This document shows positions 1 through 64,000 of a stretch of 64,000 nucleotides of DNA, one piece after another. A program made the position numbers and the translations under genes. Each line of letters starts with the position of its first letter. Position 1 is the first letter of the stretch. The stretch comes from Variovorax paradoxus EPS (GTDB lineage Bacteria > Pseudomonadota > Gammaproteobacteria > Burkholderiales > Burkholderiaceae_C). The notes beneath the pieces were generated by a model. That model worked only from the letters and a program-made list of their open reading frames with translations. It was not told the origin of the DNA and did not search any database. The stretch covers positions 4,154,001 to 4,218,000 of the forward strand of contig NC_014931.1 in NCBI RefSeq assembly GCF_000184745.1, read 5' to 3'.

Positions 1-105
1 TGGCGGATGTGTTTGTTGTGTGTTCCATGACTTGCCTCCGGAAGGGTTGAGAACTGTAGGCTCGTATCGGGTGTTTTCCATTCGTAAAAGCCACATCGCA
101 GGAAC

Positions 106-132
106 AAAAAAACCCGCCGAAGCGGGTTTTTC
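106..132. terminator. Rho-independent terminator, probably bidirectional
   Basis: A GC-rich stem (AACCCGC / GCGGGTT with a short CGAA-type loop) is flanked by an A-run on the left and a T-run on the right, so it can act on both strands. The first 105 bases show no supportable gene; they may be the tail region of a gene outside the window. Confidence 0.75.
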
Positions 133-149
133 GATCAGGTTGCGGTCAG

Positions 150-318
150 CATCAGAAGGTGTGAATGAACTCGGCGTGCCCGAGCAGCACGCTCAGGCGC
201 GCCCGATCAAGGCGCAAAGCGCAGCCATAGCTTGAGCTATGGCGAGCATTTGCAACGCGGAGCGGGTGTGCCTGAGCGGGATGAGCGGGCATGACGGGTT
301 CGTTCATACCTTCTTAAT
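150..318. repeat. Long imperfect palindrome overlapping the phaB stop codon
   Basis: Two arms of about 82 bases are reverse complements of each other with scattered mismatches and small gaps. They meet at a near-perfect centre, GCCATAGC-TTGA-GCTATGGC (about 223-242). The outer ends read CATCAGAAGGTGTGAATGAAC on the left and, in reverse complement, CATTAAGAAGGTATGAACGAAC on the right. The right arm contains the last codon and stop of phaB. There is no T-run, so this is not a classical terminator. It could be a MITE-like or REP-like element, or an RNA hairpin at the 3' end of the phaB message. Confidence 0.8.
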
Positions 319-1051
319 GCATGTGGAGGCCGCCGTTGACCGAGAAATCGGCCCCGGTGGAGTAGCCGCCTTCGTCCGTGGCCAGCCACGAGATGATCGA
401 GGCGATTTCGCTCGGCTCGCCCAGGCGCTTGACCGGGATGGTGGCCACGATCTTGTCGAGCACTTCCTGGCGGATGGCCTTGACCATGTCGGTGCCGATG
501 TAGCCCGGGCTCACGGTGTTGACCGTCACGCCCTTGTTGGCCAGCTCCTGCGCCAGCGCCATCGTGAAGCCGTGCATGCCGGCCTTGGCCGCCGAATAGT
601 TGGTCTGGCCCGCCTGGCCCTTGGCGCCGTTCACCGAGCTGATGTTGATGATGCGGCCCCAGCCCTTTTCCACCATGTCGCCCACCACCTGCTTGGTGAC
701 GTTGAACATGCTGTTGAGGTTGGTCTCGATCACCGCGCTCCAGTCCTCGGGCGTCATCTTGAGGAACATGCGGTCGCGCGTGATGCCGGCGTTGTTGACC
801 AGCACGTCGATGGGACCATGCGCTGCCTTGGCGGCAGAGAAGGCCTCGACGGTGGATTGCCAGTCGCCGACATTGCCGACCGAGGCATGGAACTCGAAGC
901 CTTCGGCTTTCTGTTCGGCGAGCCACTTGGCGTGGTCGCGTGTGGGGCCGCAACCGGCGACCACGGTGAATCCGTCTCTGTGCAGACGTTGGCAGATGGC
1001 TGTTCCGATGCCACCCATGCCCCCGGTGACATATGCAACTTTCTTGCTCAT
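314..1051 (-). CDS. phaB: Acetoacetyl-CoA reductase (NADPH), SDR family
   Basis: Reduces acetoacetyl-CoA to (R)-3-hydroxybutyryl-CoA, the monomer for polyhydroxybutyrate synthesis in the cytoplasm. The 245-residue product has the Rossmann glycine motif TGGMGGIG at residues 9-16, NNAG at 86-89, and the SDR catalytic set Asn111, Ser139, Tyr152 and Lys156 (YSAAK). The start at 1051 is preceded by an AAGGAA ribosome site; an in-frame ATG 27 bases further upstream lacks one. The thiolase and synthase genes lie about 9 kb away on the same strand, not in one operon with this gene. The 3' end lies inside a long palindrome. Confidence 0.95.
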   Translation of the reverse strand: MSKKVAYVTGGMGGIGTAICQRLHRDGFTVVAGCGPTRDHAKWLAEQKAEGFEFHASVGNVGDWQSTVEAFSAAKAAHGPIDVLVNNAGITRDRMFLKMTPEDWSAVIETNLNSMFNVTKQVVGDMVEKGWGRIINISSVNGAKGQAGQTNYSAAKAGMHGFTMALAQELANKGVTVNTVSPGYIGTDMVKAIRQEVLDKIVATIPVKRLGEPSEIASIISWLATDEGGYSTGADFSVNGGLHMH

Positions 1052-1245
1052 GAAATTTCCTTGATGTTTGCTTGGCAAAAGCCTGAACGGCCGCCTTCAC
1101 TCTAGCCATTTTCACGCCACCGACCTCTGAGGAAAACACTGAGCCAACCTTGCAACCAGCTGTCACGGAGCGCTGCAAAGGTGCAACCTATATGCTCAGC
1201 TCTGTACGCTCTTGCTCACGCATCGACCTCAAGGAGTTCGAAAGT

Positions 1246-1896
1246 ATGAATTTCGGGATCATCGTATTCCCCGACGTCGAGGAACTCGATTTCGTCGGCC
1301 CCTGGGAAATGCTCACCATGTGGAGCAAGCTCGCCGCGGGACCTGAGAACTGCCTGATCGTCGCGGAGAAAACCGGGCCGGTGGTCTGCGCCAAGGGGCT
1401 TTCGATCAATCCGCACGTGTCGTTCGCCGACTGCCCGCCCCTCGATTACCTGCTCGTGCCCGGCGGCATGGGCACGCGGCGCGAGGTCGACAACCCCGCG
1501 ATGGTGCAGTTCCTGGCCCAGCAGGCGCCGGGGTGCAAGGCGCTGCTGTCGGTATGCACCGGCGCCTTCGTCTTGCATGCGGCGGGCCTGCTCGCAGGCA
1601 AGACAGCCACCACGCACTGGGGTTCGCTCGATCGCCTGCGGGCGCTGGGCGACGTGAAGGTGGTCGAACAGCGCTTTGTGCAGGACGGCGACACCTGGAC
1701 TTCGGCCGGTGTCTCGGCCGGCACCGACCTGATGCTCGGGTTCATCGCGCACACCGCCGGCGAGGAAGCCGCCGCCAAGGTGCAGTTGCAGTCCGAGTAC
1801 TACCCGGCGGACAAGGTCTACGGCAACACGGCGAGCCACGAGCGTGCGCCGGCGTATGTGCGGCAGCCGGGCGGCAAGCTGCGGAAGACGCCGTGA
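1246..1896 (+). CDS. DJ-1/PfpI family protein, isonitrile hydratase-like
   Basis: A 216-residue DJ-1/PfpI-fold protein. It has the nucleophile elbow SVCTGA with its conserved cysteine, followed by the family pattern LLAGKTATTHW typical of isonitrile hydratase-like members and of the amidase domain of GlxA-type regulators. No AraC-type helix-turn-helix follows, so it is an enzyme or chaperone-like protein rather than a regulator. The start at 1246 is chosen for its AAGGAG site nine bases upstream; a longer in-frame reading from 1150 lacks one. Its stop overlaps the GTG start of the next gene. The substrate is not evident. Confidence 0.88.
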   Translation: MNFGIIVFPDVEELDFVGPWEMLTMWSKLAAGPENCLIVAEKTGPVVCAKGLSINPHVSFADCPPLDYLLVPGGMGTRREVDNPAMVQFLAQQAPGCKALLSVCTGAFVLHAAGLLAGKTATTHWGSLDRLRALGDVKVVEQRFVQDGDTWTSAGVSAGTDLMLGFIAHTAGEEAAAKVQLQSEYYPADKVYGNTASHERAPAYVRQPGGKLRKTP

Positions 1897-2420
1897 GCGC
1901 TGCACCTTCTTCAGAACTCGAGTCGCTCGCCGTGCTCGCCGCCCGTGTCGGTGCGACGCTGCGCGAACGGCGGCAGACAGTAGCGGTCGCCGAGTCGTCG
2001 GCGGGCGGCCTCGTCTCGGCCGCCCTGCTCGCGATTCCGGGCGCATCGGCCTTCTTCCTCGGCGGCGCGGTCGTCTACTCGCGCCGCGCCGGAAAAGCAC
2101 TGCTGGGGCTGACGCGTGAAGACATCGGCGACATGCGCGGGGAAACCGAGCCCTACGCCCGCTTCATCGCGGCCCGCATCCGCGAGAGCCATCGCGCGAC
2201 CTGGGGCATCTGCGAGAGCGGCGCGGCCGGGCCTTCGGGCAGCCCTTATGGCGATGCGCCGGGGCATGTGTGCGTGGCTGTCGCGGGCGCAGTCACCGTG
2301 AGCCGGACCATCGAGAACGGGACCACCGACCGCCCCGCGAACATGGCGCTGTTCGCGCGGCAGTTGCTCGCGCTGTTCGACGAGACATTGCAGGCTCAGC
2401 CCGCGCCCGCCTCGGCCTGA
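1893..2420 (+). CDS. CinA C-terminal family nicotinamide-nucleotide amidase
   Basis: A 175-residue stand-alone CinA C-terminal domain. Family members of this kind (PncC) deamidate nicotinamide mononucleotide in NAD recycling. It shows the typical AESSAGGLVSAALLAIPGAS stretch, the YS segment after GGAVVYS, and SGAAGPSGSPYGDAPGHV. It starts at a GTG that overlaps the stop of the DJ-1/PfpI gene (GTGA), so the two are translationally coupled. Sequence identity to true PncC cannot be judged here; some family members have weak or other activity. Confidence 0.85.
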   Translation: MSAAPSSELESLAVLAARVGATLRERRQTVAVAESSAGGLVSAALLAIPGASAFFLGGAVVYSRRAGKALLGLTREDIGDMRGETEPYARFIAARIRESHRATWGICESGAAGPSGSPYGDAPGHVCVAVAGAVTVSRTIENGTTDRPANMALFARQLLALFDETLQAQPAPASA

Positions 2421-2423
2421 ACC

Positions 2424-3428
2424 TCAATCCGCCTGCACGCCCGCAGCGCGGATCACCTTGCCCCACTTGTCGATCTCCGCCGCGAGGTGCGTGCGCAGGC
2501 TCTCGGACGTGACCTTCTCCATCGGCACGGCCTCGGTGCTCAGCTCGGCAAAGCGCTTTTTCACCATGTCGTCCTGCAGCGCGACGCGCAGGGCCGCATT
2601 GAGCTTTTCCATCACGGCCGGCGGCGTGCCCTTTGGCGCGTACACGCCGTGCCACACCTTCACGTCGAAGCCCTTCAGGCCCTGCTCATCCAGCGTCGGG
2701 ATGTTGGGCATGCTCGACAGCCGCTGCGGCGTGGTCACGCCGAACACCTTCACGCGCTGGCCGTCCTTGATGACCGGCGCGGTCTGCGTGGTCTGGTCGC
2801 ACAGGAGATCGACCTGCCCGCCCATGAGGTCGTTGAGCGCCGGGCCCGCGCCCTTGTAGGGCACGGTGGTGAGCTGCACACCGATCTGGTGCGCGAACAG
2901 CAAGCCGCACAGCTGCGACACCGCGCCGATGCCGGCGTTGGCGAGCGTGACCTTGTCCTTGTTGGTCTTCACGTAGGCCAGCAGCTCCTGGAAGTTGTTG
3001 GCCGGAAAGTCCTTGCGCGAGAGCAGCGTCATCGGCACGTCCATCACCTGGCCGACGTATTCGAAGTCTTTCAGCGGGTCGTAGTTGAGCTTCTTGTAGA
3101 GCGCCGGCGCGGTGGCCATGCCCATGTGGTGGATGAGGATGGTGTAGCCGTTGGGCGCCGCCTTGGCCACGCGCGCCGGTGCGATGGTGCCGCCTGCGCC
3201 GACGGTGTTCTCCACGATCACCGGCTGGCCGAGCGACTTGGCCATGGGAATGGCCAGCATGCGCGCCACCACGTCGGTGGGGCCGCCGGCCGAATACGGC
3301 ACGACCATGGTGATGGGCTTGTCGGGCCAGGGGGCCTGCGCGGTGGCCGGCGATTGCGCGGCCATGAGGCAGGCGCCCAGCGATGCGGCCAGCAGGGTTC
3401 GTGTTTTCCAGTTCTTCTTCAGGTTCAC
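2424..3428 (-). CDS. Bug/TctC family periplasmic solute-binding protein
   Basis: A 334-residue extracytoplasmic binding protein of the Bug (TctC) family. It has an N-terminal signal peptide ending near ATAQA, then the family hallmark WPDKPITMVVPYSAGGPTD and, later, PYKGAGPALNDLMGGQVD. Bug proteins bind carboxylates or amides in a closed two-domain cleft. The start is a GTG at 3428 with AGGAG just upstream. It is the last gene of a minus-strand cluster after a CitE-like lyase. No TctA or TctB membrane genes are present in the window, so its transport partner must be encoded elsewhere, or it has a sensing role. Confidence 0.93.
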   Translation of the reverse strand: MNLKKNWKTRTLLAASLGACLMAAQSPATAQAPWPDKPITMVVPYSAGGPTDVVARMLAIPMAKSLGQPVIVENTVGAGGTIAPARVAKAAPNGYTILIHHMGMATAPALYKKLNYDPLKDFEYVGQVMDVPMTLLSRKDFPANNFQELLAYVKTNKDKVTLANAGIGAVSQLCGLLFAHQIGVQLTTVPYKGAGPALNDLMGGQVDLLCDQTTQTAPVIKDGQRVKVFGVTTPQRLSSMPNIPTLDEQGLKGFDVKVWHGVYAPKGTPPAVMEKLNAALRVALQDDMVKKRFAELSTEAVPMEKVTSESLRTHLAAEIDKWGKVIRAAGVQAD

Positions 3429-3471
3429 TTTTTGTCTCCTAGGTTGTTGGATCTGTCTTCTTCTTTCGAAA

Positions 3472-4338
3472 TCAGGAAGGCGGCTGCGCATCGAGGGCGA
3501 GCAGGCGTTCGGCGAGGCGCACCACCGGCGCATCGACCATGCGGCCGTCGAGGCTGACCACGCCGCCGCCGGCGGACCGGATCGCGTCGATCACGCGGCG
3601 CGCCCATGCGAGCTCGTCGGCGCTCGGGCCGAGTGCGGCGTGCACAGGCGCGACCTGGTCGGGATGGATGCACAACTTGGCGCCGAAGCCACCGCGGCGT
3701 GCGCGTGCGCGTGCGGTGTCGGCGGCGAGGCGTTGCAGGTCGCGCCAGTCGGCGGTCACGCCATCGATGGGTGCGGGCAGGCCGGCGCGGCGCGTGGCCA
3801 GCAGCAATGCGAGGCGCACGGGCACCAGCTCGGCTTCGTCGGCATCGCAAGCCAAACCGACATCGGCCTGAAAGTCGAGATTGCCGAACGCGAGCCGGAG
3901 CACCTGCGGGGCCGCTGCGAGTTCATCGACCGCCGCAAGGCCCGCCGCCGATTCGATGAGGGGTACGAGTTGGCCTTGCGGGCCGATGGCCTCGGCCAGC
4001 CGCTGCAGATCACCGGCGCGCTCGGCCTTGGGCAGCACCACGCCCGCAATCAGGCCTTGCCCGACCAGCGCGGCCACGGCGGCGCGGTCGTCGTCATGCC
4101 ATGGCGTGCCGCTCGCATTGATGCGCACCAGCAAGCGTTGGCGGCCCGCTTCCGGCAACGCGGCGAACGAGGCCACAAGGCCCTCACGCGCCGACGCCTT
4201 GCGCTCGGGCGCGACCGCGTCTTCCAGATCCACGATCACGCCGCCCGTGCCCGCAGCCAGCGCCCGCGCATGACGCTCGGGCCGGTCGGCGGGCACGAAG
4301 AGAAAGGTGCGCGCGAGCGCGAGCGGCGTTGTGCTCAA
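3472..4338 (-). CDS. CitE-like HpcH/HpaI family CoA-ester lyase
   Basis: A 288-residue CitE-type lyase of the HpcH/HpaI aldolase family, which cleaves malyl-, methylmalyl- or citramalyl-CoA esters. Visible features are RTFLFVPADRPERHA at the start, the LED metal-region motif (38-40), Arg72, Lys104, Glu129 (PLIES) and Asp155 (FGNLDF). It begins at a TTG that overlaps the stop of the CoA-transferase gene (TTGA); no better start fits the homology. With the neighbouring CoA-transferase and hydratase, (S)-citramalyl-CoA lyase giving acetyl-CoA and pyruvate is the most economical reading, but malyl-CoA lyase is not excluded. Confidence 0.88.
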   Translation of the reverse strand: MSTTPLALARTFLFVPADRPERHARALAAGTGGVIVDLEDAVAPERKASAREGLVASFAALPEAGRQRLLVRINASGTPWHDDDRAAVAALVGQGLIAGVVLPKAERAGDLQRLAEAIGPQGQLVPLIESAAGLAAVDELAAAPQVLRLAFGNLDFQADVGLACDADEAELVPVRLALLLATRRAGLPAPIDGVTADWRDLQRLAADTARARARRGGFGAKLCIHPDQVAPVHAALGPSADELAWARRVIDAIRSAGGGVVSLDGRMVDAPVVRLAERLLALDAQPPS

Positions 4339-5516
4339 ACCGCCCTCGCCTCGCGCAGCGCCGCAATGTCCGCATCGCTGCGCCCGAGCGCGCGCAGGAT
4401 CGACTCGGTGTGCTCGCCCACGGCAGGAATCGCATCCATGCGGTAGTCGAATGCGCTCTGCCGCCCGGCCGGCAACAGCGCTGGAATGTCGCCCGCCGGC
4501 GAACCCACCTGCCGCCACCGATCGCGTGCCTGCAGTTGCGGATGCGCCCAGAGCCCGGCCATGTCGTTCATGCGCGCGTTGGCGATCTGCGCGGCATCGA
4601 GCCGCTCCAGCACCTGCGCCGTGCTCAGCGCGCCGAAGGTCTCCAAGATGATCGCGCGCAGCGCCTCGCGGTGTTCGTTGCGGCGCGCGTTGCTGTCGAA
4701 GCGCGCATCGGTCGCGAGCCCCGACTGCAGCAGCACCTTCTCGCAGAAGGTGCGCCATTCGCGCTCGTTCTGCAGGCCCAGCATCACCGTGCCGCCATCG
4801 CCCGCGGGAAACGGGCCGTAGGGGTAGATGGTCGCGTGCGAGGCAGCGCTGCGCGGCGGCGGCGGCGCGCCTTCGTAGGCGTAGTACATCGGGTAGCCCA
4901 TCCACTCGGCGAGCGATTCGAGCATCGACACGTCGATGTGCGAGCCCTTGCCGGTCTTGCCGCGCTGGAGCAGCGCCGCGAGGATGCCGGTGTAGGCGTA
5001 CATGCCGGCCGCGATGTCGGCGACGGAGTTGCCCGACTTGCACGGATCGCCCGGCGTGCCGGTGACCGAGAGAAAGCCCGCCTCGCTCTGGATCAAGAGG
5101 TCGTAGGCCTTCTTGTCGCGGTACGGGCCGTCTTCGCCATAGCCCGAGATGTCGCAGACGATGAGGCGCGGATGTTTTGCCTGCAACGCCTCGGCGCCGA
5201 GCCCCATGCGCGCGGCGGCGCCGGGGGCGAGGTTCTGCACCAGCACGTCGGCATCGGCGACCAGCTCCTGCAGCACCGCGAGTGCGGCGGGTTGCTTCAG
5301 GTCGAGCGTGAGGCTTTCCTTCGAGCGGTTCACCCAGACGAAGTGCGAGGCTTCGCCGCCGACGCGCCCGTCGTAGGCACGCGCGAAGTCGCCCACCTCG
5401 GGCCGCTCCACCTTGATGACGCGGGCGCCGAGGTCGGCCAGTTGCCGGGTGCAGAACGGCGCGGCGATGGCGTGTTCGAGCGAGATGACGGTGATGCCGT
5501 CCAGAGGTCTTGTCAT
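4335..5516 (-). CDS. Family III (CaiB/BaiF) CoA-transferase
   Basis: A 393-residue family III CoA-transferase. It begins with the family signature PLDGITVISLEHAIAAPF and contains the presumed catalytic aspartate, Asp167, in SVADIAAG. It moves CoA between carboxylic acids through an aspartyl anhydride. The start at 5516 has GAGGAA upstream. It is followed by a lyase gene overlapping by four bases and preceded, 14 bases away, by a FAS1-like hydratase gene. In this context a mesaconate, itaconate or malate CoA-transferase is likely; the exact acid cannot be read from sequence. Confidence 0.92.
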   Translation of the reverse strand: MTRPLDGITVISLEHAIAAPFCTRQLADLGARVIKVERPEVGDFARAYDGRVGGEASHFVWVNRSKESLTLDLKQPAALAVLQELVADADVLVQNLAPGAAARMGLGAEALQAKHPRLIVCDISGYGEDGPYRDKKAYDLLIQSEAGFLSVTGTPGDPCKSGNSVADIAAGMYAYTGILAALLQRGKTGKGSHIDVSMLESLAEWMGYPMYYAYEGAPPPPRSAASHATIYPYGPFPAGDGGTVMLGLQNEREWRTFCEKVLLQSGLATDARFDSNARRNEHREALRAIILETFGALSTAQVLERLDAAQIANARMNDMAGLWAHPQLQARDRWRQVGSPAGDIPALLPAGRQSAFDYRMDAIPAVGEHTESILRALGRSDADIAALREARAV

Positions 5517-5530
5517 GTGTGTGTCTTTCC

Positions 5531-6454
5531 TCAGGCCAGCACGGCCGTGGCCCGCATCGTGAGCCAGCCGTCGGCGTCTTCGCCCCAGAGGCTGAAGGTC
5601 TTGTTGTCGCTGCTGCCTTCCGTGGGCTTGCCGTGCACGCGGAACGGCGCGATGTCGAAGGTCGGCCGCACGGCGCGGAATTCGAAGCGCGCAAGCTGCG
5701 CGCCCGGCACGTTGCGGCGCAGCAGGTCGACCAGCAGCGTCGCGATCAGCGGGCCGTGCACGATCAGGCCGGGATAGCCCTCGACCTCGGTCACGTAGCG
5801 GCGGTCGTAGTGGATGCGGTGGCCGTTGAAGGTGAGCGCCGAGTAGCGGAACAGCAGCACGTCGTCGGGCACGATCTCGCGGCTGAAGGCGGCGTCCTTC
5901 GACGCGGGCGTGGGCGGCGGCGTCTTCTCGCCGGGCGCGGCGGCGGCACGGTAGACGATGTCGTGCTCTTCGGTCAGCGCGAGGCCGCGCGCGTTGCGCA
6001 CCTCGTGGCGCACGAGCACGAAGACGAGTTCGCCGGTGCGGCCGGCTTTGTGGGTGACCGAAGCGATGGTCGAGGTGCGCTCGACCTTGTCGCCGACCTG
6101 CAGCGGATTGCTCGCTTCCCAGTTCAACCGCCCCCCCGCCCACATGCGGCGCGGCAGCGGCACGGGCGGAAGGAACCCGCCGCGCTTCGCATGGCCGTCT
6201 TCGCCGATCTCCGATTGGCGGTGGTGCGGCAGGAAGTAGAGCCAATGCCAGAGCGCGGGCAGATGCGTGCCGGCTTCGGGCGGCGCGTCGTCGCGGTCGA
6301 GCGTGGCGGAGAGCGCGCGCACGGGCGCGGCAGTGATGTCGTCGACGAGCGTCTCGCTGCGGCCTTGCCAGCCCTGGAGCTTTGCAAGCGCTTCGGCGTC
6401 GATCAGAGGGGAGGAAGTGTTGTCTTGCATCCGGTCTCGGTGAAGTTCGTTCAT
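5531..6454 (-). CDS. FAS1-like/MaoC-type dehydratase, mesaconyl-CoA hydratase-like
   Basis: A 307-residue protein with an N-terminal FAS1-like dehydratase half (LPALWHWLYFLPHHRQSEIG, then PLPRRMWAGGRL) and a C-terminal hot-dog half ending with the pattern YDRRYVTEVEGYPGLIVHGP. This architecture is that of mesaconyl-C4-CoA hydratases and related enzymes that add water to an unsaturated C4/C5 acyl-CoA. It sits between a Bug binding protein and a family III CoA-transferase. The ATG at 6454 has a weak ribosome site; an ATG at 6430 is possible. Confidence 0.85.
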   Translation of the reverse strand: MNELHRDRMQDNTSSPLIDAEALAKLQGWQGRSETLVDDITAAPVRALSATLDRDDAPPEAGTHLPALWHWLYFLPHHRQSEIGEDGHAKRGGFLPPVPLPRRMWAGGRLNWEASNPLQVGDKVERTSTIASVTHKAGRTGELVFVLVRHEVRNARGLALTEEHDIVYRAAAAPGEKTPPPTPASKDAAFSREIVPDDVLLFRYSALTFNGHRIHYDRRYVTEVEGYPGLIVHGPLIATLLVDLLRRNVPGAQLARFEFRAVRPTFDIAPFRVHGKPTEGSSDNKTFSLWGEDADGWLTMRATAVLA

Positions 6455-6477
6455 ACGGATTCCCGATCAGTCATGAA

Positions 6478-6537
6478 CCGTTCGGGCTGAGCTTGTCGAA
6501 GTCGTGCGCAGCGCTTCGACAAGCTCAGCGTGAACGG
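6478..6537. repeat. REP-like inverted repeat (GAGCTTGTCGAAG family)
   Basis: Arms CCGTTCGGGCTGAGCTTG... (6478-6501) and its near reverse complement ending ...CAGCGTGAACGG (6514-6537) enclose a 12-base loop. The core TTCGACAAGCTCAGC is a very widespread intergenic repeat in GC-rich proteobacteria. It lies inside the minus-strand cluster, between the first Bug gene and the hydratase, and could protect or attenuate the message. Confidence 0.8.
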
Positions 6538-6560
6538 CTGTTGTCGAACTGCGCTCGGCA

Positions 6561-7541
6561 TCAATCGACCGCGGCGCCGGAGGCCTTGACGATCCGCGCC
6601 CACTTGGCGAGGTCGTCCTGCAGCAGTTTCGAAAATTGCTCGGGCGTGGTGGGCGCCGCAATCTCGACGCCCTGCTGGTCGAGCTTGTCGCGCAGATCCT
6701 TGGCGGCCAGCGCCTTGCGCGTCGCGTCCTGCAGGGTGGCGAGCACGTCAGCCGGCACGCCCGCGGGCGCGAAGAGGCCGATCCACAGCGTGCCGTTGTA
6801 GCCCGGCACCGCCTCGGCGATGGTGGGCACGTCGGGCAGCACCGGCGAACGCTTGTCGCCGCTTACGGCCAATGCGCGCAGCTTGCCGGCCTTGATGTGC
6901 GAGAGCGCCGAAGGCAGGCTCGCGAACACGATGGGCAACTGGCCGCCCAGCACGTCGTTGAGCGCGGGCGCCACGCCCTTGTACGGCACGTGCTGCATGG
7001 AAATGCCGGCCATGCTGTTGAGCATTTCGCCGAGCAGGTGGTTGAGCGTGCCGTTGCCGGCCGAGGCGTACTGATAGTTGGCGCCCTTCTCGCGCGCGAG
7101 CTTCAGGAACTCGGCGAAGTTCTTCGCGGGAAACGTGGGGTTGACCAGCAGCACGTTGGGCACAGCGCCAATCAGGCCCACGGGCTTGAAGTCCTTCACC
7201 GGATCGAAGCCCGGGTTCTTGTAGAGCGCGGGGTTGATCGCCTGGCTGCTGCTGATGGTCATGAGCAGCGTGTACCCGTCCTTCGGGCCCTTGGCGACGA
7301 GCTGCGTGCCGATGTTGCCGCCCGCGCCGGGCCGGTTGTCGACGACCACGCTGGCGTTGTTCATCACCTCGCCGAGCTTCTGGCCGACGAGGCGGCCGAC
7401 GATGTCGTTGGTGCCGCCGGCCGCCTGCGGCACGACGAGCGTGATGGGGCGCGACGGATACGGCTGTGCAGTGGCGGGGCTCGCGGCGATCAGCGTGGCT
7501 GCTGCCGCAAGCGAAAGAAGCGCGAGGGCGCGGAATGTCAT
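6561..7541 (-). CDS. Bug/TctC family periplasmic solute-binding protein
   Basis: A 326-residue Bug protein with a clear signal peptide (MTFRALALLSLAAAATLIA..., cleavage after ATAQ). It has the hallmark YPSRPITLVVPQAAGGTNDI and the later PYKGVAPALNDVLGGQ. It is the promoter-proximal gene of the minus-strand cluster that continues with the hydratase, CoA-transferase, lyase and a second Bug protein. A LysR regulator is transcribed divergently 105 bases away. The two Bug proteins of the cluster are clearly different in sequence, suggesting two ligands or one redundant copy. Confidence 0.94.
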   Translation of the reverse strand: MTFRALALLSLAAAATLIAASPATAQPYPSRPITLVVPQAAGGTNDIVGRLVGQKLGEVMNNASVVVDNRPGAGGNIGTQLVAKGPKDGYTLLMTISSSQAINPALYKNPGFDPVKDFKPVGLIGAVPNVLLVNPTFPAKNFAEFLKLAREKGANYQYASAGNGTLNHLLGEMLNSMAGISMQHVPYKGVAPALNDVLGGQLPIVFASLPSALSHIKAGKLRALAVSGDKRSPVLPDVPTIAEAVPGYNGTLWIGLFAPAGVPADVLATLQDATRKALAAKDLRDKLDQQGVEIAAPTTPEQFSKLLQDDLAKWARIVKASGAAVD

Positions 7542-7597
7542 GTCTTTGGCTCCATGGCCTCATGGTCGTAGGCCAAGCCACCGCGCGCAATCTGCGA

Positions 7598-7627
7598 TTT
7601 CGGAACCCAGGCTTCTGGATTTCCGAA
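7598..7627. promoter_or_regulatory. Candidate LysR operator between the Bug cluster and lysR
   Basis: The divergent gap holds a dyad: TTCGGAA (7599-7605) and TTCCGAA (7621-7627) as outer arms, with CCAG-GCTT-CTGG nested inside. Its size fits a LysR recognition site and it lies 20 bases before the lysR start and about 57 bases before the Bug start. That the neighbouring LysR protein binds it is inference. Confidence 0.55.
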
Positions 7628-7646
7628 GGCTTGGCTACGATGCGCC

Positions 7647-8564
7647 ATGCTTTTCGACCTGACCGACCTGCGCCTTTTTGTCGCCACCGCCGAGCTCGGC
7701 AACCTCACGCGGGCGGCCGAGCGGCAGCACCTGTCGCTTGCGGCGGCCAGCGCGCGCATCAAGGCGCTGGAAACGCAGGCGGGCCTGCAACTGCTGCAGC
7801 GCGAAGCGCGCGGCGTGCGCCTGCTGCCGCCGGGCGAAGCCTTTCTTCACCACGCGCGCCTCGTGCTCAACCAGACCGAACAACTGCGCGACGACCTGCT
7901 CGAGTACGGCGGCGGCCTGCGCGGCCATCTGCGCGTGTTCGCCAACACCACCGCGGTGACCGATTTCCTGCCCGAAATCCTGCCGGGCTTCCTCGCGCAG
8001 AACCCGCGCATCAACGTCGACCTTCAGGAAAAACCGAATGCTCAGATCCCACGCGGCGTGCTCGACGGCCGCGCCGACATCGGCATCGTCGCCGGCCGCG
8101 TCGACACGCTCGGGCTGGAGGCGATCCACTTCAGCACCGACCGGCTGGTGCTGGTCACCTCCCGCAAGCACCGCTTCGCCAAGCGCCGGAAGATTTCATT
8201 CGCCGAGACGCTCGATGAAGACGCCATCGGCATGCAGCAAGGCAGCACGCTGCAGACCTTTCTCGCGCAGATCACCGACAACCTCGGCAAGCGGCAGAAG
8301 CTGCGCATCCAGTTGAGCAGCTTCGATGCGATGTGCCGAATGATCGGCAGCGGCGTGGGCATCGGCGTGGTGCCTGAGTCGGCGGCGCGGCGCAACCAGG
8401 AGAGCATGCAGCTCGCGCTGATCGATCTCAGCGATGCGTGGTGTGTGCGGGAGCGGTATCTGTTGGTGCGCAGCCGGGCGGCATTGCCGGTGTATGCGCA
8501 GGCGCTGGTCGATACGCTGTGCCGGCATTACGCGGCGGGCGAAACGGCTTCGGCGGGCGTCTGA
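7647..8564 (+). CDS. LysR family transcriptional regulator
   Basis: A 305-residue LysR regulator. The N-terminal winged helix-turn-helix spans about residues 5-63 (LRLFVATAELGNLTRAAERQ..., SARIKALETQAGLQLLQRE), followed by a periplasmic-binding-like effector domain. It is divergent from the Bug/hydratase/CoA-transferase/lyase cluster, the usual arrangement for a LysR activator and its target operon. Its ligand is probably the substrate or a CoA-ester intermediate of that cluster. Confidence 0.93.
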   Translation: MLFDLTDLRLFVATAELGNLTRAAERQHLSLAAASARIKALETQAGLQLLQREARGVRLLPPGEAFLHHARLVLNQTEQLRDDLLEYGGGLRGHLRVFANTTAVTDFLPEILPGFLAQNPRINVDLQEKPNAQIPRGVLDGRADIGIVAGRVDTLGLEAIHFSTDRLVLVTSRKHRFAKRRKISFAETLDEDAIGMQQGSTLQTFLAQITDNLGKRQKLRIQLSSFDAMCRMIGSGVGIGVVPESAARRNQESMQLALIDLSDAWCVRERYLLVRSRAALPVYAQALVDTLCRHYAAGETASAGV

Positions 8565-8781
8565 AAAAGCCTTTTTCTTGTGGTATTGCGCCAACTTGCA
8601 GGCGGCATCTCAGGCCTGCGATCTCATCCCCATTTTCTGTGCACAACTTTGGGGACAACTCATGTGGAGCCTTGTAAAACGAATTTAACTCATTGATTTA
8701 CAAAGAGATTCCACACTTTGCTTAAAAATCAGGCGGTGAACAAGATGCGCCGCCGTCGCCCCATTCAGCGCTGCATGGCAC

Positions 8782-9660
8782 TCACTTCGGGGTGTCGAGC
8801 TTGTCCTGCGTGCGGGTTTCGAAATCGGCGGCGTCGTGGCGCTCTTGCAATTGGCTCTCGGGCTGGCCCCAGGCGCGGTTGACCATGCGGCCGCGCTGCG
8901 CGGCGGGGCGCTGCGCGATTTCATCGCTCCAGCGCCGCACGTTCTTGTATTCGCTCACCTGCAGGAATTCGCCCGATTCGTAGAGCTGCCCCTTGGCGAG
9001 CGCGCCGTACCAGGGCCAGACGGCGATGTCGGCAATCGTGTAGTCGTCGCCGGCGAGGTAGCGGCTCTCGGCCAGCCGGCGGTCGAGCACGTCGAGCTGG
9101 CGTTTCACCTCCATCGCGAAGCGGTCGATGGCGTATTCGATCTTCGTCGGCGCGTAGGCATAGAAGTGCCCGAAGCCGCCGCCCAGGTACGGCGCGCTGC
9201 CCATCTGCCAGAAGAGCCACGACAGGCATTCGGCGCGCGCCGCCGGCTCGGTCGGAAAGAACGCGTTGCCGAACTTCTCGGCCAAGTACTGCAGGATCGC
9301 GCCCGACTCGAACACCCGGATCGGCGTGGCGCCGCTGCGGTCCATGAGCGCGGGGATCTTGGAATTGGGATTCACCGCCACGAAGCCGCTGCTGAACTGG
9401 TCGCCCTCGCTGATGCGGATCAGCCAGGCGTCGTACTCGGCGCCCGTGTGGCCCAGCGCCAGCAGTTCTTCGAGCATCACCGTCACTTTCACGCCATTGG
9501 GCGTCGCCAGCGAATAGAGTTGCAGCGGGTGCTTGCCCACCGGCAGGTCTTTCTCGTGGGTCGCGCCTGCGATGGGGCGGTTGATGTTCGCGAAGCGGCC
9601 GCCGCTTTCCTTGTTCCAGGACCAGACGGTGGGCGGCGTGTAGGCGGTCGTGCCATTCAT
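8782..9660 (-). CDS. yghU: YghU-like glutathione S-transferase / disulfide oxidoreductase
   Basis: A 292-residue GST of the nu (YghU/YfcG-like) class. Recognisable parts are TPPTVWSWNKESGG near the N-terminus, the thioredoxin-like segment LYSLATPNGVKVTVMLEE, the NPNSKIPAL cis-proline loop, and the C-terminal helix with GDDYTIADIAVWPW. Family enzymes bind two glutathiones and reduce disulfides or peroxides. The start at 9660 matches the conserved N-terminus; it faces another GST gene with a 28-base gap, so the two may share a promoter region. The 217 bases between lysR and this gene are AT-richer and hold no recognised feature. Confidence 0.92.
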   Translation of the reverse strand: MNGTTAYTPPTVWSWNKESGGRFANINRPIAGATHEKDLPVGKHPLQLYSLATPNGVKVTVMLEELLALGHTGAEYDAWLIRISEGDQFSSGFVAVNPNSKIPALMDRSGATPIRVFESGAILQYLAEKFGNAFFPTEPAARAECLSWLFWQMGSAPYLGGGFGHFYAYAPTKIEYAIDRFAMEVKRQLDVLDRRLAESRYLAGDDYTIADIAVWPWYGALAKGQLYESGEFLQVSEYKNVRRWSDEIAQRPAAQRGRMVNRAWGQPESQLQERHDAADFETRTQDKLDTPK

Positions 9661-9688
9661 GCGATGAGTTCCGAAAGTTGGACAGACG

Positions 9689-10321
9689 ATGATCATTCTC
9701 TATGACTGCGCCACGGCGCCGAGCCCGCGCCGCGCGCGCATCCTGCTGGCCGAGAAGGGCATTGCCCACGAGACGGTGCAGGTCGATCTGGTTCGTGGTG
9801 AGCAATTGGGCGAGGCCTACCGCGCGATCAATCCGCAGTGCACGGTGCCGGCACTGCGCACCGAGGAAGACGGCCTGCTGACCGACAACGCCGCCATTGC
9901 GGCCTGGCTCGAAGCGCAGTACCCCGAACCACCGTTGATGGGCCGCACGGCCGCCGAAAAAGCGGAGATCGCGAGCTGGAACTGGCGCATCGAATTCGAG
10001 GGTTTGCTGGCGATCGCCGAGACGATGCGCAACGGCTCGCCGGCGCTGGCCGGCCGGGCGCTGCCGGGTCCGGTGAACTATGCGCAGATTCCGGAACTGG
10101 CACAGCGCGGGCTGGCGCGCGTGCAGCATTTCTTCCAGACGCTGAACGACCGGCTGGCCGGCCGCGAGTTCGTCGCCACCGACCGCTTCAGCCTGGCCGA
10201 CATCACCGCCGTGGTGGCAGTGGATTTCGCGCGCATCGTGCGGGTCAAGCCCGGGGAACAGCACCCCGAGATCGTGCGCTGGCGCGCTGCGATGGCCGAG
10301 CGGCCGTCGATGTCGCGCTGA
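9689..10321 (+). CDS. Glutathione S-transferase family protein
   Basis: A 210-residue cytosolic GST. The thioredoxin-like domain begins at residue 2 (IILYDCATAPSPRRARILL) and includes NPQCTVPAL with the cis-proline, then TDNAAIAAWLE. The helical domain carries the DRFSLADITAVVAVDF folding motif. Its catalytic residue and class cannot be fixed from sequence. It is transcribed away from the yghU-like gene and converges on the thiolase gene. Confidence 0.9.
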   Translation: MIILYDCATAPSPRRARILLAEKGIAHETVQVDLVRGEQLGEAYRAINPQCTVPALRTEEDGLLTDNAAIAAWLEAQYPEPPLMGRTAAEKAEIASWNWRIEFEGLLAIAETMRNGSPALAGRALPGPVNYAQIPELAQRGLARVQHFFQTLNDRLAGREFVATDRFSLADITAVVAVDFARIVRVKPGEQHPEIVRWRAAMAERPSMSR

Positions 10322-10346
10322 GCGACGACGACGGCGCGCTTGGCGA

Positions 10347-11525
10347 TCAACGTTCGATAGTCAGCGCGACGCCCATGCCGCCGCCGATGCACAGCGAAGC
10401 AATGCCCTTCTTCGCGTTCTGGCGCTGCATTTCGTGCAGCAGCGTCACCAGGATGCGGCAGCCGGACGCGCCGATCGGGTGACCGATGGCAATCGCGCCG
10501 CCGTTCACGTTGACCTTGTTCACGTCCCACCCCATTTCCTTGTTCACCGCGCAGGCCTGCGCAGCGAAGGCTTCGTTGATCTCGAGCAGGTCGAGATCGG
10601 CCGCCTTCCAGCCGGCGCGCTGCAGCGCCTTGGTCGATGCGGGCACCGGGCCCATGCCCATGATGGCGGGGTCGAGACCGGCGGTGGCGTAGCTGGCGAT
10701 GCGGCCGAGCGGCTTCAAGCCGAGCGCAGCGGCCTTCTTGGCCGTCATCACCATCACGGCGGCGGCGCCGTCGTTCAGGCCCGAGGCATTGCCCGCGGTC
10801 ACGCCGCCGGCCTTGTCGAAGGCGGGGCGCAAACCGGCCAAACCTTCGGCGCTGGTCTTGCGGTTGATGAATTCGTCCTGGCTGAAGACGACCGGATCGC
10901 CCTTCTTCTGCGGAATGCTCACGCCGACGATTTCGTCCTTGAACTTGCCGGCATCCTGTGCGGCGGCGGCCTTGGTCTGGCTGGCGAGCGCGAGTTCATC
11001 TTGCGCGGCGCGGTCGATGCCGTACTTCTTGGCGACGTTCTCGGCGGTGATGCCCATGTGGTACTGGTTGTAGACGTCCCACAGGCCGTCCACGATCATG
11101 GTGTCGACCAGCTTCCAGTCGCCCATGCGCTGGCCGTTGCGCGAGTTGGGCAGCACGTGCGGCGCGGCGCTCATGTTTTCCTGGCCGCCGGCGATCACGA
11201 TCTCGCTGTCGCCCGTGGCCACGGCCTGCGCCGCGAGCATCACGGCCTTCAGGCCCGAGCCGCAAACGGCGTTGATGGTGAGCGCCGGGGTTTCCTTGGC
11301 GCCGCCGCTCTTGAGCCATGCCTGGCGCGCAGGGTTCTGGCCGGCACCGGCCGCCAGCACCTGACCCATGATGGCCTCGCCGACCTGCTCGGCCGTGAGG
11401 TTGGCGCGCGCAATCACTTCCTTGATGACCAGGGCACCCAGCTCGGTGGCTGCAATGCCGGCGAGCGAGCCGCCGAACTTGCCGACCGGCGTGCGTACGG
11501 CCGAAACGATGACGATGTCTTCCAT
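10347..11525 (-). CDS. phaA: Acetyl-CoA C-acetyltransferase (beta-ketothiolase)
   Basis: Condenses two acetyl-CoA into acetoacetyl-CoA, the first step of polyhydroxybutyrate synthesis. The 392-residue product has the nucleophile Cys88 (NAVCGSGLKA), the NEAFAAQ motif, the catalytic histidine in GHPIGASG, and the C-terminal SLCIGGGMG cysteine loop. The start at 11525 matches the family N-terminus MEDIVIVSAVRTP. It lies 53 bases downstream of phaC on the same strand, so phaC-phaA is likely one transcript. Confidence 0.95.
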   Translation of the reverse strand: MEDIVIVSAVRTPVGKFGGSLAGIAATELGALVIKEVIARANLTAEQVGEAIMGQVLAAGAGQNPARQAWLKSGGAKETPALTINAVCGSGLKAVMLAAQAVATGDSEIVIAGGQENMSAAPHVLPNSRNGQRMGDWKLVDTMIVDGLWDVYNQYHMGITAENVAKKYGIDRAAQDELALASQTKAAAAQDAGKFKDEIVGVSIPQKKGDPVVFSQDEFINRKTSAEGLAGLRPAFDKAGGVTAGNASGLNDGAAAVMVMTAKKAAALGLKPLGRIASYATAGLDPAIMGMGPVPASTKALQRAGWKAADLDLLEINEAFAAQACAVNKEMGWDVNKVNVNGGAIAIGHPIGASGCRILVTLLHEMQRQNAKKGIASLCIGGGMGVALTIER

Positions 11526-11578
11526 GAGGTTCTCCGTTGAAGTGATTTGAAATCGGGGGTGTGGTTGTTCGGTCGGGA

Positions 11579-13351
11579 TCAGGCTCTTGCCTTCACATAG
11601 CGCCCTGGCGCCGGTTCGATGGCCTTGTAGGCCTTGCCGTTGCCATAGACCTTGGGTGCGGGAATCTGCTTGCCCGCGTGGCCCTTGAGCCATTGTGCCC
11701 AGTCGGTCCACCAGCTGCCCGGGTGCTCCGTCGCTCCCGTGAGCCATTCAGCTTGCGTCTTCGGGAACTTGCCGTCCTCGCGAATCCAGTGGCTGCGCTT
11801 CTTCTTCGCGGGCGGGTTGATCACGCCGGCAATGTGGCCGGAGGCGCCCATCACGAAGCGCTTCTTGCCCGGCAGCAATTGAGTCGATGCATACGCGCCG
11901 CCGATCGGCACGATGTGGTCTTCGCGCGAGCCGTAGATGTAGGCCGGAATGTCGATCTTGCCCAGGTCGATCTTCTGGCCGCACACCGTGAGCGCATTCG
12001 GCTTGGCGAGCTTGTTCTCGTGGTACGTGTTGCGCAGATACCAGGCGTAGAACGGGCCCGGCAGGTTGGTGGCGTCGCTGTTCCAGTAGAGCAAATCGAA
12101 GGGCGGCGGCGTCTCGCCCTTGAGGTAGTTGCCGACCACGTAATTCCACACGAGGTCGTTCGGGCGCAGGAAGCTGAAGGTGGAAGCCAGGTCGCCGCCC
12201 GGCAGCAGGCCGCCCTTGCCCAACTGCATTTCGCGGTACGCGACCATCGGCTCGTCCACGAAGATATCGAGGATGCCGGTGTCGCTGAAGTCGAGGAACG
12301 TGGTGAGCAGCGTGACCGAGGCGGCGGGCTTTTCGCCGCGCCCCGCGAGCACGGCCAGCGCGGTGCTGAGGATGGTGCCTCCGACGCAGAAGCCCAGCGT
12401 GTTGATCTGCTTGCTGCCGCTGATGTCCTGCACCGTGTGGATCGCCTGGATCGCGGCGTTCTCGATGTAGTCGTCCCAGGTGGCCTTGGCGAGCGATTCG
12501 TCGGGGTTGCGCCAGCTCACCACGAACACCCGGTGGCCCTGCTCGTTCGCATAGCGGATCAGCGAGTTCTCGGGCTGCAGGTCGAGGATGTAGAACTTGT
12601 TGATGCAAGGCGGCACCAGCAAAAAGGGCCGCTCGTACACCTTGGCGGTGAGTGGCTTGTATTCGAGCAACTGGAAGAACTCGTTCTCGAAGACCACCGC
12701 GCCCTCGGTGGTGGCGACGTTGCGCCCCACTTCGAAGGCGCTCTCGTCGGTCATGCTCATGTGCCCCTGCTTCACGTCGTTGAGCAGGTTCTGGATGCCC
12801 TTGGCGATGCTCTCGCCCTGCGAGTCGATGGCCTTCTTCTGGGCCTCGGCGTTGAAGGCGAGCGAGTTGCTGGGCGACGAAGCCGCCATCCATTGCTCGA
12901 CTGCGAAGCGCAGGCGCGCCTTGGTCTTTTCGTCGGCGTCGATGGCCTCGGCCATGTTCAGCATGGTGCGGCCATTGAGCAGGTACACGGCGGCAGAGAA
13001 GGCGGCGAGCGGGTTGCTGCCCCAGGCATCGGAGGCGAAGCGCTTGTCGCCCTCGGGCTTGGCCTGGAAGCCCTGGCTCCAGAGCGCCGTGGCTTCCGCC
13101 ACGTACTGCTGCTGGATGGACTGGAGCTTCTGGGGGTCGATGGCGATCTTCGGGAGATCGGGCATCTTTGCGCCCCCCGGCATCTGCGGCATCTGCGGCA
13201 TTTGCCAAAGGGGACTGCCGCCGACATCGAAGGCCGAGGCCCCCTTCGCGGCGGACTGCTGGAACGATGCCAGTGCCTGGGTCCAGCCCTCGGAAAGTGC
13301 CTTCTGGAAGGGCGCGAATGCATCCGCCCCCGTCGCTTGTTGCTTCATCAT
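11579..13351 (-). CDS. phaC: Class I poly(3-hydroxyalkanoate) synthase
   Basis: Polymerises (R)-3-hydroxyacyl-CoA into storage polyester at the granule surface. The 590-residue length fits class I. The lipase-like box GFCVGG carries the nucleophile Cys322, with Asp478 (YGSREDHI) and His506 (GASGHIAG) completing the triad. Conserved segments such as LLVPPCINKFYILDLQPENS and WYLRNTYHENKL are present. Two adjacent ATGs (13351 and 13348) follow an AGGAG; the second is better spaced. A short variable, Gln/Met/Pro-rich stretch occupies residues 48-60. Confidence 0.97.
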   Translation of the reverse strand: MMKQQATGADAFAPFQKALSEGWTQALASFQQSAAKGASAFDVGGSPLWQMPQMPQMPGGAKMPDLPKIAIDPQKLQSIQQQYVAEATALWSQGFQAKPEGDKRFASDAWGSNPLAAFSAAVYLLNGRTMLNMAEAIDADEKTKARLRFAVEQWMAASSPSNSLAFNAEAQKKAIDSQGESIAKGIQNLLNDVKQGHMSMTDESAFEVGRNVATTEGAVVFENEFFQLLEYKPLTAKVYERPFLLVPPCINKFYILDLQPENSLIRYANEQGHRVFVVSWRNPDESLAKATWDDYIENAAIQAIHTVQDISGSKQINTLGFCVGGTILSTALAVLAGRGEKPAASVTLLTTFLDFSDTGILDIFVDEPMVAYREMQLGKGGLLPGGDLASTFSFLRPNDLVWNYVVGNYLKGETPPPFDLLYWNSDATNLPGPFYAWYLRNTYHENKLAKPNALTVCGQKIDLGKIDIPAYIYGSREDHIVPIGGAYASTQLLPGKKRFVMGASGHIAGVINPPAKKKRSHWIREDGKFPKTQAEWLTGATEHPGSWWTDWAQWLKGHAGKQIPAPKVYGNGKAYKAIEPAPGRYVKARA

Positions 13352-13386
13352 GTCTCCTGGTCCTCGCCTGAGTCGAATCCGGATGG

Positions 13387-13779
13387 GTGCGTGTTTTGAG
13401 TATCCTGCATTCGCACGGCACGGACAACGCCGCTCTTTTCTCTTACCGACTGAAACTTCTCGTGTTCATTCATCTGATCGTGATCGGCTGGCTTTACGTC
13501 GTCGTGATGATGTCGGTGGCCGAAGCCACCAACACCACAGGCACCGTGCTGGGCGCCATCTTCACATTTCTTTTGTACGGATTGGCGCCGGTGGCACTGG
13601 TGGTTTACCTGATGGGGGCGCCGGGGCGGCGGCGCGCGATCAAGCAGCGCGAGGCCGAAGCACAGGAAGAAGCACGCCGCGCCGCAGCAGAGGCCGCAAC
13701 GAAGGAAGACTCAAGCCTTCCAGACCAGCGCGGCAAAGCGCCCGCTGACGCCGTCCCGCCGGTGCGAAAAGAACCGTGA
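13387..13779 (+). CDS. Small membrane protein with charged C-terminal tail
   Basis: A protein of about 130 residues with two hydrophobic segments (about residues 24-45 and 53-76) followed by an Arg/Glu/Ala-rich, probably helical tail. No function is recognised. The GTG at 13387 would leave only 35 bases to the divergent phaC; an in-frame GTG at 13462 is an alternative. Its 3' end overlaps that of the convergent pgeF gene by 69 bases. Confidence 0.65.
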   Translation: MRVLSILHSHGTDNAALFSYRLKLLVFIHLIVIGWLYVVVMMSVAEATNTTGTVLGAIFTFLLYGLAPVALVVYLMGAPGRRRAIKQREAEAQEEARRAAAEAATKEDSSLPDQRGKAPADAVPPVRKEP

Positions 13780-14508
13780 CGGGTTGCTGACGGTGCACCA
13801 AGCATCGCCGCCGTCATTGCCGTACACCGCATCGACACCGGCCGCGCGCAACCGCTGACGCGCCAAGGCCGGCAGGTCCGCCAGCCATTTGCCGGGCGCG
13901 CCCGCAGGCTTGAAGCAGCTCGCCGCTTCCGGCGCATGGGCCTCGAACGCAGCCTTGACTTCCTCGCCGACCTCGAAGGCTTTCGGGCCGATGCACGGGC
14001 CGAGCCATGCGATGACCCTGCTGTCGCCGCGCGCCGGACCCGCCTGCGGCTCGGGCGCAAAGCATCGGGCCGCCTCCTCGAGCACGCCGCCGGCAAGGCC
14101 ACGCCAACCTGCGTGCGCAGCGGCAACCCGCTGGCCCGACTCGTCGGTGAAAAGCACGGGCAAACAGTCCGCCACGATGATGGTGCAGGCCAGCCCGACC
14201 TCCGTGGCCGTACAGGCATCGGCCACCGTGGCGTCGCCGCGCACGGGTTCCGATTCGGCATCGAGCGTCACGACGCCGGTGCCGTGCACCTGCTGCAGAA
14301 AAACCGGCCGCGCGGCGATGGCTTGCCCGAGCCGGTGGCGGTTCTCGGCCACATCGGCGATCAGGTCGCCCACGTGATCGCCGAGGTTCAGGCTCTCGTA
14401 GCGGCCGTGCGAAACGCCACCCTCGCGCGTGGTGCACACGGCCCGCACGTTCGACGGTGCGGGCCAGTCCGGCACGAGCCAGCGCGGATCGATGACGGCG
14501 GCGTTCAA
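13711..14508 (-). CDS. pgeF: Peptidoglycan editing factor PgeF (laccase-domain, YfiH family)
   Basis: A YfiH/PgeF-family protein, formerly called polyphenol oxidase, which prevents wrong residues in peptidoglycan stem peptides. The metal-site residues are visible: His in QQVHGTGV, Cys in VADCLPVLF, and His in AAAHAGWRG, followed by LGPCIGPKAFEVG. The best start is a TTG at 14508, two bases after the stop of the preceding GST gene, giving 265 residues; longer readings run into that gene. Its 3' end overlaps a convergent membrane-protein gene. Confidence 0.9.
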   Translation of the reverse strand: MNAAVIDPRWLVPDWPAPSNVRAVCTTREGGVSHGRYESLNLGDHVGDLIADVAENRHRLGQAIAARPVFLQQVHGTGVVTLDAESEPVRGDATVADACTATEVGLACTIIVADCLPVLFTDESGQRVAAAHAGWRGLAGGVLEEAARCFAPEPQAGPARGDSRVIAWLGPCIGPKAFEVGEEVKAAFEAHAPEAASCFKPAGAPGKWLADLPALARQRLRAAGVDAVYGNDGGDAWCTVSNPSRFFSHRRDGVSGRFAALVWKA

Positions 14509-14510
14509 CC

Positions 14511-15149
14511 TCAGGCTTCCGCGTCGGGTGCTTGCGAAGGCTGCGCGCGCTGGAAGGCTTCCAGTTGCATGCAGGCGTCGAAGGCGGCCATGCTGCGCGG
14601 CAGGCCGCTGAAGTCGCAGTCGAAACGACGGCCGTTGAAGATCTGCGGCACGAGGCAGCAATCGGCCAGCGTCGGCGTGTTGCCATAGCAGAAGGTGCCG
14701 CCCGGATGCAGCGCGAGCTGGCGCTCGAAAGCCTCCATCCCGTCGCGCACCCAGTGGCGGTACCAGGCGTTCTTGGCCTCGTCGTCGAGCTTCAGGTCTT
14801 TCACGAGGTACTTGAGTACGCGCAGGTTGTTGAGCGGATGGATCTCGCAGGCGATGGACTGCGCCAGCGCCCGCACATGGGCGCGGCCCACCGGGTCGCT
14901 CGGCAGCAGCGGCGGCTCGGGGTGCGTCTCGTCCAGGTATTCGATGATGGCCATCGATTGCGAAAAGCGCTCGCCCTCGTCTTCGAGCAGCGGCACAAGC
15001 TTGTCGGCCGAGAGGGCGGCGTAGGGGCCGGTGCGGTGTTCGCCGCGCGCGATGTGCACGGGAACGTACTCATAGTCGAGGCCCTTCAGGCTGAGGGCGA
15101 TGCGCACGCGGAACGAGGAGGAGGAGCGGAAATAGTTATGCAGCTTCAT
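14511..15149 (-). CDS. maiA: Zeta-class GST: maleylacetoacetate/maleylpyruvate isomerase
   Basis: Glutathione-dependent cis-trans isomerase of the zeta GST class, 212 residues. The active-site signature SSSSFRVRIAL is at residues 9-19 and QSMAIIEYLDE at about 65-75; NTPTLADCCLVPQ marks the helical domain. It isomerises maleylacetoacetate (homogentisate route) or maleylpyruvate (gentisate route). A short FAH-family hydrolase 1.1 kb away favours the gentisate-type reaction. Start at 15149 matches the family N-terminus. Confidence 0.9.
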   Translation of the reverse strand: MKLHNYFRSSSSFRVRIALSLKGLDYEYVPVHIARGEHRTGPYAALSADKLVPLLEDEGERFSQSMAIIEYLDETHPEPPLLPSDPVGRAHVRALAQSIACEIHPLNNLRVLKYLVKDLKLDDEAKNAWYRHWVRDGMEAFERQLALHPGGTFCYGNTPTLADCCLVPQIFNGRRFDCDFSGLPRSMAAFDACMQLEAFQRAQPSQAPDAEA

Positions 15150-15171
15150 GATTTTCCAAGGATAGCGCCCG

Positions 15172-16089
15172 CTAGGAGCGCGGGGTAGCCGGCAGCACGC
15201 AGCGGAAATCGTGCAGCACGGCCTCCGGCGATGTCGCGGCCTTCCATTCGTCGAGGATGCGGCGGGCGCCGGCCTCCTCGCGCGAGGCGATGCCAAGGCG
15301 CCACGGCCCGAGCGTGCCGGGCGCCTCGTCGGCGCCGTGGTTGTGCCGGCCCTCGCCGAAGGGCCGGCCTTCGGAGCAGGCGCGGCAGAGCATCTCCATG
15401 CTGTCGGTCCAGTTCTCGGCGAAGCCGTCCGCGGCCTTGAAGCGCTGCACCAGCGCCTCGATGTCCTCCGCGGCCGCGCCCTCCACCGAGACCTCGTAGG
15501 TCGAATGCGCCGACGGCGCGATCACTTCGAGCGCATCGAACACCGCCACCTCGCGCTCGCCGCGCAGCCGGTAGCCGTTGGGCGCGCCGTCGTGCAGCAC
15601 GAGGTCGCCATAGCGATGGCCGCACGCGGGCGTGGGCACGTTGCGCAGGATGGCGCGCGCCGGGTCGATGCGGTCGGCCCACACCACCTCGGTGCCCTCG
15701 TCGCCGTGCACGCGGATCGGCGTGAGCCCGACGAAATAGTCGACCGGCCCTTCGCCCTCCGGAATATCGATGCCGTACTGCCGCCACGCACGCCGCGCCG
15801 TCGTCCAGTCGCCGAGCGCGGTGGCGGCGATGCCCAGGTTCCACAGCGCGCCCTCGTCGCCCGGCTCGCACTGCACGGCGCGGGCATTGGCCTGCAGCGA
15901 AGCGGCCCATTCGCCGCGGTACTTGTGGATGAGGCCGGCGTTGTACCAGGGCACCGACCAGCCGGGATGGATGGCGCTGGCCTGGGCGTAGGCCTCGAGG
16001 GCGCCGTCCTGGTCGCCCTCGTCGTCGCGTCGGCGGCCGAGTTCGTTGAGCGCCGTGGCTTTGCCGGCTTTGCCGATTCGGATGGGCAT
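15172..16089 (-). CDS. Tetratricopeptide-repeat protein of unknown function
   Basis: A 305-residue cytoplasmic protein. The first 105 or so residues form about three TPR-like helical pairs (ALNELGRRRDDEGDQDGALE, VPWYNAGLIHKYRGEWAASL, ALWNLGIAATALGDWTTA). The rest is a conserved-looking domain without recognised function, containing PACGHRYGDLVLHDG and a late CRAC segment. The start at 16089 is the only suitable Met. It lies 22 bases upstream of maiA and may be cotranscribed. Confidence 0.8.
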   Translation of the reverse strand: MPIRIGKAGKATALNELGRRRDDEGDQDGALEAYAQASAIHPGWSVPWYNAGLIHKYRGEWAASLQANARAVQCEPGDEGALWNLGIAATALGDWTTARRAWRQYGIDIPEGEGPVDYFVGLTPIRVHGDEGTEVVWADRIDPARAILRNVPTPACGHRYGDLVLHDGAPNGYRLRGEREVAVFDALEVIAPSAHSTYEVSVEGAAAEDIEALVQRFKAADGFAENWTDSMEMLCRACSEGRPFGEGRHNHGADEAPGTLGPWRLGIASREEAGARRILDEWKAATSPEAVLHDFRCVLPATPRS

Positions 16090-16248
16090 GGTGTGGCGGG
16101 AAAAATCGAAGAAAGAGCGTGACGAAAACGCAGGGCGCCTATTGTGAAGCGCCCGAAAATCCCCGGTCCGGCGCTGCGGCAACCCTGCGCCGCCTCTGGC
16201 ACACTGCCGGTCTCCCCTCTCCGTTCCGCTGAAAAAGGACACCTCGCA

Positions 16249-16950
16249 ATGGCTTCCGAGTTTGTTTTCGCCCCGCCCGCCACCGTTTCGGTTCCCGTGG
16301 CCGGACAGCCCGCCCGCTTTCCGGTGCACCGCATCTACTGCGTGGGCCGCAACTACGAAGATCACGCCAAGGAAATGGGTTTCACCGGCCGCGAACCGCC
16401 CTTCTTCTTCATGAAGCCCACAGACGCGCTGGTGGTGGTCGACGAAGGCCAGACCGGCACCATGGCCTACCCCTCGCTCACCAAGAACCTGCACCACGAG
16501 ATCGAACTCGTCGTGGCCATCGGCACGGGCGGCAAGAACATCAAGGCCGCCGATGCGCACAAGCACATCTACGGCTACGCAGTCGGCCTCGACATGACGC
16601 GCCGCGACCTGCAGGGCGAGATGAAAAAGCAGGGCCGTCCCTGGGACATCGGCAAGGGCTTCGAGCAGAGCGCGCCCATCGGCCCGATCGTGCCGGTGGC
16701 CGCCGCCGGCGATGCCGAGAACGCAGAAATCTCGCTGCAGGTGAACGGCGTGGACCGCCAACGCAGCACCGTGAGCAAGCTGATCTGGAACGTGGCAGAA
16801 ACCATCGAGCACCTCTCGGCAGCCTGGGAGCTGCAGCCCGGCGACCTGATCTACAGCGGCACGCCCGAAGGCGTCGCGGCCGTGGTCTCGGGCGACACGC
16901 TCGTGGGCAAGGTCGCCGGCCTGCCGACGCTCACCGTCAAGATCGCCTGA
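16249..16950 (+). CDS. Fumarylacetoacetate hydrolase family, fumarylpyruvate hydrolase-like
   Basis: A 233-residue FAH-fold enzyme. The metal ligands are the glutamates of HHEIELVVAIG and the aspartate of GLDMTRRDLQ; GRNYEDHAKEMG and SGTPEGVAAV are family motifs. The short, single-domain form matches fumarylpyruvate hydrolases and acylpyruvases rather than the roughly 420-residue homogentisate-pathway FAH. Start at 16249 is supported by the position of the conserved domain. It is divergent from the TPR/maiA pair. Confidence 0.9.
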   Translation: MASEFVFAPPATVSVPVAGQPARFPVHRIYCVGRNYEDHAKEMGFTGREPPFFFMKPTDALVVVDEGQTGTMAYPSLTKNLHHEIELVVAIGTGGKNIKAADAHKHIYGYAVGLDMTRRDLQGEMKKQGRPWDIGKGFEQSAPIGPIVPVAAAGDAENAEISLQVNGVDRQRSTVSKLIWNVAETIEHLSAAWELQPGDLIYSGTPEGVAAVVSGDTLVGKVAGLPTLTVKIA

Positions 16951-16967
16951 AGACGGCAGCACCGCCC

Positions 16968-17519
16968 ATGCTCCTGCGCGTCCCCATCAAGCACTGCAAG
17001 AACTGCGGTACCGCGGTGGTCTACCGCATCCCGGACGACGGCGACACCAAGCCGCGCGCCGTCTGCCCGGCCTGCCACACGATCCACTACGAGAACCCGC
17101 TGAACGTGGTGGGCACCATCCCGGTCCTGGGCGACAAGGTGCTGCTGTGCAAGCGCAACATCGAGCCGCGCTGGGGCAAGTGGACGCTGCCGGCGGGCTT
17201 CATGGAACTCGAGGAATCGACCGCTCAGGGCGCCGCCCGCGAAACCGACGAAGAGGCCGGTGCGAACTTCGAGATGCAGGGCCTGTTCGCGGTGATCAGC
17301 GTCGTGCGCGTGGGCCAGGTGCACCTGTTCTACCGCGCCCGGCTGCTGGACGACAAGTTCGATCCGGGCCACGAAACCATCGAGGCGAAGCTCTTCACCG
17401 AGGAAGAGATTCCCTGGGACGAGATCGCCTTTCGCACCGTGCGCGAGGCGCTGGAACATTTCTTCGAAGACCGCCGCCGCGGCAGCTTCGACCGCGTGCA
17501 CGAACTCAGCATCGTTTGA
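16968..17519 (+). CDS. Nudix hydrolase with N-terminal zinc ribbon
   Basis: A 183-residue NudC-like Nudix hydrolase. A zinc ribbon is formed by Cys10, Cys13, Cys33 and Cys36 (HCKNCG, VCPACH). The Nudix box runs from GFMELEES to the REtDEEAG segment (about residues 78-100) with all key residues present. Such proteins hydrolyse nucleotide diphosphate derivatives such as NADH or ADP-ribose. It follows the FAH-family gene by 17 bases and precedes creA by 10, suggesting one transcript. Confidence 0.92.
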   Translation: MLLRVPIKHCKNCGTAVVYRIPDDGDTKPRAVCPACHTIHYENPLNVVGTIPVLGDKVLLCKRNIEPRWGKWTLPAGFMELEESTAQGAARETDEEAGANFEMQGLFAVISVVRVGQVHLFYRARLLDDKFDPGHETIEAKLFTEEEIPWDEIAFRTVREALEHFFEDRRRGSFDRVHELSIV

Positions 17520-17529
17520 CCCGAACCTC

Positions 17530-18018
17530 ATGAACAAGCAACTTCGCGCCGTCCTCTTCTGCGGCGCCAGCCTCGGCTTTGCACTGGCGGCCTCGGCGGC
17601 CAAGGCGGAAACGGTGGGCGAAGTCGACACCGCCTTCAAGCTCATCGGCCCCGACCACAAGATCGTGATCGAGGCCTACGACGACCCGAAGGTGAACGGC
17701 GTGACCTGTTATGTCTCGCGCTCGAAGACCGGCGGCATTGCCGGCGCGTTCGGCGTGGCCGAGGACAAGGCCGAGGCCTCCATCGCCTGCCGCCAGGTCG
17801 GGCCGGTGAACATCACGCAGCCGCTGCCCAAGCGCGAAGAGGTGTACAGCGAGCGGCTTTCGGTGCTCTTCAAGCGCCTGCGCGTGGTGCGCATGGTCGA
17901 TGCCAAGCGCAACACGCTGGTCTACCTCACCTACTCCGACTTGCTGATCGACGGCTCGCCGAAGAACAGCGTGACCGCGGTGCCCATCGACCGCGGCACG
18001 CCGATTCCGCTGAAGTAA
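17530..18018 (+). CDS. creA: CreA family periplasmic protein
   Basis: A 162-residue exported protein of the CreA family, of unknown biochemical role. It has a signal peptide (residues 1 to about 27, ending AAKAE), then GEVDTAFKLIGPDHKIVIEA and VTCYVSRSKTGG, and a closing segment with LVYLTYSDLLIDGSPKNSV. Two cysteines in the mature part may pair. It is 10 bases downstream of the Nudix gene. Confidence 0.92.
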   Translation: MNKQLRAVLFCGASLGFALAASAAKAETVGEVDTAFKLIGPDHKIVIEAYDDPKVNGVTCYVSRSKTGGIAGAFGVAEDKAEASIACRQVGPVNITQPLPKREEVYSERLSVLFKRLRVVRMVDAKRNTLVYLTYSDLLIDGSPKNSVTAVPIDRGTPIPLK

Positions 18019-18043
18019 CGACAGCCATAGCCCTTCGTGCGTT

Positions 18044-18059
18044 CCGCCCTTCCGGGCGG
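18044..18059. terminator. Short GC hairpin after creA
   Basis: CCGCCC-TTCC-GGGCGG forms a perfect six-pair hairpin 26 bases after the creA stop. There is no T-run, so it may only be a weak or Rho-assisted 3' end. Confidence 0.35.
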
Positions 18060-18150
18060 TGCGTACGAGTTTGCTAGCATCGCCCGCGTGGCGCGCCCCG
18101 GCGTGCCAGAACGCAGGAACCCTCCGCAACGAACCCGTTCCAACAGCGCC

Positions 18151-18651
18151 ATGCAAATCCAGACTCTTCTTTTCCGCACCGGTGTCGCAACACTGATGGC
18201 CGCAGCCCTTGCCGCCTGCGACACCGTCCCCCTGACGCCGGCACGGCCCGCCCAGACCGTCACGCCGCCCCCGGCGAAACAGGCGCTCTTCATCCGTCCC
18301 GCGAGCGGCACGACCATCGCCCGCTTCGACGGCGTGCGCAACAAGGGGCTGGACATCGCCGGCAATCTCGGCGACCCCATCGTCGCCTCGGCCGACGGAC
18401 GCGTGGTGTACGTGGGCAGCGAACTGCGCTCCTACGGCAACATGGTCATCGTCAAGCACAACGAGACCTTCCTCACCGCCTACGCCCATGCGCAGACCAT
18501 CCTCGTGAAGGAAAACGCGGTCGTGCGCCAGGGCGAGAAGATCGCCGAAATGGGCCGCGACAACGATCGCGTGAAGCTGCACTTCGAGATCCGCAAGAAC
18601 GGCACCGCCGTCGACCCCGAGCCGTACCTCAACGGGCGGCTGCAGCAGTAG
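18151..18651 (+). CDS. NlpD-like M23-domain lipoprotein, catalytically degenerate
   Basis: A 166-residue lipoprotein with lipobox LAAC (Cys23), a Pro-rich linker and a LytM/M23 domain. The metal ligands of active M23 peptidases are incomplete: the first His is replaced (Asn64 in NKGLD, Asp68 kept) and the HxH motif reads KLH (Lys142, His144). This is the pattern of NlpD/EnvC-type activators of cell-division amidases rather than of an enzyme. Unlike NlpD it has no LysM domain. The start at 18151 is set by the signal sequence. Confidence 0.87.
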   Translation: MQIQTLLFRTGVATLMAAALAACDTVPLTPARPAQTVTPPPAKQALFIRPASGTTIARFDGVRNKGLDIAGNLGDPIVASADGRVVYVGSELRSYGNMVIVKHNETFLTAYAHAQTILVKENAVVRQGEKIAEMGRDNDRVKLHFEIRKNGTAVDPEPYLNGRLQQ

Positions 18652-18668
18652 CCGCCGGGCTTCGCTGG

Positions 18669-20303
18669 CTAGAGCAGGCTCTCGGGCACCAGCGGTGCCA
18701 GCAGCTCCAGTTTCCAGCGCGCCCAGAAATGCGTTTCGGGCTCCGTGTGCAGGATGGTGTCGGCCGCGTCGCCCGACGCCGGGCTCACCCATTCGATGCC
18801 GCCCCGGGGCCCGAGCTGCAACTGGTAAGCGCCATCGAGCCGGATGAACCCGATCAGGCTGGTGAGCTGCTGCGCGATCTGCGGGCTGAAGATGAAGATG
18901 CCGATCTCGGTGTTGTGCAGCTCGGAGCGCGGATCGAAATTCATCGAGCCGATGAACACCGTCTTGCGGTCGATCACCGCCGACTTGCCATGCAGCCGGC
19001 CGCTGGCCGAGCCGTACATGCCGAAGCGCCTGGTCTCCTCCACCCGCTTGGGGCTGAGCTCGTAGAGCTCCACGCCCAGCCGCAGCATCTGGGCGCGGTA
19101 GCGGCGGTAGCCGATGTGCACCAGCGATTCGTCCGTGGCGGCCAGCGAGTTGGTCACGATGCTGTAGCTCACGCCGTTGCCGCGGATGATGCGGATCGAC
19201 TCCATGCCGCCGCGCCCGGGAATCAGGTAGGGCGTGGTCTGCATGATCTCGCTCTGCGCGCCGCGCAGATACCGCCGCACGTTGAAGAGCACGCTCTCGC
19301 TCGCCTCGTCGGCCGGCAGGCCGCGCCCTTCCGGCGTGGGCGCGAGGGCCTTGGCCGGCGGATCGGCATACGCCTCGGCGCGCGCCCACACCAGCTTCAG
19401 CGTGCCCGCGTCCAGGTCCTTGGCCAGCGGGTTGTTGCCCAACAGGTCGGTGGAGCCGGGCTCCTCGGGGTGCAGCGTCTCGGGTCCGCTGGTGAGCCGG
19501 TCGAAAAGCGCGCGCAGTTCCTTCGGCGATCCGCTGCCCTTGGCCACCAGCGATTCGATCGGGTACACGTAGGGGCTGTTCCAGTACATGTCGAACAGCG
19601 ACGACAGCCGGTGCACCACCGCGCCGGCCACCAGCGTGTCGATGTCGATGAAGTTCGAGCCGCCGTCGCGCAGGAAATACTCGTTGGCGATGTTGCGCCC
19701 GCCCATGACCGCCATCGTGTCGTCCACCACGTACAGCTTGTTGTGCATGCGGCGGTGCACCCGGTCGAAGTCGAACAGCGATGCGGCCCAGCGCGTGCCG
19801 AGGCGGTCGCGGCCCGCGGGGAACGGATTGAAGAGGCGCACCTCGACGTTCGGGTGCGAGGCAAAGCTGGTGAAGAGCGGGTCGGCGCCCGCGGTGTAGA
19901 GGTCGTCCACCAGAAGGCGCACCCGCACGCCGCGGTCTGCAGCGTCGCGCAGGGCGCGCAGCAGGTAGCGGCCGGTCTCGTCGTTCTGCACGAGGTAGTA
20001 CTGCACGTCGATGGAGCGCTGGGCGCGGCGCGCGAGCTCGATGCGCGCATGCAGCGAGAACTGCGGCATCGGCAGCAGGCGGAATCCACTCAGCGGCTCG
20101 CCGGGCGGCGCAGCCGATTTCACGAGGCGTCCGAGCAGGGTGTCCGCGCCGTCGGCGATGGCCATCGAGGGCTTGCGCTGCACGTCGGCGGGCAGGCCCG
20201 CGCAACCGGCCATGCAGAGCGCAGCGACGCAGGCGAGTAGCCAGGCGAACCACGGGGCACACGGTTTTTCAGCCCGATCAGGGCGACCAGGGTTAGGAGG
20301 CAT
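18669..20303 (-). CDS. Phospholipase D-family lipoprotein (cardiolipin synthase-like)
   Basis: A 544-residue protein with a lipoprotein signal (lipobox MAGC near residues 31-34) and two PLD catalytic motifs: HNKLYVVDD with GGRNIANEYF in the first half, and HGKSAVIDRKTVFIGSMNFD in the second. This is the layout of ClsC/YmdC-type cardiolipin synthases and related transphosphatidylases, which act on phospholipid head groups at the envelope. The lipobox makes it a membrane-anchored periplasmic form. No partner gene is next to it. Confidence 0.88.
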   Translation of the reverse strand: MPPNPGRPDRAEKPCAPWFAWLLACVAALCMAGCAGLPADVQRKPSMAIADGADTLLGRLVKSAAPPGEPLSGFRLLPMPQFSLHARIELARRAQRSIDVQYYLVQNDETGRYLLRALRDAADRGVRVRLLVDDLYTAGADPLFTSFASHPNVEVRLFNPFPAGRDRLGTRWAASLFDFDRVHRRMHNKLYVVDDTMAVMGGRNIANEYFLRDGGSNFIDIDTLVAGAVVHRLSSLFDMYWNSPYVYPIESLVAKGSGSPKELRALFDRLTSGPETLHPEEPGSTDLLGNNPLAKDLDAGTLKLVWARAEAYADPPAKALAPTPEGRGLPADEASESVLFNVRRYLRGAQSEIMQTTPYLIPGRGGMESIRIIRGNGVSYSIVTNSLAATDESLVHIGYRRYRAQMLRLGVELYELSPKRVEETRRFGMYGSASGRLHGKSAVIDRKTVFIGSMNFDPRSELHNTEIGIFIFSPQIAQQLTSLIGFIRLDGAYQLQLGPRGGIEWVSPASGDAADTILHTEPETHFWARWKLELLAPLVPESLL

Positions 20304-20398
20304 GGAAGCGAGAGAGGAGTGGCAAGCGCACGAAGCGCAACGGCGGACATCCGCGGCTCGCGGTTTCTACCATGAGCGCGGGCCGCCGCGCTCGCCGC

Positions 20399-20683
20399 TC
20401 AGGCGCTGCCGGGAACGGTGGTGGAGCCCGAGATGTCGGGGCCCGGGCTGCGTTGCGGCATCCATTGCCGGACGAAGTGCTCAGCGCGGGCGGTCGCACG
20501 ACGCACCGCCGCGTCCGACGACAGCTGGCGGGTGATCACCAGTGCGCACCGCGCAATGCCCTGGTGGCTCAATTCCGCAAACCCGGCATAGGTGCCGTGG
20601 GGCGTGAGCGCGAGCGCGAACCAGCAGCTCCAGCCTTCCGGCACGCGAATGTCGAGACGAACGATGTCCATGTTCATCACCAT
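20399..20683 (-). CDS. Small conserved protein, paralogue of the gene at 35463
   Basis: A 94-residue or slightly shorter protein without recognised function. Its core VPEGW...F.LALTPHGTYAGFAELS..G..R.ALVITRQLS.DAA......R.EHFVR is clearly shared with the 76-residue product at 35463-35693, which supports both as real genes. No signal peptide or membrane segment is seen. Start codons at 20683, 20677 and 20671 are all possible. The C-terminal tail after HFVRQW is unrelated between the two. Confidence 0.7.
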   Translation of the reverse strand: MVMNMDIVRLDIRVPEGWSCWFALALTPHGTYAGFAELSHQGIARCALVITRQLSSDAAVRRATARAEHFVRQWMPQRSPGPDISGSTTVPGSA

Positions 20684-20970
20684 AAGCGTTTGTCCGGATG
20701 CTTCAATAAGTGAATTCCTTAGACCTACTTCACTCGTTCATGTGAGGCGGATATGCGGATTTATGAGTACATCGGTTGCGCACCGCCGCAGGGCGAACAA
20801 GCCGATCCGCCCGCGTAGACCCGCGGCGGCGGTCGAGCGTTGAGCATGCAACGGCGCGGATGCAGGCTCCTTCGACCCTACGTGCGCGCAGGACGACAGG
20901 CTACATTCACCCCGGGGCAGACCTTTCACACTGCGCAGACAGACGGCAATCACAGAACAGGCCACTCATC

Positions 20971-21372
20971 ATGAAAAAACTCGCTCTCCTGGCCTTCCTC
21001 GGCCTCATGACCTCCGTTCCCGCCATGGCCCAGGGCGACTACGTTTATGAAAACGACCGCCGCTACTGCGCCAGCGGCCGTTCGGGCATGGACTTCAACT
21101 CCTGCATGTGGCGCCTTCGGAACGACCGCGAACGGGAAGATCGCCGCGACTACGAGCGGCGTGAATACGAACAGCGCCGCGAATACGAGCGCCGCCAGCG
21201 CTGGCAGGAACCCGCACCGGTCTACGTGCCCGAATACCAGCGCCAACCCCAGTACCAGCAGGAACGCCCGAAGCTCAGCGACATGCAGGAACGCGCGCTC
21301 AACAACTGCAACCTGCTCGCCCCGCGCGACCAGCCGCGCTGCCGTGCGACGGTGATGTCGACGGTTCGCTAG
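20971..21372 (+). CDS. Secreted Arg/Glu/Tyr-rich protein of unknown function
   Basis: A 133-residue exported protein with a signal peptide cleaved after PAMAQ (about residue 21). The mature part has two cysteines (YCASGRSGMDFNSCMWRLR), then a low-complexity region of near-repeats (ERREYEQRREYERRQRWQ) and a Tyr/Gln/Pro stretch, and ends with a short domain with two more cysteines (NNCNLLAPRDQPRC). No function is recognised. The roughly 290 bases upstream, to the previous gene, hold no other gene. Confidence 0.8.
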   Translation: MKKLALLAFLGLMTSVPAMAQGDYVYENDRRYCASGRSGMDFNSCMWRLRNDREREDRRDYERREYEQRREYERRQRWQEPAPVYVPEYQRQPQYQQERPKLSDMQERALNNCNLLAPRDQPRCRATVMSTVR

Positions 21373-21409
21373 GCGTTTCGCACCGGCCCCGAGCGGGCCG
21401 GCTTTCCGC

Positions 21410-22057
21410 ATGACGCTCGATTTGTTCGACGATCCACCCCGTGAAGCGCGCGAAGCGATCGGTCCCGGCGCCTTCGTCCTCCCTGGTTTCGCCCTGCCCT
21501 TTGCCGACGAATTGCTCTCGGCGGTCGAGGCCATCTCGCAAGACGCGCCCTTCCGCCATCTCGTCACCCCCGGCGGCTTCACCATGTCGGTCGCCCTCAC
21601 CAACTGCGGCGCGCTCGGCTGGACCAGCGACCGCCGCGGCTACCGCTACAGCCCCACCGACCCCGACACCGGCAAGTCGTGGCCAGCCATGCCCGCGTCG
21701 TTCGCGCGCCTCGCCCGCGAGGCCGCATCGGTCGCCGGCTTCGACGGCTTCGCGCCCGATGCCTGCCTGGTCAACCGCTACGCACCCGGCGCGCGGCTCT
21801 CGCTGCACCAGGACAAGGACGAGCACGACTACGGCGCGCCCATCGTCTCCGTATCGCTCGGCATGCCGGCGGTGTTCCTGTTCGGCGGCCGCGCGCGCGG
21901 CGACAAGGCCGTGCGCATTCCGCTCCAGCACGGCGATGTCGTGGTCTGGGGCGGCGAAGACCGGCTGCGCTACCACGGCGTGCTGCCGCTGAAGGACCAG
22001 CCGCGTCCGGCGCTGGGCAGCGTTCGCATCAACCTCACATTCCGCAAGGCCGGCTGA
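21410..22057 (+). CDS. alkB: Alpha-ketoglutarate-dependent DNA repair dioxygenase AlkB
   Basis: Repairs alkylated bases (1-methyladenine, 3-methylcytosine) by oxidative demethylation using Fe(II) and 2-oxoglutarate. The 215-residue protein has the iron ligands His133, Asp135 (SLHQDKDE) and His189 (RYHG), and the 2-oxoglutarate-binding Arg206/Arg212 (SVRINLTFR). NRYAPGARLS is also diagnostic. No Ada-type regulator is adjacent. The ABC transporter gene starts six bases downstream. Confidence 0.96.
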   Translation: MTLDLFDDPPREAREAIGPGAFVLPGFALPFADELLSAVEAISQDAPFRHLVTPGGFTMSVALTNCGALGWTSDRRGYRYSPTDPDTGKSWPAMPASFARLAREAASVAGFDGFAPDACLVNRYAPGARLSLHQDKDEHDYGAPIVSVSLGMPAVFLFGGRARGDKAVRIPLQHGDVVVWGGEDRLRYHGVLPLKDQPRPALGSVRINLTFRKAG

Positions 22058-22063
22058 CCACGC

Positions 22064-23869
22064 ATGCAGAAGACGACCGAGACGAACGACCCCGGCAACG
22101 CGATCCGCGCGCTCTATGCCGCGCTGTGGCACTTCGCGGCCGGCGCACGCGGGCAGTTGCTCGGCGCCACCGCCTTGCTGGCTTCCTCGCAACTGATCCG
22201 CCTCACGCTGCCCTACCTCGCCGGCCAGGCCATCAACGCGCTGCAGCGCAGCGACTTCAGCGGCGCAGGCCGCTGGATCGGCACGCTGGCCGCGGTGTAT
22301 GTCGGCGCCTGGGCGCTGCACGGGCCGGGCCGAATCCTGGAACGCAACGTCGGACTGAAGGTGCGGGAGCGCCTCGCCGATGAGCTGTATGCGCGCATCG
22401 CCGCCGCGCCGCTCGCCTGGCACGACGGCCACCATTCGGGCGAGCTGCAGCACCGCGTGCACCAGGCCAGCCGGGCGCTCGCTGACTTCGCGCAGAACCA
22501 GTTCATCTGGCTCACCAACGCGGTCAACTTCGTCGGGCCGCTGGTGGCGCTGGCGCTGCTGTCGCGCACCAGCGGCGCGACCGCCCTTGTGGGCTATGTG
22601 CTGATCGGCCTCGTGATCGTGCGCATCGACCGCGCGCTGATGAAGCTCGCGCGCGCCGAGAACGATGCCGACCGGCGCTACGTGTCGGCGCTGCTCGACT
22701 TCCTGGGCAACGCATCGACGGTGATCGGCCTGCGGCTGCAAGGTGCGTCGCGCCTGTTGCTGCGCCGTCGCATGGCGGCGATTTCGCTGCCGCTCAAGCG
22801 CACCGTGGTACTGAACGAGGGCAAATGGTTCGCGGTCGATTTGATGGGGCTCGCGCTGACCTGGGGGCTGGTCGTCATCTACGTGTGGCAGGCGCGCACG
22901 CCGGGGCAGGCGGTGATGCTGGGCGCGGTGTTCATGATCTACCAGTACGCGCAGCAGGCAGCAGGCGTGGTGACTTCGGTGGCGGCCAACTTCAGTTTCT
23001 TCGCGCGCATGCACACCGACTACTCGAGCGCCGAGCCGATCTGGCAGGCGCCCTCGGGCGACGTGCTCGCCACCGCGCCGGAACAAGTGCCCGAGCGCGA
23101 GCGCATCGATGCCGGTGCGACATGGGCGCAACTCGGCGTCGAGGCGCTCCAATGGAAGTACGCGTCGCGCGGCGAGCCCGTCGCGGATGCGGCCGAGCCG
23201 CCACGCAGCGGCCTGCACGACGTCGCCCTCACCCTGCGCCGCGGCCAGCGCGTGGCTCTTGTCGGCCCGAGCGGCGGCGGCAAGAGCACGCTGCTGCGCG
23301 TGCTCGCCGGGCTCTATGCACCGAATGCCGGCACGCTCACTCTCGACGGTCAGCCGGTCGATTGGCCACAACTGCGCCGGCTCGCCACGCTGATCCCGCA
23401 GGAGACCGAACTCTTCGAAGCCAGCGTGCGCGAGAACCTCGCCTTCGGCCAGCCGGCGGACGATGCGCGCCTGCTCGCCGCGCTGCACACCAGCACCTTC
23501 GACGAAGTGCTCAAGGCCAACCAAGGCAACCTCGACACGGCCGTGTCCGAGCGAGGCTTCAACCTCTCGGGCGGGCAGCGCCAGCGCCTCTGCCTCGCGC
23601 GCGGCGTGCTCGCGGCCGAAGGCAGCTCGCTGTTGCTGCTCGACGAGCCGACCAGCGCGCTCGACGCCAACACCGAAGCGCGCGTGCTCGAACGCATCGC
23701 CGCTGCATTCCCCAACGCCTGCGTGATCGCGTCGATCCATCGGCTGAGCCTGCTCGAGCGCTTCGACACCGTGCTGCTGATGGAGGCCGGCCGCGTGCTC
23801 GACCACGGGCCGCGCGACGAAGTGCTGGCGCGCCAGCCGCTGCTGCAGCGCATGACGGCGCCCGCCTGA
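22064..23869 (+). CDS. ABC transporter, fused permease and ATPase
   Basis: A 601-residue half-transporter of the exporter type: about 340 residues of transmembrane domain (six helices expected) followed by the ATPase. Walker A is GPSGGGKST near residue 400, the signature is LSGGQRQRL near 500, and Walker B with the catalytic Glu is LLLLDEPTSALD near 525; the H-loop histidine is in ASIHRLSLL. It probably acts as a homodimer. The substrate cannot be told from sequence; lipid, peptide or drug export are all possible. Confidence 0.9.
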   Translation: MQKTTETNDPGNAIRALYAALWHFAAGARGQLLGATALLASSQLIRLTLPYLAGQAINALQRSDFSGAGRWIGTLAAVYVGAWALHGPGRILERNVGLKVRERLADELYARIAAAPLAWHDGHHSGELQHRVHQASRALADFAQNQFIWLTNAVNFVGPLVALALLSRTSGATALVGYVLIGLVIVRIDRALMKLARAENDADRRYVSALLDFLGNASTVIGLRLQGASRLLLRRRMAAISLPLKRTVVLNEGKWFAVDLMGLALTWGLVVIYVWQARTPGQAVMLGAVFMIYQYAQQAAGVVTSVAANFSFFARMHTDYSSAEPIWQAPSGDVLATAPEQVPERERIDAGATWAQLGVEALQWKYASRGEPVADAAEPPRSGLHDVALTLRRGQRVALVGPSGGGKSTLLRVLAGLYAPNAGTLTLDGQPVDWPQLRRLATLIPQETELFEASVRENLAFGQPADDARLLAALHTSTFDEVLKANQGNLDTAVSERGFNLSGGQRQRLCLARGVLAAEGSSLLLLDEPTSALDANTEARVLERIAAAFPNACVIASIHRLSLLERFDTVLLMEAGRVLDHGPRDEVLARQPLLQRMTAPA

Positions 23870-23873
23870 AGGC

Positions 23874-24932
23874 TCAGGGCAAGTTCTCTCTGAAGATCAC
23901 TTGGCTGCGCGTCGTCTCCACGCCGCTCAGCGCCTCGCGCTTGTCGCGCAGGTTGGTGAAGATGCGCACGCAACTCATGAGCGTGGTGTGCGGGCTCTGC
24001 GTGATGACTGCGTCCATGCTGCCGTCGATCAGCAGCGCACGCGTGTCGGGCGTGAGGCCGTGGCCGATGAAGACCACCTTCTGCTCCCGTCCCGCTTCCT
24101 TCAGCGCCCGCGCCACGCCATCTGACGCTCCGCCGATGTTGTAGATGCCGCCCATGTCCGGGTATTGCTCCAGCAGCGCGCGGGTCTGGCGGTAGTTCTT
24201 GCCTGCGTCGTCCTGCCCTTCGCGCAGGCCCACGACTTCGAGCTTCGGGAACATCTCGTCGATGACGTGCAGGAAGCCCGCCTCGCGCTCTTCGTGCGCC
24301 TTGTAGCTGAGGCTGCCCGCGATGAGCGCGGCCTTCGCGGCGCGCGCGCCGATGAAGCGGCCGATGAGATAGCCGGCCGTGCGCCCGGCCGCGCGGTTGT
24401 CCAGCCCCACGAACGCGGCGCGCTCGGAGTTCGACAGGTCCGAGATCAGCGTGACCACCGGCAACCCGCGCGCCGCCAGCGCGGCCACCGCCTCGCGCAC
24501 CGCCGGATGCTCCAGCGCCATCATCGCGATGCCATCGCAGCGCTGGCCGTGCTTGCGCAACGCGTTCGCCAGCTCATGCGGATTGAAGCTCTCGATGAAC
24601 ACCGTGCGGCACTGCACATTGAACGGCGCCCAGTGCTCCTGCGAGTAACCCACCATGTCGCCCAGCATGCGGATGAAGCGGTTGGTGCCCGCCGGCAGCA
24701 GGAACACGAGCCTGAGCGGCGGCGGCGTCAGCGCCGCATAGAGCTCGGGCCCCGGCAGGTAGTCGAGCTCGCCCGCGGCCTTGAGCACGCGCTGCACCGT
24801 GGCGTCGCGCACGCCGGGCCGGCGGTTGAGCACGCGATCGACGGTGGCGGTCGACACCTGCGCCGCGCGTGCGATGTCGACCACGCGCGCGCGCCGTGCA
24901 TCGGAAGGAGGAGGTGAAGGGTTATCCCGCAT
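23874..24932 (-). CDS. LacI family regulator of the TRAP/RuBisCO-like operon
   Basis: A 352-residue LacI/GalR repressor. The helix-turn-helix and hinge occupy residues 17-60 (VVDIARAAQVSTATVDRVLN, then AAGELDYLPG), followed by a periplasmic-binding-like sugar domain with GLDNRAAGRTAGYLIGRF. It is divergent from the dctP operon, separated by 125 bases that contain two copies of GATGCATC, the likely operators. The ligand is presumably the imported sugar acid or a metabolite of it. The ATG at 24932 fits the family start. Confidence 0.93.
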   Translation of the reverse strand: MRDNPSPPPSDARRARVVDIARAAQVSTATVDRVLNRRPGVRDATVQRVLKAAGELDYLPGPELYAALTPPPLRLVFLLPAGTNRFIRMLGDMVGYSQEHWAPFNVQCRTVFIESFNPHELANALRKHGQRCDGIAMMALEHPAVREAVAALAARGLPVVTLISDLSNSERAAFVGLDNRAAGRTAGYLIGRFIGARAAKAALIAGSLSYKAHEEREAGFLHVIDEMFPKLEVVGLREGQDDAGKNYRQTRALLEQYPDMGGIYNIGGASDGVARALKEAGREQKVVFIGHGLTPDTRALLIDGSMDAVITQSPHTTLMSCVRIFTNLRDKREALSGVETTRSQVIFRENLP

Positions 24933-24957
24933 ACATCAAAAACCATCAGGATCGAGT

Positions 24958-25016
24958 TTGACCCGGATGATGCATCCTTTTATCTTCGCTGTGGCCCAAA
25001 TCCACTGATGCATCAG
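24958..25016 (+). promoter_or_regulatory. Sigma-70 promoter with two LacI-type operators for the dctP operon
   Basis: TTGACC (24958-24963) and TATCTT (24981-24986) are separated by 17 bases and form a good promoter. A palindromic GATGCATC lies between them (24969-24976) and a larger perfect palindrome CTGATGCATCAG follows at 25005-25016, just after the predicted start of transcription. The two centres are 38 bases apart. Binding of the divergent LacI protein to block RNA polymerase is the straightforward reading. A further half-like TTGCATCAA follows. Confidence 0.7.
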
Positions 25017-25057
25017 ATTGCATCAACCGCATTCCGAAGATCCTGGAGACAAAAGAC

Positions 25058-26086
25058 ATGACATCGCTGACCCGCCTGAACCGCAGAGGTGCGCTGCGCA
25101 CCCTTTCCGCCCTCCCCGCCGCCGGCATCGTGTCGGCCGTGCCGCGCATCGCGCGCGCCGCGGAGTTCTCGTACAAGTACGGCAACAACCTGCCGCTCAG
25201 CCACCCGCTGAACATCCGTGCGCAAGAGGCGGCCGACCGCATCGCCAAGGAAACCAAGGGCCGGGTCGAGATCAAGATCTTCCCGAACAACCAGCTCGGC
25301 GGCGACACCGACATGCTCGCGCAGGTGCGCTCGGGCGGCATCGAGTTCTTCACGCCCTCGGCACTCGTCATCGCCACGCTGGTGCCGGTGGCCGCCATCA
25401 ACGCGGTGGGCTTCGCATTCAACGACTACGGCCAGGTGTGGGCCGCGATGGACGGCAAGGTCGGCGCCCATGTGCGCGGCGCCATCGCCAAGTCGCGCCT
25501 CTACGCCTTCGAGAAGATGTGGGACAACGGCTTTCGCCAGACCACCAGCAGCAAGGCCGCCGTCGCGAACGCAAAGGACATGGACGGCCTGAAGATCCGC
25601 GTGCCGGTGAGCCCGCTGTCGATCTCGATGTTCAAGGGCCTGGGCGCCGCGCCCGCGAGCCTGCAGTTCAGCGAGGTGTATTCCGCGCTGCAGACGAAGA
25701 TCGTCGATGCGCAAGAAAATCCGCTGCCGATCATCCAGGTCGCCAAGCTCTTCGAGGTGCAGAAGTTCTGCTCGCTCACCAACCACATCTGGGACGGCTA
25801 CTGGTTCATCGCCAACGGCCGCGCATGGGACGCCCTGCCCGACGACCTGAAGACCATCGTCGCGCGCGCCATCAACGACGCCGGCATGCAGCAACGCGAA
25901 GACATCAAGAAGCTCAACGAATCGGTGGTCGGCGACCTGCAGGCCAAGGGCCTCACCATCAACCGCCCCACGGCCGACAGCTTCCGCGCGAAGCTGCGCG
26001 AATCGGGCTTCTACGGCGAGTGGAAGGGCCGCTTCGGCCCCGAGGCCTGGGCGCTGCTCGAAGGCACCGTCGGCAAGCTGGCCTGA
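25058..26086 (+). CDS. dctP: TRAP transporter substrate-binding protein (DctP family)
   Basis: A 342-residue periplasmic receptor for a tripartite TRAP transporter. A twin-arginine-like signal (LNRRGALRTL, cleavage after ARAAE) starts the protein. Family features are NNQLGGDTDMLAQVRSGGIE, the substrate-contact region GLKIRVPVSPLS and the QENPLPII segment. A GGAGAC site precedes the ATG. It is first in an operon with a fused TRAP permease, a VOC protein, a RuBisCO-like protein and a DUF1537 kinase, pointing to a sugar acid as ligand. Confidence 0.93.
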   Translation: MTSLTRLNRRGALRTLSALPAAGIVSAVPRIARAAEFSYKYGNNLPLSHPLNIRAQEAADRIAKETKGRVEIKIFPNNQLGGDTDMLAQVRSGGIEFFTPSALVIATLVPVAAINAVGFAFNDYGQVWAAMDGKVGAHVRGAIAKSRLYAFEKMWDNGFRQTTSSKAAVANAKDMDGLKIRVPVSPLSISMFKGLGAAPASLQFSEVYSALQTKIVDAQENPLPIIQVAKLFEVQKFCSLTNHIWDGYWFIANGRAWDALPDDLKTIVARAINDAGMQQREDIKKLNESVVGDLQAKGLTINRPTADSFRAKLRESGFYGEWKGRFGPEAWALLEGTVGKLA

Positions 26087-26094
26087 GCGGGCTC

Positions 26095-27990
26095 ATGGTG
26101 CATGAATCCACTTTCGAGGCGGCCCCGTTCGTGGGTGCCGGGCCTTCGGCCAATGCGCTGAGCGGCATCGCCGGGCGCGCCGACCGCGTGATCGGCGGCG
26201 CCGTCGAGGCGGTGGCCGCGCTGCTGGTGCTGGCCGAGATCTGCGTGCTGTTCGCGGGCGTGGTGTCGCGCTACGTGTTCCATGCGCCGCTGGTTTGGTC
26301 GGACGAGCTCGCGTCGATCCTCTTTCTCTGGCTCTCGATGCTGGGCGCGGTCGTGGCGCTGCGGCGCGGCGAGCACATGCGCATGACGGCGCTGCTGCAG
26401 AAGGTGACGCCTTCGACGCGCGCCATGCTCGATGCTTTCGCCATCGCGGCGTCCATCGCGTTCCTGGTGCTCATCATCTGGCCCTCGATCGACTACGCGC
26501 ATGAGGAGTCGTTCATCGTCACGCCCGCGCTGGAGATCAGCAACGCCTGGCGCGCGGCCGCCATTCCGGCTGGCATCGGCATCATGCTGGTGATGGCGCT
26601 GCTGCGGCTGGTGCGCGTGTGCACCGGCCGGCAGATCGCCGTCTCGGTGCTCGGCATGGCAGCGCTGGTCGCCGCCTTCTGGCTCGCCGCGCCGCTGTTC
26701 GCGACGCTCGGCAAGTTCAACCTCGTGATCTTCTTCGTGGTCGTGGTGGCTGCCACCGTGCTCTCTGGTGTGCCCATCGCGTTCTCGTTCGCGCTGGCCA
26801 CCTTCGGGTATCTGGCGCTCACCACGCGAACGCCGCTGCTGGTGATGGTGGGGCGGCTCGATGAAGGCATGTCGCACCTCATCCTGCTCGCGGTGCCGCT
26901 CTTCATCTTCCTGGGCGCGCTGATCGAGATGACGGGCATGGCGCGCGCCATGATCCAGTTCCTCGCGAGCCTCTTGGGTCATGTGCGCGGCGGTCTCTCG
27001 TATGTGCTGATCGGCGCGATGTACCTGGTGTCGGGCATTTCGGGCTCCAAGATCGCCGACATGGCGGCCATTGCGCCCGTGCTGTTCCCCGAGATGGTCA
27101 AGCGCGGCGCCAAGCCCGGCGACCTCGTGGCGCTGCTCTCGGCCACTGGGGCGCAGACCGAGACCATTCCGCCGTCGATCGTGCTCATCACCATCGGCTC
27201 GGTCACGGGCATCTCGATTGCCGCGCTGTTCACGGGCGGGCTGCTGCCGGCCGTGGTGCTCGGCGTGGCGCTGTGCGTGGTCGTGTGGTGGCGCTACCGC
27301 CGCGAAGACCTCAGCGGCGTGCAGCGCTACAGCAAGGGCGAGATCGGCAAGCTGCTGATGGTCGCGCTGCCCGCGGTGCTGCTGCCCTTCGTGATCCGCG
27401 CCGCGGTGGTCGAGGGCGTGGCCACGGCCACCGAGGTGTCGACCATCGGCATCGTGTATTCGGCGCTGGTCGGGCTCTTCGTGTACCGGCAGTTCGACTG
27501 GAAGCGCCTGAAGCCGATGCTGATCGACACCGCCTCGCTCTCCGGCGCAATCATCTTCATCGTCGGCTGCGCCACGGCCATGGCCTGGGGCCTCACGCAG
27601 TCGGGCTTCTCGCAGGACCTGGCCCGCATCATGGGCGCGCTGCCGGGCGGCGCGTACGGGTTCCTGGCCGTGTCGATCGTCGCGTTCATCGTGCTGGGCA
27701 GCGTGCTCGAAGGCATTCCGGCCATCGTGCTGTTCGGACCGCTGCTGTTCCCCATCGCCAAGGCCGCGGGCGTGCACGAGGTGCACTACGCGATGGTCGT
27801 GATCTTCTCGATGGGCATCGGCCTCTTCGCACCGCCCTTCGGCGTCGGCTACTACGGCGCCTGCGCCGTGAGCAAGGTCAACCCCGACGAGGGCATCCGC
27901 CACATCTGGGGCTACCTCGCCGCGATGCTGGTGGGCCTCATCGTCGTGGCCGCCTTCCCGTGGTTCTCGACCGGCTTCCTCAAGTTCTGA
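26095..27990 (+). CDS. TRAP transporter permease, DctQ-DctM fusion
   Basis: A 631-residue inner-membrane protein combining the small DctQ subunit (about residues 30-185, with WSDELASILFLWLSMLGA) and the large DctM subunit (from about residue 205, with the SGVPIAFSFAL motif, GISGSKIADMAAIAPVLFPEM and GSVLEGIPAIVLFGPLLFPI). About sixteen transmembrane segments are expected. It uses a sodium gradient to import the ligand delivered by DctP. The ATG at 26095 is eight bases after the dctP stop. Confidence 0.93.
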   Translation: MVHESTFEAAPFVGAGPSANALSGIAGRADRVIGGAVEAVAALLVLAEICVLFAGVVSRYVFHAPLVWSDELASILFLWLSMLGAVVALRRGEHMRMTALLQKVTPSTRAMLDAFAIAASIAFLVLIIWPSIDYAHEESFIVTPALEISNAWRAAAIPAGIGIMLVMALLRLVRVCTGRQIAVSVLGMAALVAAFWLAAPLFATLGKFNLVIFFVVVVAATVLSGVPIAFSFALATFGYLALTTRTPLLVMVGRLDEGMSHLILLAVPLFIFLGALIEMTGMARAMIQFLASLLGHVRGGLSYVLIGAMYLVSGISGSKIADMAAIAPVLFPEMVKRGAKPGDLVALLSATGAQTETIPPSIVLITIGSVTGISIAALFTGGLLPAVVLGVALCVVVWWRYRREDLSGVQRYSKGEIGKLLMVALPAVLLPFVIRAAVVEGVATATEVSTIGIVYSALVGLFVYRQFDWKRLKPMLIDTASLSGAIIFIVGCATAMAWGLTQSGFSQDLARIMGALPGGAYGFLAVSIVAFIVLGSVLEGIPAIVLFGPLLFPIAKAAGVHEVHYAMVVIFSMGIGLFAPPFGVGYYGACAVSKVNPDEGIRHIWGYLAAMLVGLIVVAAFPWFSTGFLKF

Positions 27991-28027
27991 TCACAACAAC
28001 ACACTCACATCACCGGAGCCAATTGCA

Positions 28028-28567
28028 ATGAGTCGATTCCTCGGCGAGATCCGCCAGCTGGGCTATGTCGTGCACGACATCGAAGCCGCCATGGACTACT
28101 GGAGCACCAAGCTGGGCGTAGGCCCGTGGTTCTACAACCCCAAGGTGCCGATCAAGAACTACCGCTACAACGGCGAGGCGCACGAGCCGCACAACTCGGT
28201 GGCGCTCGCGAACTCGGGCTACGTGCAGGTCGAGCTGATCCAGACGCGCAACGACGTGCCCTCGATGTACCGCGACTTCCTGCGGGCCGGCCGCACCGGC
28301 CTGCAGCACGTCGCCTACTGGACCGCCGACTACGACGCCGACCTCGCGCGCCTCACCGCGCAGGGCTTCAAGCCTGTGATGAGCGGCGAAGTGGGCGAGC
28401 GCGGCCGCTTCATCTACTTCGATACCGAGTACCACCCGGGCACGGTGATCGAACTCTCCGAAGTGGCGGGGCCCAAGGGCAAGATGTTCGACCTGATCCG
28501 CAGCGCCTCCGAAGGCTGGGACGGCAGCGAACCCGTGCGCCCCTTTCCCGACCTGAGCAAGCTGTGA
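28028..28567 (+). CDS. VOC (glyoxalase-fold) family protein
   Basis: A 179-residue vicinal-oxygen-chelate fold protein with two beta-alpha-beta-beta-beta halves. Candidate metal ligands are in GYVVHDIEAAM and YVQVELIQ of the first half, and LQHVAYWTADYD and GTVIELSEV of the second. VOC enzymes include epimerases, isomerases, lyases and dioxygenases. Located between the TRAP permease and the RuBisCO-like gene, it probably acts on the sugar acid or an early product, for example as an isomerase. This is an inference from position. Confidence 0.85.
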   Translation: MSRFLGEIRQLGYVVHDIEAAMDYWSTKLGVGPWFYNPKVPIKNYRYNGEAHEPHNSVALANSGYVQVELIQTRNDVPSMYRDFLRAGRTGLQHVAYWTADYDADLARLTAQGFKPVMSGEVGERGRFIYFDTEYHPGTVIELSEVAGPKGKMFDLIRSASEGWDGSEPVRPFPDLSKL

Positions 28568-28569
28568 CG

Positions 28570-29838
28570 ATGGCGGCCGAACGCATCCGCGCGCGCTACC
28601 TGATCGAGACGCCGGTGGACCCGGCGGCCGTGGCCGAGGTGATGGCCGGCGAGCAGTCGTGCGGCACCTTCACGCGGGTCGAAGGCGAGACCGATGCGCT
28701 GCGCGAACGTGCGCGGGCGACGGTCGAGGCGATCACCGAGCTGGAACCTGCGCCATCGCCGAGCCTGCCGAACGCGCTGCTCGAACGCAAGGGAACGCGC
28801 GGGCCTTGGCGGCGTGCGCACGTCGACATCTCGTTTCCCGTGGCGAACATCGGCGCCAACCTGCCGACGCTTGCTGCGACGGTGTCGGGCAACCTGTACG
28901 ACCTCGGCGAAGTGACGGGCCTGCGACTCGAATCGCTGCACGTGCCTGCCGCCTACCGCGCGCAATTCGAGATGCCTCGCATTGGCATCGCGGGCACGCG
29001 TCGCGCCACGGGCGTGGCGAGCGGCGCGCTGGTCGGCACGATCATCAAGCCGAACGTGGGCCTCTCGGCGGCGGAGACCGCCACGCTGGTCGCAAGGCTC
29101 TGCGCCGCGGGCGTCGATTTCATCAAGGACGACGAGGTCTGCGCTGATCCCGCGCATGCCCCGCTGGCAGAACGCGTGCCGGCCGTGATGGCGGTCGTGC
29201 GCGCCCACCAGGAGCGCACCGGCAAGCATGTGATGGTGGCCTTCAACATCACAGACGAGACGGATGCGATGAAGCGGCATGCCGATCTCGTGGAGCGCGA
29301 AGGCGGCTCCTGCGTGATGGCCAGCCTCAACTGGTGCGGCCACTCGGGCATCCAGACGCTGCGGCGCCACACGGGCTTGGCGCTGCACGGCCACCGCAAC
29401 GGCTATGGCGCGCTGTCGCGGCATCCGCTGCTGGGCATCTCGTTCCAGGCGTACCAGACGCTCTGGCGCCTCGCGGGGGTGGACCACATGCACGTGCACG
29501 GCCTGCAGGGCAAGTTCTCGCAGCCCGACAGCGAAGTCATCGAGTCGGCGCGCGACTGCTTCACGCCGCTCACCGATGCGGCGGACGACCGCGTGATGCC
29601 CGCGTTCTCCTCGGGCCAGTGGGCCGGCACGGTGCCCGCCACCTGGGCCGCCATCGGCAGCGACGACCTGCTCTTCATGGCCGGCGGCGGCATCCTCGCG
29701 CACCCCGACGGCGCGGAGGCCGGCGTGACCAGCATCCGCCAGGCCTGGTCGGCCGCGCGCGCGGGCACGGCGCTGCAGGACGCCGCGAAGCACGCGTCCG
29801 AACTTGCGCGCGCCCTCGCCTTCTTCGGCAAGCCATGA
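28570..29838 (+). CDS. RuBisCO-like protein (form IV), sugar-acid phosphate decarboxylase type
   Basis: A 422-residue RuBisCO large-subunit homologue. It keeps Lys160 in GTIIKPNVGLS, the carbamylation/metal motif KDDE (186-189 in DFIKDDE), HGHR (273-276), the loop-6 type Lys315 (GLQGKF), SSGQ (347-350) and GGG (372-374). It is not a CO2-fixing enzyme by context: no small subunit or phosphoribulokinase is near. RuBisCO-like proteins beside a DUF1537 kinase act on 3-oxo-isoapionate 4-phosphate in apionate catabolism (OiaX decarboxylase or OiaT transcarboxylase). Which of these, if either, is not decided. A GTG six bases upstream, overlapping the VOC stop, is an alternative start. Confidence 0.9.
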   Translation: MAAERIRARYLIETPVDPAAVAEVMAGEQSCGTFTRVEGETDALRERARATVEAITELEPAPSPSLPNALLERKGTRGPWRRAHVDISFPVANIGANLPTLAATVSGNLYDLGEVTGLRLESLHVPAAYRAQFEMPRIGIAGTRRATGVASGALVGTIIKPNVGLSAAETATLVARLCAAGVDFIKDDEVCADPAHAPLAERVPAVMAVVRAHQERTGKHVMVAFNITDETDAMKRHADLVEREGGSCVMASLNWCGHSGIQTLRRHTGLALHGHRNGYGALSRHPLLGISFQAYQTLWRLAGVDHMHVHGLQGKFSQPDSEVIESARDCFTPLTDAADDRVMPAFSSGQWAGTVPATWAAIGSDDLLFMAGGGILAHPDGAEAGVTSIRQAWSAARAGTALQDAAKHASELARALAFFGKP

Positions 29839-31160
29839 CGCCGGCCCCGGCCGTCGTCTACTACGGCGACGATTTCACCGGCGCGACCGACACGCTCGGA
29901 ACCGCGGCCCGCGCGGGCTTGCGCGCGCTGCTGTTCCTCGAGACGCCCGATGCCGCGCGCATCGAACGCGCCGGACCGCTCGACGTGCTGGGCATCGCGG
30001 GCGCGGCGCGCGCCATGACACCGGAAGCGATGCAAGCCGAGCTGGCGCCCGTCGCCGCGCTGTTCCGCTCGCTCGGCGCGCGCGTGCTGCACTACAAGAC
30101 CTGCTCGACCTTCGACAGCGCGCCGCACATCGGCTCCATTGGCGCCGCAGTGCGCGCATTGCGCGGCGCGGTCGAGCAACCCTGGACAGCCATCGTCGGC
30201 GGGCAGCCGAATCTCGGGCGCCATTGCCTCTTCGGCCATCTGTTTGCCGCAGCGGGCGCCGGTGGCGAGGTGTTTCGCATCGACCGCCATCCGACGATGA
30301 GCCGGCACCCGGTCACGCCGATGCACGAGTCGGACCTGCGGCTGCACCTCGCCGGGCAAGGCCTGGCCGACGTGCGCTCCATTCCTTTCACGGCGGCATC
30401 GAGTGGCAGCCACGCGCTCCGCGAGGCACTGCAACGAACTCTGCACCCGCCTTCACCCGCCAAGCCGCCCGAGGCCGTGCTGTTCGACGTGACCGACGCG
30501 GCGCAACTGGCAGCTATCGGCGAGGTACTGTGGGCGCAAGCCCGACGCGACACATTGCTGGCCGTGGGACCGAGCAGCGTGGTCGATGCGCTGGCCACGG
30601 CGTTCGGCCCGCGCGCCGATGCGCAAACCGCCGCCGCCGTGACACCGGCGACGGGCCCCGTGCTCGTTCTTGCAGGCAGCCTCTCTCCCGTCACCGCGCG
30701 CCAAGTCGCGGCGGCGCAGTCGTTCGACATCGTGTGGCTCGACGCGCCGCGACTCGCCCAACGCGATGCGCCGACCTTGCAGCGCCACGCCCGCGACATC
30801 GCGCAGGCGCTCGCCCGTGGCCGGCACGTGCTGGCTTGCACCCGCCCGCCCGAGCAGGCATCGCCCTCGCCGGACATCGATGCCCAAGCCCTCGCACGCG
30901 CCGGTGGAGATTTGCTGGTTCAAGTGCTGGCGCACGTACCGCTGCGGCGCGTGGGTGTGGCCGGTGGCGACACCTCGAGCCACGGCGTCCAGGCGCTCGA
31001 TGCCTGGGGCCTCTCCTACGTGGCCGACATGGGTGCGGGCGCCTCGCTGTGCCGCGTGCACAGCGACGACACGCGGCTCGATGGCATGGAGATCATGCTC
31101 AAAGGTGGACAGATGGGCACCGACGACGTGTTCGAGCGGCTGGTGCACGGCGCGGGCTGA
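29835..31160 (+). CDS. Four-carbon acid sugar kinase family (DUF1537) protein
   Basis: A 441-residue kinase of the OtnK/OiaK family, which phosphorylates sugar acids with ATP. The N-terminal substrate domain begins with GDDFTGATD (residues 11-19); the C-terminal nucleotide domain carries LVLAGSLSPVTARQV and GVAGGDTSSHGVQAL. Its ATG overlaps the stop of the RuBisCO-like gene (ATGA). It should supply that enzyme with a phosphorylated substrate. 3-oxo-isoapionate is the best documented substrate for this gene pairing. Confidence 0.92.
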   Translation: MTPAPAVVYYGDDFTGATDTLGTAARAGLRALLFLETPDAARIERAGPLDVLGIAGAARAMTPEAMQAELAPVAALFRSLGARVLHYKTCSTFDSAPHIGSIGAAVRALRGAVEQPWTAIVGGQPNLGRHCLFGHLFAAAGAGGEVFRIDRHPTMSRHPVTPMHESDLRLHLAGQGLADVRSIPFTAASSGSHALREALQRTLHPPSPAKPPEAVLFDVTDAAQLAAIGEVLWAQARRDTLLAVGPSSVVDALATAFGPRADAQTAAAVTPATGPVLVLAGSLSPVTARQVAAAQSFDIVWLDAPRLAQRDAPTLQRHARDIAQALARGRHVLACTRPPEQASPSPDIDAQALARAGGDLLVQVLAHVPLRRVGVAGGDTSSHGVQALDAWGLSYVADMGAGASLCRVHSDDTRLDGMEIMLKGGQMGTDDVFERLVHGAG

Positions 31161-31200
31161 GCCACCGCGCGGCAACGCGCGCGGCGGCCATCGCCGGTGT

Positions 31201-31479
31201 TCAGAACTGTCCCTGCCCGTCGCCCGAGCGGTCATGGACCCAGCGCATCGCCTGCTGCTCCGCATGGCGCAGCGCTTCGGCCTCGGTGGCGTAGGCGATC
31301 TCGTCGGTGTCGTTGGGCAACTCGATCTCTTCTTCCTTGTCACCCTTTCGTATGCGGCAGCGCACGACGGGCCTGTAGGTCTGGCTCTCGTCCTGCCGCT
31401 CGGCGCGGCAGAGAAAGAACCAGCCGCGGTAGGTGAACGTGGCCACGCGTTCTTCGTAGGGTGTCGGTGTTGCTTGCAT
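31201..31479 (-). CDS. Hypothetical protein
   Basis: A 92-residue soluble protein, not recognised. It contains a beta-rich core (ATFTYRGWFFLCRAERQDES, then YRPVVRCRIRKG) and ends with a helical segment rich in Ala/Glu. It converges with the DUF1537 kinase gene. The start at 31479 is chosen because longer readings have no conserved-looking extension. Confidence 0.6.
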   Translation of the reverse strand: MQATPTPYEERVATFTYRGWFFLCRAERQDESQTYRPVVRCRIRKGDKEEEIELPNDTDEIAYATEAEALRHAEQQAMRWVHDRSGDGQGQF

Positions 31480-31658
31480 GAGGGGGCGTGCCTTTCGTTT
31501 GCGGTTGGCTTCAATCTGCGACGCATGCAGGCGGCACCGTGTGAGAACCGGCCCACGCTGCGCGTCGGCAAGATGCACCTAATCGACCCGGCGCAGCGGG
31601 TTAGGGTGGCTTAGCCCCCTTTGATCACCATCCTCCGATCACCATCGATTCCCTCACC

Positions 31659-31904
31659 ATGGAAATGCTTTCTCTCGTTCAATGGCCTGCTTTCGCCGCA
31701 TCGGTCGCAGCCGCCTGGCTGGTGGCTTCGAACTCGAAGACGCGGCGCAACGCCGGCTTCTGGGTCTTCCTGCTCAGCAATGTGCTCTGGACGGTCTGGG
31801 GCGTGCACACGAGCGCCTGGGCGCTCATTGCGCTGCAGGTGTGCCTGGCCGCGCTCAATATCCGCGGTCTCTTCAAGACCGAAGACAAGGCGGACGGCCA
31901 GTGA
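31659..31904 (+). CDS. Small two- to three-helix membrane protein
   Basis: An 81-residue integral membrane protein with hydrophobic segments at about residues 8-24, 33-48 and 51-68, separated by a basic SNSKTRRNAG turn, and a short charged tail. The pattern resembles small PnuC/SWEET-like or bacterial membrane proteins with a conserved Trp-rich motif (LLSNVLWTVWG), but no function can be assigned. Confidence 0.75.
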   Translation: MEMLSLVQWPAFAASVAAAWLVASNSKTRRNAGFWVFLLSNVLWTVWGVHTSAWALIALQVCLAALNIRGLFKTEDKADGQ

Positions 31905-32036
31905 TGCAGGGGCCGGTGCGCCCCGGCCTCCTTGTCCTCTTGCATCGCCCTGCATGCGCATGCGGAAAAATCCTACGCACCGGCGCGGGTGCGCTCTGCA
32001 ACCTGAGGTTTTCCACCAACCACATGGAGCCCCACG

Positions 32037-32531
32037 ATGCCCACCACCAAGCGCGCCGAACCCGATGCATGCAGCCTTCTGGACACGGACCACAAGAACG
32101 TCAAGAAGATGTTCACTGCCTACGAGGAACTGGCGAACTCCAAGGCCGCCAGCGCGGCCGACAAGAAGCGCGAGCTGGCCAGCCAGATCTGCGCGGAACT
32201 GACGGTCCACACGCAGATCGAGGAAGAAATCTTCTACCCCGCCGTGCGCGAAGCGATCAAGGAGACCGACCTGCTCGATGAAGCCGAGGTCGAACACGCG
32301 AGCGCCAAGGACCTGATCGCGCAGATCCAGGAAGCCACCGAGATCGACGACATGTTCGATGCCAAGGTGAAGGTCCTGGGCGAGTACATCGACCATCACG
32401 TGAAGGAAGAGCGCAACGAGATGTTCCCCAAGGCGCGCGCCGCCCGCGGCCTCGACCTCGTGGCCATGCGCGAGCAACTCATGGCGCGCAAGGAAGAGCT
32501 GATGGGCGAACTGATGGGCGAGCCGGCGTAA
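32037..32531 (+). CDS. Hemerythrin HHE cation-binding domain protein
   Basis: A 164-residue four-helix protein with hemerythrin-like ligands: His19 (TDHKNV), His58 and Glu62 (TVHTQIEEE), His87 (EHASAK), His120/121 and Glu125 (DHHVKEERNEMF). These would hold a di-iron site used for oxygen, nitric oxide or peroxide sensing or storage. The Lys/Glu-rich tail ends in GELMGEPA. It is a single-domain protein, preceded by its own leader of about 130 bases. Confidence 0.9.
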   Translation: MPTTKRAEPDACSLLDTDHKNVKKMFTAYEELANSKAASAADKKRELASQICAELTVHTQIEEEIFYPAVREAIKETDLLDEAEVEHASAKDLIAQIQEATEIDDMFDAKVKVLGEYIDHHVKEERNEMFPKARAARGLDLVAMREQLMARKEELMGELMGEPA

Positions 32532-32626
32532 GACGCTCCGCCCCAATACGCCTCCCTCCAGCCCGCCCCCCGCGTCCGGCACCGGCACCCCGGTGCCGGA
32601 CGCTTCAACCTACGGAAACCCCCGCC

Positions 32627-33130
32627 ATGACCGCCACCACCGGAAACACCAGCAAGCTCTGGGAACTGATCAAGGACACGCGCTTCGGCATGCTCACGCA
32701 TCGCCATGCCGATGGGCAACTGCACAGCCACCCGCTGACCACGCAGAACAAGGAAGTGGACGAAAACGCGACCCTCTACTTCTTCGTGCCCAAGGACGGA
32801 GAAATTGCACGGCACGTTGCGACCGACCCGACCGTGAACGTCTCCTACGCCAACACCGACGACGACAGCTACGTCTCCGTCTCGGGCCATGCGGCGCTGC
32901 TGGAAGACCCCGCGAAGAAGGAAGCGCTGTTCACCAAGATGGCCAAGGCCTGGTTCCCTGAGGGCCCGACCGACCCGAACCTGGGCTTGCTCGCGGTGAG
33001 CGTGCTGCGCGCGGAGTACTGGGACGTGGACGACAGCAAGATGGTGCAGCTGTTCAAGATGGCCAAGGCCGCCATGACCGGCGAGACGCCCAAGAACCTG
33101 GGGGAACACAAGAAGGTCGCCGTTTCCTGA
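32627..33130 (+). CDS. Pyridoxamine 5'-phosphate oxidase-fold (general stress protein 26) family
   Basis: A 167-residue split-barrel flavin-binding protein. It has the typical start LWELIKDTRFGMLTHRHADG, HSHPLTTQ, LYFFVPKDGE and VNVSYANTDDDSYVSVSGHA. Family members bind FMN or F420 and are often stress-induced; no catalytic role is certain. Its stop overlaps the ATG of the next gene (TGATG), indicating coupled translation. Confidence 0.9.
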   Translation: MTATTGNTSKLWELIKDTRFGMLTHRHADGQLHSHPLTTQNKEVDENATLYFFVPKDGEIARHVATDPTVNVSYANTDDDSYVSVSGHAALLEDPAKKEALFTKMAKAWFPEGPTDPNLGLLAVSVLRAEYWDVDDSKMVQLFKMAKAAMTGETPKNLGEHKKVAVS

Positions 33131-35382
33131 TGAGTGCGGTGCCAACGCAATCGCAATCACCATCGCCCACGACGGCGCCGCACCGCTGGCAGTTCATCCG
33201 GGTCGGGGGTGCCGACCAGGTCATCTTCCGCACGGGCGAAGACATCGCCCGCCTCGGCGAGCTGGACCAGAAGCTGTGGGTCGCCCTCGCCTGCCCGACA
33301 CGCGGCATCGACTTCGATGCGCGCACGCTGGACCTCATCGATGCCGATGGCGATGGCCGCGTGCGCCCGCCCGAAGTGGTCGCGGCCTGCGAATGGGTGT
33401 GTGCGCGGCTGCGCAATCCCGACGTGTTGCTGCAAGGCAGCGACGCGCTGGCGCTGGACGACCTGGATGCCGGCAACGCCGATGGCGCGCGCCTGATCGA
33501 GGAAGCGCGCCGCCTGTTGCAGATCCAGGGCAAGCCCGATTCGGCCACGCTCACGCTGGCCGACATCGCCGACCGCGGCGAGTTGCTGGCGGCCATGCGT
33601 TTCAACGGCGACGGCGTCATCACGCCCGAGACGGCCGAAGACGACACTGTGCGCGCCACGGTTGCCGAGATCATTCGCATCCACGGCAGCGTGCCCGACC
33701 GGCACAAGGCCACGCCGGGCGTCGACCGGCCGCGCATCGAAGCCTTCTTCGCCGAGGTGCAGGCCGCGCGCGACTGGCATGCCAAGGCCGATGCGAACGA
33801 CAAGGCACTGATGCCGCTGGGCGAGCCCACGCTGGCCGCCGCCGACGCCACGCGCAAGGTGCAGGCCAAGCTGGACGATTACTTCGCGCGATGCCGCGTC
33901 GCCGCGTTCGATGCGCAGGCCGTGGCGGCGCTGAACCCTTCGCCCGAGGCCTATGACGCGTTGGGCGCAAACAGGCTCGACCTGAGCGCCGACCCGATTG
34001 CCGACCTGCCGCTCGCGCCCGTCACGCCACGCTGCGTGCTGCCGCTGCATGGCAACCGCATCAACCCCGCGTGGACCGGAGACATCGCCGCGTTCGCCGA
34101 ACGCGCCGTCACGCCGCTGCTGGGCGCGCGCGACGAACTCGCGGAAACGGAATGGCTGGCCATCAAGCAGCAGCTCGCGCCGCTGCAAGCGCTGATGGCC
34201 AAGCGGCCCGTCAACGCTGCCGCCGCGCTGTCGCTCGCGCAGCTCGACGCCTTCCTGCAGACGCGCGAGCCGCTGCTCGCGCTGCTTCACGACGACGAAG
34301 CCGCCGAGACGCACAACAACCTGCTGGTCGACCTGGAGAAGCTGATCCGGCTGCAGCGCGACCTCGTGGTGCTGCTCAACAACTTCGTGTCGTTCAAGGC
34401 CTTCTACCGGCGCGAGGGCGCGATCTTCCAGGCCGGCACGCTCTACCTGGACGGCCGCAGCTGCGAGCTCACGGTGCAGGTGCAGGACACGGCCAAGCAC
34501 GCCGTGCTGGCGGGCCTCGCGAAGACCTGCCTCGCGTACTGCGACTGCACGCGCCAAGGGCAGAAGATGAGCATCGTCGCGGCCTTCACCGCGGGCGACA
34601 TCGACTTTCTGTTCGTGGGCCGCAACGGCGTCTTCTACGACCGCCAGGGCCGCGACTGGGACGCCACCATCACCAAGCTGATCGAGAACCCGACCAGCGT
34701 GGCGCAAGCCTTCTTCGCGCCCTACAAGAAGTTCGTGCGGGTGATCGAGGAGCAAGTCGCCAAGCGCGCGGCCGCGAGCGAGGCGGCAGGCCAGGGCACG
34801 CTGACGAGCTTTGCGACCAAGCTCACGACCGCCGACCAGGCCACAGCAGCGGGCGCGGCCAAGACGCCGGCTGCACCCGCTGCTGCGCCCCGCACGGCGG
34901 GCCGCGTGGATGTCGGCACCGTGGCCGCCATCGGCGTCGCCCTCGGGAGCATCAGCGCGGTGCTGGTTGCCATCTTCGGCAAATTCGTCGATCTGGGGCA
35001 ATGGATACCGGTGGCGCTCATCGGCATCGTCGCGGCGATCTCCGGGCCGAGCATGCTGATCGCCTGGCTCAAGCTGCGGCAGCGCAGCCTGGGGCCGATC
35101 CTGGACGCGAGCGGATGGGCCATCAACGGGCGCATGAAGGTCAACGTGCGGCTGGGCGGCATGCTGTCGCAGACCGCGCATGTGCCGCCGGGCGCGCGGC
35201 GGGTGGCGCGCGATCCGTACCGCGAGCGGCACGGCGCGGCCGGTGTCGCCGCCGCGGCGGTGCTGGCGCTGGCGCTCGTGGTGCTGGCTTGGCGCATGGA
35301 CTGGCTGGACAACCGGCTGCCCACCGCGCTGCAGCACTCGCCGACCGCCGCGGCCACGGTGCCGCCCGCGCCGTCGTCGTAA
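33130..35382 (+). CDS. Large EF-hand-containing membrane protein of unknown function
   Basis: A 750-residue protein not recognised as a named family. It has a canonical EF-hand loop at residues 71-82 (DADGDGRVRPPE, all coordinating positions filled) and a degenerate second site near 157-168 (FNGDGVITPE). A long alpha-helical middle follows. The C-terminal quarter has an Ala/Pro linker, two adjacent transmembrane helices (about 595-650) and a third near 700-718. A calcium-sensing membrane protein is a reasonable guess, no more. Translation is coupled to the preceding PNPOx-fold gene. Confidence 0.85.
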   Translation: MSAVPTQSQSPSPTTAPHRWQFIRVGGADQVIFRTGEDIARLGELDQKLWVALACPTRGIDFDARTLDLIDADGDGRVRPPEVVAACEWVCARLRNPDVLLQGSDALALDDLDAGNADGARLIEEARRLLQIQGKPDSATLTLADIADRGELLAAMRFNGDGVITPETAEDDTVRATVAEIIRIHGSVPDRHKATPGVDRPRIEAFFAEVQAARDWHAKADANDKALMPLGEPTLAAADATRKVQAKLDDYFARCRVAAFDAQAVAALNPSPEAYDALGANRLDLSADPIADLPLAPVTPRCVLPLHGNRINPAWTGDIAAFAERAVTPLLGARDELAETEWLAIKQQLAPLQALMAKRPVNAAAALSLAQLDAFLQTREPLLALLHDDEAAETHNNLLVDLEKLIRLQRDLVVLLNNFVSFKAFYRREGAIFQAGTLYLDGRSCELTVQVQDTAKHAVLAGLAKTCLAYCDCTRQGQKMSIVAAFTAGDIDFLFVGRNGVFYDRQGRDWDATITKLIENPTSVAQAFFAPYKKFVRVIEEQVAKRAAASEAAGQGTLTSFATKLTTADQATAAGAAKTPAAPAAAPRTAGRVDVGTVAAIGVALGSISAVLVAIFGKFVDLGQWIPVALIGIVAAISGPSMLIAWLKLRQRSLGPILDASGWAINGRMKVNVRLGGMLSQTAHVPPGARRVARDPYRERHGAAGVAAAAVLALALVVLAWRMDWLDNRLPTALQHSPTAAATVPPAPSS

Positions 35383-35462
35383 CGGCGGAGATCAGCCCAG
35401 ACGGATAGATACAGGGGCTATGAAACTTCCGGGCCGCATTGCACAGGCTCGGGGATTGAACG

Positions 35463-35693
35463 TCAGGCGCCGGGCCTCGCGTTCCGCTCGCGGACGAAAT
35501 GACCGACCCGGAGCCTGACGCGCTCCATGGCGGCGTCCAGGCTGAGTTGCGGGGTGATCACGAGCACCCATCGGGGATCGCCGCCGAAGCTCAGGCTGGC
35601 CATGCCGACATAGCTGCCGGCGGGTGTCTGCGTGAGCTTGAAGGAGCCGGTCCAGTGCTCCGGCAGGTCGATGGCAAAGGGGGTTGCTTCCAT
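35463..35693 (-). CDS. Small conserved protein, paralogue of the gene at 20399
   Basis: A 76-residue protein whose body LPEHW..SFKLTQTPAGSYVGMASLS..G.PRWVLVITPQLSLDAA......R..HFVRER matches the 94-residue product at 20399-20683. The ATG at 35693 is chosen because the shared region begins just after it. No function is known. About 230 bases upstream, to the next gene, are non-coding and AT-richer. Confidence 0.72.
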   Translation of the reverse strand: MEATPFAIDLPEHWTGSFKLTQTPAGSYVGMASLSFGGDPRWVLVITPQLSLDAAMERVRLRVGHFVRERNARPGA

Positions 35694-35926
35694 ATGAGGG
35701 GGTCGAGGGTAGTGGCTCGTGCTCGCCCGGCCCAAGGAACTATTACCAGAGCGGCAATAAATTCCGCAGACCTGCTTTATTGCCGGTCCGACTGAAATCG
35801 CGTTCCACTGAATAGCCCGGCTCCCACGGTAGGAAGCCTCCCGCATCACAAAGCGCCATTGGCCCCCGCCTTCCGTCACGGACGGCGCACACAATTACCT
35901 GCCTCCCTGCACGAGCCCTCGCCCGC

Positions 35927-37615
35927 ATGATCCTCAACGACCTGTCGCCCCGTCTCGAACGAAGTCTCTGCGCACTGGGCCTCGGTGCCCTGCTCGCGCT
36001 GTCGGCCTGCACGGGCAGCACCGAAGCCAAGCGACAGGCTGACAACAGCACGCCGCCGCCCACCGACTGCACCGCCTGGGTCGGCACCGACCGCAACGCG
36101 ATGCTGCCCGGCTACCTGCTGCACCAAGGGCCCAAGGGCACGGGCAACACGGTGTGCGTGCCGCTGCTGCTCACGGCCAACCCCACACCGGCGAGCTACG
36201 CAGGCGGCGACTATCACATCAGCGAATTCACCGACGACAAGCTCAAGGCCCGCTGGCGCGCCTGCAAGGAAGATGCGGCCTGCTTCAAGCGCATCAACGC
36301 GCAGATGCAGCGCTGGCTGCCGCCGAACAAGGAGCGCGCCACGCGCTCCACCGGTGTGGTCGATCCGTCCGGAAAGATCGATCCCGACGGGCAGGTCGAC
36401 CTGAAGCAGATCCGCCGGCCCGCCTTCTTCGCGAAGGCGCCCTACCGCGAAGGCATCGCCGAGGCCGAGGGCCGCACGTACACAGTCGAGTTCACCGTGC
36501 CGCCCGATGCCTTCGAGCGCATCGACCTGAAGAAGACCGCCGACATCAAACTGCGCGGCTGGTACATCGAAGGCGCCGGCGTGGACGACGGCAAGGGCCG
36601 CAAGGTGCGCGCGCTCGCGATCATGGCGCCGGGCGGCGGCGGGCAGCTCACGGCGATCCAGCATCCGGATGAAGTGTCTTACCGCACCGACGAGAAGACG
36701 GGAAAGACCACGCCCGTGCAGTTCCCCAACGCCACCACCGAGACCATGGGCCAGCGCTGGTGGCGCGAGAACCTGCATGCGCTGAACCAGGCGGGCTTCG
36801 ACGTGCTGGCCTACGACCGGCGCGGCGAAGGCATCTCGGGCGGCTTCAGCGACACCAACACGCTGGAGCAAGGCGAGGACGTGTTCCGCACGCTCGGGCA
36901 GCTCGAAGACGGCCGGGGCCTGCGCATGCTCACGCCCTCGGGCGAGGTGCTCGAGGGCACCGCCGCGCGCGGCCGGCTGCTGGCGGGCATGAAGGCCAAC
37001 GAGATACCGCTGGTGCTGGGCGGCTACTCGCGCGGCTCGATGTCGACCGCCTGGGCGATGACCACCAACTACGTCGCCTCCTGCAGCTTCGATCTGCCGG
37101 AAGTGAACTGCGCCAAGCCCCGGGGCCTGCGAAACATCCGCGGTGCGATCTTGCTGTCGTCGTTCGCGAGCGGCGCGGGCTATGTGGGCGACGCGCCCGA
37201 TCTCGCGGACCGCAACCTGTTCCTGGGCGGCATGGCGGCGGACCACCACATCCTTTTCTATCCGAACTCCGCTCCGCTCGCGGGCATGGACCGCTGGCCC
37301 GCGGCCTTCTTCGGCAAGGGCCTGTGGGACCGCGCTGAAACGCTGGAGGGCACCGTCGCGGCCTACAACCGCATCCGCGGCGTGAAGGAGATCGTGCTCG
37401 CGCGCGGGCCCCATTCGATCGAGACTTGGCCCGAGTCCGATCGGCGCTACTTGCGCGAGCGCATGGTGGCGTATGCGAAGGTGGTGGTGATCGGCGGGCG
37501 CACCGTGCCGGGCGCGCGGCCGTGGAAGGACTTCAAGGGACTGGTCGCGACCACGCCCGATTCGTGGGAGCCGTCGTCGAAGCCGAAGACCACGACGCCT
37601 GCACTGGCCCGATGA
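35927..37615 (+). CDS. Alpha/beta-hydrolase-fold lipoprotein of unknown function
   Basis: A 562-residue lipoprotein with lipobox LSAC (near residues 25-28). The fold is suggested by the nucleophile elbow GYSRGS, an upstream AYDRRGEGISGGFSD strand-turn typical of serine hydrolases, and a late ARGPHSIETW segment with a possible catalytic His. Two further cysteine pairs are in the mature part. No substrate is apparent. Its stop overlaps the start of a small lipoprotein gene. Confidence 0.8.
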   Translation: MILNDLSPRLERSLCALGLGALLALSACTGSTEAKRQADNSTPPPTDCTAWVGTDRNAMLPGYLLHQGPKGTGNTVCVPLLLTANPTPASYAGGDYHISEFTDDKLKARWRACKEDAACFKRINAQMQRWLPPNKERATRSTGVVDPSGKIDPDGQVDLKQIRRPAFFAKAPYREGIAEAEGRTYTVEFTVPPDAFERIDLKKTADIKLRGWYIEGAGVDDGKGRKVRALAIMAPGGGGQLTAIQHPDEVSYRTDEKTGKTTPVQFPNATTETMGQRWWRENLHALNQAGFDVLAYDRRGEGISGGFSDTNTLEQGEDVFRTLGQLEDGRGLRMLTPSGEVLEGTAARGRLLAGMKANEIPLVLGGYSRGSMSTAWAMTTNYVASCSFDLPEVNCAKPRGLRNIRGAILLSSFASGAGYVGDAPDLADRNLFLGGMAADHHILFYPNSAPLAGMDRWPAAFFGKGLWDRAETLEGTVAAYNRIRGVKEIVLARGPHSIETWPESDRRYLRERMVAYAKVVVIGGRTVPGARPWKDFKGLVATTPDSWEPSSKPKTTTPALAR

Positions 37616-37857
37616 CCCACAAGTACCTGCTGCTGGCCTTCTGCGCACTCGTTCTCACGGCCTGCGCGCAACCCCAACCTCAGTCCGAACCGCCTCGGGT
37701 CGGCATGGCGAACCCGGCATCGGTCTATTGCCAGAAGCTCGGCGGCAAGACGCTCATGAAGTCGAACGACAAGGGGCAGTACGGCATCTGCCAGTTGCCC
37801 GATGGCAAAGAGATCGAGGAGTGGGCGCTCTATCGGCGGGATCACCCCGCGAAGTAG
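37612..37857 (+). CDS. DUF333-domain small lipoprotein
   Basis: An 81-residue lipoprotein with lipobox LTAC (near residues 17-20) and a DUF333 domain: ANPASVYCQKLGGK, then GQYGICQLPDGKEIEEWALY. Proteins with this domain are small secreted or outer-membrane factors, some called hemolysin-like. The ATGA overlap with the upstream hydrolase gene implies they are made together. Confidence 0.88.
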   Translation: MTHKYLLLAFCALVLTACAQPQPQSEPPRVGMANPASVYCQKLGGKTLMKSNDKGQYGICQLPDGKEIEEWALYRRDHPAK

Positions 37858-37869
37858 AACGGTGCTTCG

Positions 37870-39573
37870 TCAGCTCAATCCCACCACCGGGTAGCGCCGC
37901 CACCCGGCCTCCGCATGGCGCTGGCCGTGCGCAAAGATAAAGCCCAGTACCGCCTGCGGGTCGCCGAGCTTGTCGGGATTGTTTTTCTTCCATGCCTCGA
38001 AGCCGGCCTTCAGCGCCGGCTCTTCTTCCAGCATCCGGTGCGCCGTTTCTTCGAACACGTAGGCCGAGAAGCTCTCCTTCTTTTCGAGCACGCCGTTGAA
38101 GAAGCCCCAGCGGAAGAAGCTGTCGTGGGCTTCGGGCTCCAGCGTTTCGACGATGTAGCGGGCCTTGGGCTGGTCGAGCGAAATCCACACGTCGCTGGCG
38201 CGCGCCTGAACGGTCTCGGTGCGCGGAACGAGCGTCACCTCGTCATGGAACATGTGCCCTTCGTACGGCCCGGGGCGCGGGGCCACGTGCTCGATGCGGT
38301 ACACGCGGGCGTTCCCGAAGACCTCGTCTTCTTCCAGCCTGCGCAGCGCCACGCCATTCCACTCCAGCCGCTCGATCACTTCGCGCCAGGCCTGCGGAAC
38401 GAGATAGGCCTTGGGCGCGGCAAGGGCCACCTCTTCCACGAAGCGGTCGAAGTACGGGATGTCTTTTTCCCAAGGCTGGTTGCGGTCGTAAGACAGGCGC
38501 TGGTAGTTGCCCAGGCTGCTCGGCGCGTAGACCGCCTCGTACCCCTTGAAGCGAAAGCTGTTCGGCCGGCTCTGGTCCGAACGCCACAACAGCGGCCATT
38601 GCGCCTGCTGCGCGGCACCGACCTTGGCCTCGCGGCGCAGCGCTTGAATTTCCGCCGCATGCGCGACAGTGAAATCCAGCACCACCTCGACCAGCGTCCG
38701 CATCGCCGCGACACGGTCGGCGTACGGCTTGAGCATGTGCGTCTCGGGCATGAAGCCGATGGTGTGGTGCAGCGCCGCGTAGCCGGTCGAGAAGCGCGGC
38801 GAATCGAGGAAGTCCGCGATGCCGTCGTCGGGCGTCTCGGCCACGCAGTTCACGTAGGGGCAAGTGGGCCATCCGCGCTCGCCCATGTCGCCGTAGATCG
38901 CCGGCAGCATGCGGCTGCGCAGGAACTGGCCGAGGCCGCCGCCGAGCTTGTCGGGCTGGGTCGGGATCAGCGTCATCGTGTAGGCGTAGTCGGCACCGTT
39001 CGAGGTGTGGGTGTCGACCATCACGTCCGGGTCCCACGCGGTGAAGAAGCGGTTGAACACCTGCGCGGCGAGGCTGTCGCACTTGATGAAGTCGCGGTTC
39101 AGGTCCAGGTGCCGCGCGTTGCCGCGAAAGCCGAACGATTCCGGGCCCAGTTGGTTCACGCGGGAGGTGCTCTGCCTGTTGAGGCAGCCGTCCACGTTGT
39201 AGACCGGAATGAAGAGGAAGACCGTGTCGCCCAGTGCAGCGAGCCGCGCGGGCTCGGTGCAGAAATCGCGCACCAGCGCCATGCAGGTGTCGATGCCCTC
39301 GGGCTCGCCGGGGTGGATGCCGTTGTTGTTGAAGAACACCGGACGCCCATCGCGCTTGAGCGTCTCGCGGTCGAACTTCGCATCGGCGGTGACGATGCCC
39401 GCGTGCATCGGAATGCCGTTGTCCGAAGTGCCGATCCGATGCCATCGCAGCACCGAGGGGAAGTCCTTCGCGAGCCGTTCGTAGAAGGCGACGCATTCGG
39501 CCCAGGTGGTGGTCTGGTTGCGGTTGCCGTTTTCGTACGGCGTGAGGTACTGGCGGTCTTGTTCGGCAGGCAT
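37870..39573 (-). CDS. M14 family zinc carboxypeptidase-like protein
   Basis: A 567-residue metallopeptidase of the M14 family. Zinc ligands are His87 and Glu90 ([10 protein letters not shown]) and His189 ([11 protein letters not shown]); Asn159-Arg160 (DLNRDF) fit the substrate carboxylate site, and the glutamate in GFMPETHML is the probable general base. No signal peptide is seen, so it seems cytoplasmic. The start at 39573 has a GGAG upstream; a longer form from 39609 is possible. It diverges from an amidohydrolase gene 79 bases away. Confidence 0.9.
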
Positions 39574-39652
39574 CGGGAAAGGCTCCGTTGATCGAAACCG
39601 ATTCTGCATCGACGATCGCGTGTCTTTCACGGGCATCTCGCAAGGAACATCC

Positions 39653-40549
39653 ATGGCTCCCTTCTCTTCCTCCCTCTTTCATGCGGCGCTGCTGGCCTGT
39701 AGCGCAGCCTTCGCCCTCTCGGCCCAGGCAGCCGACTACACCGGCCCGATCTTCGACGCCCACCTCCACTACAACGAGGAAGCCTGGAACGGCAGCAGCG
39801 GCCCGTTTCCGCCGGCCGAGGCGCTCGCGCGCATGCAGCGCAACGGCGTGCGCGCCATCGTCGGCAACTCGCGGCCCAACGAAGGCACGCGCACGCTCGC
39901 GGCTCTGCGCGAGACGCGCGAAGCCGGCGTCACGGTCGTGCCCTTCGTGCGCCTCTACCGCAACCGCGCCGACTACACCAACTGGTTCCGCGACGAGACC
40001 ATCCACGAGATGGTGCAGACCGAACTCGCACGCGGCACCGCGAGCGGCCCCTACCGAGGCATCGGCGAATTCCACCTGTACGAGAGCGCCAACGCCAACG
40101 GCCCGGTCGCAAAGAAGCTGATGCTGCTGGCCGAGCAACGCCAACTCGCCGTGCTCGCGCACGTGGACGATGAGGCGGTCGACCTGCTGATGGCGCACTC
40201 GCCCACGCAAGGCCGCGAGCTGCGGCTGATCTGGGCGCACACCGGCATCGGCGGCGCGCCGGTCGCGCGAGTGCGGCAGATGCTGGAGCGCTATCCGAAA
40301 CTGATGGGCGAGCTCTCGTACCGCCCAGGCCTTACCTGCGAAGGCGGCAAGCTGTGCGCGCCGTGGCGCGAGCTGATCCTGGCGTTTCCCGACCGCTTCC
40401 TCGTCGGCTCCGACACCTGGGTCAACCAGCGCTGGAGTTCCTACGACGAGACCATGCAGGGCTACCGCAACTGGCTCGGCGACCTGCCGCCGGCCGTCGC
40501 GCAGCGCGTGGCGTGGGGGAATGCAGCGGGGCTGTTCGGGGTGCGATAG
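39653..40549 (+). CDS. Exported amidohydrolase family protein
   Basis: A 298-residue TIM-barrel amidohydrolase with a signal peptide (cleaved after AQAAD). Metal-site residues are His37 and His39 (FDAHLHYN), a His in VLAHVDDEA, another in WAHTGIGG, and the Asp of LVGSDTW. A periplasmic hydrolase or decarboxylase is expected; the substrate is not evident. AAGGAA precedes the ATG. It is divergent from the M14 peptidase. Confidence 0.87.
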
Positions 40550-40679
40550 CCCGTAGGGCGAATAGGCCCTCGCCAAGGGTTTACCCGAACCCACGGTTAC
40601 ACTGCGCATCACCTTATTACATGAGCAGCGAGGGTCCTGTCAGGTTCTGCAGAGGCTTCGACTGCTCTATACCTGTCCA

Positions 40680-41825
40680 ATGTCCTCCCTCAAAACCTCC
40701 CTTCACCGCAGAGACGCGATCAAGTACGTTGCCGCTGCCGGCGCCGCGCTCGCACTCCCCGCCCTCGCCCAACCCGCACGCATCGTGCTCGGCCAATCCG
40801 CCGCATTCAGCGGCCCCGCGGAACAACTGGGCCTGCAGATGAACCAGGGCGCGCGCATCTACTTCGACGCGCTCAACGCCACCGGCGGCGTCAACGGCCG
40901 CACCATCGAACTGCGCACGCTCGACGACGGCTACGAGCCCGAGCGCTGCAAGGCCAACACCGACAAGCTCATCAAGGACGACGTCTTCGCCCTCTTCGGC
41001 TACGTCGGCACGCCCACCTGCATGGCCGCCATGCCGCTGGTCGATGCCGCGAAGATCCCGTTCTTCGGCCCCTTCACCGGCGCCGAGGCATTGCGCGATC
41101 CGTTCCGCAAGTCCGTGTTCCACGTACGCGCCTCGTACGACGACGAGACCGCGCTCATCGTCAAGCAGCTCACCTCGCTCGGCATCCAGAAGATCGCGGT
41201 GTTCCACCAGAACGACGCCTACGGACAGGCCGGACTCTCGGGCGTCCTCAGCGCGCTCAAGCCCATCGGCCTGGCGCCGGTTGCCATCGGCACCGTCGAG
41301 CGCAACTCGGTCAACGTGAGCAAGGCGGTGAAGGACATCATGGCCGCCCAGCCCGCCGCCGTGATCCAGGTGGGTGCCTACAAGGCGTGCGCCGCGTTCA
41401 TCCGCGAAGCGCGCAAGGCCGGCTACGGCGGCACCTTCTTCAACGTGTCGTTCGTCGGCACGCAGGCCCTGGCCGACGAGCTCGGCAAGGAAGCCCGCGG
41501 CGTGGTGATCAGCCAAGTGATGCCCTCCCCGTTCTCCACGAGCACCGCGATCTCGCGCGAGTACGTGGAGGCCGTGCGCAAGGCCGGCGGCGACGCCAAG
41601 CCGAACTACTCGAGCATGGAAGGCTACGTGGCGGCCAAGGTGTTCACCGAAGGCCTGAAGCGCGCCGGCAAGCCGGCCACGCGTGACTCGCTCGTCGCCG
41701 GGCTCGAATCGATGCAGAACACCGACTTCGGCGGCTTCCACGTCGACTTCAGCGCGCGCGACCACAAGGCGTCGAACTACGTCGAGCTGTCGATGCTCAC
41801 GGAAGACGGCAAGGTCCGCCGCTGA
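40680..41825 (+). CDS. ABC-type branched-chain amino-acid-like substrate-binding protein
   Basis: A 381-residue LivJ-type periplasmic receptor. It has a twin-arginine-like leader (HRRDAIKYVAAAGAA, cleaved after LAQ) and the family core IVLGQSAAFSGPAEQLGLQM, VNGRTIELRTLDDGYEPERC, FGYVGTPTCMAAMPL. No permease or ATPase genes are nearby, so it is an orphan receptor or shares a transporter encoded elsewhere. It is the only gene of its transcription unit. Confidence 0.93.
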   Translation: MSSLKTSLHRRDAIKYVAAAGAALALPALAQPARIVLGQSAAFSGPAEQLGLQMNQGARIYFDALNATGGVNGRTIELRTLDDGYEPERCKANTDKLIKDDVFALFGYVGTPTCMAAMPLVDAAKIPFFGPFTGAEALRDPFRKSVFHVRASYDDETALIVKQLTSLGIQKIAVFHQNDAYGQAGLSGVLSALKPIGLAPVAIGTVERNSVNVSKAVKDIMAAQPAAVIQVGAYKACAAFIREARKAGYGGTFFNVSFVGTQALADELGKEARGVVISQVMPSPFSTSTAISREYVEAVRKAGGDAKPNYSSMEGYVAAKVFTEGLKRAGKPATRDSLVAGLESMQNTDFGGFHVDFSARDHKASNYVELSMLTEDGKVRR

Positions 41826-41906
41826 ACCCGGGGGCGGGGGGCCGCCCGTCACAGCCTTGTCACGCGCGCGGAGAAAGATTCGCCCCTTTTGCGCTTCGCT
41901 CCCTCC

Positions 41907-44103
41907 ATGCTGCCGACCTTTCCGCTTCGCCGTGTCCTGACCCGTGCACCCCTCTCCTGTTGCCTGCTCGGCCTCTCGGCACTCCTGCTGACCGCTTGTG
42001 GCGGTGACAGCGGCGGCAACGGCGCCTTCTTCATCCCGCCTGCAGCCACGGGAACCGCGCCCGCCACGGGCAGCCCGGCGGGTGCCACCACCAGCGGGGT
42101 GGTGGTCGGCAGTTACTTCGTCAACGCCAAGGTCTGCCTGGACATCAACGCCAACGGGCGCTGCGACGCCAGCGAGCCCACCACGCGATCGGACAGGCAA
42201 GGCGGCTTCACGCTCGCCGGTACCGGCGCAGGCATCGTGGCCGAGATCGGCACCGATGCCACCGAGCTCGATCCCTCCATTCCCTCTTCGAAACCGGTGG
42301 CTTCGCCGCTCGTGCTGCGTGCGCCGAAAGAGGCGCCCGGTGTGGTCGACTTCCAGTCGACGGCAGTGGTCGCCGAAATGGAAGCCAACGGGCTCGACTT
42401 CAAGACCGCCGCGGGCAAGGTGGCGATCTCGGTGGGCGTGGTCGCCTCGAAGCTGCTCGGCGACATCAACACCGAGAGCGATCCGGTCGCCAGGGCCGCG
42501 CTCAAGGCCGCCTCCGACGAGGGCCTGCAGCGCATCCGCGATGCGCTGGCATCGGCGGCGAGCGGCGATGACGTCAAGGCGGTGGTCACGGCCGCGGCGC
42601 TTACGGACCGCTACTACCAGACCAAGGCGCCCCTACCGGCCGCAGCAGGACGTCAGCACCTACGAGGCGGCGCCCGCGGGCTTCTCGCCGGTCTACACCG
42701 AGGTGGTTGCGCGCCACGGCTCGCGCGGACTCTCCGGCCTCAAGTACGACCTGGCGGTCTACAACATGTGGAAGAAGGCACAGGACGACGGCGCGCTCAC
42801 GCCGCTGGGCGAAAAGCTCGGACCCGACGTGCTGAAGATCATGAAGGCCAACTTCCTGCTGGGCTATGGCGTGTCGGGCATCAGCACGCCCGGCTACGGC
42901 AACGAGACGCAGGTCGGCATCAACGAGCACACGCAGCTGGCGGCGCGGCTGGTGCAGCGCCTGCCGGCCTACTGGAAGCAGATCGGCGACAGCGCCGGCA
43001 GCGCCCCGCGCCAGATCGTGACGGTGACTTCGGGCGTGGACCGCGCGGTCGACAGCGGCAACTTCTTCGTGCAGTCGCTCAAGACGGCACAGCCCGCGCT
43101 GGCACCGCTCCTGACCTATCCGCCGGCACCGGCGCCCTACCCCGACAACGGCTCGCCGACCGCCAAGCCCGACGGCACCAACCGCTTTCTGCTGTACTTC
43201 CACAAGCTGGTGAAGGCGCTTGACCTGGTGACGAACACGGCCGATCCGATGTACGCGACCTACCAGGTCAGCCAGGCGTACCAGGACTACAAGGCCAACG
43301 ATGCGGACCTGCTCGCCAAGCAGAGCGGCCTCACCGTCACCCCCGAGGCCACGGCCGCCGGGCGCTTGCTGCTGGAGCGCCTGTTTGCCAAGAGCTTCGT
43401 CGACAAGATCGCCAACGGCACGTACAGCTTTGCCAATGCCGGCACCTTCAGCTACACCAGCGAAGACGGCAAGTTCGCGCCCAGCCTGAGCGGCGACGGC
43501 AAGACATCGATCAAGTCCCCCGGCGACGCCGGTGCGCTGCTGTACGAGCTGTACGTGATCGCACCCGCGATGCGCAGCGAAGCCGGTGTCGATTTCACGG
43601 CCTACATGCCCGCGGCGCAGGCGAAGTTCTTCGCCGCGCTCAACGACGGCTCCGACTTCTACGACAAGGGCCCGGGCATGACCGAGAAGGGCGACATCAC
43701 CTCGCGCATGGCCCAGATCCTGGTGGACGACATGTTCAACGAGGTCGACGCGATTGCCCGGGGCGACCGCTCGCATGCGGCCAAGCTGCGCTTCACGCAC
43801 GCCGAAATCATGATGCCCTTCGCGGTGCGCATGGGCCTGAAGGGCGTGGACCAGAGCGTGCCCAAGGCCTCCGGCTTCAGCTACGACAGCAACGCGTGGC
43901 GCGGCGAATACGTCTCGCCGATGGCGGCCAACATGCAGTGGGACGTGTTTGCCGACGGCGGCGGCAAGCTCGTCGTGCGCATGCTCTACAACGAGAAGGA
44001 AACCGACTTCAAGGCGGCCTGCGACAGCGCCAAGGCACTCGGCACGGCTCACTTCTACGACTACACGGCCCTGAAGAGCTGCTACGGGCACGTGGCGAAG
44101 TAG
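41907..44103 (+). pseudogene. Histidine-acid-phosphatase-like lipoprotein, single-base frameshift
   Basis: Two open frames together encode one protein of about 730 residues. The first part has lipobox LTAC and a repeat-like VNAKVCLDINANGRCD...GGFTLAG segment. The second part carries the phosphatase motif RHGSRG. Removing one C from the CCCC run at 42630-42633 joins the frames as TKAPYRPQQDVSTYE. The second frame stays open to 44103 and looks well preserved, so the lesion is very recent or a sequencing error. As written, the gene would yield only a truncated, phosphatase-less lipoprotein. Confidence 0.85.
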
Positions 44104-44131
44104 CAAGTGCCGAAATTCAACAGCGCACCAG

Positions 44132-44902
44132 CTAGCGCATCGCGCCGACGGGCTCCCGCGTGTCCACCGCGCGGGTGATTTTCTGGCTCAAAGCCAGCAG
44201 CGGCGCGCTCAGTTCCGTCGACACATCGCTCGATGATTCCGTGGAAGACACGCTCACGTTCAACACGTAGCCCCACGCGGATTCCAGCTTCAGCGGCGCG
44301 GCGAGCGCCACCACCTCCGGCTGCCACGATGCGGCGCACCAGCCCTGGCGTTCGACGCTCTCGATGGCCTTGTCGATCTCCTTGCGCAGCTGGGGCCAGT
44401 CGGTTCTTCGCGCGGCGAATTCAGCGAACAGCGCCTCGCGCGCGTCGGCCGGCGCAACCGCCAGCCAGGCGCGTCCCAGCGAGGTCAGCTCGATCGGCAC
44501 GCGCTGCCCGCTCACCACATTGCGCAGCGACGCGCGGCGGTTGTAGCGGATCGACTCCAGATAGACCATCTCCGAGCGGTCGGCCACCGCCAGCCCGACA
44601 TTGATGCGCAGCTTTTCGGCCACCGCCCGCATCAGCGGCGCGGCGGCCTGCAGCACGACCGAGCCGGTGCGCATGGCATGCGCCAGGCTCAACACCGGCG
44701 CGGCCAACCGGTAGGCGCGCGCGCTCCGGTCATGCGCAAGCATGCCGGCCACCACCAGCGTCTGCGTAAGGCGGCTCACCGTCGCGGGTGAAAGACCGGT
44801 GCGCTCGGCGATCTCGCTGTTGCCGAGCAACGTGGAGCCAGGCCGGAAGGCGCGAAGAATTTCCATGCCCCGTTCGAGCGATCGATTGAGCGTGCTTGCC
44901 AT
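44132..44902 (-). CDS. IclR family transcriptional regulator
   Basis: A 256-residue IclR regulator: N-terminal winged helix (about residues 5-65, SLERGMEILRAF, SEIAERTGLSPATVSRLTQTL) and C-terminal effector domain (from about 80; GLAVADRSEMVYLES, SLGRAWLA). It is divergent from the Bug/enoyl-CoA hydratase/acyl-CoA synthetase operon. A dyad in the shared gap recurs before the second Bug gene at 50981, so it probably controls both operons. Confidence 0.94.
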   Translation of the reverse strand: MASTLNRSLERGMEILRAFRPGSTLLGNSEIAERTGLSPATVSRLTQTLVVAGMLAHDRSARAYRLAAPVLSLAHAMRTGSVVLQAAAPLMRAVAEKLRINVGLAVADRSEMVYLESIRYNRRASLRNVVSGQRVPIELTSLGRAWLAVAPADAREALFAEFAARRTDWPQLRKEIDKAIESVERQGWCAASWQPEVVALAAPLKLESAWGYVLNVSVSSTESSSDVSTELSAPLLALSQKITRAVDTREPVGAMR

Positions 44903-44940
44903 GTTGTCTCCTTGATTCCCAGAGGGGCGGGCCGTCCGCT

Positions 44941-44995
44941 ATTTCCATTCAGTGGAATTGGACCGGTGCGCGGCCGGAGTATGCGACCTAAGCTG
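44941..44995 (+). promoter_or_regulatory. IclR-type operator dyad and conserved promoter box, copy A
   Basis: ATTTCCA-TTCAG-TGGAATT (44941-44959) forms an inverted repeat centred at 44950. A box CCTAAGCTG (44987-44995) begins exactly 37 bases after the centre. The same dyad and box with identical spacing precede the Bug gene at 50981. It lies about 85-100 bases before the Bug start at 45044. Confidence 0.68.
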
Positions 44996-45043
44996 AAGGC
45001 TCGCTTCACCCCCTAGCTTCCCCCTACAAAGAGAGACACAGGC

Positions 45044-46012
45044 ATGCCGACATTCACACCGTTTCGCGCGGTCGCGCTATCGCTGATCGCCATTGCGCCG
45101 CTCGCCACCTGGGCCGCCTTTCCCGACAAGCCGCTGCGCATCGTGGTGCCCTTCGCGCCCGGCGGCGGCACCGATGCAATCACGCGCACGCTCGGCGTCG
45201 GTATGTCGGAGGCGCTGGGCCAGCCCGTCATCGTCGACAACAAGCCGGGCGCCGGCACGATCATCGGCAGCGACTTCGTCGCCAAGAGCGCGCCCGATGG
45301 CTACACGCTCGTCATGGCCACGTTCGCGCATGCGGTGAACCCGGCGCTGCAGGCCAAGCTGCCCTACGACACCGACAAGGCCTTCGCGCCCGTGGCGCTG
45401 ATCGGCGTCTCGCCCAACGTGCTGGTGGTGCGCACCGACAGCCCTTACAAGACCGTCGCCGACCTCATCGCTGCAGCCAAGGCGAAGCCGGGCAAGCTGA
45501 CCTTCGCGTCGCAGGGCAACGGCACCTCGGCGCACTTGGCCGGCGAGCTCTTCAGGAACCTCGCCAAGGTCGATCTCTCCCACATTCCCTACCGCGGCGC
45601 GGGCCCCGCCATGACCGACCTGCTGGGCGGCCAGGTGGACATGATGTTCGCCACCGCATCGGCCGTGCGCCCCTTCGTGGACAGCGGAAAGATGCGCGCA
45701 CTCGGCGTGACCACCGCGCGCCGCTCTCCTGCCTACGCCAGCGTGCCGACGCTCGCCGAAACCGGCGTGCCGGGGTACGCGGCCGAGAGCTGGTACGGCC
45801 TCTATGTGGCGGCAAAGACGCCCAAGGACGTGATCGACCAGCTCAACGCCGCGGTCAAGAAAGCCGTCAAGACACCGGCCTTCGCCAAGCAGACCGAATC
45901 GGAAGGCCTCGCCGTCGACGTCGGCGCGCCCGCGCAACTCGACACCTACGTGCGCGCCGAAGAAGTGCGCTGGCGCAAGGTCGTCAAGGACAACCACATC
46001 ACCACAGACTGA
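45044..46012 (+). CDS. Bug/TctC family periplasmic solute-binding protein
   Basis: A 322-residue Bug protein with signal peptide (cleaved after TWAAF region), hallmark FPDKPLRIVVPFAPGGGTDA, DNKPGAGTIIGSDFVAK and PYRGAGPAMTDLLGGQVD. It is first in an operon with an enoyl-CoA hydratase and an ADP-forming acyl-CoA synthetase, so its ligand is likely a carboxylic acid that is then activated to a CoA ester. It is under an IclR-type dyad. Confidence 0.94.
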   Translation: MPTFTPFRAVALSLIAIAPLATWAAFPDKPLRIVVPFAPGGGTDAITRTLGVGMSEALGQPVIVDNKPGAGTIIGSDFVAKSAPDGYTLVMATFAHAVNPALQAKLPYDTDKAFAPVALIGVSPNVLVVRTDSPYKTVADLIAAAKAKPGKLTFASQGNGTSAHLAGELFRNLAKVDLSHIPYRGAGPAMTDLLGGQVDMMFATASAVRPFVDSGKMRALGVTTARRSPAYASVPTLAETGVPGYAAESWYGLYVAAKTPKDVIDQLNAAVKKAVKTPAFAKQTESEGLAVDVGAPAQLDTYVRAEEVRWRKVVKDNHITTD

Positions 46013-46024
46013 GGAACATTCCCC

Positions 46025-46843
46025 ATGAGCACCACCACCACACCCGACACGGCACCGTCGCTGATCGAGCTGGAAATCCGCGCCGGCATCGCGACCCTGA
46101 GGCTGAACCGCCCCGAGAAACGCAACGCCATCACCGACGGCATGCGCAGCGACTTCATCGCCGCGCTGGAGAAGATCGGCGCCGACAACAGCGTGCGCGC
46201 GCTGGTGCTGACCGGCGCCGGCAAGGGCTTCTGTGCCGGCGGCGACGTGGCCGGCATGCAGCGGCGCATGGATGCGCCCGCGGGCGAAGTCGGCTTCAAC
46301 GGCTGGAGCCGGCAGCAGCGCGTGCACCACTCGGTGTCGCTGCTGCACACGATGCCCAAGCCGGTGATCGCGGCCGTCAACGGCGGCGCCAACGGGCTGG
46401 GCGCCGACATGGCGATGGCCTGCGACTTCGTGCTGGCCTCCGACGCCGCCAGCTTCGCGTGGAGCTACATCAAGCGCGGGCTGATTCCGGATGGCGGCGG
46501 CATGTATTTCCTGCCACGTCGCGTGGGCCTTTCGCGTGCCAAGGAACTGATCTTCACCGGCCGCAAGGTCGAGCCCGACGAAGCGCTGCGGCTAGGCATT
46601 GCCGACCGCGTGACCAGCGCGCAGAACCTGCTCGCCGATGCGCACGCATGGGCGACCGAGCTGTCGCAAGGCTCGGCGGCGGCGATCGCGCTGGGCAAGT
46701 CGATCCTGAACCAGAGCTTCGAATCGCCGGCCGAACAGGTGTTCGCCAAGGGCAGCCAAGCACAGGGCATCTGCTACACCACGCAGCAGCATCGCGATGC
46801 AGTGCTCGCGTTCCTGAGTGCGGGCAAGGAGAAGGCGGCATGA
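46025..46843 (+). CDS. Enoyl-CoA hydratase/isomerase family protein
   Basis: A 272-residue crotonase-fold enzyme. The oxyanion-hole segments are GKGFCAGGDVAGM (near 66-78) and NGGANGLGADMAMACD (near 119-134), followed by FAWSYIKRGLIPDGGGMYFLPR. The two usual catalytic glutamates are not both obvious: the second region has Asp in PDGGG where a hydratase often has Glu, so it may be an isomerase or other crotonase. The downstream gene overlaps it (ATGA). Confidence 0.92.
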   Translation: MSTTTTPDTAPSLIELEIRAGIATLRLNRPEKRNAITDGMRSDFIAALEKIGADNSVRALVLTGAGKGFCAGGDVAGMQRRMDAPAGEVGFNGWSRQQRVHHSVSLLHTMPKPVIAAVNGGANGLGADMAMACDFVLASDAASFAWSYIKRGLIPDGGGMYFLPRRVGLSRAKELIFTGRKVEPDEALRLGIADRVTSAQNLLADAHAWATELSQGSAAAIALGKSILNQSFESPAEQVFAKGSQAQGICYTTQQHRDAVLAFLSAGKEKAA

Positions 46844-48960
46844 GCGCCCTCTTGCCTGACATGCCGGACAACGCGATCGCGCGGCTGATGAAGCCACGCA
46901 GCGTGGCCGTGATCGGTGCCTCGGCCGACCCCACGAAGACCGCGGGCCGCCCCGTCGCCTACCTGACGAAGCACGGCTTCGCCGGCGCGATCTATCCGGT
47001 GAACCCGCGCGCCGATGTGATCGGCGGGCTCAAGAGCTACCCCGACGTGCAGTCGCTGCCCGAGGCGCCCGATGTCGGCATCGTGCTGCTGGGCGCCGAG
47101 CGCGCGCACGAGGCGGTGCGCGAGCTGGCCGCGCGCGGCACGGCGGCGGCCATCGTGCTGGCCAGCGGCTACACAGAAGTAGGCGCCGAAGGCGCGAGGC
47201 GCCAGCAGCAGTTGCTGGAGGCCGCGGGCGGCATGCGCATCCTGGGGCCCAACACCATCGGCCTGGTCAATCTCACGGACCGCATCACCCTTTCGGCCAC
47301 GGGCGCGCTGGAGATGCAGGACTTCGAGGCCGGCAGCATCGGCGTCGTGTCGCAGAGCGGCGGCATCCTCGGCGCGTTGCTGTCGCGCGCGGCGGCGCGC
47401 GGCATCGGGTTGTCGAAGCTGATTTCCACGAGCAACGAGGCCGACCTGGACATGGCCGACTTCATCGACCACCTGGCGGACGACGAAGCAACCTCGGTGA
47501 TCGCGCTCTACATGGAAGGCGTGCGCAACCCCGCGAAGTTCAAGGCCGCGGCGCTCAAGGCTGCGCGCAAGGGCAAGCCGGTCGTCGTGTTCAAGGTCGG
47601 GCGTTCCGAATCAGGCGCGGCGGCAGCCGTGTCGCACACCGGCGCGCTCGCGGGTGCGGACCGCATGTACGACGCGCTGTTCCGCGAGGTCGGCATCGTC
47701 CGCGCGCAGACCTTTTCCGACCTGCTCGACCTGCCCGCCGCACTGGTCACCGGGCGGCGGCTTGCGGGCCGCCGCGCCGCGGTGCTCACATCGACCGGCG
47801 GCGCGGGAACGCTGGTGGCCGACAGCCTCGGCACCGCGGGCTTCGAGACGCCAGCACCTGACGAAGCGACGGCCGCCGCGCTGCGGGCGCTGCAGTCCGG
47901 CGACCACGCGGTGCTCGACCGCAACCCGATCGACGTCACGCTGGCCGGCCTGCAGCCTGCCCTGCTGCGCGGCGCGATCACCTCGCTGCTGGCGAGCCCG
48001 AGCTACGACGCGGTGGTGGTGATCGTCGGCTCTTCGGGCCTCGCGATGCCCGACCTGATGGCCAGCGCCATCCACGACAGCCTGCCGGGCAGCGACAAGC
48101 CGCTCGTTGTGTTCGTGAGCCCGCATGCGCCCGGCATCGCGAGCCTGTTGAACCAACGCGGTGTGCCCGCTTTCATGGCGCCCGAAAGCTGCACGAGCGC
48201 GCTCGCGGCGATGCTGGAAACGGCCCAGTGGAAAGAGCCTGCGGTGCGGGGCGACGACGCGGCTGTCACTGTCCGCATCGACGACGTCCCCGATGGCCCG
48301 TTGAACGAAGCAGAAGCGAAGAACCTGTTCGCCCGCTTCGGCGTGCCGTGTGTGCGCGAGCGCATCGTTGGCAATGCCGAAGAGGCGGTCGCGGCGGCGC
48401 GCGAACTGGGCACAGGCAAGGTCGTGCTCAAGATCCTGTCGTCGGAAATCACGCACAAGAGCGACGTCGGCGGCGTGGCGGTCGGCATCGCGGCGGACCG
48501 CGTCGGCGAACGGCTCGAGCGCATGGCCGCCGAGGTGAGCGAGCGTGCCGGCGTGCGGCCGGCGCAGTTCCTGGTGCAGGAGATGGTCGAGGGCGGCGTG
48601 GAACTGATCCTCGGCTGCCATCGCGATCCGCTGGGTTCGGCCGTGCTTCTGGGCATGGGCGGCGTCACGGCCGAACTGCTCAAGGACACGGCGTTGCGCA
48701 TGGTGCCGCCCGGCGGTTTGAGCCGCGACGAAGCGCTGTCGCTCGTGCGCGAGCTGCGCACATGGCCGCTGCTCGATGGGTTCCGGGGGCGCAAGCTGGC
48801 CGATGTGGATGCGCTGGTGTCGGCGATCGTCGCGTTCTCGCGAATGATCGATGCGCTCGGCGAGCGGCTCGTCGAGGCGGAGATCAACCCGGTGTTCGTG
48901 CTGCCGAAGGGAGAAGGCGTGCGAGCGGCAGACGGCGTGGCGGTGCTCGCACGCGGGTGA
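46840..48960 (+). CDS. Acetate-CoA ligase (ADP-forming)-type acyl-CoA synthetase
   Basis: A 706-residue fusion of alpha and beta parts of the NDP-forming acyl-CoA synthetase family: CoA-binding Rossmann domain (SVAVIGASADPTKTAGRP, about 17-34), succinyl-CoA-ligase-like domain with SQSGGILGALLSRA and the phosphohistidine region AVSHTGALAGAD, and a C-terminal ATP-grasp domain (from about 480; LSSEITHKSDVGGVAVGI). It would activate the imported acid to its CoA thioester with formation of ADP. The start overlaps the crotonase stop. Confidence 0.93.
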   Translation: MSALLPDMPDNAIARLMKPRSVAVIGASADPTKTAGRPVAYLTKHGFAGAIYPVNPRADVIGGLKSYPDVQSLPEAPDVGIVLLGAERAHEAVRELAARGTAAAIVLASGYTEVGAEGARRQQQLLEAAGGMRILGPNTIGLVNLTDRITLSATGALEMQDFEAGSIGVVSQSGGILGALLSRAAARGIGLSKLISTSNEADLDMADFIDHLADDEATSVIALYMEGVRNPAKFKAAALKAARKGKPVVVFKVGRSESGAAAAVSHTGALAGADRMYDALFREVGIVRAQTFSDLLDLPAALVTGRRLAGRRAAVLTSTGGAGTLVADSLGTAGFETPAPDEATAAALRALQSGDHAVLDRNPIDVTLAGLQPALLRGAITSLLASPSYDAVVVIVGSSGLAMPDLMASAIHDSLPGSDKPLVVFVSPHAPGIASLLNQRGVPAFMAPESCTSALAAMLETAQWKEPAVRGDDAAVTVRIDDVPDGPLNEAEAKNLFARFGVPCVRERIVGNAEEAVAAARELGTGKVVLKILSSEITHKSDVGGVAVGIAADRVGERLERMAAEVSERAGVRPAQFLVQEMVEGGVELILGCHRDPLGSAVLLGMGGVTAELLKDTALRMVPPGGLSRDEALSLVRELRTWPLLDGFRGRKLADVDALVSAIVAFSRMIDALGERLVEAEINPVFVLPKGEGVRAADGVAVLARG

Positions 48961-48981
48961 CCTGGTGGGCACGCCGCCGGA

Positions 48982-49965
48982 TCAGCTCCCGCAGCGCGCT
49001 GCCTCCAGCGCCTCGGGGTTCACGACATCGGTGAGCCGCCCTTCGGCGAACGCGTTGATGTTGTCGAAGGCGATGCCGAAATAGCGCTCGTAGTTGTCCT
49101 TCTCGACATAGCCGATGTGCGGCGTGCACAGCACGTTGGGCAATGCGAGGAGCGGATGGTCCTGCGTCATGACCGGTTCCTGCTCGTAGACATCGACTGC
49201 GGCGAACCCGGGATGGCCCGCGCGCAGCGCCCGCTCGAGCGCGCCTTCGGCGACCAGCTCGGCGCGGCTGGTGTTGACCAGCAGCGCCGTGCGCTTCATG
49301 CGGGCCAGGTCGCCGGCCGTGACCAATCCTTGCGTCTCCGCCGTGAGCCGCACGTGCAGGCTGATCACATCGCTCTCGGCGAAGAAGGCTTCGCGCGACG
49401 GCGCCACCTCGAACCCGTCGGCGCGCGCCGCGGCGGTCGAGGCCTCGCGGCCCCACACCCAGACCTTCATGCCGAACACGCGGCCGTAGGCGGCCACCTG
49501 CCGACCGATGCGGCCGTAGCTCCAGATACCGAGGCGCTGCCCACCCAGTTGCTGGCCGAGGTGCCCCTGCCAGAGCCCCTGGCGCATGCGGTTGGCCTCA
49601 TCGACAAGGTGCCGGCGGCTCGCGAGCGCGAGCGCCCAGCTCAGCTCCGCCGTGGCGGACCCCGCCCCGCTGCCCTCGGCCACGAGCACGCCGCGGGCGG
49701 TGCAAGCCGCCAGGTCGACGTGCCCCGCGAGCTTGCCGGTCTGGCTGATCAGACGGAGCCTGGGCAGGCGGTCGAGCAGCGCGGCGTCGATGCGCGTGCG
49801 CTCGCGCGTCAGCACGATGGCGTCGGCATCGGCAAAGCGCTCGGCGAGCGCGTCGGTGCCCTTGACCGTGTCGTTGAAGATGCGCGTCTCGTGGGCGTCG
49901 AGCTTCGAGAAGCAGTCGAGGCCGCGGACGCAGTCCTGGTAGTCGTCGGGGATGGCGATGCGCAT
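48982..49965 (-). CDS. D-2-hydroxyacid dehydrogenase family protein
   Basis: A 327-residue NAD(P)-dependent dehydrogenase that interconverts 2-oxo acids and D-2-hydroxy acids. The dinucleotide loop reads LGIWSYGRIGRQV, so the first glycine of the usual GxGxxG is Ser. Catalytic Arg (NTSRAELV), Glu (YEQEPVM) and His (TPHIGYVEKDN) are present. The start at 49965 has AAGGAG upstream. It follows a Bug gene by 20 bases and converges with the acyl-CoA synthetase gene. It probably shares IclR control with that operon. Confidence 0.93.
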   Translation of the reverse strand: MRIAIPDDYQDCVRGLDCFSKLDAHETRIFNDTVKGTDALAERFADADAIVLTRERTRIDAALLDRLPRLRLISQTGKLAGHVDLAACTARGVLVAEGSGAGSATAELSWALALASRRHLVDEANRMRQGLWQGHLGQQLGGQRLGIWSYGRIGRQVAAYGRVFGMKVWVWGREASTAAARADGFEVAPSREAFFAESDVISLHVRLTAETQGLVTAGDLARMKRTALLVNTSRAELVAEGALERALRAGHPGFAAVDVYEQEPVMTQDHPLLALPNVLCTPHIGYVEKDNYERYFGIAFDNINAFAEGRLTDVVNPEALEAARCGS

Positions 49966-49985
49966 GCGCGGGGGCTCCTTGGCTT

Positions 49986-50981
49986 TCATTGCAGCGTGAT
50001 GTGAAGTTCCTCGACCGTGCGCTTCCACATCGCCAGGTCGTTGCGCACGAGCGTGGTGAACTGCTCGGGCGGCATGCCGCCGGGGGTGATGCCCTGGGCC
50101 TTGAAGAGATCGCGCACTTCCTTGGTGTCGAGGGCGCGTTTCACTTCGGTGTAAAGGCGCTGCGTCACAGCCGCCGGCGTGCCGGCCTTGAGCAGCAGGC
50201 CGTACCAGCCGTGTACCTCGAAGCCGGGGTAGCCCTGCTCGGCCACGGTCCGCACGGCGGACAGCCCCTCGAAGCGGGTGGCCGTCGCGACGGCCAGGGC
50301 GCGCAGCTTGCCGGCCTGGATGAACGGCAGGGCGCTGCTCATGTCGAGGAACATGAACTGGATCTGCCCGCCCAGGAGGTCTTGCACCGCGGGGCCCGCG
50401 CCTCTGTAGGGCACGTGCGTCGCGCGAATGTCGGCACGCTTGGCGAACAGCGCCGCGCCCAGGTGCGCCGAAGTGCCGTTGCCAGACGAGCCGTAAGACA
50501 AGCCGTCGGGCTTGGCCTTTGCGCTCGCCACCAGCGCCTGCAAGTCGGCTGCAGGGAAATCGGTGCGCACCACGACGGCATGGGGCACGAAACCCACCAC
50601 GGTCAACGGAGCGAAATCGCGCAGGGTGTCGAAGGGATAGCCGGGCATCAGCGCCGGATTGGTCACCGCCAGGATCGACGGGAACACCAGCGTGTAGCCG
50701 TCGGCCGGCTGGTGCTTCACCTCGCTCATGCCGATGACGCCGCCGCCGCCCGGCTTGTTGTCGATGATCACGGGCTGGCCCAGGTTCGTCGACATGATCT
50801 TGCCGATCGCGCGCGCCATCAGGTCGGTGGGACCGCCGGGCGAGAACGGCACTACGATGCGGATCTGCTTCGAGGGAAAGGTGTTGTTGTCGGCCCAGGC
50901 GCGCGGGGCCAGCGCCGTGAGCGCGAGCGCGCCTCCCATGGCGTTGAAGTGGCGCCGGGAAGGGGCGAAGGTTGAGGGCAC
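49986..50981 (-). CDS. Bug/TctC family periplasmic solute-binding protein
   Basis: A 331-residue Bug protein with a twin-arginine-like leader (SRRHFNAMGGALALTALA, cleaved after AWA). Hallmarks are FPSKQIRIVVPFSPGGPTDL, DNKPGGGGVIGMSEVK and PYRGAGPAVQDLLGGQI. The GTG at 50981 is chosen because AAGGAG sits six bases before it; upstream in-frame codons belong to the promoter region. It forms an operon with the D-2-hydroxyacid dehydrogenase gene. Confidence 0.93.
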   Translation of the reverse strand: MPSTFAPSRRHFNAMGGALALTALAPRAWADNNTFPSKQIRIVVPFSPGGPTDLMARAIGKIMSTNLGQPVIIDNKPGGGGVIGMSEVKHQPADGYTLVFPSILAVTNPALMPGYPFDTLRDFAPLTVVGFVPHAVVVRTDFPAADLQALVASAKAKPDGLSYGSSGNGTSAHLGAALFAKRADIRATHVPYRGAGPAVQDLLGGQIQFMFLDMSSALPFIQAGKLRALAVATATRFEGLSAVRTVAEQGYPGFEVHGWYGLLLKAGTPAAVTQRLYTEVKRALDTKEVRDLFKAQGITPGGMPPEQFTTLVRNDLAMWKRTVEELHITLQ

Positions 50982-51050
50982 GCGTGTCTCCTTGGCTTGT
51001 GGATGCACCGCTGCATGCGATGAGCATCCTTGGCTTTTCTTTCGATACAC

Positions 51051-51105
51051 CAGCTTAGGCCGGAGGTGCCTTGGCCGCATCCCACTGATTCCACTCCTTG
51101 GAATT
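51051..51105 (-). promoter_or_regulatory. IclR-type operator dyad and conserved promoter box, copy B
   Basis: ATTCCA-CTCCT-TGGAAT (51088-51104) is the same inverted repeat as at 44941-44959, centred at 51096. On the minus strand CCTAAGCTG (51059-51051) begins 37 bases from the centre, as in copy A. It lies about 110 bases before the GTG of the Bug gene at 50981. Confidence 0.68.
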
Positions 51106-51176
51106 GAAAAACCTGCTTTCAAACCAGTTCGAACGCGACGCACCACAACGCCAATTAGTACGTTAGACTTCAATTC

Positions 51177-51245
51177 GGTAGCCCCTTGTTTTCTCCCTCC
51201 TCCCCTTCTCAGGGCTACCCTTGCCCGCCTCGTGCGGGCTTTTTC
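51177..51245 (+). ncRNA. Small RNA with anti-Shine-Dalgarno loop (betaproteobacterial toxic sRNA type)
   Basis: A 69-base unit folds as an 8-pair stem, GGTAGCCC (51177-51184) with GGGCTACC (51212-51219), around a 27-base pyrimidine loop that contains CCTCCTCCC (51196-51204), the complement of a strong ribosome-binding site. It is followed at once by an intrinsic terminator. No coding gene on this strand needs that terminator. A weak -10-like TAGACT (51165-51170) is in place for a start near 51177. Length, loop and terminator match the known betaproteobacterial toxic small RNA family; assignment is from memory of that family, not a search. Confidence 0.6.
51223..51245 (+). terminator. Intrinsic terminator of the small RNA
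   Basis: GCCCGC-CTCGT-GCGGGC (51223-51239) is followed by TTTTTC. It points in the + direction, while the protein genes on both sides are on the - strand, so its natural client is the small RNA just upstream. Confidence 0.85.
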
Positions 51246-51429
51246 TTGCCCGATCGGTGCGGTCTCTCGCGCGACGGATGATCGATGCGCTGAGGTATCG
51301 CGGACCCGAGCGCCTTGCCGCTATCGCGGCGCGCTGAACTGCAACGCCTTCACCACCAGAGAGAAGCCGGCGAAGGCTGCCGCTTGCTTGGGTAGTACAA
51401 GCCACGCGCAAAGATCTCCGCCACGCAAC

Positions 51430-51650
51430 GGCAACGAAAAAAAGCTCGACTTGCCGAAAGCGTCCTGCGCATCCCAGTCGACCGGGAACGATCCGCAATG
51501 GCGACCTCATGCTGTATCAAGCGAACACCGTGGTTCTCTTCTATCCGACCTTCGACTCTCCGTATTCGTACACGCGAATTGGTCGGGTGGAAAAACCGAA
51601 CGATCTGGCGCAAGCGCTCGGGCAGCGCGGTGTACGGGTCGGTTTTCAAG
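51430..51650 (+). pseudogene. Remnant of a cyclophilin-like-fold protein gene
   Basis: Reading across two frames gives a cyclophilin-like pattern: EKKLDLPKA...STGNDPQ in one frame, then GDLMLYQANTVVLFYPTFDS (from 51500) and YSYTRIGRVEKPNDLAQAL in another, ending near VRVGFQ. The frame change falls at about 51495-51500. The N-terminal half is not recognisable. It is a decayed gene, not an expressed protein. The rest of 51246-51706 shows nothing else supportable. Confidence 0.45.
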
Positions 51651-52206
51651 GGACTGAGGGCTGGCGTGGAAATGGCGCGAGCCGAGAGGCGCAGCGCCTG
51701 CGTCCTTCAAGGACGATCGGGCCTGATGTCCGGTGCGGGCGTCGAGGACACCCCTTGGGCCTTGGCGGCGCCCGCCTGCGCAGCCATCGCGGCCTTGAAG
51801 CCGGGACGCGCCTGCAGACGCGCCCAATAAGCCGACACCGACGGCGTGAAGCGCTCGGCCAAACCCAGATGCTCAGCCAGCAGCAATGCATAGCCGACCG
51901 ACACGTCTGCCGCAGTGAAGCGGCCCGCGCAAAGGTACTCGCGCTCGGCGAGCAGCGGCTCCTGCGTCCGAAGGCGCGCCAGGAACCACTTGGCGTAGTC
52001 GTCGGCGACCTGCGGCTGCTTTCGCTCCGCAATCTCGAAGTGCGCATACCGCAACACGAGCGTCTGCGGAAAGGTCAAGGTCGCCTCGCCGAAATGGAGG
52101 TAGTTGAGGTAAGGCCCGTAGTCCGGTTCGTCGCAACCCACATCCAGTTGCCCCGCCGAGAATCGCGCGGCCAAGTATTGGCAGATCGCCGCCGATTCGG
52201 TCATTC

Positions 52207-53583
52207 TGATCTTGCCCCCGTATTTCAGGACACGGGCTATTCGCAATGTAGCGTCTGCTCGATCTGAGCAAGACGCTGGTTGGCAGCGCGAAGCTGCCTG
52301 AACTCCCTGGGTGATTTCATCTTCAATGCCGAGTGCGGATGCACCTCATTGAAGTGCTCGAAGGCTGCGGCCATCTGCGCCATCACCGTTCTCGCATCGG
52401 CAAGGTCCATGCGGCTGACGTAGTCGCGCTTGAACGTGTTCACGAAGCTCTCGGCGATGCCGTTGCTCTGGGGGCTGCACACGGGCGTGTTGACTGGGCT
52501 CAGGCCCAGTTGTCGAGCGATCTGCCGGGTCTCGGCAGCGATGTAGGCGCCCCCGTTGTCCGAGAGGAACTCCAAGACGTGGGTACTGGGAACACCCTCG
52601 ACGCCGCCGAAGCGCTTCTCCACGGCCTCGATGAGCATTTCGCGCACCGGCTCGCCCGGCAGCCCTTTGCCCTCCCATGCCCGATAGGCCAGGATCTCAC
52701 GGTCGCAGCAGTCCTTGGTGAAGGTCGCGGTCACGGTCTGCCCCGAATCACACTTGATCTCGAAGCCGTCCGAGCACCAGCGCATGTCGCTGTGCGCGAC
52801 GGCCACCTTGCCCTCATGGGGCCGGCTGGACTGGCGCCGTCTCGGCGCCTTCGGTAGCAGCAATGCATGAGCCGCCATCACGCGGTAGATGCGCTTGGCG
52901 TTCACTCGCGTCGCACCGGTGGTGGCTCGATGCCGGTTCACCAACGCGCAGGCACGCCGGTAGCCATAGGTCGGCAACTCGGTGATCTGGGCCTTGATCT
53001 CGTCGAGCAAGGCCACGTCGCTTGCAGGCGCCGTGCGTCGTGTCCGGGCGTCGATCCAGGACTCGGAGCGAGCTTGCAAGCGATGAATGTTCGAGCGCGC
53101 CAACCCAAGGGCCTGGCAGACGGCCTTCACTGGCCGTCCCCATCCAGCAAGGGCGAGCGCGCAATCCACTTTTTTTCTGCGGCGTACTCCACAGCTTCCT
53201 TGAGGATCTCGTTCTCCAGCGTCTTCTTGCCAAGCACGCGCTGTAGCTTGGCGATCTCGGCACGAGCGGCTGCCAGTTCCGAAGCCGGCACCACAGCCTC
53301 GCCCGCCGATACAGCCGTCAGCGCCCCTTGCCGCTCCAGCTTGCGCCACTGGAACAGCAGGCTGGCGGCAACGCCTTCCTGACGTGCGACGAGCGACACG
53401 CTCATGCCAGGTTCGTAGCTTCGACGAACCAGCGCGGCCTTCTCTGCAAGGGACCAGCGCCTGCGGCGCTGGTCCCTCATGATCACTTCGACGGTATCCG
53501 TATTCCTAGTCGTACTCACAGTCCTACTCCTATCTTTAAAGATAAGCGATAGACCGTGTCCTGTCATTCAAGGGGCCAGCTCA
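52207..53583 (-). mobile_element. IS3-family (IS2-group-like) insertion sequence, copy 1, complete
   Basis: A 1,377-bp element with imperfect terminal inverted repeats: TGATCTTGCCCCCGTATTTC at the left end and, reversed, TGAGCTGGCCCCTTGAATGA at the right, both running into CAGGACACGG. Direct repeats ATTC (52203-52206 and 53584-53587) flank it. It carries orfA and orfB on the minus strand. Two further copies are at 58252 and 62928, in the same orientation. Confidence 0.92.
52237..53519 (-). CDS. IS3-family transposase OrfAB, copy 1 (programmed -1 frameshift)
   Basis: OrfA (53127-53519, 130 residues) has a helix-turn-helix ([37 protein letters not shown]) and a leucine-zipper-like helix. It starts at GTG 53519 after AGGAG. 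OrfB, open to 52237, is the DDE integrase: D in [15 protein letters not shown] in [12 protein letters not shown] in [14 protein letters not shown], ending [14 protein letters not shown]. The two are joined by -1 slippage on the seven-A run followed by G at 53170-53176 (minus-strand reading). Confidence 0.92.
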
Positions 53584-53796
53584 ATTCGCATGGCGCCGTC
53601 GGACAGCATCGGTACCGTGCCGAGCGCATTGATCTCCAGATACGACCGGGACAGCACGCGCGGCGGAAAGGGCAGCATCTTGAGGTCGTACGAAAGCCCG
53701 ATCTCTTCGAACATCCAGAGAGGACGGAACGAGCGTGCGCTGACGCAGTGATGAAGGGTGATCATGTGTTGGTGTCTGGTGTGCCGCAGCGCCTGG

Positions 53797-54306
53797 TCAA
53801 GTTGTGCGGGGTTGCATGCGGCGGTAATTCACTTCGACCGCCAGAGCCTCGTCGCCGGAGAGCGTGATGTTGTACATGCGCAGGTCGAGCGTGTCATCGT
53901 CAGGCTGCTCGATGACCGTGCGCCAGCCCCAGCGCGAACCGTCTTGTCCATCGCCGTAACTGCCCAGCATCGACAGGCGCGGATCGCCACCTTCACCCGT
54001 GCTGAACATGATGGAAGTGCCGGTGCCGAAACTCTCGGCCCAGGCCGATTCGTACCGGCGCTCGTCCAGGTGGTGGGCGATCAGTGCGACACCTTCCATC
54101 GGCTCGCCTGCACAGCTGCCGGTGTATTCGTGCAACAGCACCCGACCGCCCAACAGCACGCGGATGCTGCCTCGCTGCACCGATTCTTCGGCCGGCTTGC
54201 CGGGCTCGAACCAGAGGCGGAAGCGGCCCTCCCACTGCCCCGCCATGCGCGCCAGTTGCGCGTGCACGCCGTTGGCCAGCGACGCTTCGAATTCCTTGCG
54301 ACCCAT
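53797..54306 (-). CDS. DUF1579-like (lipocalin-like) protein
   Basis: A 169-residue soluble protein with the DUF1579 pattern MAGQWEGRFRLWFEPGKPAE, then VLLGGRVLLHEYTGSCAGEP, GVALIAHHLDERRYESAW and a closing DEALAVEVNYRRM. Family members form a beta-barrel of unknown function. The start at 54306 has AAGGAG directly upstream. The GST gene now split by an IS followed 31 bases downstream, so the two were probably an operon. Confidence 0.82.
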   Translation of the reverse strand: MGRKEFEASLANGVHAQLARMAGQWEGRFRLWFEPGKPAEESVQRGSIRVLLGGRVLLHEYTGSCAGEPMEGVALIAHHLDERRYESAWAESFGTGTSIMFSTGEGGDPRLSMLGSYGDGQDGSRWGWRTVIEQPDDDTLDLRMYNITLSGDEALAVEVNYRRMQPRTT

Positions 54307-54582
54307 GCGTTCTCCTTCAAGGCAGTGATATGTGCGAGGGACGAACTCTGCCACGCAGAGAGAGCTCGTCAACTCGGAACACCACTGCGAATCGGGGTGG
54401 ATTCGAGCTTGCTATCCAGGGTGAGCCTGCGTGCCGTAGGTCATTGGATTCATCTCGCCTTGCCTTGTGTCAAGCTCGATTCCTCAGCGTGGCTGCTCTT
54501 CGACGCCGCCGCGCCAGGCAATCCAAATGCCCGGTTGCCTCACTCAAATTTCAAACGCATCGACGCGGAATAAGGAATTCAC

Positions 54583-54678
54583 TTGAACCTCGATTTCATC
54601 AATCCGACCGTTCTGGGCTGGCTTGTCGGCTTGTGCGTGCTTGGGCTGATCCGCTATTGGCTGAATCGGCGCAAGTAG
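54583..54678 (+). CDS. Tiny single-helix membrane protein (TTG start), tentative
   Basis: A 31-codon frame starting with TTG behind AAGGAA reads as one hydrophobic helix with a basic end: NPTVLGWLVGLCVLGLIRYW then LNRRK. The composition and the ribosome site are those of a real small membrane protein, but there is no homology support. The rest of 54307-54773 shows no other gene. Confidence 0.4.
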   Translation: MNLDFINPTVLGWLVGLCVLGLIRYWLNRRK

Positions 54679-54773
54679 CCGGCCTCAGGCCTGACTGCGG
54701 TCTGGCCGCTTGCGTGAGTGGACTCACAACTGAAAGCTTCCGCTGAAGACAGAACCCCGGCGTGCGCTCCGAT

Positions 54774-55427
54774 TCAATACAGCCACTTCCGCACAAGAGA
54801 CTCGCCGAAACGATGTGCCAGCAGCGCTTCCCCGCCCTCCTCGTCATCGCAAATTTCCGCCAGGCAGCGAATCATCAAAGCGTCGAGATAGTCTGAGACG
54901 GAAGAGAAGAACCGCGTCAACGGCTCGCCATCGTCGTGATCGAAGTAGTAGACCTCGCCCCTCTGCCGGTGAAAGCAGAACATGTTGCCGTTGCCGAGAT
55001 AGTCGCCGAAGGCCACCATCTCGTCGGCCAGCGCGAGAAGGACATCGCCATCGGGCAGATCTTCGGCAATGTCGACGATGCCAGGGTAGGCCTCGCGCAA
55101 GGCCTGAATCGGCGTGTCGCCCATCTCGACGCCGCACAGGGTCTCAGCCAAAGACAGCGCACCGAACTGGCGATGGTATTCGCGCAGTGGCGCGGGCAAG
55201 CGGCAGCCCAGACGTGCTTCCAGCGCATCCAGATCGGCATCGCTCGAGGGATTGATCGATGCCTGGCTCACATGGCCTTGCCACAGGGCGGCGTATGCAC
55301 CGATCACGTCGGCGTACCAGCGGCCGCGAGCCATTGGATCGGACAGTTCCGGCCACATCAGTGGCGGACAGCCGTCGGGCGGCCACGGCGGGGATGATTC
55401 GGATGGTTCGGTTGACTCAATCATCAT
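54774..55427 (-). CDS. SMI1/KNR4 (SUKH) family protein, immunity-like
   Basis: A 217-residue SUKH-superfamily protein. The diagnostic stretch is LDALEARLGCRLPAPLREYHRQFGAL (about residues 68-93), followed by GNGNMFCFHRQRGEVYYFDHDDGE near 146-170. Bacterial SUKH proteins commonly neutralise partner toxins of polymorphic toxin or type VI systems. No toxin gene remains beside it. The ATG at 55427 or 55424 may be used. Confidence 0.83.
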   Translation of the reverse strand: MMIESTEPSESSPPWPPDGCPPLMWPELSDPMARGRWYADVIGAYAALWQGHVSQASINPSSDADLDALEARLGCRLPAPLREYHRQFGALSLAETLCGVEMGDTPIQALREAYPGIVDIAEDLPDGDVLLALADEMVAFGDYLGNGNMFCFHRQRGEVYYFDHDDGEPLTRFFSSVSDYLDALMIRCLAEICDDEEGGEALLAHRFGESLVRKWLY

Positions 55428-55498
55428 CGTCAAGCTTGAATTGTTCGCCCGGCATCCATGCGTGGCGAGACATGGCATTCATCGTTCTGCGCGCTACC

Positions 55499-55972
55499 TC
55501 ACCGATAGGCGTCGCACAGCGCCAGATACTCGTCGCCTGAAATCTCCAGCCCCATGGCCCGGCGCAGCACGCGCGCCCGCGGCTTGGGTAGGTCGGTCTT
55601 GATCTGGATCTGCTTGCCGATGGGAATGCCCATGTAGTTCTGGTTGACCCAGGTGTTCTCGACGATGTTGTCCCACGGCAGCAGCATGCCGTTCTCGAAG
55701 GTCAGGCCCTGGTGGCCGATGACGAACGCGGGCTGGTCGATGTTGCGCAGCGTGTTGAGGCACTTGAACGTGAGCCATGCCGTGAGCAACCCGAAGCAGG
55801 CAGCGATGAGGATGCCGATGTTCTTGTCCTGCGCGCGGATGCACAGCGCCGCCAGCACCACGGTCACCACCGCCCAGAGCGCGGTGCCGGCGACGAGCCG
55901 CGTGCGGGAATAGAACACGGGGCGGTCTTGGCGGGTCTTCTCTTGCTGGGCGGCGGAGCTGTAGATTTCCAT
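55499..55972 (-). CDS. Two-helix membrane protein, STM3941-like
   Basis: A 157-residue protein with two adjacent transmembrane helices (about 27-45 and 52-70), then a small beta-rich domain with FVIGHQGLTFENGMLLPWDNI that resembles the PH-like part of the STM3941 family. It ends with MGLEISGDEYLALCDAYR. Function unknown. The next gene upstream on the same strand has a comparable layout, so the two may work together. Confidence 0.72.
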   Translation of the reverse strand: MEIYSSAAQQEKTRQDRPVFYSRTRLVAGTALWAVVTVVLAALCIRAQDKNIGILIAACFGLLTAWLTFKCLNTLRNIDQPAFVIGHQGLTFENGMLLPWDNIVENTWVNQNYMGIPIGKQIQIKTDLPKPRARVLRRAMGLEISGDEYLALCDAYR

Positions 55973-56028
55973 TTTTGTCTGATGCGCTGTGCGCGTGTTG
56001 GAGTGAAAAAAAGTAAGAGGGAGAAAAC

Positions 56029-56748
56029 TCAGTGCGCGGGCAGGCGCTGCATCAGGCAGGCCATCAGCACGGGCTCGTTGTCGATCTTGGAGCGGTCGAT
56101 CTTTCGGGACTTGCCGTGCGCGACGATGACCAGGTGTTCGTCCACCTCCATGCCTTCTTCGTCGGACTGCGTGCGGATGGTGTCGATGCTCGACCACGCA
56201 ATCAACTGGCCCTTGTGCACCAGGCCTTCGGCCTGCAAGCCGAGCGCGCCGAACTTCACCGTCTCGCCGGCATGCAGGCGGCGCTCGACATCGTGCGCCA
56301 TCGTGGCACCGACAGCCTCTTCCACTTCGGCGAGCAAGGCATCCGGTGCGTCCCACAGGTTCAGGCGCAGGCGCAGTGTCCTGCCGTCGCGGGTGCCGAG
56401 CAGCACATGGTTGCGGTTGTGGCGGTGGCGAAAGCGCGTGACGTCCACGAAGGCGAGCGTGCGGTCGCCGAGCCGAAGGCCTTGCCCGCCCACGGACAGT
56501 TGCCCCGGCGCGCGCAGCCATGCGAAGAAGTCGCTGCCCTGCCAGCAGATCAGGTAGATCGCGGCGGGTACGGCCAGGAAGAGAACGACGATCGCGCCCC
56601 TGTGATGAATGAAGTCCGGCGTGATGAGGTACGGAAGGATGTAGACCTTGGCCGGCACCAGCATCATGGCGCTGAAGACGTAGAGGGCGGCAATGCCGGC
56701 GAGCACGCAATAGAAGGAATGGCGGGGAAAGACTTTGGCGTGGCTCAT
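56029..56748 (-). CDS. Membrane protein with cytoplasmic PH-like domain, unknown function
   Basis: A 239-residue protein with two transmembrane helices (about 14-32 and 48-66) followed by a soluble domain that begins with GQLSVGGQGLRLGDRTLAFVDV and has a second similar unit at ALGLQAEGLVHKGQLIAWSSI. The two units may be tandem PH-like folds. It is 56 bases upstream of the STM3941-like gene on the same strand. The ATG at 56748 is set by the first helix. The 262 bases further upstream hold no gene I can support. Confidence 0.72.
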   Translation of the reverse strand: MSHAKVFPRHSFYCVLAGIAALYVFSAMMLVPAKVYILPYLITPDFIHHRGAIVVLFLAVPAAIYLICWQGSDFFAWLRAPGQLSVGGQGLRLGDRTLAFVDVTRFRHRHNRNHVLLGTRDGRTLRLRLNLWDAPDALLAEVEEAVGATMAHDVERRLHAGETVKFGALGLQAEGLVHKGQLIAWSSIDTIRTQSDEEGMEVDEHLVIVAHGKSRKIDRSKIDNEPVLMACLMQRLPAH

Positions 56749-57010
56749 GGGGATGTCGTACCCGGCGCAGGGACGACGGGCAGTGCGGGCAATGGAAACA
56801 GCCCGCGCACCATAGCAGCGCAATGCGCGTTTCATGACGCTCGATGCGGCTCTGTGTGTCTCATTCTGAGAGTAAAAAAATAGACGCCATACGAAAGGTT
56901 TAACTCCGCTTGCCTCAACGGCCGAGCGGCGTCGCAGCGCGGCGGCAAGCTCCGGTCACACCGAAGCCAGGATCGCGGCCCGTCCTTTCGGGTGACCCAA
57001 CAGAGGATTC

Positions 57011-57450
57011 ATCACGCAAAAAGACATCGCCGGCATGCGTCTCTGCAACAGCCAACTCGCCCGCGAGATGACCGAGTTCATCCGCGACACCGAAAGCGAT
57101 CTGCTCTTTCACCACTCCGCTCGAGTCTATTGCTGGGGCGCCTTGACCGGCGCACGCACTGGATCGACGTTCGATCCCGAGTTGCTGTACGCGGCCTCCA
57201 CGTTTCAGGACATCGGCCTCACTGCGCGCTGAACAGATCCAGCTTCGCTTCGAGGCGGACGGCGCGAACGCCGCGCGCGATTTTCTTCGGGGACATGGCA
57301 TCTCGGAGCGCGACATCGAGACGGTCTGGAACGCCGTTGCGCTCCACACGACGCCCGACATCCCGCAATTCATGCGTCCCGAATTGCGCTGGTGCTGACG
57401 GACGCCAGCATGGACGTGGCCGGCCCCAACCCGGCACGCGCACCCGTTGC
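57011..57450 (+). pseudogene. Decayed HD-domain (cyanamide hydratase-like) protein gene
   Basis: Three consecutive frames spell one HD-domain protein: DIAGMRLCNSQLAREMTEFI and SDLLFHHSARVYCWGALTG up to a stop at 57232; then EQIQLRFEADGANAARDFLR and VWNAVALHTTPDIPQFMRPE; then IALVLTDASMDVAG. The metal-binding HD pair is also damaged (FQDIG where HD proteins have FHDMG). An AGAGGA site is followed by ATCACGCAA, suggesting that the original ATG start has mutated to ATC. It is clearly non-functional. Confidence 0.75.
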
Positions 57451-57605
57451 CGAGGGTGCGCGTCGAGTAAGGCGATCGACCACAGCCGCACGCGCAGTGC
57501 CTGCAGAACGCGGCGCTGGAAGACACCACGGTTCAGCGCCGTCCGACACGGCGCCCGGCCGCCGGCCCCGAGACTCCCTCATCCCCAAAAAAATCCGGAG
57601 GTGAG

Positions 57606-57824
57606 ATGAATCAAAGCGCTTGCAAAAGCAGGCAGCCGTCGCAACGCCCCAGCGGCGAGTTCCTGCTCCTGATCGTGGTTGCAGTCTTGGTCACCACCAT
57701 TGCGCTCCTGCATCTTGCGGTCGAACGCGAACGTGCCGTGGGGCCGCTGGATCTGCAGCTGGTTTCCAGCATGGGGTTTGATGCGCCTGCCGCTGGTAGC
57801 CGAGGCGATTCGAAGGGACAGTGA
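57606..57824 (+). CDS. Small single-pass membrane protein
   Basis: A 72-residue protein with one hydrophobic helix (about residues 18-39, EFLLLIVVAVLVTTIALLHL) and a hydrophilic tail. A strong GGAGGTGAG ribosome site stands immediately before the ATG, better than most in this window. No homologue is recognised. It follows the HD-domain remnant. Confidence 0.55.
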   Translation: MNQSACKSRQPSQRPSGEFLLLIVVAVLVTTIALLHLAVERERAVGPLDLQLVSSMGFDAPAAGSRGDSKGQ

Positions 57825-57971
57825 GGTGCGGGCCGTTGGCCCGCCGCATGAGTCTCAACACACAGAGCAGCGCAGCTCAAGTGCTCAATGCCGCGATGAG
57901 CTGCCTAAGGTAATGAAAAACGAAGTCGAACTCGGCTTGAAGGAGCAACCGAGCTGAACTGGCGCATAAAA

Positions 57972-58005
57972 AAAGCCGGCTAGCAAACGCTAACCGGCTT
58001 TCTCT
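57972..58005 (+). terminator. Intrinsic terminator
   Basis: AAAGCCGG (57972-57979) pairs with CCGGCTTT (57994-58001), with TAG/CTA pairs inside the loop; an A-run precedes and a T-rich stretch follows. It could end the transcript of the small membrane protein gene at 57606. Confidence 0.7.
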
Positions 58006-58083
58006 TACTGTCGTGTGAAACCGATCGAATGATCGCCCAGAAGGCGCATAAAACCTAGACCATGAGGACGCTGAAAACTCACC

Positions 58084-58103
58084 GTACCCCCGTTTGTACC
58101 CCC
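58084..58103. repeat. Paired GTACCCCC motif, possible remnant of an integrative element
   Basis: GTACCCCC occurs twice, 12 bases apart (58084-58091 and 58096-58103). Such G-rich GGGGGTAC pairs are often found just upstream of tyrosine-integrase genes next to attachment sites. No integrase gene is left here; an IS copy begins 148 bases further on. The remainder of 57825-58251 has no gene I can support. Confidence 0.35.
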
Positions 58104-58251
58104 ACCTGCTAGCCCATAGTTTCTGTGGCGTACGCGCATCGTTCAGTTGGAGTCTCATCAGCCGTTCACGCCCGCCCCGTCGCGTGCACGCAGTACCGCA
58201 ATCTGCCGAACTCGTCACGGGCAATTCACTGGCACTCGTGATGCTGTTGAC

Positions 58252-59416
58252 TGATCTTGCCCCCGTATTTCAGGACACGGGCTATTCGCAATGTAGCGTC
58301 TGCTCGATCTGAGCAAGACCCTGGTTGGCAGCGCGATGCTGCCTGAACTCCCTGGGTGATTTCATCTTCAATGCCGAGTGCGGATGCACCTCATTGAAGT
58401 GCTCGAAGGCTGCGGCCATCTGCGCCATCACCGTTCTCGCATCGGCAAGGTCCATGCGGCTGACGTAGTCGCGCTTGAACGTGTTCACGAAGCTCTCGGC
58501 GATGCCGTTGCTCTGGGGGCTGCACACGGGCGTGTTGACTGGGCTCAGGCCCAGTTGTCGAGCGATCTGCCGGGTCTCGGCAGCGATGTAGGCGCCCCCG
58601 TTGTCCGAGAGGAACTCCAAGACGTGGGTACTGGGAACACCCTCGACGCCGCCGAAGCGCTTCTCCACGGCCTCGATGAGCATTTCGCGCACCGGCTCGC
58701 CCGGCAGCCCTTTGCCCTCCCATGCCCGATAGGCCAGGATCTCACGGTCGCAGCAGTCCTTGGTGAAGGTCGCGGTCACGGTCTGCCCCGAATCACACTT
58801 GATCTCGAAGCCGTCCGAGCACCAGCGCATGTCGCTGTGCGCGACGGCCACCTTGCCCTCATGGGGCCGGCTGGACTGGCGCCGTCTCGGCGCCTTCGGT
58901 AGCAGCAATGCATGAGCCGCCATCACGCGGTAGATGCGCTTGGCGTTCACTCGCGTCGCACCGGTGGTGGCTCGATGCCGGTTCACCAACGCGCAGGCAC
59001 GCCGGTAGCCATAGGTCGGCAACTCGGTGATCTGGGCCTTGATCTCGTCGAGCAAGGCCACGTCGCTTGCAGGCGCCGTGCGTCGTGTCCGGGCGTCGAT
59101 CCAGGACTCGGAGCGAGCTTGCAAGCGATGAATGTTCGAGCGCGCCAACCCAAGGGCCTGGCAGACGGCCTTCACTGGCCGTCCCCGTCCAGCAAGGGCG
59201 AGCGCGCAATCCATTTTTTTTCCGCGGCGTACTCCACAGCTTCCTTGAGGATCTCGTTCTCCAGCGTCTTCTTGCCAAGCACGCGCTGAAGCTTGGCGAT
59301 CTCGGCACGAGCGGCTGCCAGTTCCGAAGCCGGCACCACAGCCTCGCCCGCCGATACAGCCGTCAGCGCCCCTTGCCGCTCCAGCTTGCGCCACTGGAAC
59401 AGCAGGCTGGCGGCAA
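58252..59416 (-). mobile_element. IS3-family (IS2-group-like) insertion sequence, copy 2, truncated
   Basis: Nearly identical to copy 1 from its left end (TGATCTTGCCCCC) up to the base equivalent to 53371 of copy 1, where it is cut by a different IS3-family element at 59417. The missing 212 bases include the right terminal repeat and the start of orfA. No target duplication can be recognised. It cannot transpose by itself. Confidence 0.92.
58282..59416 (-). pseudogene. Transposase of IS copy 2, orfA truncated
   Basis: OrfB is intact and almost identical to copy 1 (a few substitutions, for example RQHRAANQGLAQ at the end). OrfA has lost its start and helix-turn-helix and opens into the neighbouring element. 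The slippery run has eight A's here (59214-59221), which keeps the normal -1 relation of the two frames. Confidence 0.88.
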
Positions 59417-60737
59417 TGAATCGCCCCGGCTTTTGTGGAGGCTCAACACTCTGAGAGGATTGAGCCATGAAGAAGTCGAACAAGTTTTCACCCGAGGTGC
59501 GTGAGCGCGCGGTGAGGATGGTGCAGGAGCACCGCGGGGAGTACCCGTCGCTGTGGGCGGCAGTCGAGTCGATCGCACCGAAGATCGGCTGTGTGCCGCA
59601 GACGCTGAACGAATGGGTCAAGCGCGACGAGGTCGACAACGGCGTTCGAGAAGGCGTGACGACCAGCGAGGCCCAGCGGATGAAGGAGCTCGAACGCGAG
59701 GTCAAGGAGCTGCGCCGAGCCAACGAGATCCTGAAGCTGGCGAGCGCGTTTTTCGCCCAGGCGGAGCTCGACCGCCGGCTGAAGTCCTGAGGGATTTCAT
59801 CGACAAGCATCGCGGCACCTTCGGGGTCGAGCCGATCTGCAAGGTCTTGCAGGTCGCCCCGTCGGGCTACCGGCGGCACGCGGCGCTGCTGCGTGAGCCG
59901 CACAAGCGCTGCGCCAGAGCACACCGCGACGATGTCCTCATGCCGGCGATACAGCGCGTCTGGCAGGCCAACATGCAGGTCTATGGCGCCGACAAGGTCT
60001 GGAGGCAACTGGCACGCGAAGGCACGGCTGTGGCCCGCTGCACAGTCGAGCGTCTGATGCGGCGCCTGGGGCTGAGAGGCGTAATGCGCGGCAAGGTGGT
60101 GAAGACCACGATCAGCGATGCCAGAGCACCATGCCCGCTGGATCGTGTCAACCGGCAGTTCCGAGCACAGCGCCCGAACCAGCTATGGGTCTCGGATTTC
60201 ACGTACGTGTCGACATGGCAGGGCTGGCTGTACGTCGCCTTCGTGATCGATGTGTTCGCCCGACGCATCGTGGGCTGGCGGGTCAGCAACTCGATGCGCA
60301 CGGACTTCGTGCTCGATGCTTTGGAGCAAGCGCTGTACGACCGTCAACCCGAACGCGACGGCAGCTTGATTTGTCACTCCGATCGCGGGTCGCAATACGT
60401 CAGCATCCGATACACCGAACGGCTTGCAGAGGCTGGCATCGAGCCATCAGTGGGAAGCAAAGGCGACTCCTATGACAACGCCCTGGCCGAGACGATCAAC
60501 GGCCTCTATAAGGCCGAGTTGATCCATCGCCGAGCACCGTGGAAGACCAAGGAGGCGGTGGAGTTCGCGACGCTCGAGTGGGTGGCCTGGTTCAACCACC
60601 ATCGCCTGCTCGAACCCATCGGCTACATCCCGCCTGCAGAAGCTGAGGCAAACTATTACCGGCAACTCGCCAGTCAGACCGCCAAGATGGCGGCTTGACT
60701 TAAACCAATCGGCCTCCATGAAAGCCGGGGCGATTCA
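59417..60737 (+). mobile_element. Second type of IS3-family insertion sequence, complete
   Basis: A 1,321-bp element with inverted ends TGAATCGCCCCGGCTTTTGT (left) and, reversed, TGAATCGCCCCGGCTTTCAT (right). It encodes orfA and orfB on the + strand. The flanks differ (CAA before, CTG after), so no target duplication is present: the left flank is IS copy 2 and the right flank is the nuclease gene. Its position at a junction of unrelated sequences suggests a deletion or rearrangement after insertion. Confidence 0.92.
59467..60698 (+). CDS. IS3-family transposase OrfAB (programmed -1 frameshift)
   Basis: OrfA (59467-59790, 107 residues) has the helix-turn-helix [20 protein letters not shown] and a leucine-rich coiled coil ([20 protein letters not shown]). 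OrfB, in the -1 frame and open to 60698, has the DDE residues in [22 protein letters not shown] and [15 protein letters not shown], and ends [27 protein letters not shown] run near the end of orfA (about 59749-59754) is a likely slippage site. Confidence 0.92.
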
Positions 60738-62788
60738 CTGTCATCTCTCAGCGCTATCAAAAGCTCCTCCAGCGACAGCTTGAGAAATCCCGAGAATCTC
60801 TCGTGATCCCGTTCGATCGAGGTATCGACGATCCAACCATGAATCGGCGGTACGCTTCCAGTTAGTTCCAGCCCGAGGCAACCCGCCAACTCGCCCCCTC
60901 GCGCCAGCGCCTCAAGCACGGCGGCCACCTTGCGCTGCAACTGCTGTCCCGCGCGTCTCAGTGTCGTTGTGGCGTGCAGCCATGCGTCGCGCTGCGACTT
61001 GCGGACGAACGTGGACTTCACCTCGATAACGAAGACAGTGCCATCCCTGGCGCAGATCAGGTCGACCTCGCCAGCGTTTCCATGCGTTTCCGTCGGCGGA
61101 TGCCAGTTCAGCATCACCTTGAACCCGCGCGCCTCCAACGCCGTCCCAAGGCGCGTTTCGATGCGCTGCGTCTCCTCTCGCGCCTCACCCCTTCGCGCGC
61201 CAAGCCGGCGCAGGTTGTTGATCGCAGCGGTGCTGTTGTTCTGCATGCCGACCAGCCAAGGCAGCTGCACCAGGCGCTGCCCGAACTTCAAAATCGGTCG
61301 TTCAAACAGTTCGGGCCGCAAGCCAGCTTGAGAGTTGCGGACCTGCGCCGCCAGCAAAGCCCAGTCGCTCGTCCAAAAATCCAGAATGCGGGCCGCCATG
61401 CGAGGACTGCCTTGCGGTGTCTTGGAACTCACCGTCCACCCGGTGATGCGCGAGATCTTGGCTTCACGATCCGACCACGTGAGCGGCAGGCGGTTCTCCA
61501 GAGTCTGGCCGAAACCGCCGACGATGAGCTTTTCGAGCGCGGTCACCCAATCCGCAGAGTCATCAAGGTGTTTGACGTACTCGCCAATGAAATCGTGAAG
61601 GAAAAATGCCGACATCAGCTCCAGCGAGAGCAGCGCCTGGAACAAGTCGACCGAATCGCCCGCGTCCGTGGTCACGGTGTCTGCCACGCCGTAGACTTCA
61701 GTGAGTTGTAGCCGGGTGCGCATCGCGCGGATGTAGGCCAACCGGTTCGCCTCGTGGTTCTCCGGTCGTCCGATCGTGTGCGTCGCGATCTCCGAGCCAG
61801 CGAATTCGTCCAGCGCCCTGTAGAACCAGTACTCGTGCAATCGCGCCAGCTTGCGGCCGTCCCGTGACCACGGGGCACGTGCAACAGGCTCCATTTCCTC
61901 GATTTCCAACACCGCTCCGTTGCGGACAAACCGGATGCCGTCGTCGTAGCTGAACGCATCAGCGGATAGGGAGACGAATTCGTTCAGTTCGATCTGTGCT
62001 TCCAGGAGCGCACCGAACGCGGCTCGCATTTCATGCGCAACAACTGACTGCGCCGTCGAAGACGGAGACAAGAGCGGGGCGAGGTGCTCGCCCAGCGAGC
62101 GGCCGATATCTGCCTCGTGCAGTTTCAGCGCGCTCTCTGGCGCGGTGGCGAGCTTCCACAGCAGGATGTCGTTGATAGCATGCCAAGTGACCTCATCGGC
62201 GGAGGCTGCACCGTCCGACCGGGGCGACGGTGCAAGGCTGTGGGGCAGGATGTGCTCGAAGGCATGCAGGCTGGCATGAATCAGGAGATCGAATGGTGTC
62301 AGTTCCCTCAATGCGCTCCGCGCGTGCTCCAACGCCGTGAGCCGGTCACGGTGCGCCAACTCGAAGACGTCGAGAACCTTGCAAAGCTCGGCAACTTCGG
62401 GATGAGCTCCCGCGATCTGGTCGAAATCCGTCCGGCGGGGGGAATGCTGGCAAAGGACCAGTCCGGAGTAGCGCACCGCGTTGCGCAAGGCGCTGGGTGA
62501 GTCTGTGGCGATGCGCGCCAGGAGATCCACATTGGCCACGCGTTCCTGCGCAAAATACCGTGCCAGCGCCAACACCATCAGGTCCGATCCCCAGACCTCC
62601 GAGGGCAACTCCTCGAAAAATCGACTCGACCAGAAATCAATGTCGCGCTCTGCCGACGTGACCTTGTACTTTCCGCGAAGCTTGGGCTTTCCATCCAGAT
62701 AGGCGCTGGCCGTTGCTTCTGCTGCGGCATGCAGGGAAGCCTGCGCTGTCAACTGCTGCCGGAAGTATGGGTCGTAGAAGTTGAGCAC
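60674..62788 (-). CDS. Large protein with C-terminal PD-(D/E)XK nuclease motif, truncated by an IS
   Basis: An unrecognised protein of about 700 residues, largely helical, ending in a nuclease-like domain: RGFKVMLNWHPPTE, then GEVDLICARDG and VFVIEVKS, giving the D...ExK triad (Asp576, Glu589, Lys591 from the GTG at 62788). A basic helix (FVRKSQRDAW) follows. The last roughly 20 residues (after LLIALRDDS) are encoded by the end of the neighbouring IS element, so the native C-terminus is lost. The start is uncertain: GTG 62788 begins the well-composed part; a TTG at 62899 extends it. IS copies on both sides suggest a transferred defence or mobile-element gene. Confidence 0.7.
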   Translation of the reverse strand: MLNFYDPYFRQQLTAQASLHAAAEATASAYLDGKPKLRGKYKVTSAERDIDFWSSRFFEELPSEVWGSDLMVLALARYFAQERVANVDLLARIATDSPSALRNAVRYSGLVLCQHSPRRTDFDQIAGAHPEVAELCKVLDVFELAHRDRLTALEHARSALRELTPFDLLIHASLHAFEHILPHSLAPSPRSDGAASADEVTWHAINDILLWKLATAPESALKLHEADIGRSLGEHLAPLLSPSSTAQSVVAHEMRAAFGALLEAQIELNEFVSLSADAFSYDDGIRFVRNGAVLEIEEMEPVARAPWSRDGRKLARLHEYWFYRALDEFAGSEIATHTIGRPENHEANRLAYIRAMRTRLQLTEVYGVADTVTTDAGDSVDLFQALLSLELMSAFFLHDFIGEYVKHLDDSADWVTALEKLIVGGFGQTLENRLPLTWSDREAKISRITGWTVSSKTPQGSPRMAARILDFWTSDWALLAAQVRNSQAGLRPELFERPILKFGQRLVQLPWLVGMQNNSTAAINNLRRLGARRGEAREETQRIETRLGTALEARGFKVMLNWHPPTETHGNAGEVDLICARDGTVFVIEVKSTFVRKSQRDAWLHATTTLRRAGQQLQRKVAAVLEALARGGELAGCLGLELTGSVPPIHGWIVDTSIERDHERFSGFLKLSLEELLIALRDDSESPRLSWRPIGLSQAAILAV

Positions 62789-62927
62789 TGGGCACAAGAC
62801 AAAGTCGCTCGCTGTATCGGCACGCCAATGTAGCCAGCTACAGTCAACACGAGCACATAGGCGGGAGGATACCGAAAATGCCCTGGGAGGATTTTGCAAT
62901 CACGCGTCAGATCCGTACCCCATACCG

Positions 62928-64000
62928 TGATCTTGCCCCCGTATTTCAGGACACGGGCTATTCGCAATGTAGCGTCTGCTCGATCTGAGCAAGACGCTGG
63001 TTGGCAGCGCGATGCTGCCTGAACTCCCTGGGTGATTTCATCTTCAATGCCGAGTGCGGATGCACCTCATTGAAGTGCTCGAAGGCTGCGGCCATCTGCG
63101 CCATCACCGTTCTCGCATCGGCAAGGTCCATGCGGCTGACGTAGTCGCGCTTGAACGTGTTCACGAAGCTCTCGGCGATGCCGTTGCTCTGGGGGCTGCA
63201 CACGGGCGTGTTGACTGGGCTCAGGCCCAGTTGTCGAGCGATCTGCCGGGTCTCGGCAGCGATGTAGGCGCCCCCGTTGTCCGAGAGGAACTCCAAGACG
63301 TGGGTACTGGGAACACCCTCGACGCCGCCGAAGCGCTTCTCCACGGCCTCGATGAGCATTTCGCGCACCGGCTCGCCCGGCAGCCCTTTGCCCTCCCATG
63401 CCCGATAGGCCAGGATCTCACGGTCGCAGCAGTCCTTGGTGAAGGTCGCGGTCACGGTCTGCCCCGAATCACACTTGATCTCGAAGCCGTCCGAGCACCA
63501 GCGCATGTCGCTGTGCGCGACGGCCACCTTGCCCTCATGGGGCCGGCTGGACTGGCGCCGTCTCGGCGCCTTCGGTAGCAGCAATGCATGAGCCGCCATC
63601 ACGCGGTAGATGCGCTTGGCGTTCACTCGCGTCGCACCGGTGGTGGCTCGATGCCGGTTCACCAACGCGCAGGCACGCCGGTAGCCATAGGTCGGCAACT
63701 CGGTGATCTGGGCCTTGATCTCGTCGAGCAAGGCCACGTCGCTTGCAGGCGCCGTGCGTCGTGTCCGGGCGTCGATCCAGGACTCGGAGCGAGCTTGCAA
63801 GCGATGAATGTTCGAGCGCGCCAACCCAAGGGCCTGGCAGACGGCCTTCACTGGCCGTCCCCGTCCAGCAAGGGCGAGCGCGCAATCCATTTTTTTCCGC
63901 GGCGTACTCCACAGCTTCCTTGAGGATCTCGTTCTCCAGCGTCTTCTTGCCAAGCACGCGCTGTAGCTTGGCGATCTCGGCACGAGCGGCTGCCAGTTCC
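62928..64000 (-). mobile_element. IS3-family (IS2-group-like) insertion sequence, copy 3, cut by window end
   Basis: Begins with TGATCTTGCCCCC and matches copy 1 until the window ends inside orfA. It has the same orientation as copies 1 and 2. One base is missing in the A-run at the orfA-orfB junction compared with copy 2. Confidence 0.92.
62958..64000 (-). CDS. Transposase of IS copy 3, partial at window end
   Basis: OrfB is complete and matches copy 1 (ending [20 protein letters not shown]). The run at 63890-63896 has seven A's followed by TGG, against eight in copy 2; the orfA frame then needs a +1, not a -1, shift to enter orfB. OrfA therefore runs on into an unrelated frame, and this copy may be inactive unless the base count is a sequencing error. 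Confidence 0.82.
   Translation of the reverse strand, partial: NWQPLVPRSPSYSACLARRRWRTRSSRKLWSTPRKKMDCALALAGRGRPVKAVCQALGLARSNIHRLQARSESWIDARTRRTAPASDVALLDEIKAQITELPTYGYRRACALVNRHRATTGATRVNAKRIYRVMAAHALLLPKAPRRRQSSRPHEGKVAVAHSDMRWCSDGFEIKCDSGQTVTATFTKDCCDREILAYRAWEGKGLPGEPVREMLIEAVEKRFGGVEGVPSTHVLEFLSDNGGAYIAAETRQIARQLGLSPVNTPVCSPQSNGIAESFVNTFKRDYVSRMDLADARTVMAQMAAAFEHFNEVHPHSALKMKSPREFRQHRAANQRLAQIEQTLHCE

Follow-up and report, generated by a model that had tools for sequence, protein, structure and literature searches.

The window analysed here, a stretch of 64,000 nucleotides from Variovorax paradoxus EPS (contig NC_014931.1), contains a 741-codon open frame on the reverse strand (60674–62899, TTG start), which lies in the left part of an accessory island and has insertion sequences on both sides. 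The features of the region are as follows.

57426..64000, no strand: left part of an accessory island of about 41 kb, which ends beyond the window at tRNA-Pro (window-equivalent 98242)
58252..59416, (−): second IS, IS-b (complete length 1377–1378 bp), present here as a truncated copy
59417..60737, (+): IS-c, an IS of 1321 bp with at least five other, identical copies in the genome
60674..60737, (−): final 21 codons of the open frame (721–741), IS-encoded
60738..62788, (−): region of the nuclease gene with homology to the family
60738..61012, (−): family sequence beyond the core motifs (DTSIERDH, LLIALRDD)
61013..61174, (−): predicted PD-(D/E)XK nuclease core (ETQRIE, GEVDLI, IEVKS; invariant E, D, E, K)
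61174–61157, (−): ETQRIE motif
61072–61055, (−): GEVDLI motif
61027–61013, (−): IEVKS motif
61175..62788, (−): N-terminal region of about 538 residues with helix-like hydrophobic periodicity
62789..62899, (−): 37 in-frame codons that precede the family start and lie outside family homology
62928..64000, continuing to 64304, (−): IS-b in a complete copy, upstream of the gene

An earlier reading made without database searches (the sequence-only reading) had described a protein of about 700 residues enclosed by IS elements, with its C-terminus replaced by IS-encoded residues. The 741-codon frame is present as described, except that its first 37 codons do not belong to the family: homology begins at residue 38 of the frame, a GTG at 62788 that is probably the true start of the gene. 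A simple scan of positions 62600–63200 found no promoter upstream of the gene. At the other end, IS-c does supply codons 721–741, and about 53 C-terminal residues are absent as compared with the full-length homologue P0006 (737 residues). No target-site duplication was present at this IS-c copy, which fits an adjacent deletion that took the end of the gene together with the rest of the neighbouring IS, although two of five other copies lack one as well; the complete IS-b upstream is flanked by a 3-bp target-site duplication, CCG. The C-terminal residues were thus probably lost through an IS-linked deletion, and this copy is probably inactive.

On homology, the frame belongs, in truncated form, to a widespread and coherent family of proteins some 680–790 residues long; of 8000 sequences scored, 777 are homologues at E 1e-3. 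Many of the homologues are full-length, and this, together with the IS-caused C-terminal loss, supports the suggestion that the window copy is a relic of a system intact elsewhere. Full-length homology also covers Campylobacterota (hhalign, 670 columns, E 1.1e-81). The distribution of homologues is rare, patchy and accessory: with the present genome included, they were found in 7 of 101 genomes at the level of the genus, 5 of 399 at that of the family, 1 of 300 at that of the order and 2 of 398 at that of the phylum, and four of the seven copies in the genus are fragmented or interrupted. Some members are carried on plasmids. As to a phage origin, 50,697 phage records gave no match, and two matches were found in IMG/VR contigs. 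The family is not as unrecognised as had been supposed, since some members already bear the names 'NERD domain-containing', 'nuclease-related domain-containing' or 'Holliday junction resolvase-like'; PADLOC holds no full-length match for it, and no description of it was found in the literature searched, from which most subscription journals are absent.

The PD-(D/E)XK core proposed for the C-terminal domain is complete, with all three motifs and the whole E...D...ExK pattern, and the domain is accordingly predicted to be a nuclease of this class. Residues E544, D576, E589 and K591 (numbering of P0006) align with the E, D, E and K of the archaeal resolvase Hjc, which are catalytic in that enzyme; none of the four varies in any of the 40 homologues aligned, and the window copy retains them all. 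Hjc-type resolvases were the best sequence matches among solved structures (PDB 4tkd and 2eo0; profile E 0.0067–0.016). In Pfam, the C-terminus of the window protein scored 20.8 bits and P0006 19.0 bits against NERD (PF08378), both below the gathering cut-off of 22.1, while 16 of 40 members matched NERD at E up to 0.01 (best E 1.4e-5); scans of these 40 members matched NERD, Hjc and, once, DUF4143, and nothing else. The NCBIfam model YraN reached 24.1 bits on the C-terminus, far under its cut-off of 124, and the PADLOC model PDLC02906 ('Viperin-associated NERD') matched at E 4.4e-18, over residues 568–721 only (model positions 397–524 of 542).

The preceding region of about 535 residues had no significant match in Pfam, PADLOC, NCBIfam or PDB sequences. 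The claim that the protein matches nothing known therefore holds for this region and fails for the protein as a whole, given its homologues and the C-terminal similarities above. Hydrophobic periodicity was helix-like in 66–79% of the windows scanned across residues 1–500, as compared with 41% in residues 541–670, which is consistent with the helical character proposed for the first 500 or more residues. The long N-terminal region is under purifying selection, with dN/dS against Variovorax guangxiensis of 0.169 over the first 500 codons and 0.129 over the rest. A search for proteins that might join this region alone to another effector, with an Arcobacter homologue as query, returned 16 candidates of 435–694 residues.

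By sequence, the closest nuclease family is NERD, which occurs in Mokosh type I, Nhi-like, PglW and TALON proteins, where it is paired with helicase, kinase or YprA components. The window protein differs from these in that it has no helicase, kinase or YprA domain, and no constant partner was found. Occurrence of NERD in several defence systems is described in three reports (PMC10952713, PMC12839542, PMC12458937). PDLC02906 shares with the window protein the nuclease and the segment that follows it, whereas its first 396 or so positions are unmatched and viperin is not among the 25 PADLOC families listed for each batch of neighbours. The likeness to Hjc, in turn, is confined to one domain of a protein of about 735 residues, as compared with Hjc chains of about 140 residues, and the match is weak. 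A further parallel is Shedu (SduA), which is encoded by a single gene and joins a diverse N-terminal region to a PD-(D/E)XK nuclease domain (PMC12904381). The present family has the same one-gene arrangement, but no DUF4263 (the SduA nuclease) or SduA model of Pfam or PADLOC matched at E up to 10, and its nuclease domain resembles NERD and Hjc more closely. Homology to a characterised non-defence family, one of the outcomes that would have spoken against a defence role, was thus found only as a weak similarity of the nuclease core to Hjc and YraN.

To describe the surroundings of the family, we took at most two genes per side at 64 homologue loci (219 genes) and, as PADLOC controls, genes from 18 stretches of 3 genomes; in either set only proteins of 120 to 1100 residues were kept, and the genes are mechanical open reading frames, some of them spurious in either set. 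In PADLOC, two batches of neighbours (110 and 109 genes) matched 191 and 119 model families, respectively, vs 30 matched by 108 control genes, these being counts of model families rather than genes, inflated by related models and helicase cross-hits. The neighbour names included GajA, GajB, mad3, REase_I, REase_III, IIG and type IV enzymes, as well as DrmD, DpdE, DruH, PbeA, a DRT component and WYL; PDC-S02 models matched both sets. AlpA was found in 13 of 64 loci, a WYL regulator in 9 and an HsdM-like gene in 6, vs none of the 18 control stretches, while YagK/YfjJ genes occurred in 5 loci and an integrase in 3. Homologues thus often have restriction or Gabija genes, genes of DISARM or Druantia type, or WYL regulators close by, so that the neighbourhood analysis proposed earlier did reveal many known defence genes. 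Many other neighbours are non-defence genes (PheT, UmuC-type polymerases, LysR, transposases), and by clustering the commonest neighbour family was present in at most 8 of 64 loci. The positions of the homologues are accessory and not core, although some neighbours have housekeeping or mobility functions; the other outcome named as speaking against a defence role, a consistent core-genome location, was thus not observed either.

No constant methyltransferase accompanies the family, as the sequence-only reading had stated for this locus, and in this it differs from type II restriction-modification systems; the one HsdM-like gene scanned, that of locus L061, has HsdM_N and N6_Mtase domains, as in type I systems. 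Helicase domains lie beside some copies, but none of them is a constant neighbour. Two adjacent features of the gene's own island, a UvrD-like helicase and an operon resembling PDC-M27, were considered as partners and rejected: in loci L007–L070 and L120–L129 the helicase had no homologue at E 1e-10 and the operon only two weak PDC-M27C matches (L059 and L062), and we therefore treat the gene as solo. A general association with tRNA genes was likewise rejected (9 of 59 homologue loci, out of the 64, vs 3 of 18 control stretches).

Enclosure by IS elements, which had been read as a sign of defence, is weak evidence, and the position of the island is a better one. It sits at pheT-ihfA-merR-tRNA-Pro, a site that also holds 4 of the 64 homologue loci, all in Pseudomonas, and that is core defence hotspot 1 (cDHS1) of Pseudomonas aeruginosa according to PMC10250203. 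The left end of the island has been rearranged by IS elements, and a search within the island for a second tRNA-Pro end, as a left attachment site, gave nothing convincing. The shared position ties cDHS1 to the equivalent betaproteobacterial site and suggests a place in which to seek further systems.

We consider it reasonably probable that the members of the family are nucleases directed against invaders, encoded by one gene and borne by mobile islands, and that they most likely work like Shedu, by analogy, without being Shedu. Guilt by association cannot separate defence from island-borne recombination or plasmid functions, and an accessory nuclease for recombination or maintenance of mobile islands, for instance a branched-DNA resolvase that aids element movement or persistence, would agree with the sequence matches to Hjc-type resolvases and with the occurrence of homologues near AlpA, YagK/YfjJ and integrase genes and on plasmids. 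We regard this as rather unlikely: the contexts are diverse and share no constant partner for mobility, and the matching resolvases have no counterpart of the N-terminal region. A modification-dependent (type IV-like) restriction enzyme, in which that region would read a modified base, is decidedly unlikely; the single gene, the PD-(D/E)XK nuclease, the lack of a constant methyltransferase and the other restriction enzymes nearby all suit it, whereas Pfam scans of the window protein and 40 members revealed no known modified-base reader domain. UmuC/UmuD-type genes adjoin homologues in a few loci, as might be expected of a housekeeping DNA-repair nuclease, a role that the rare distribution and the damaged copies in the genus make highly improbable.

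For an anti-invader nuclease, the N-terminal region might serve as sensor, clamp and autoinhibitor. The trigger would be some property of foreign DNA as it enters or replicates, our best guess being free ends or branched recombination intermediates, given a catalytic core like that of Hjc and the analogy with Shedu; once triggered, the region would free the nuclease for divalent-metal-dependent DNA cutting. More tentatively, and with some doubt, we propose a new single-gene immune family of Proteobacteria and Campylobacterota, in which an uncharacterised N-terminal sensor is joined to an Hjc/NERD-like nuclease. Such a protein would respond to the structure of foreign DNA, in the form of ends or branches, and not to its sequence or base modification, and the family recurs at the tRNA-Pro defence hotspot of Variovorax and Pseudomonas. 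The sequence-only proposal of a defence or anti-mobile-element effector is in agreement with the accessory position and the defence neighbours; the activity itself we infer, and we see in the family a good and readily testable candidate for a bacterial defence that would be new. It adds to the likely defence nucleases a one-gene, easily cloned family whose N-terminal region is recognised by none of the libraries searched.

The window gene and the IS copies beside it are placed as follows, with positions above 64000 continuing the same numbering past the window end (window-equivalent).

60674-62899, minus strand: open frame of 741 codons, from TTG
59417-60737: IS of 1321 bp, with at least five identical copies elsewhere in the genome
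58252-59416, minus strand: truncated copy of a second IS, adjoining the 1321-bp IS
62928-64304: complete copy of the second IS upstream of the gene, with a CCG duplication

Comparison with full-length homologues placed the family start at residue 38 of the open frame, a GTG at 62788, with 139 bp left between the upstream second-IS copy and this start codon. The family part of the protein covers residues 3-684 of P0006, a full-length homologue of 737 residues, with 88% identity. Codons 721-741 lie inside the 1321-bp IS, which confirms the earlier claim that the C-terminus is IS-encoded. This IS copy lacks a target-site duplication, which was present (3-4 bp) in three of the five other copies and absent in two. 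Both truncations, of the second IS and of the window gene, can be accounted for by a deletion beside the inserted 1321-bp IS that would have taken the rest of the former and the end of the latter. The lost segment holds residues conserved among the aligned homologues (G718 invariant, F719 and W734 nearly so) and, judging from its missing C-terminal segment, the window copy is probably inactive.

Outside the nuclease domain, the protein gave no significant match in Pfam, PADLOC, NCBIfam or PDB sequences, so that its description as unrecognised in the sequence-only reading stands for this part and gives way to NERD- and Hjc-like matches at the C-terminus. The N-terminal region may be helical, as had been proposed, judging by its hydrophobic periodicity. 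The window protein scored below the cut-offs of Pfam NERD (20.8 bits, cut-off 22.1), Pfam Hjc (12.3 bits, cut-off 21.1) and NCBIfam YraN (24.1 bits, cut-off 124); the PADLOC viperin-associated NERD model matched with an E of 4.4e-18, confined to residues 568-721, and PADLOC Cas4 with 0.0053. Among 40 family members, Pfam detected NERD in 16, Hjc in one and DUF4143 in one (E up to 0.01). Searched against the PDB, a 21-member family profile matched Hjc resolvases of archaea, with a best E of 0.0067, and profile alignments paired E544, D576, E589 and K591 of P0006 with the E, D, E and K of 4tkd and 2eo0, which we take to be the Hjc catalytic residues. These four form the active-site pattern of the family, being invariant across all 40 aligned homologues and all present in the window copy; thirteen further positions, tabulated because the alignment had already shown their invariance, were likewise identical in all 40.

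When 8000 proteins were scored, 777 matched at E 1e-3 in a sequence search and 780 in a profile search (the best 120 of each among the matches listed). Scanning species genomes yielded 64 loci, chiefly in Beta- and Gammaproteobacteria, with the remainder in Desulfobulbia, one Sphingopyxis bin and a few bins with doubtful labels. An Arcobacter branch, present on plasmids, was homologous to the family over 670 columns (nine aligned proteins, hhalign E 1.1e-81). A quickly built tree (61 rows, several long branches) grouped Variovorax guangxiensis with the window gene, and its class labels needed seven changes where four is the minimum possible, which is compatible with some transfer without proving it. 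Between the window gene and that of V. guangxiensis, dN/dS was 0.169 over the first 500 codons and 0.129 over the remainder, synonymous changes predominating; other pairs were near synonymous-site saturation.

With the own genome counted throughout, matches at E 1e-20 were found in 7 of 101 genus members, 5/399 genomes of the family, 1/300 of the order and 2/398 of the phylum, counts that may be low since per-genome scoring was limited to a few first-look candidates and distant copies may escape. Four of the seven Variovorax copies are interrupted or partial (G054, G068, G086 and G088), and another, that of the window, is truncated. The homologues are accessory genes that often decay. Among sequence records, 8 of 72,556 plasmids, none of 50,697 phages and two IMG/VR contigs matched.

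To describe the surroundings of the 64 loci, we took up to two genes per side (120-1100 residues; 219 in total). At E 1e-10, PADLOC assigned 191 model families to 110 of these genes and 119 to the other 109, as compared with 30 for 108 control genes (18 stretches, three genomes), although these counts are of families, not genes, and are inflated, as related models share one gene and helicases cross-match. Those named among the matches listed (25 families per set) included GajA, GajB, mad3, REase_I, REase_III, MTase_III, IIG, type IV enzymes, DrmD, DpdE, DruH, PbeA, RTasRmuC (a DRT component) and WYL, of which GajA/B, DrmD and DruH presumably stand for Gabija, DISARM and Druantia, respectively. 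PDC-S02 models matched three of the 110 neighbours and one control gene, and Pfam also identified housekeeping and mobility genes (PheT, UmuC-type polymerases, LysR, transposases and resolvases). Searching with six reference proteins detected AlpA at 13 of 64 loci, WYL at nine, HsdM-like at six, YagK/YfjJ at five, Fic at four and integrase at three, and none of them in the 18 control stretches, the sequence compared being 1153 kb and 216 kb, respectively. The commonest neighbour family by clustering occurred at no more than 8 of 64 loci, and therefore no obligatory partner was seen. A general link of the family to tRNA genes was rejected, since these were not enriched: of the 59 homologue loci scanned, nine contained one, as did three of the 18 control stretches.

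The chromosome of G009, a close relative with 92-93% identity in this region, follows the window as far as 56905, apart from one IS copy, and rejoins the own genome at window-equivalent 98233, with 3.6 kb of other DNA in between; the match of a second relative, G062, extends to 57425, and G061 and G071 diverge at about 51.27 kb. The right end is marked by the following feature.

98242, window-equivalent (L090:16242-16318): tRNA-Pro (GGG), followed by merR-, ihfA- and pheT-like genes

These breakpoints and the tRNA-Pro end place the window gene in a roughly 41-kb island. Next to the tRNA is a gene of 593 codons, similar to a phage-type integrase found at another locus. The tRNA-Pro block was searched for in 25 genomes, of which six were counted (block on one contig, left-marker match of at least 3.6 kb, consistent order), and the distance from left marker to block was 47.0 kb in the own genome, 6.6 in G009, 40.4 in G071, 65.4 in G062, 46.3 in G061 and 8.1 in G092. 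The pheT-ihfA-merR-tRNA-Pro site is thus a variable hotspot in Variovorax (6.6-65.4 kb between markers, six genomes). In G061 the left marker has a perfect 46-bp copy of the tRNA-Pro end nearby, and such copies are present in G024, G016 and G047 too. The same four genes (tRNA GGG) lie 0.4-8.4 kb from the homologue at 4 of 64 loci (L048, L050, L051 and L068), all Pseudomonas. Core defence hotspot 1 of P. aeruginosa is described as including pheS and pheT, ihfA, a MerR-regulator gene and a proline tRNA gene (PMC10250203).

We found the family as a solo gene, with the distribution and locations described, and its best-supported reading is that of a one-protein anti-invader nuclease. The N-terminal part would sense the invader and restrain the nuclease, and the C-terminal domain would cut DNA, its likely substrate, in a metal-dependent manner, giving the protein a role in defence. 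The closest working analogue of this mechanism is Shedu, although the two share no family match in Pfam or PADLOC. In Shedu, an N-terminal clamp is reported that binds DNA ends, and end binding lifts the autoinhibition of the PD-(D/E)XK domain (PMC12904381). A study of the Vibrio pangenome describes a phage-associated cluster that contains integrases and a NERD domain-containing protein (PMC12409351).

Past the window end, the own island carries a UvrD-like helicase gene and PADLOC candidate-system matches to PDC-M27C, B and A and to PDC-S29, with weaker ones to ZacC and ZacB.

68209-76423, window-equivalent (L089:6209-14423): PDC-M27-like genes (C, B, A), adjoining a PDC-S29/EcsC-like gene

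A ShlB-type transporter gene and a nearby minus-strand stop-to-stop open stretch of 3405 codons (window-equivalent 77583-79361 and 80291-90505) make up a probable two-partner-secretion locus. Within the island, a tRNA gene adjoins the complete second-IS copy (L089:2422-2507, window-equivalent 64422-64507; Rfam tRNA 44.8 bits); its anticodon loop is odd, read by ARAGORN as 'caaa' with no type assigned. The left flank of the island holds SUKH (SMI1/KNR4) and DUF1579 genes (54774-55478 and 53797-54372). In another Variovorax, G030, about 0.8 kb separates the homologue from three tRNA genes, for Ala, Glu and Asp (L121:8229-8577). On two Aeromonas media plasmids, homologues lie between IS elements near resistance genes (L131:10052-14604 and L086:10052-11986), one being split by an IS21-like element, and the Arcobacter plasmid homologue has a dGTPase-annotated gene directly downstream and a DUF2779 gene upstream (L088:8403-13424).
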